Positions 1 through 14,324 of a DNA stretch of 14,324 nucleotides are shown one piece after another. This DNA is from Sediminibacterium sp. (GTDB lineage Bacteria; Bacteroidota; Bacteroidia; Chitinophagales; Chitinophagaceae). The translations under genes were made by a program, and so were the position numbers. The notes under the pieces were generated by a model that worked only from the letters and a program-made list of their open reading frames with translations, searched no databases and was not told the DNA's origin. The stretch is taken from contig JAQBNJ010000170.1 of assembly GCA_028288645.1 (NCBI GenBank), forward strand, positions 1 to 14,324, given 5' to 3'. Numbering within the stretch: the stretch's first letter is position 1; each line of letters begins with the position of its first letter.

Positions 1-313
1 TCTGCAACCGGGCGGCCTTGTTACAACACTTACCACCACCGGTCAGCAATGGGACGCACCCAACGGCTGGGCACCGCTTCAATGGATAACCTACCAGGGA
101 CTGAAACAGCTTCCATACGGACACAAATCATTGGCAGAAAAGATCCGCCGGAACTGGATGCATACAAATGAAAAAGTATACGCCGCTACCGGCAAAATGA
201 TGGAGAAATACAATGTAAGTAATACGGAAAGCAAAGCAGGCGGCGGCGAATATCCCAACCAGGATGGATTTGGCTGGACGAACGGGGTGTATCTGAAATT
301 TTTAGAAGGCTGA
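1..313 (+). CDS. Alpha,alpha-trehalase (GH37), C-terminal part; 5' end outside the window
   Basis: The last 103 codons of a gene whose start lies left of the window; the reading frame begins at base 2. Family GH37 trehalases hydrolyse alpha,alpha-trehalose to two glucose units, usually in the periplasm when a signal peptide is present, which cannot be seen here. Two family signatures are visible: QWDAPNGWAP at local residues 16-25, and a Gly-rich segment GGGEYPNQDGFGWTNG at local residues 80-95. The Glu in the second is, from knowledge of the E. coli enzymes, the likely catalytic base. The protein ends eight residues after that motif (VYLKFLEG), as usual for the family, so the 3' end is intact. 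Whether it is periplasmic (TreA-like) or cytoplasmic (TreF-like) cannot be decided. A palindromic repeat follows the stop codon. Confidence 0.93.
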   Translation, partial: LQPGGLVTTLTTTGQQWDAPNGWAPLQWITYQGLKQLPYGHKSLAEKIRRNWMHTNEKVYAATGKMMEKYNVSNTESKAGGGEYPNQDGFGWTNGVYLKFLEG

Positions 314-322
314 GCTTTTTTC

Positions 323-410
323 CGTCATTGCGAGGTACGAAGCAATCTGTGCTACAATTTAAGAGATTCTGAAGGTCGGAATACTGACTGCTTCGTGCCT
401 CGCAGTGACG
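323..410. repeat. Intergenic palindromic repeat (REP-like)
   Basis: Two 27-nt arms (323-349 and 384-410) are inverted copies matching at about 23 of 27 positions. The outer ends read CGTCATTGCGAGG on the left and CCTCGCAGTGACG on the right, with a 34-nt loop. Elements of this look are scattered between genes in many Bacteroidetes genomes. As RNA the arms would form a long hairpin that could end or stabilise the trehalase transcript, but there is no T-run after the right arm, so a terminator role is not shown. Confidence 0.75.
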
Positions 411-445
411 ACATCGCGGACATTCTCATTCAACATGTAAGACAA

Positions 446-874
446 TCATGATCTTTTCCGTTTTGGATTATCTACCTCTCCAATGATCTTTCCCTGGTTT
501 TGCAGCGCACCCAAAGCGATAAGGCTGATCGCCATTAATAAAAAAGCATATTGTAGAATGAAGGTTTTTCGGATCAATAAAATCTGCACAAAAATGAAGA
601 TGCAGAGGATCACCCCCTGTAATATCACGAAGAAAGAATAGATGGTACTTTTGAAAAATATCAGTAAAAGAATAAAACTACTAAAGATGCCCACCGTAAA
701 TAACAGGATCCATCCAATGATCGCGTAGTCCGAAAAAACAGTGCCGTTGAGTAAATAAAACGGCGCACCTAATGAATTACCGGTAGGATCCATGATCATG
801 CAATAACTACCATACAATGCAGAAACGTCCAGCAGCAATAGTATGACAACAGATAACTGTCGTGCAGTTTTCAT
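446..874 (-). CDS. Small four-helix integral membrane protein, unknown function
   Basis: 142 residues starting at an ATG (872-874). Four hydrophobic stretches are visible: residues about 7-26 (SVVILLLLDVSALYG), 50-73 (a run with GWILLFTVGIFSSFILLLIFF), 78-99 (YSFFVILQGVILCIFIFVQILLI) and 105-125 (TFILQYAFLLMAISLIALGAL). It ends in a short basic tail (PKRKRS) that would be cytoplasmic by the positive-inside rule. I recognise no family. It lies 102 bp downstream of the DUF3472/FKBP gene on the same strand and may share its transcript. The first helix could instead be an uncleaved signal sequence. It is probably real given its length and consistent hydrophobic pattern. Confidence 0.65.
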   Translation of the reverse strand: MKTARQLSVVILLLLDVSALYGSYCMIMDPTGNSLGAPFYLLNGTVFSDYAIIGWILLFTVGIFSSFILLLIFFKSTIYSFFVILQGVILCIFIFVQILLIRKTFILQYAFLLMAISLIALGALQNQGKIIGEVDNPKRKRS

Positions 875-976
875 TTACTTGTTTAAACGTGTACAAAGCA
901 ATAGAAACTCAGTGTATTAAAATACGGGAAATTACCCGGAAAAATGGAAGAAAATACCCGACAGGATATAAAATAC

Positions 977-2632
977 TTATTTCTTTACACTCAGTATCTC
1001 AATATCAAATGCCAATACGCTGTTTGGAGGTATGTCCTTACTTCGGCTGCGTATGGCATAGGCAAGACCCGAAGGAATAAAGATCCTGATCTTGCCACCG
1101 GCTCTAACCATCGGGATAGACAGCTGCCATCCTTTGATCAAACGTTTTAATGGGAATGTAGCAGGCTTTTCTTTTGTCTGGTCAAAAATAGTTCCGTCTT
1201 TTAGTAAATAGCCTTTGTAAAAAATGGTAACCGTATCATTTACAGAGATCTTATCGCCTGTTCCTTCTTTTAAGATATGATAGTAAACGCCTTCCTTGCT
1301 ACCCGTAGTGTCGATCTCCTTTTTCTTTACGGCATCAAAGATCAGTTGATTGTCCCTCGCTGCCTGCGCTGCACTATCAGCATTTTTCCAGTCGATCACC
1401 GGCCGGTCGTTAGAGGCAGAGCGCTTTATGGTATCTCCATATTTTACATTGTTCTTTTGAAACCCGCCATTCATTAGATAAAATTTTCCATCGGCCGTTC
1501 CAGCACCATAATCGATGCGGTCGCCAGCTTTGCCTGTTGCATCATATGAAAAAGTGGTTTGCGTTATTTCTTTCCATGAGCCGTTCGCTCTTTGTATCCA
1601 TTGGTTGCCGAAAAAAGCCTTGCGTTGTAACTGGCCATTCACTCCAACAAAATTCTCATTGAATGAATACAGGCTGCGTAAAGTTTGCCCGTCGCGCGGG
1701 GCCTTAAAACTGGCGATGAGTTTCCATTTTTGCAATTCCGGTAAAAAGAAATAGCCTGTATAAATAGTGGTTTGCGAAGCGGTGTCTGCCAAAGCTGTTA
1801 CCATCATTTTATAAGTACGGCCGGCCTTCCAGGGATATACCCAATGACTATGGCCACCCGTTCCTTCATTGCCAAATCCGTCTGCAAACATATCTTCGCC
1901 TTTGGCGAGTAATTGAACTTTATTTGAGTCGGCTACTTTATTTCTGTCTACAGCTTCTTTGCCCGCATCCCATACTGAAAAGATCACACGGCGTTCAGTT
2001 GGGCTATTCACCTGTATACCGAAATACCCCCGCGCAAAACCACAAGCCATGTAATAACTATGCACGATATCTGCACCTGCGGGAATAGTGATCTCATTAT
2101 AGAATGCTATCGCTTTAATGCTATCCGCAAATGGATAACGCAAATGCACCGAAGCGGCATTGCGTCTTGATTTCGGATTAAAATGCATGCTTTCTGTTGC
2201 AGTACCTGATAATTCTATCGATTGGATATCTGCAATGGTATTGCCCGCCTTTTTTACAGAAGTTAAACTGATCGTATAAAAACCGCTGTCTTTGATGGCA
2301 ACCGTACCAGCCTTAACCAGTTTAAAATCTTTTGTTGAAGGAATGTTCAAGACAAAATTCTTACCGGCAACAGAAACTTTCACGGTATTTCCAGCCATTT
2401 CATTTTTTGTATTGATGCTGATCGCGAGATTACCTGCCTTGCGGATATAAAAAGAATAACTAACCTGTTGTTTAGCATCTGTCCAATGCAACCCATTCTT
2501 TTCTGTGAAAATTGAGGATTCATTTTTTTCTGAAGGGACGGCGTAACCTGTACTACCGGGAATGCTGATTGTCTGGGCACCTACATTTAGGATCAAAGAC
2601 AAAGAAAGGAAAAAAAGGAATGAACGGAGCAT
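977..2632 (-). CDS. Secreted DUF5077-DUF3472 protein with C-terminal FKBP-type peptidyl-prolyl isomerase domain
   Basis: Read from the ATG at 2632 this is 551 residues, opening with a clear Sec signal peptide (MLRSFLFFLSLSLILNVGAQ, cleavage after AQ). An upstream in-frame ATG at 2659 would add nine residues, but a Bacteroidetes-like -7 box (TATGTTTG, minus strand, 2660-2653) overlaps it, so I prefer 2632. Domains in order: a beta-rich DUF5077-like module (about 20-150), a DUF3472-like module (about 165-390, with YMACGFARGYFGIQVNSP and GGHSHWVYPW), a linker, then an FKBP domain (about 448-551). FKBP hallmarks are DGTIFDQTK, LIKGWQLSIPMV, GGKIRIFIPSGLAYA and IPPNSVLAFDIEIL. The FKBP part should catalyse prolyl cis-trans isomerisation outside the cytoplasm. 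The DUF modules look like surface or carbohydrate-associated domains of unknown role. The FKBP assignment is firm; the DUF names rest on remembered family patterns. Confidence 0.85.
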   Translation of the reverse strand: MLRSFLFFLSLSLILNVGAQTISIPGSTGYAVPSEKNESSIFTEKNGLHWTDAKQQVSYSFYIRKAGNLAISINTKNEMAGNTVKVSVAGKNFVLNIPSTKDFKLVKAGTVAIKDSGFYTISLTSVKKAGNTIADIQSIELSGTATESMHFNPKSRRNAASVHLRYPFADSIKAIAFYNEITIPAGADIVHSYYMACGFARGYFGIQVNSPTERRVIFSVWDAGKEAVDRNKVADSNKVQLLAKGEDMFADGFGNEGTGGHSHWVYPWKAGRTYKMMVTALADTASQTTIYTGYFFLPELQKWKLIASFKAPRDGQTLRSLYSFNENFVGVNGQLQRKAFFGNQWIQRANGSWKEITQTTFSYDATGKAGDRIDYGAGTADGKFYLMNGGFQKNNVKYGDTIKRSASNDRPVIDWKNADSAAQAARDNQLIFDAVKKKEIDTTGSKEGVYYHILKEGTGDKISVNDTVTIFYKGYLLKDGTIFDQTKEKPATFPLKRLIKGWQLSIPMVRAGGKIRIFIPSGLAYAIRSRSKDIPPNSVLAFDIEILSVKK

Positions 2633-2652
2633 GACGTATTGTTTTGATGTTT

Positions 2653-2660
2653 CAAACATA
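2653..2660 (-). promoter_or_regulatory. Candidate -7 box for the DUF3472/FKBP gene
   Basis: On the minus strand the bases read TATGTTTG, a full match to the Bacteroidetes -7 consensus TAnnTTTG. A start of transcription about 6 nt further on would leave a short leader before the ATG at 2632. No convincing -33 TTTG lies at the usual distance, so this is tentative. Confidence 0.4.
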
Positions 2661-2666
2661 ATAAAG

Positions 2667-2725
2667 TTTCACGCAAAGCGGGATTTCTTCTTTGCGCCTT
2701 TGCTCCTTTGCGCCTTTGCGTGAAA
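2667..2725. repeat. Palindromic repeat with TTTCACGCAAAG arms (copy 1)
   Basis: Arms TTTCACGCAAAG (2667-2678) and CTTTGCGTGAAA (2714-2725) are perfect 12-bp inverted copies, with several internal CTTTGCGCC-type units between them. The same two 12-mers bound a second, longer element at 7587-7723, so this is a dispersed family present twice in the window. It sits in the divergent gap between the FKBP gene and the tetR-type gene. Confidence 0.8.
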
Positions 2726-2781
2726 AAATAATACTTCATACCAAGCTGATAATCAAACATTTATTTTTTGTGTCATAGAAA

Positions 2782-2801
2782 AATCAAACAAACGTTTGAT
2801 T
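2782..2801. promoter_or_regulatory. Probable TetR-type operator 1
   Basis: AATCAAAC-AAAC-GTTTGATT is a perfect 8-bp inverted repeat with a 4-nt centre. It covers the -33 TTTG (2795-2798) of the efflux operon promoter, the usual place for an autorepressor operator. A further half-site AATCAAAC lies at 2751-2758. Confidence 0.7.
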
Positions 2802-2825
2802 AATTCAAACATTTGTTTAATTTTG
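2795..2825 (+). promoter_or_regulatory. Promoter of the tetR-efflux operon (Bacteroidetes type)
   Basis: A -33 TTTG (2795-2798), a 19-bp spacer and a -7 TAATTTTG (2818-2825) fit the Bacteroidetes primary sigma factor consensus TTTG/TAnnTTTG. Transcription would begin near 2831, leaving about 14 nt before the ATG at 2845. Both boxes lie within or against the inverted repeats at 2782-2801 and 2807-2818, so repressor binding should shut the promoter. Confidence 0.75.
2807..2818. promoter_or_regulatory. Probable TetR-type operator 2
   Basis: AAACATTTGTTT (arms AAACA and TGTTT around TT) lies in the spacer and touches the first base of the -7 box. It shares the AAAC...GTTT half-site form with operator 1, and its centre lies 21 bp from that of operator 1, about two helical turns. 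This suggests two dimers bound on the same face. Confidence 0.6.
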
Positions 2826-2844
2826 CCGCTTCAAATAAATCAAT

Positions 2845-3462
2845 ATGATTACCGACAAGAAAGAACATATCATGAACGCAGCCATTGAACTCTTTGCTGA
2901 GAAGGGTTTTGAAGGCAGTTCGATACGTGACCTCGCATCGCGCGCAGATGTGAACGTGGCGATGGTTAATTATTATTTTGGTTCGAAGGATAAATTATTT
3001 GAAGCCATTGTTGAATACAAGGCATCATTCATGCGTGGCAAGATGGATGAGATCGAAGCAAACAAAACGCTCACCGAAATTGAAAAGATCGACCTGATCA
3101 TAGAGAATTATGTAGCCAAAATATTATCCAACCCGTCTTTTCACCGTATTCTTTACCAGGAGTTACTGATGGGTGAACGCGAAGCCATGCATGAAAACAT
3201 CGTAAAAGTATTTGTAAGAAATATTACCACGCTGCGAAATATCATTGAACAGGGAGTTAAGAAAAAGGTCTTTAAAAAAGTGGACCCCGAACTTACCATG
3301 GCCACCCTGATCGGCACCATCAACCAGGTAATGCTATCCAAAGCCATGTGCAATATGCTGATGGATCGTGATGGAAGTTTTGATCCTTACACTGACCTGG
3401 TTTTCAGGCAGAGGCTGATCAAACATTTAAAACAGATCATCCACTCCTACTTACTCAATTAA
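2845..3462 (+). CDS. TetR/AcrR-family transcriptional repressor of the efflux operon
   Basis: 205 residues, the normal TetR length. The N-terminal DNA-binding domain spans about residues 5-52, with the family pattern IMNAAIELFAEKGFEGSSIR followed by a recognition helix region (ADVNVAMVNYYFGSKDKL) that matches the TetR consensus closely. The remaining roughly 150 residues are helical and form the ligand and dimer domain, whose inducer cannot be told from sequence. It is the first gene of a same-strand cluster with the adaptor, pump and outer membrane channel. Two inverted repeats overlapping its own promoter imply autorepression and repression of the pump, relieved by a pump substrate or a related molecule. 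Confidence 0.93.
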   Translation: MITDKKEHIMNAAIELFAEKGFEGSSIRDLASRADVNVAMVNYYFGSKDKLFEAIVEYKASFMRGKMDEIEANKTLTEIEKIDLIIENYVAKILSNPSFHRILYQELLMGEREAMHENIVKVFVRNITTLRNIIEQGVKKKVFKKVDPELTMATLIGTINQVMLSKAMCNMLMDRDGSFDPYTDLVFRQRLIKHLKQIIHSYLLN

Positions 3463-3509
3463 CAACCTCAAACCACAAACCCCAAACAACAAACTACAAA
3501 CCGTCTCAT

Positions 3510-4553
3510 ATGTCAGAGCAAGCAATCAAAGAAAAAAAATCACCCGTTAAGATCATCATACTTGTATTGGTTTTAGGGATAGCCGGTTATTTCGGTTATA
3601 AAAAAATAAATTTCGTTTTAACGCACGAGACCACTGATAATGCACAGATCGAAACACAGATCACACCGGTATTACCAAGGGTAGCAGGCTATGTAAAATC
3701 CATCGCCGTAAAAGATTATGATTCCGTAAAAACCGGCCAGTTGGTAGTAGAACTGGATGACGCTGAATTGCAATCCCAGTTAGCAGAAATGGAAGCCGAC
3801 TACAGGCAGGCTGAAGTAGATGTGATCAATGCCAAAGCTGCGCAGAACAATGCCGTTGTATCGCTCCGCGTAAACAAAGGCAATATCGACCTCACACAAA
3901 TGCGCAAAAAGAAAGCAGAAGACGATTTAAAGAGAGATCAAAATCTTTTTAACGATCAGGCCATTACACGTAAGCAATTAGATGATTCAAAATTCAATGT
4001 AGAATCAGCCACCCAACAGGTAGAGAACAGCAAAACAGATCTTACCGCAGCAGAAAGCCGTATTGCTGTATTGCAGGCCGGAGTACAGAAAGCCGCAGCC
4101 GGGTTGGATGTGAAGAAAGCCAAGATCGAACAGACAAAACTGAAACTTACGTACACAAAAATATTTGCACCGCAGGCCGGTAAGATCGGTAAGAAGAATG
4201 TTTCTGAAGGACAATACGTACAGGCAGGAACACCTTTGTTCTCTATTGTGAACGATACCACTTACTGGGTGATCGCGAATTTTAAAGAGAACCAGTTAAA
4301 AAAATTATATCCCGGTAAAGAGGTGGATATTGAAATAGATGCATTCCCCGGTACAAAAGTAAAAGGCGTGATTGAAAGTTTGAGTGATGCCACGGGCGCT
4401 AAATTCTCTTTGCTTCCGCCTGATAATGCGAGCGGGAATTTTGTGAAGGTAACACAGCGTGTACCGGTAAAAATTCAGATCAAAGACATTAATCAGTACA
4501 GGAGTATGTTGAGAGCGGGATTGAGTGTGTTTGTGAGCGCAGAAATTAAATAA
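3510..4553 (+). CDS. HlyD/EmrA-family periplasmic adaptor (membrane fusion protein)
   Basis: 347 residues. One N-terminal transmembrane helix (about 13-30, IIILVLVLGIAGYFGY) anchors it in the inner membrane. It continues with a first half lipoyl-like segment (about 47-85, with VLPRVAGYVKSIAVKDYDSV), a long coiled-coil hairpin rich in Lys, Glu, Gln and Ala (about 86-205), the second lipoyl half (IFAPQAGKIGKKNVSEGQYV) and a beta-barrel region. This is the EmrA layout: the protein links a DHA2 pump to a TolC-type channel across the periplasm. The gene follows the repressor after a 47-bp spacer that has only two G residues and precedes the pump gene, so co-transcription is likely. Confidence 0.93.
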   Translation: MSEQAIKEKKSPVKIIILVLVLGIAGYFGYKKINFVLTHETTDNAQIETQITPVLPRVAGYVKSIAVKDYDSVKTGQLVVELDDAELQSQLAEMEADYRQAEVDVINAKAAQNNAVVSLRVNKGNIDLTQMRKKKAEDDLKRDQNLFNDQAITRKQLDDSKFNVESATQQVENSKTDLTAAESRIAVLQAGVQKAAAGLDVKKAKIEQTKLKLTYTKIFAPQAGKIGKKNVSEGQYVQAGTPLFSIVNDTTYWVIANFKENQLKKLYPGKEVDIEIDAFPGTKVKGVIESLSDATGAKFSLLPPDNASGNFVKVTQRVPVKIQIKDINQYRSMLRAGLSVFVSAEIK

Positions 4554-4560
4554 TACTAGA

Positions 4561-4592
4561 CCCCACCCCGCCTCCCCTGGGAGGGGAGGGGA
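4561..4592. repeat. GC-rich hairpin between adaptor and pump genes
   Basis: CCTCCC-CT-GGGAGG (4571-4584) forms a perfect 6-bp stem with a two-base loop, flanked by further C-runs and G-runs. It fills most of the 51-bp gap. Similar CCCC/GGGG elements are dispersed between genes in Bacteroidetes. There is no T-run after it, so read-through is expected. It could protect the upstream mRNA or tune the ratio of adaptor to pump. Confidence 0.65.
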
Positions 4593-4604
4593 AAACAAAG
4601 TTGT

Positions 4605-6188
4605 ATGGCAACACCTAAAGGATTCGCGAGGGCGATCATTGTTATAACCACGGTAACCGCTGCAGTAATGGAGCTGATCGATACATCGATCGTGAACGTT
4701 GCTTTGAGTGATATGAGTGGAAGCCTGGGTGTGAATATTGAAGACATCAGTTGGGTGATCACTTCCTACGCGATCGCCAACGTGATCATTATTCCACTTA
4801 CCGGTTTTTTGGCGGAATATTTTGGAAGGAAAAATTATTACATCGTCTCGATGATCATTTTCACCGCAGCATCTTATATGTGCGGGCAATCAAACAGCCT
4901 TGTTGAGCTGATCATCTGGCGATTTATACAAGGTGTAGGCGGTGGTGCATTACTATCCACATCACAGGCAATTTTGTTTGATGCATTTGAGCCGAAGGAC
5001 AGGCCCATTGCAGCAGGATTGTTTGGAATGGGGATCGTACTCGGCCCGACATTGGGCCCAACATTAGGCGGCTATATCATCGATCACGCTTCATGGCCAT
5101 TGATCTTTATGATCAATATCCCGATCGGTATCATTGCAACGTTTTTATCTTTTTATTTTATCGATAAAAAAGAAGGCGAGGGCTCAAAGAAAAAAGAGAT
5201 CAAGATCGATTATACAGGCATCTTATTATTGACAGTAGGAATCGGTTGCTTACAATATGTATTGGAAAGAGGTGAGTCCGAAGACTGGTTTAGCAGCAAT
5301 ATAATACGGATCACTGCTGCACTTGCTTTTGTAGGAATGGTTGGTTTTATCTGGTATGAATTAAGTATCAAGAACCCGGCCGTAAACCTGAAAGTGCTTG
5401 GCAACCGGAACCTTGCGTTCACTACTATATTCACGTTTGTTGTGGGTGTGGGATTGTTTACTTCCGTATTTGTATTTCCTGTTCTTGCACAACGCACATT
5501 GGGTTTTACTGCGTATGAAACAGGTTTAACCTTATTGGCGCCGACGCTGATCACGGTATTGATGATGCCGATCATTGGTAAGCTCATGAGTAAAGGAGTT
5601 TCTCCCATTCCGTTTGTTGTAGTTGGCTTTTTACTTTTTGCAGGTTATTCATGGATGAGTGCCGGCGTGAGCCCGGATGTAGGTAAATGGGATTTCTTTG
5701 TTCCGCTTGCTTTACGTGCAGTGGGCATCAGTATGGTGCAGTTACCATTGATCAATCAGGCGGTAGCAGGTTTGCAGCCCAAAGATTATCCATCCGGTAT
5801 TGCATTGAATAATATGATACGTCAATTAGGTGGTGCCTTTGGTATCGCTTTGGCGAATAATTATATCGCACACCAATATGCGCAACACCGGTATGATCTT
5901 GTGACGAAAGTTACAAGTGAATCACAAATGTTTTTGGAGAGAAGTAATACGATCACGCAGGGTATCATTGCCAGGTCAGGTGATGTGGCGGGCGCAAGTA
6001 ACAAGGCATTGGCAACCATCAATAATATTGTTGACAGGCAGGCCTATTATCTTTCTTACCTGGATACTTTCCGGCTGATCACGATATTTTTTATACTCGT
6101 GATACCCCTGGTGGTTTTCCTGAGAGTAAAAAAGAAATCGAAAGATGAGGTTGCAGCGGCTATGAAAGCGGCGGCGGATGCACATTGA
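4605..6188 (+). CDS. DHA2-family (EmrB/QacA-type) MFS drug:H+ antiporter
   Basis: 527 residues, with about 14 transmembrane helices expected from the spacing of hydrophobic runs, as in the DHA2 branch of the major facilitator superfamily. Family marks: helix 1 motif ELIDTSIVNVALSDMSGSLG, motif A between helices 2 and 3 (GFLAEYFGRKNYY), motif B-like WRFIQGVGGGALL, and motif C GMGIVLGPTLGPTLGGYIID, typical of antiporters. It should export toxic organic compounds using the proton gradient, passing them through the adaptor to the TolC-like channel. The ATG at 4605 follows the GC-rich hairpin and has no visible Shine-Dalgarno sequence. The C-terminus is basic then Ala-rich and cytoplasmic. The substrate is unknown. 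Confidence 0.93.
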   Translation: MATPKGFARAIIVITTVTAAVMELIDTSIVNVALSDMSGSLGVNIEDISWVITSYAIANVIIIPLTGFLAEYFGRKNYYIVSMIIFTAASYMCGQSNSLVELIIWRFIQGVGGGALLSTSQAILFDAFEPKDRPIAAGLFGMGIVLGPTLGPTLGGYIIDHASWPLIFMINIPIGIIATFLSFYFIDKKEGEGSKKKEIKIDYTGILLLTVGIGCLQYVLERGESEDWFSSNIIRITAALAFVGMVGFIWYELSIKNPAVNLKVLGNRNLAFTTIFTFVVGVGLFTSVFVFPVLAQRTLGFTAYETGLTLLAPTLITVLMMPIIGKLMSKGVSPIPFVVVGFLLFAGYSWMSAGVSPDVGKWDFFVPLALRAVGISMVQLPLINQAVAGLQPKDYPSGIALNNMIRQLGGAFGIALANNYIAHQYAQHRYDLVTKVTSESQMFLERSNTITQGIIARSGDVAGASNKALATINNIVDRQAYYLSYLDTFRLITIFFILVIPLVVFLRVKKKSKDEVAAAMKAAADAH

Positions 6189-6213
6189 TAGAATTTTGAA
6201 ATTGGGGATTGGG

Positions 6214-6229
6214 TCCCGCACTTGCGGGA
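6214..6229. repeat. Short perfect hairpin between pump and channel genes
   Basis: TCCCGCA-CT-TGCGGGA is a 7-bp perfect stem with a two-base loop in the 96-bp gap before the TolC-like gene. No T-run follows, so it is more likely a repeat or RNA-stabilising hairpin than a terminator. Confidence 0.6.
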
Positions 6230-6284
6230 TGGAATTGAATGTCCTAATGATATTGATCATATTTTATAAGTAGAATTGTATACA

Positions 6285-7565
6285 ATGAAAAAGATAATTA
6301 TTACCACATTTACCATGGTAGCTGTGCTTTTTGTAAATGCGCAGGTTACAGTGAATAATGAATTGAAAGGACTGATCGGGCAATCGTTTGGTTATTTTCC
6401 TAAAGTAAAGGAAATGGAGAATACGGTTGTTACGGCACAGGAAAAAGTGGCGCTGACGGAACTGAATAAATTCCCTGATATTACCGGGGATGCTTCCTAC
6501 ACTTATGTAAGGCCGAAAATTGTTGTGCCGATAAATGGCGATGATATACAGTTTGCACCTGTGCATAATCTCAATGGTTCAGTAAATGCAACTTATGCGG
6601 TGTTTGATTTTGGCAGGCTGCAGGCAAACGTGAACCGCTCTAAAGATGACCTGCAGTATGCAAGACATAATGTTGACTATGTAAAAGCCCAACTCGCTTA
6701 CCAGGTTTCTAACGTGTACTATAATATCGTTTACCTGCAAAAAGCAATGAGCATACAGGACAGCGTGCTGAATTTCCTGAATGAAAATAAACGTGTTGTA
6801 GAGAGCCAGTTAAAAAATGGCACAGCATTAAAGATCGACCTGCTGAACATACAGGCATCCATCGACAACGAAGAGAACAGGAAAGTTGATCTGAAGAACA
6901 GTCTCCAAAAACAACTGAACCTCCTGGAATACACAACAGGCATCAAACAAAGCAATGGAAGGTCATTTGATTTTGATATCAACCTAACAGATGCCGGCAG
7001 CGCATTGGGCGTAGCACAAGTGAGCAATCTCGATTTTGTTTTGGCCAAAGACAAGATTAAACAGGCTGAAAGTGATCTTGCCATCACGAAATTAGCTGAC
7101 AAACCAACGATAGGTTTGCGCGGTGCAGCGGGTATCAAGAATGGTTACCTTCCCTATATAGCTGATATGCGTTTCAATTATATGGCGGGTGTTTCCATGT
7201 CGATCCCTATCTATAATGGCGGGAAAAATAAACAGCAGCAAAAACTGCAGCAGAACATCATCAAACAAAACGAACTCGCAGTTGAAAGTTTGAGCAGCAC
7301 TTATAAAAAAGATATTGAACAGGCGCTGACAGATATCGCCACCAATCTCGACAGAATCAAAAATACCCGCGGCCAGATAGAACAGGCGCAAAGCGCACAG
7401 GTATTGGCAAGCAACCGTTTGAAAGGCGGAACAGGAACCAATCTTGAAATTACCAATGCAGGAACCAATGTACAGCGCGCAGCTTTGACCAAATTGCAAT
7501 ATGAATACCAGTTGTGTTTAGCGAAGCTGGAGTTAACGAGGTTAATGGGGTATCAGTATTGGTAA
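6285..7565 (+). CDS. TolC-family outer membrane efflux channel
   Basis: 426 residues from the ATG at 6285; the reading frame also contains a TTG at 6276, but the ATG gives a standard signal peptide (MKKIIITTFTMVAVLFVNAQ, cleavage after AQ). The mature part shows the two-fold TolC/OEP pattern: long amphipathic helices rich in Gln, Asn and Lys alternate with short beta segments such as ITGDASYTYVRPKI and FNYMAGVSMSIPIYNGGKN. The trimer should form the outer membrane exit duct for the adaptor and pump encoded just upstream. It closes the four-gene cassette; a long palindromic repeat follows the stop. Confidence 0.92.
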   Translation: MKKIIITTFTMVAVLFVNAQVTVNNELKGLIGQSFGYFPKVKEMENTVVTAQEKVALTELNKFPDITGDASYTYVRPKIVVPINGDDIQFAPVHNLNGSVNATYAVFDFGRLQANVNRSKDDLQYARHNVDYVKAQLAYQVSNVYYNIVYLQKAMSIQDSVLNFLNENKRVVESQLKNGTALKIDLLNIQASIDNEENRKVDLKNSLQKQLNLLEYTTGIKQSNGRSFDFDINLTDAGSALGVAQVSNLDFVLAKDKIKQAESDLAITKLADKPTIGLRGAAGIKNGYLPYIADMRFNYMAGVSMSIPIYNGGKNKQQQKLQQNIIKQNELAVESLSSTYKKDIEQALTDIATNLDRIKNTRGQIEQAQSAQVLASNRLKGGTGTNLEITNAGTNVQRAALTKLQYEYQLCLAKLELTRLMGYQYW

Positions 7566-7586
7566 GTGATTTTTTCACGCGAAGCA

Positions 7587-7723
7587 TTTCACGCAAAGGC
7601 GCCAAGGGGCAAAGGCGCCAGGGAAGTTTGAAGTAGATAGTACGTCTCCAATATGTAGAAGTGTATTGTTCGAGCGGCAACTTTGCATAAGAAAACTTTG
7701 CGCCTTCGCACCTTTGCGTGAAA
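7587..7723. repeat. Palindromic repeat with TTTCACGCAAAG arms (copy 2)
   Basis: Outer arms TTTCACGCAAAG (7587-7598) and CTTTGCGTGAAA (7712-7723) are identical to those of the element at 2667-2725, but the interior is longer and contains GGCGCCAAGG and AACTTTGCGCC-type units. It lies between the convergent TolC-like and SET-domain genes, ending one base before the stop of the latter. As a large hairpin it could limit transcription in both directions. Confidence 0.8.
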
Positions 7724-7724
7724 C

Positions 7725-8111
7725 TCACTTCGCTTCAAACCAGATCGGTGTTTCATCTCCCGGCTCTGCATTATAATTGATGAAGAGCTCCTCTCCTTCT
7801 TCAATATCCCGGACAGTTTTAATACGCATCAATTCTTCTTCAAGATCCATTTCGTAGTCGCAGTTGGCTTGATAGGAATGGTTGTACATGGAGAGATACC
7901 CCCATGCGATGCACGCCTTATCGCCTTTTGTGTCACCCCATTCAAAAATGTAATTATACAGGATCGTTTTTTCCACCTCTTTCCTGTCTTTTACGCTTAA
8001 CACCAATACAGGCGATATTTCAATGATCGTGTCTGCAGGAATGCGCTCTGAAGCAAACACACCTTTACCACCTTTGTCTGATGCTGCTATAACTAAAACC
8101 GGTAGTATCAT
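7725..8111 (-). CDS. Small SET-domain protein, putative lysine methyltransferase
   Basis: 128 residues from the ATG at 8111. A longer reading frame reaches an ATG at 8177, but that stretch is one arm and the loop of an inverted repeat, so I reject it. SET features: the opening segment GGKGVFASERIPADTIIE (15-31, S-adenosylmethionine side), the knot motif YNHSYQANCDY (76-86, matching the NHSxxxNC core of SET domains) and the C-terminal GEELFINYN (106-114), whose Tyr is the usual catalytic residue. SET enzymes move a methyl group from S-adenosylmethionine to protein lysine. The protein is little more than the bare domain, and the post-SET cysteine cluster of eukaryotic enzymes is missing. The substrate is unknown. 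Confidence 0.82.
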   Translation of the reverse strand: MILPVLVIAASDKGGKGVFASERIPADTIIEISPVLVLSVKDRKEVEKTILYNYIFEWGDTKGDKACIAWGYLSMYNHSYQANCDYEMDLEEELMRIKTVRDIEEGEELFINYNAEPGDETPIWFEAK

Positions 8112-8120
8112 GAGAGTTGT

Positions 8121-8206
8121 TGAATATTGAACATTGAACAAGGAATTTTGAATTTTGAAGTGGGGGCGGCTCAGCATTCAAAATTCCTTGTTCAATATTC
8201 AATATT
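8121..8206. repeat. Near-perfect 31-bp inverted repeat between divergent genes
   Basis: The right arm 8176-8206 and left arm 8123-8153 match as inverted copies at 30 of 31 positions, with a 22-nt G-rich loop. The arms contain GGAATTTTGAAT and ATTCAAAATTCC. The element fills the divergent gap between the SET-domain and MgtE genes and must affect or carry their promoters. I see no clear -7 box within it. Confidence 0.85.
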
Positions 8207-8236
8207 ACATCGGAATTCCTGATTAAATTGCAGCCT

Positions 8237-9628
8237 ATGTCACTCGAATTAGAACAACCCAACATCTTCGAGCAGTTTGAACAACTGGTAGCGCAGGAAG
8301 ATAAACTGGAGATCCGGGAATTCCTGGACGATCAGAATATCAGTGATGTGGCCGAACTGATCAATGAATACCCTGAATATGAAGCGCAGATCATTGCCAA
8401 TATGGCGATACATCGTGCATCAAGCGTATTCAAGATATTAGACATCGCTCAACAAAAAGATATTATTAAGGAATTGCCGCCAGCTAAAACAGCGGAACTA
8501 TTAAATGAATTACCCGCGGATGACCGTACCGACTTCCTGGAAGAACTTCCCAAAGCCGCGATTCGTGACCTTATTAAATTACTCGACCCCGAAGAAAGAA
8601 AGATCACACTTTCCCTGTTAGGATACCCCGAAGACAGCGTTGGCCGATTGATGACACCCGATTATGTTTACGTGTACCTGCATAATACAGTAAACGATGT
8701 TTTCGAAACCATCCGTAAACATGCGAAGAACAGCGAAACCATCGATGTGATCTATGTGATAGATCAGTTTGGCCAGCTCATCGATGATATCAGGATCCGT
8801 GATGTGATCCTCGCATCCCCTGAAAAAAGAGTGGATGAGATCATTGATGGACGTTATGTTTCTTTAAACGTAAATGACGACCAGGAACATGCGAGCCAGG
8901 TATTTAAAATGAATAACCGCGTGGCTTTACCGGTTATTGATGATAATAATATCCTCCTCGGCATTGTAACGATCGATGATATGTTATGGGTGGCCAATGA
9001 AGAGTTCAGTGAGGATATGCAGAAGATGGGAGGTACAGAAGCATTGAATGAACCTTACCTTGATATTCCATTGATCAAACTTTTCCGCAAACGCGTTGGA
9101 TGGCTGGTGGTTTTATTTCTTGGCGAAATGCTTACTGCAACAGCCATGGGATATTTTGAAGACGAGATCGCAAAAGCCGTGGTGCTTGCACTATTTGTAC
9201 CATTGATCATTTCCAGTGGCGGTAACAGTGGCTCACAGGCTTCAACATTGATCATACAGGCAATGGCTGTTGGCGAGATCACGATCAACGACTGGTGGCG
9301 TGTATTGCGCAGGGAATTGTTGAGCGGCATGTTGCTTGGAACTGTACTAGGTATCATCGGTTTTATACGTGTTGCCGTATGGCACTCAATTGCACCGCAG
9401 CTCTACGGGCCACATTGGATGATGATCGCATCAACTGTTGGATTTTCCCTCGTTGGCGTTGTGCTATGGGGAACTTTATCGGGGTCGATGTTACCTATCT
9501 TTCTTAAAAAATTAGGCGCGGATCCGGCGGTATCTTCTGCACCGTTTGTAGCTACTTTGGTAGATGTGACCGGGCTAATCATCTATTTCAGTTTTGCGTA
9601 TCTATTTCTCTCCGGAATATTATTATAA
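8237..9628 (+). CDS. mgtE: MgtE-family magnesium transporter/channel
   Basis: 463 residues from the ATG at 8237; an in-frame TTG nine bases upstream is less likely as the start. Layout is that of MgtE: an N-terminal helical superhelix (about 15-125, with PPAKTAELLNELPADDRTDF), two CBS domains (about 130-255, including GIVTIDDMLWV), a connecting helix and five transmembrane helices (about 280-463). Pore-region signatures are present: FVPLIISSGGNSGSQAST and GADPAVSSAPFVATLVDVTG, the latter holding the conserved Asp that lines the ion path. The protein takes Mg2+ into the cell; the N and CBS domains sense internal Mg2+ and close the pore. It appears monocistronic, and the next gene rightward belongs to the CRISPR locus. 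Confidence 0.96.
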   Translation: MSLELEQPNIFEQFEQLVAQEDKLEIREFLDDQNISDVAELINEYPEYEAQIIANMAIHRASSVFKILDIAQQKDIIKELPPAKTAELLNELPADDRTDFLEELPKAAIRDLIKLLDPEERKITLSLLGYPEDSVGRLMTPDYVYVYLHNTVNDVFETIRKHAKNSETIDVIYVIDQFGQLIDDIRIRDVILASPEKRVDEIIDGRYVSLNVNDDQEHASQVFKMNNRVALPVIDDNNILLGIVTIDDMLWVANEEFSEDMQKMGGTEALNEPYLDIPLIKLFRKRVGWLVVLFLGEMLTATAMGYFEDEIAKAVVLALFVPLIISSGGNSGSQASTLIIQAMAVGEITINDWWRVLRRELLSGMLLGTVLGIIGFIRVAVWHSIAPQLYGPHWMMIASTVGFSLVGVVLWGTLSGSMLPIFLKKLGADPAVSSAPFVATLVDVTGLIIYFSFAYLFLSGILL

Positions 9629-9842
9629 GTAGGGTATTTTTAGCTTCCCGGCATTGGTACACATGGCATCGTCTGTTGTGTCACCCTCTTGTACGTTCCT
9701 TTCTTATGGCGGCAAAAAACAGTTATTCATAGATAATATTCTAAGAAAAGGGATTATATTTAGTAGAGTTTAGAAATTTCTCCCCCCGAACATATCCTAT
9801 GTTTTAATGTAATGAGTTGCGGTTTGCAGAATCAGCAGGCAA
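9629..9842. other. Intergenic gap with no recognised gene
   Basis: About 214 bp between mgtE and the tracrRNA terminator. The only structure I see is a short hairpin AACATA-TCC-TATGTT (9789-9803) followed by a brief T-run, too weak to call a terminator. The longest plus-strand frame with an ATG (9664) gives 36 codons with no recognisable family. The left border of the CRISPR locus probably lies here. Confidence 0.5.
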
Positions 9843-9843
9843 C

Positions 9844-9916
9844 AAAAAAGCCCCACGGAGTACGCAGGGCTTAAGAATAATCTTCGGCTTATAGCCTTAT
9901 TGTGATAAGCTTTCAG
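9844..9916 (-). ncRNA. tracrRNA of the type II-C CRISPR-Cas system
   Basis: Read on the minus strand from 9916 the parts follow the standard order. The anti-repeat TGAAAGCTTATCACAAT (9915-9899) comes first. A nexus hairpin GGCT-ATA-AGCC (9896-9886) is preceded by AA as in Bacteroidetes II-C tracrRNAs. A small hairpin AAGA-TTAT-TCTT (9884-9873) comes next. The terminator is a 6-bp stem AAGCCC...GGGCTT (9872-9867 with 9853-9848) running into T6 (9849-9844). The RNA pairs with the repeat part of crRNAs, is processed with them by RNase III in known systems, and anchors the guide in Cas9. It can pair with GTTGTGATTTGCTTTCA through 14 Watson-Crick pairs, one G-U and two U-U mismatches forming an internal bulge. 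The 5' end, near 9914-9916, is inferred from the promoter box. Confidence 0.9.
9848..9872 (-). terminator. Rho-independent terminator of the tracrRNA
   Basis: Minus-strand stem AAGCCC (9872-9867) pairs with GGGCTT (9853-9848) around a 13-nt loop. The T-run 9849-9844 starts in the 3' arm and continues past it. In type II systems this hairpin also forms the 3' scaffold of the guide. Confidence 0.88.
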
Positions 9917-9919
9917 AAA

Positions 9920-9927
9920 CAAATATA
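9920..9927 (-). promoter_or_regulatory. -7 box of the tracrRNA promoter
   Basis: Minus strand TATATTTG is a full match to TAnnTTTG. It lies 4 nt before the start of the anti-repeat, so transcription would begin almost exactly at the anti-repeat and give a compact tracrRNA of about 72 nt. The -33 region is only T-rich, without a clean TTTG. Confidence 0.7.
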
Positions 9928-10031
9928 AGACTTAATTATACCATAAAAATAAATCGTGCACAGGTTATACATAAGTACAAACAATCATATATTTAATTTT
10001 TATATGTGAAATATAAAGTATTTTAGGATCT

Positions 10032-10133
10032 TATTCACCTACAAGGCATATATTTACTAAACGTGACAGGGTGGCTGGATAGCAGGTATTCTTTAAGCAC
10101 ACGTTAGATACTTTATTTATGTGTAGGTGAATA
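10032..10133. repeat. Perfect 12-bp inverted repeat flanking a second imperfect stem
   Basis: TATTCACCTACA (10032-10043) and TGTAGGTGAATA (10122-10133) are exact inverted copies. Nested inside, CTAAACGTG (10057-10065) can pair with CACGTTAG (10100-10107) with one bulged A. The right 12-mer ends exactly where the CRISPR-repeat-like sequence begins, so the pair may be a seed and its target rather than, or as well as, a hairpin. By rough counting, an exact 12-mer of this mixed composition is unlikely by chance in under 300 bp. Confidence 0.8.
10049..10056 (+). promoter_or_regulatory. Weak candidate -7 box for the cas9 leader
   Basis: TATATTTA matches five of the six fixed positions of TAnnTTTG; a T-run (10021-10024) lies 24 bp upstream without a true TTTG. 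If used, transcription would begin near 10062 and the cas9 leader would be about 140 nt, containing the repeat-like sequence. The 12-mer at 10032-10043 would then fall between the -33 and -7 boxes. An identical box near 9988 shows that such matches are cheap in this AT-rich stretch. Confidence 0.25.
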
Positions 10134-10179
10134 GTTGTGATTTGCTTTCATCAAACTTTTTGAACTGCTATCCTTTTTT
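10077..10179 (+). terminator. Candidate terminator/attenuator stem enclosing the repeat-like element
   Basis: GGATAGCAG (10077-10085) and CTGCTATCC (10165-10173) are exact 9-bp inverted copies, and T6 (10174-10179) follows the right arm directly, 21 nt before the cas9 ATG. The stem encloses 79 nt, long for an intrinsic terminator. The inner part can fold further through TCAAA-CTT-TTTGA (10151-10163). It overlaps and competes in topology with the 12-bp inverted repeat, so the two folds would form a pseudoknot or alternate. Confidence 0.4.
10134..10150 (+). repeat. Solitary CRISPR-repeat-like sequence upstream of cas9
   Basis: GTTGTGATTTGCTTTCA matches, from memory, the start of type II-C repeats of Bacteroidetes. 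It is identical at 14 of 17 positions to the plus-strand image of the tracrRNA anti-repeat (ATTGTGATAAGCTTTCA, 9899-9915), so as plus-strand RNA it could pair with the tracrRNA much as a crRNA does. There is only one copy in the window and no array. It could be part of a crRNA-like regulatory RNA or the cas9 leader, a relic of an ancestral array end, or, read on the minus strand, a second anti-repeat; the last lacks the AAGG nexus that should follow. Confidence 0.75.
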
Positions 10180-10200
10180 ACTTTACCCAATACTAAAAAA

Positions 10201-13200
10201 ATGGAAAAAATCATTGGACTTGACGTTGGAACAAATTCTATTGGTTGGGCTATCAGAGATACTCACGAAAAGCAAAATCAAATTGTTGCTAAAGGTGTAC
10301 TCACTTTTGATAAGGGTGTAGGCGAAGGAAAATCTGGTGAATTTCCACTGGTACAAAAAAGAACTGAAAGCAGGAGCAAAAGAAGAAACTATCAAGCCGA
10401 AAAATATAGGAAATGGGCATTGTTACAAACCTTGATTGAGCAAAAAATGTGTCCTTTAAGTATCGATGACCTTAATGAATGGAAAACATACACAAAAGGC
10501 ATTGGACGAAAATATCCTCAAAGTGAGTCTTTTATACAATGGCTTCGTTTTGATTTTGATGGAGATGGGAAACCGGATTTTGAAAAGTTAGGTTTTAGCA
10601 AACATGAAAGCTATTATTTATTTAGAAAGTTAGTTATTAGTAATGACCATCTGGATAAAAAAATATTTGCTGACAATCCGTACATCTTAGGCAGAGTACT
10701 TTACCAATTAGTTCAGCGTAGAGGTTACCGAGGTAGAGATGATGAAGATGAAGAAGCAAAAACAATTTTAAAAGGAAGCGAAAAAACTGGAACAAAAGGA
10801 GTTGAGGATATTTCACCATTAATTGAAGAATATAGGACTTTAGGTGCGGCATTATATCATTTAAGTAAAACTAAAAATGAACGTATTCGTAAACGGTATA
10901 ATCTTAGAACAGACTATGAACTGGAGTTAAAAGAAATTTGTCGTGTCCAAAACCTTAATGATTTCATTTACAAAAAACTATGGAAAGCCATAATTTGGCA
11001 ACGTCCCTTGAGAAGTCAAAAAGGGTTGGTTGGATACTGTACTTTGGAAACACCGGTAAAAAATACTGCCAATAAGTTTATAAAAGCAGGTAAAAAGAGA
11101 TGTCCTCTAAGTCACCCACTTTACGAAGAATTCAGGACATGGGTTTTTATTAATAATTTAAAAATACAATTACCGGAAAATGTAAACAAGGCTACTACCT
11201 TAAAAGAAAACATTTACCCGCTTTTTTATAAATCTTCCCGAGATTTCAAACTAAGTAGTATTAATAAAGAGTTACGAAAACTCAATGGTAATATTTTATC
11301 AAAACACAGGAAAGGCGGGAAAAACAAAGAAGATGATACTAAGGTCATATCCTGCACTTTACTCAATAGTTTAAAAAACGTTTTAGGCAATGACTGGAAG
11401 GATAAATATGGTTGGTCCGAATCTCTCTTTGATCAACCAAAAACTTGTAAATATTCTTTTGAAGACATATGGCATATACTTTTTACTTTCGATTCAAAAG
11501 AAAAGCTTAAAGAGTTTGCGCTAAATAAATTATTATTAAGTGACGATATTGCTGAAGATTTTTCAAAAATTAAACTACAGCAGGGTTATGCAACGCTTAG
11601 TTTATCTGCTATAAAGAAAATATTACCGTATTTATACCAAGGTTTTATTTATAGCGAAGCAGTTTATCTAGCCAATCTTCACAAGGTAATAGGTAATGAT
11701 GTAAAAATTGACACTGATTTAGTGAACACCTTATCGATTGAAATCGAAAAAATAATTCGTCAGCAAACCCATGACAGGCAATTAATCAACGTTGTCAATA
11801 ACCTGATAAGCGACAAACTAAATAGTGACCTACCATTCAGTACGGATTCAAAATACACATTAACAGATGATGATAAAAACGCCATTATAGAAAAAATAAT
11901 TTCTGTATTTGGAATAGCAACCTGGAATATCAAAACTGAAAAAGAAAAACAAACAAATTTGGAATACGTAAGTGGTCAGTATTTACAATTTTTACAAACC
12001 TATAGAATTTCAAAAAATGGATCTCCCTACACAAAAACAGGAAGTTTACACGATAGGATTTTTGATTATCTAAAAGACACATATAATGTTCCGGAAGGAA
12101 ATAAAAAAAATCTATGGCACCCATCCGAGCAGGAAACTTATGAACAAGCCACTATAAAAAATGGTGTTCCGGTTTTAGGCAAGCCCCAACCCATAAGCAA
12201 TGGTTTTAAAAACCCTATGGCACTTAAAACTTTGCACAAATTAAGAAGGTTGATAAATTACTTATTACAGGAAGGAAAAATAGATGAAGACACCAGGGTT
12301 GTTATTGAAATCGCAAGAGAGTTAAATGATGCTAACAGAAGAAAAGCAATCGAAAAATGGCAAAAAGACAGAGAAAAAGAAAATAATGATTATAAAAAAA
12401 TTATCGATGAGATTAATGAAGAATGCAAAACCAATTTTGATAGAGAAGACAAAACCCTCGTTGATAAAATAAGGTTGTGGAAAGAACAGAATATGCGTTG
12501 CTTATATACAGGCAACCTGATAAACATGTGCGATTTATTTAATGGTATTAAATATGATCTTGAGCATACGGTTCCCGCCAGTATGAGCTTTGACAATGAA
12601 CTCAAAAACTTAACAATTGCAACAACAAAATATAACAGAGATATAAAGAGTAACAGAATTCCGTTTGATTGCCCCAACTATGATAATGAAAAAACAATTG
12701 GCGGCCTTGTATGCACATCAATTCTTTCAACGTTAGAATTAATATTTGGAAGCATAGATATAGAAGAAAAAATAGTAAAAGGCAAAATTGAACGGATAGT
12801 TAGTTCTGAAAGAACAGATCAGATATTAAGTCTGATAGATTTTTGGAATAATGAGTCTAAAAAGGCTACCACAAAAGATAGAAAAGACTATTGTATTCAA
12901 CAAAGACATCGATATAAATTCGACCTGGAATATTGGCGTAAGAAATTAGAGACATTTACGATTAAAGAATACAAAATAGGCTGGAGAAACAGCCAGTTGA
13001 AAGATACTCAAATCGTCACTAAATATGCCTTGCCATATTTAAAAACTGTTTTTACGAAAGTAGAAGTGCAAAAAGGGTCTGTTACTGATGATTTCAGAAA
13101 AATTTATAAAATACAACCTCGCTTAGAAAAAAAGAAAAGGAATAAGCACAGCCATCATGCTGTTGATGCTACTGTTCTTACTTTAATACCGCCTGCCGCA

Positions 13201-14324
13201 ATAAGAGACAAAATTTTATTAAGATATAATGAAGCAAAAGATCAGAACCTACCTTATCATGAGTCTGTAAGACAATGGCCAGACTTTGAAGGCAAAACAA
13301 TTAAGAATTGGATTGAAGATGAAATTTTAATCAACTTTCAACCAGAATACCGGACAATTGCTGACACTTACAAAAATGTCCGTAAACGCGGCAAACAACA
13401 GTTTGTAAAAGAAAAGAAAGATCAAAAATGGCATTACAAATTGGATGACTCAGGCAAAAAAATACCAATCGTAGCTCAAGGGGATACAATAAGAGGTCAA
13501 TTACATAAAGAAACCTTTTTTGCAGCTATTAAACAACCACTCTACAAGCAAGTAGATAATAAATTCATTCCTGAAACTGATGGGCAGGGAAATTTTATTT
13601 TTCAACCCAATGAGAAAAGAGGTGATAACATTTTTATTGCTACAAAAGTCTTTTTAACTGATTTCGAAAAAATCGAAGATTTAGAAATCATTATCGACCC
13701 TAACTTAAGGCAATATTTAAAAGAAGAACTAGTACGAAGGCAAACAGATGGGAAGACTTTTGCTCAATCAATAGCTGAACCGATATGGGCTTTCGGAAAA
13801 AGTATTGATAAAAATGGATTTACAATACATCCCCTTAGACACATCCGTTGTAAAGTCAAAAGCGGAGGGGGTGGATTTCTCAACAATCCCGCAAGCATTA
13901 AATCTTTTAAAGCATACGTTTCAAAAAAATCATATAAGCAAGTTATCTATGCGCAAAATGGAGAAACCAGTATTTGTGCACTCTATCAATCAATTGAGAA
14001 TGAAGAATTAATTCGCGAAATAGTTCCCTATTCAATCCTTGATATTTCTAAAACAGAAAACAAAACCAGTTTAGAAGATGCAGTAGAAAAGAATTTTGAA
14101 AAAACAATAAAGAAGGTTAAACATTTGATTCCTTTGTATTCTACGCTTAAAATAAATCAAAAAGTGCTTTTTATAGAAGATAATATTGAAGAATTAAAAA
14201 CAATGTCAATCAAAGAATTAAGTTCTCGTTTATACTTAATCTCAAAATTTGAGGATGGCAGAATTTCCTTTAAGCACCACCTTAATTCCATGCCAGAAGA
14301 TGAATTAAAAATAGAAATGAAACG
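10201..14324 (+). CDS. cas9: Cas9 endonuclease, type II-C, 3' end outside the window
   Basis: Open from the ATG at 10201 to the window edge: 1374 codons and two bases without a stop. RNA-guided DNA endonuclease. RuvC-I is IIGLDVGTNSIGWAI with catalytic D8. An Arg/Lys-rich bridge helix follows at about 52-75 (KRTESRSKRRNYQAEKYRK), then a long recognition lobe. RuvC-II is VVIEIARELN with E703. HNH is YDLEHTVPASMSFDNE with H789 as general base and metal-site N812. RuvC-III is HSHHAVDA with H986 and D989. The C-terminal part after about 1090 (GDTIRGQLHKETFFAAI) starts the guide- and PAM-binding region. All nuclease residues are intact, so both strands should be cut. The size exceeds the usual 1000-1100 residues of compact II-C enzymes but fits the large Bacteroidetes branch. 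The sequence is much richer in A+T than the genes to its left, suggesting transfer. No Shine-Dalgarno sequence is seen before the ATG. Confidence 0.96.
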   Translation, partial: MEKIIGLDVGTNSIGWAIRDTHEKQNQIVAKGVLTFDKGVGEGKSGEFPLVQKRTESRSKRRNYQAEKYRKWALLQTLIEQKMCPLSIDDLNEWKTYTKGIGRKYPQSESFIQWLRFDFDGDGKPDFEKLGFSKHESYYLFRKLVISNDHLDKKIFADNPYILGRVLYQLVQRRGYRGRDDEDEEAKTILKGSEKTGTKGVEDISPLIEEYRTLGAALYHLSKTKNERIRKRYNLRTDYELELKEICRVQNLNDFIYKKLWKAIIWQRPLRSQKGLVGYCTLETPVKNTANKFIKAGKKRCPLSHPLYEEFRTWVFINNLKIQLPENVNKATTLKENIYPLFYKSSRDFKLSSINKELRKLNGNILSKHRKGGKNKEDDTKVISCTLLNSLKNVLGNDWKDKYGWSESLFDQPKTCKYSFEDIWHILFTFDSKEKLKEFALNKLLLSDDIAEDFSKIKLQQGYATLSLSAIKKILPYLYQGFIYSEAVYLANLHKVIGNDVKIDTDLVNTLSIEIEKIIRQQTHDRQLINVVNNLISDKLNSDLPFSTDSKYTLTDDDKNAIIEKIISVFGIATWNIKTEKEKQTNLEYVSGQYLQFLQTYRISKNGSPYTKTGSLHDRIFDYLKDTYNVPEGNKKNLWHPSEQETYEQATIKNGVPVLGKPQPISNGFKNPMALKTLHKLRRLINYLLQEGKIDEDTRVVIEIARELNDANRRKAIEKWQKDREKENNDYKKIIDEINEECKTNFDREDKTLVDKIRLWKEQNMRCLYTGNLINMCDLFNGIKYDLEHTVPASMSFDNELKNLTIATTKYNRDIKSNRIPFDCPNYDNEKTIGGLVCTSILSTLELIFGSIDIEEKIVKGKIERIVSSERTDQILSLIDFWNNESKKATTKDRKDYCIQQRHRYKFDLEYWRKKLETFTIKEYKIGWRNSQLKDTQIVTKYALPYLKTVFTKVEVQKGSVTDDFRKIYKIQPRLEKKKRNKHSHHAVDATVLTLIPPAAIRDKILLRYNEAKDQNLPYHESVRQWPDFEGKTIKNWIEDEILINFQPEYRTIADTYKNVRKRGKQQFVKEKKDQKWHYKLDDSGKKIPIVAQGDTIRGQLHKETFFAAIKQPLYKQVDNKFIPETDGQGNFIFQPNEKRGDNIFIATKVFLTDFEKIEDLEIIIDPNLRQYLKEELVRRQTDGKTFAQSIAEPIWAFGKSIDKNGFTIHPLRHIRCKVKSGGGGFLNNPASIKSFKAYVSKKSYKQVIYAQNGETSICALYQSIENEELIREIVPYSILDISKTENKTSLEDAVEKNFEKTIKKVKHLIPLYSTLKINQKVLFIEDNIEELKTMSIKELSSRLYLISKFEDGRISFKHHLNSMPEDELKIEMK

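Follow-up and report, generated by a model that had tools for sequence, protein, structure and literature searches.

The natural single guide of type II-A, tracr-L of Streptococcus pyogenes, was reportedly described by Workman in 2021, and crRNA-like regulators known as CreR, including those of type V-A, are said to have been presented by Shmakov in 2023. The former, described for type II-A (PMC11417352, PMC12216829, PMC8616872), guides Cas9 to the promoter Pcas by an 11-nt match (PMC8616872), and the same promoter is repressed in trans by tracr-S together with an artificial crRNA that matches it over 11 nt (PMC11417352). CreA is a crRNA-like regulator of class 1 systems (PMC8730458, PMC9458426), the scaRNA of the type II-B system of Francisella novicida acts on lipoprotein genes (PMC8730458), and arrays can give extraneous crRNAs (ecrRNAs), i.e. 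a repeat with a non-invader guide (PMC12080349, PMC13187072). Concerning the other subtypes, PMC8616872 (2021) states that tracr-L was not found outside type II-A, and the literature consulted here describes it for that subtype alone. The locus analysed here, contained in a window of 14,324 nt (the whole stretch of DNA under study), carries a lone repeat-like element upstream of cas9, which the first-pass annotation, made from the sequence alone, interpreted as a possible crRNA-like autoregulator of cas9; the comparison with relatives strongly supports this interpretation.

The cas9 locus and its lone repeat-like element

The cas9 gene (10201-14324, plus strand; NCBIfam TIGR01865) runs off the window end with 1374 codons present, and the closest relatives of its product come from Bacteroidota. 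Because the window ends inside cas9, it is assigned to type II-C by kinship with L035, L036 and L064, the three relatives inspected, all of them exhibiting the order cas9, cas1, cas2, array, with no other open reading frame of 90 aa lying between on the same strand, bar one overlapping cas1; these three thus have the type II-C gene set, cas1 and cas2 without csn2 or cas4, the window giving Cas9 only. The tracrRNA core is found on the minus strand at 9848-9915, consisting of the antirepeat TGAAAGCTTATCACAAT (9915-9899), a nexus and a terminator (9872-9848), as seen from sequence and fold, and a possible -7 box of this RNA, TATATTTG, is positioned at 9920-9927 on the same strand. The pattern of this tracrRNA, searched for in 395 genomes of the phylum, was found in the window only, and the viral contigs searched yielded no relative of the Cas9.

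The repeat-like 17-mer GTTGTGATTTGCTTTCA (10134-10150, plus strand) agrees at every position with the opening 17 nt of the type II-C array repeats in the relatives L019, L024, L029 and L031, so that the expectation of an array repeat starting in this way has been borne out in relatives; the remainder of the 46-48 nt repeat is missing after 10150. The seed, or guide, TGTAGGTGAATA (10122-10133, plus strand) ends at the repeat start and matches exactly, over 12 nt, the minus strand at 10043-10032, the candidate protospacer upstream of cas9, with AGATCC following on its PAM side (10026-10031, minus strand). Both the 17-mer and the 12-nt match, as claimed by the first-pass annotation, are thus confirmed in sequence, and the claimed ability of the 17-mer to pair with the local tracrRNA is backed by a co-fold, in which the repeat part and the minus-strand tracrRNA form 6 bp, a 2x2 loop and 7 bp. 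A stem would close around the guide according to the fold of 10061-10180, its 5' arm GGATAGCAG occupying 10077-10085 and its 3' arm CTGCTATCC, together with the T-run TTTTTT, 10165-10179 (both plus strand); the latter may serve as a terminator of the guide RNA or as an attenuator before cas9. This stem comprises 9 bp in the window and 14 bp in L036, which has the same layout with Ts after the 3' arm. The stem and the T-run go beyond the first-pass annotation, as do the possible hairpin of the two 12-mers and the fused form of relatives treated below.

Seed and target are the only occurrences of the 12-mer in the 2.8 Mb of this assembly (57% complete, 571 contigs), for which we estimate about 0.3 chance sites. 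With the first 16 nt of the repeat and up to two mismatches, the search of the whole assembly gave this copy and two single sites with two mismatches, but no array. The Rfam family CRISPR-DR49 matches the element weakly (19.4 bits, the gathering score being 41), and neither the window nor the nine relatives searched gave a hit to any Rfam family at the gathering score. Elsewhere in the window, a 36-nt inverted repeat (92%) lies between two genes at 8123-8206, and short tandem repeats of the CTTTGCGC type occur at 2690-2725, 7587-7618 and 7696-7723, with inverted copies about 5 kb apart; the genes flanked by them are, judging from their translations, presumably a TetR-HlyD-MFS-TolC efflux operon.

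Guides and targets in related loci

The sample covered 86 cas9 upstream regions, 71 of them distinct, obtained by Cas9 alignment and by searches of sampled genomes, with 73 of the 76 loci from one relative collection being scanned. Elements with up to four mismatches to GTTGTGAWTTGCTTTC were collected, and for the sequence directly 5' of each the length of its match to the rest of the region was then determined. Fourteen loci—the window, L018, L034, L036, L039, L041, L044, L046, L057, L064, L073, L102, L141 and L142—have a repeat-like element upstream of cas9, the last 10-12 guide nt of which are matched at a site also upstream of that gene, while 57 of the 71 distinct regions are without such a guide. 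Among the guide-bearing loci, L034 belongs to Flavobacterium salilacus SaA2.12, L041 to Epilithonimonas caeni DSM 17710 and L057 to Hyunsoonleella pacifica SW033, all of them cultured strains. The match stops at the repeat boundary in 13 of the 14, extending one base into the repeat in L142, which is also the single locus where a match of at least 10 nt survives a shift of the boundary by one base into the repeat. The target is on the minus strand in the window and on the plus strand in the other 13 loci; in 12 of these 13, guide and target lie on opposite strands, L036 being the one with direct orientation and with no other target for its guide at up to one mismatch. The sister Cas9 of L018, 78% identical to that of the window, also has a cis guide with a target flanked by N4CC. 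Cas9s that are 75-80% identical are further encoded on metagenome contigs (P0003-P0012). Concerning other Cas9 clades, the scan of 25 loci (among L060-L093, L074, L080 and L092 being left out), most of them with repeats starting with GTTGTGG, revealed no lone element with a seed of at least 10 nt and N4CC; the 10-nt matches in L070, which is the antirepeat, and in L084, flanked by CTAAAC, were not counted.

As far as chance is concerned, suffix matches within a region reach at least 10 nt at 2.2%, at least 11 nt at 1.2% and at least 12 nt at 0.77% of positions (47,566 positions in 49 cas9 upstream regions). Among the elements with up to two mismatches within 1500 nt upstream of cas9, 11 of 15 have a match of at least 10 nt, the other four belonging to the decayed array of L019, and among those with three or four mismatches, a class made up mostly of chance elements, the share is 4 of 40: L044, L073 and L142, with N4CC and counted, and L114 (14 nt, flank TATTTA), not counted. 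When whole loci with their arrays are taken, 860 elements with up to two mismatches are found, 11 guides matching the 300 nt upstream of cas9 by at least 10 nt, with the 12-nt match of L141 taken from the scan of upstream regions, as its entry in this count was a self-match; of the other 849, a single one has a match of that length upstream of cas9, an array spacer of L031 without N4CC. Elements standing alone, with none other within 150 nt, are guides in 11 of 13 cases, the remaining two, in L055 and L078, lying inside or after cas9. In a swap of guides and regions between the 14 loci, all 14 own pairs reach 10-12 nt, as opposed to 2 of 182 foreign pairs, both of these combining L018 and L073, two loci with guide and target in common, and none of the remaining 180 reaches 10 nt; guide and target therefore co-vary, as had been anticipated, in the relatives having the device. 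It should be pointed out that the all-element counts are the less biased controls, because the 14 loci of the swap were picked for having seeds. The position of the tracrRNA also differs: where more than 150 nt separate the nexus from cas9, as in 11 regions, a guide is always present, in comparison with 2 of 65 regions (51 distinct) with a shorter gap, L102 and L141, the nexus pattern having been found in 76 of the 86 regions and the 10 without a minus-strand nexus, L036 included, being omitted here.

Some further elements are worth recording. In L019, four decayed repeats GTTATGATTTGCTTTCAGATTATGGTA with a period of 64-66 nt occupy 1878-2101 upstream of cas9, apart from the array at the locus start. 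L078 has one exact repeat start on the minus strand, 294 nt past the cas9 start and behind a 111-codon cas9 fragment, perhaps reflecting a broken locus, and the L031 spacer ending near 14888, with a 14-nt match upstream of its own cas9 and the flank TATCGA, is possibly self-targeting.

The sequence adjoining the target is N4CC in 13 of the 14 guide-bearing loci, window included, the background of CC being 3.0%, and position 6 of the flank is C in all 14. The flanks in the 12 loci other than the window and L036 are ACAACC, ATGACC, TTAACC, TGAACC, TAAACC, ACAACC, ATAACC, TAAACC, AAAGCC, ACAACC, ATGTCC and GACCCC, and that of L036 is AAATTC, not N4CC. The idea that AGATCC could act as a PAM has gained support in this way, since it fits the N4CC adjoining 12 of the 13 other targets, that of the sister L018 among them. 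The C-terminal parts of the L018 and window Cas9s are 77% identical over 245 aligned residues; the same part from L036 is 35% identical to that of the window, and those from L034 to L064, with N4CC, also reach only 34-43%. Riemerella anatipestifer, the antirepeat of which is TGAAAGCAATTCACAA, gave no PAM in silico (PMC5006608), and its acquired spacers have 5'-GWATTN upstream (PMC6008519); read in the crRNA orientation, this would correspond to NAATWC downstream, a motif that the AAATTC of L036 would fit. An independent search for the PAM, in which phages were compared with the arrays of L034, L046 and L064, gave no usable protospacer, the matches in Riemerella phages turning out on reading to be repeats, and a Shigella-named record being the same match. 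Mini-CRISPR arrays occur in Riemerella phages, with one to three full repeats of the type II-C kind and 30-nt spacers (L124, HQ396194, about 31639-31745; L125; L126, OR089151, about 29313-29490), and their spacers have no convincing cas9-promoter target in the loci examined. N4CC is a PAM prediction for a Cas9 family made from sequence alone, possible because each organism keeps a target that must be bound.

The weak -7-like box expected beside the target was found at 10049-10056 on the plus strand; this box, TATATTTA, predicted from its position only, is one mismatch from TAnnTTTG, the promoter motif of Bacteroidetes (PMC10309648), and visual inspection of the window turned up no convincing -33 box. 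Between the target and the -7-like box after it there are 5 nt, and bound Cas9 would therefore cover the region upstream of -7. In nine of the 13 loci with plus-strand targets, a box differing from TAnnTTTG at no more than one position starts 12-17 nt past the target, about 7% being expected from a background of 1.2% per position for boxes within one mismatch; in L073 an exact box lies at 26 nt, and L036, L039 and L046 have none in the 12-17 nt range. The promoters at all these targets, the one in the window included, are predictions.

Layouts of the guide and accompanying RNAs

The guide-bearing loci exhibit several layouts. The fused form, recognised by sequence and fold in eight relatives (L018, L034, L039, L044, L046, L057, L073 and L142), has the element immediately 5' of the antirepeat and on the same strand as the tracrRNA, the seed, the repeat:antirepeat stem, the nexus and the terminator making up a natural single guide; the box between repeat and antirepeat is an exact TAnnTTTG in five of the eight and lies within one mismatch of it in all eight. 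In L041, L064, L102 and L141 the element is also on the tracrRNA strand, followed, as judged by eye, by its own hairpin and T-run, so that it is probably a separate RNA. The third layout, common to the window and L036 only, has the element on the plus strand, 67-71 nt before cas9. In the window, about 220 nt separate the plus-strand guide from the minus-strand antirepeat, so that the single RNA that defines tracr-L is not formed and two RNAs have to be assumed. Taken together, the guide appears to be a separate crRNA-like RNA in six loci, window included.

In a quick tree of Cas9 with 77 rows, the row nearest to the window is L018, a locus with the fused guide. At least 12 changes of the label 'no guide' are required by this tree, nine of them forced by well supported branches, and the device has therefore often been gained, lost or rearranged. 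If the preferred reading is true, the fused and two-RNA forms would substitute for one another, L018, nearest to the window on the tree, being fused.

Between target and guide, nine relatives (L018, L034, L041, L044, L057, L064, L073, L102 and L142) carry a four-way-junction RNA, about 80 nt long and built of a closing stem and three hairpins, followed in most of them by a T-rich stretch, the loop of the middle hairpin usually being UCCAAAA. It is located, for instance, at 7869-7947(-) in L018, 7821-7902(-) in both L041 and L064, 7826-7906(-) in L073 and 2964-3049(+) in L102. In the alignment of the nine sequences, 82.6% of cells pair, compared with 39-55% in slid controls, and 19 of 25 pairs have two-sided changes, figures that are favoured by hand-trimming and by a structure taken from one member (L102); L142 aligns poorly, and L039, L046 and L141 were left out. 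Below E 0.1 the model matches, among 77 sources, only the nine sequences used for building it; its best score in the window is 10.8 bits (45-80 in the nine relatives), so this RNA was not found there by the model search, and no Rfam family matches it at the gathering score. One may speculate that it gates the guide RNA. A second tracrRNA-like element, an antirepeat followed by AAGGATTATTCCGTTGTGAAA or nearly so, has also been seen near cas9, at -760 (L018), -386 (L049), -59 (L091), -280 (L108), -304 (L112) and -171 (L120) relative to the gene, as well as in L122 and L123, with the ordinary tracrRNA present beside it in most of these loci.

Proposed mechanism, alternatives and relation to known systems

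Repeat identity, seed-target match, PAM-like flank, tracrRNA pairing, recurrence and co-variation are the properties read directly from the DNA. The reading that we hold to be very probable is that Cas9:tracrRNA with the 12-nt guide would bind the cas9 promoter without cutting and repress cas9. The segment 10122-10150 would be the core of a small crRNA-like RNA made from the plus strand, in front of or within the cas9 leader; its repeat part would pair with the separately made tracrRNA and load Cas9, and the guide would bring the complex to 10043-10032, beside the N4CC PAM and inside the putative cas9 promoter. Twelve matched nt would permit binding but no cutting, and the complex would therefore repress transcription of cas9, probably together with that of the guide RNA itself, resulting in a negative feedback on the Cas9 level. 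For the window, transcription and its start, loading, binding without cutting and repression are what we infer.

The two 12-mers, being inverted repeats 78 nt apart, could also pair in a longer transcript and be just the arms of a hairpin in a long cas9 leader, acting as an attenuator or stability element, with the repeat incidental. The fold of 10015-10185 does beat its shuffles (z -2.66, 1 of 200 as good), a second stem with its T-run overlaps the 12-mer hairpin, and guide and target are on opposite strands in all but one of the other 13 loci. The pair in that exception, L036, is in direct orientation, however, and cannot therefore form a hairpin; moreover, a hairpin needs neither the fixed repeat boundary nor N4CC, each seen in 13 of 14 loci, and a transcript starting after the -7-like box would exclude the target from the RNA, so this explanation is regarded as unlikely.

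It is still less probable that the repeat is a relic without its own function, whether as the terminal remnant of an array now gone or as the site from which an extraneous crRNA comes. Arrays can indeed leave an extra repeat with a non-invader guide, type II-C being described as suppressing such RNAs (PMC12080349), the four decayed repeats upstream of cas9 in L019 lack a match of at least 10 nt, and single repeat-like elements are found in other parts of the locus in L055 and L078; the exact 12-nt match with a PAM in the window, the rarity of matches of at least 10 nt upstream of cas9 among other repeat-like elements (1 of 849) and the first 17 nt of the repeat being intact with the remainder gone all speak against a relic. 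The guide might, finally, act mainly elsewhere, on an mRNA, a phage or a plasmid, the match to the cas9 promoter being secondary: FnoCas9 with tracrRNA and scaRNA represses lipoprotein genes (PMC8730458), and NmeCas9 binds a scaRNA acting on the efeO mRNA (PMC13431127). The 12-mer has, however, no further site in the assembly, itself 57% complete, and the targets of the relatives are all upstream of cas9, which leaves such a role very improbable.

Beyond autorepression of cas9 in the window, a wider and tentative proposal, somewhat more doubtful than not, would be that many lineages of Bacteroidota autoregulate their type II-C Cas9 through guides in interchangeable layouts—a fused single guide, a separate crRNA-like RNA with its own terminator, or, as in the window, a guide in the cas9 leader, the cas9 message releasing a guide that shuts its own promoter—and that in many relatives the four-way-junction RNA upstream of the guide gates its production like an attenuator or riboswitch, tying the level of immunity to a signal.

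With regard to the known systems, the ecrRNA resembles the window element in combining a repeat with a non-invader guide, but it originates at the array edge and is suppressed, whereas the window element stands alone and has a specific target. The scaRNA, likewise an additional small RNA that has a diverged repeat and works with tracrRNA and Cas9, differs in acting on lipoprotein genes and not on the cas9 promoter. CreA and CreR share with the window the lone degenerate repeat, the partial promoter match and repression without cleavage, the last presumed for the window; they work with Cascade or, reportedly, Cas12a, whereas the window element pairs with a tracrRNA beside cas9. The likeness to tracr-L lies in the following: a short match (11 nt there, 12 nt in the window) to the cas promoter beside a PAM, promoter and PAM being predicted in the window, a repeat part pairing with the antirepeat, and binding without cutting and autorepression, which the window would have in common with it. 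Eight relatives, by sequence and fold, even have the fused guide itself, and the type II-A trans test of crRNA and tracr-S has the same layout as the two-RNA form of the window. The differences are that tracr-L belongs to type II-A and the window, by kinship, to type II-C, and that the window guide lies between the putative promoter and cas9, with two RNAs on opposite strands. Natural-guide autoregulation of Cas9 in type II-C, in its split form in the window, is probably new and, if true, would carry the self-repression of Cas9 through natural guides beyond type II-A into type II-C.
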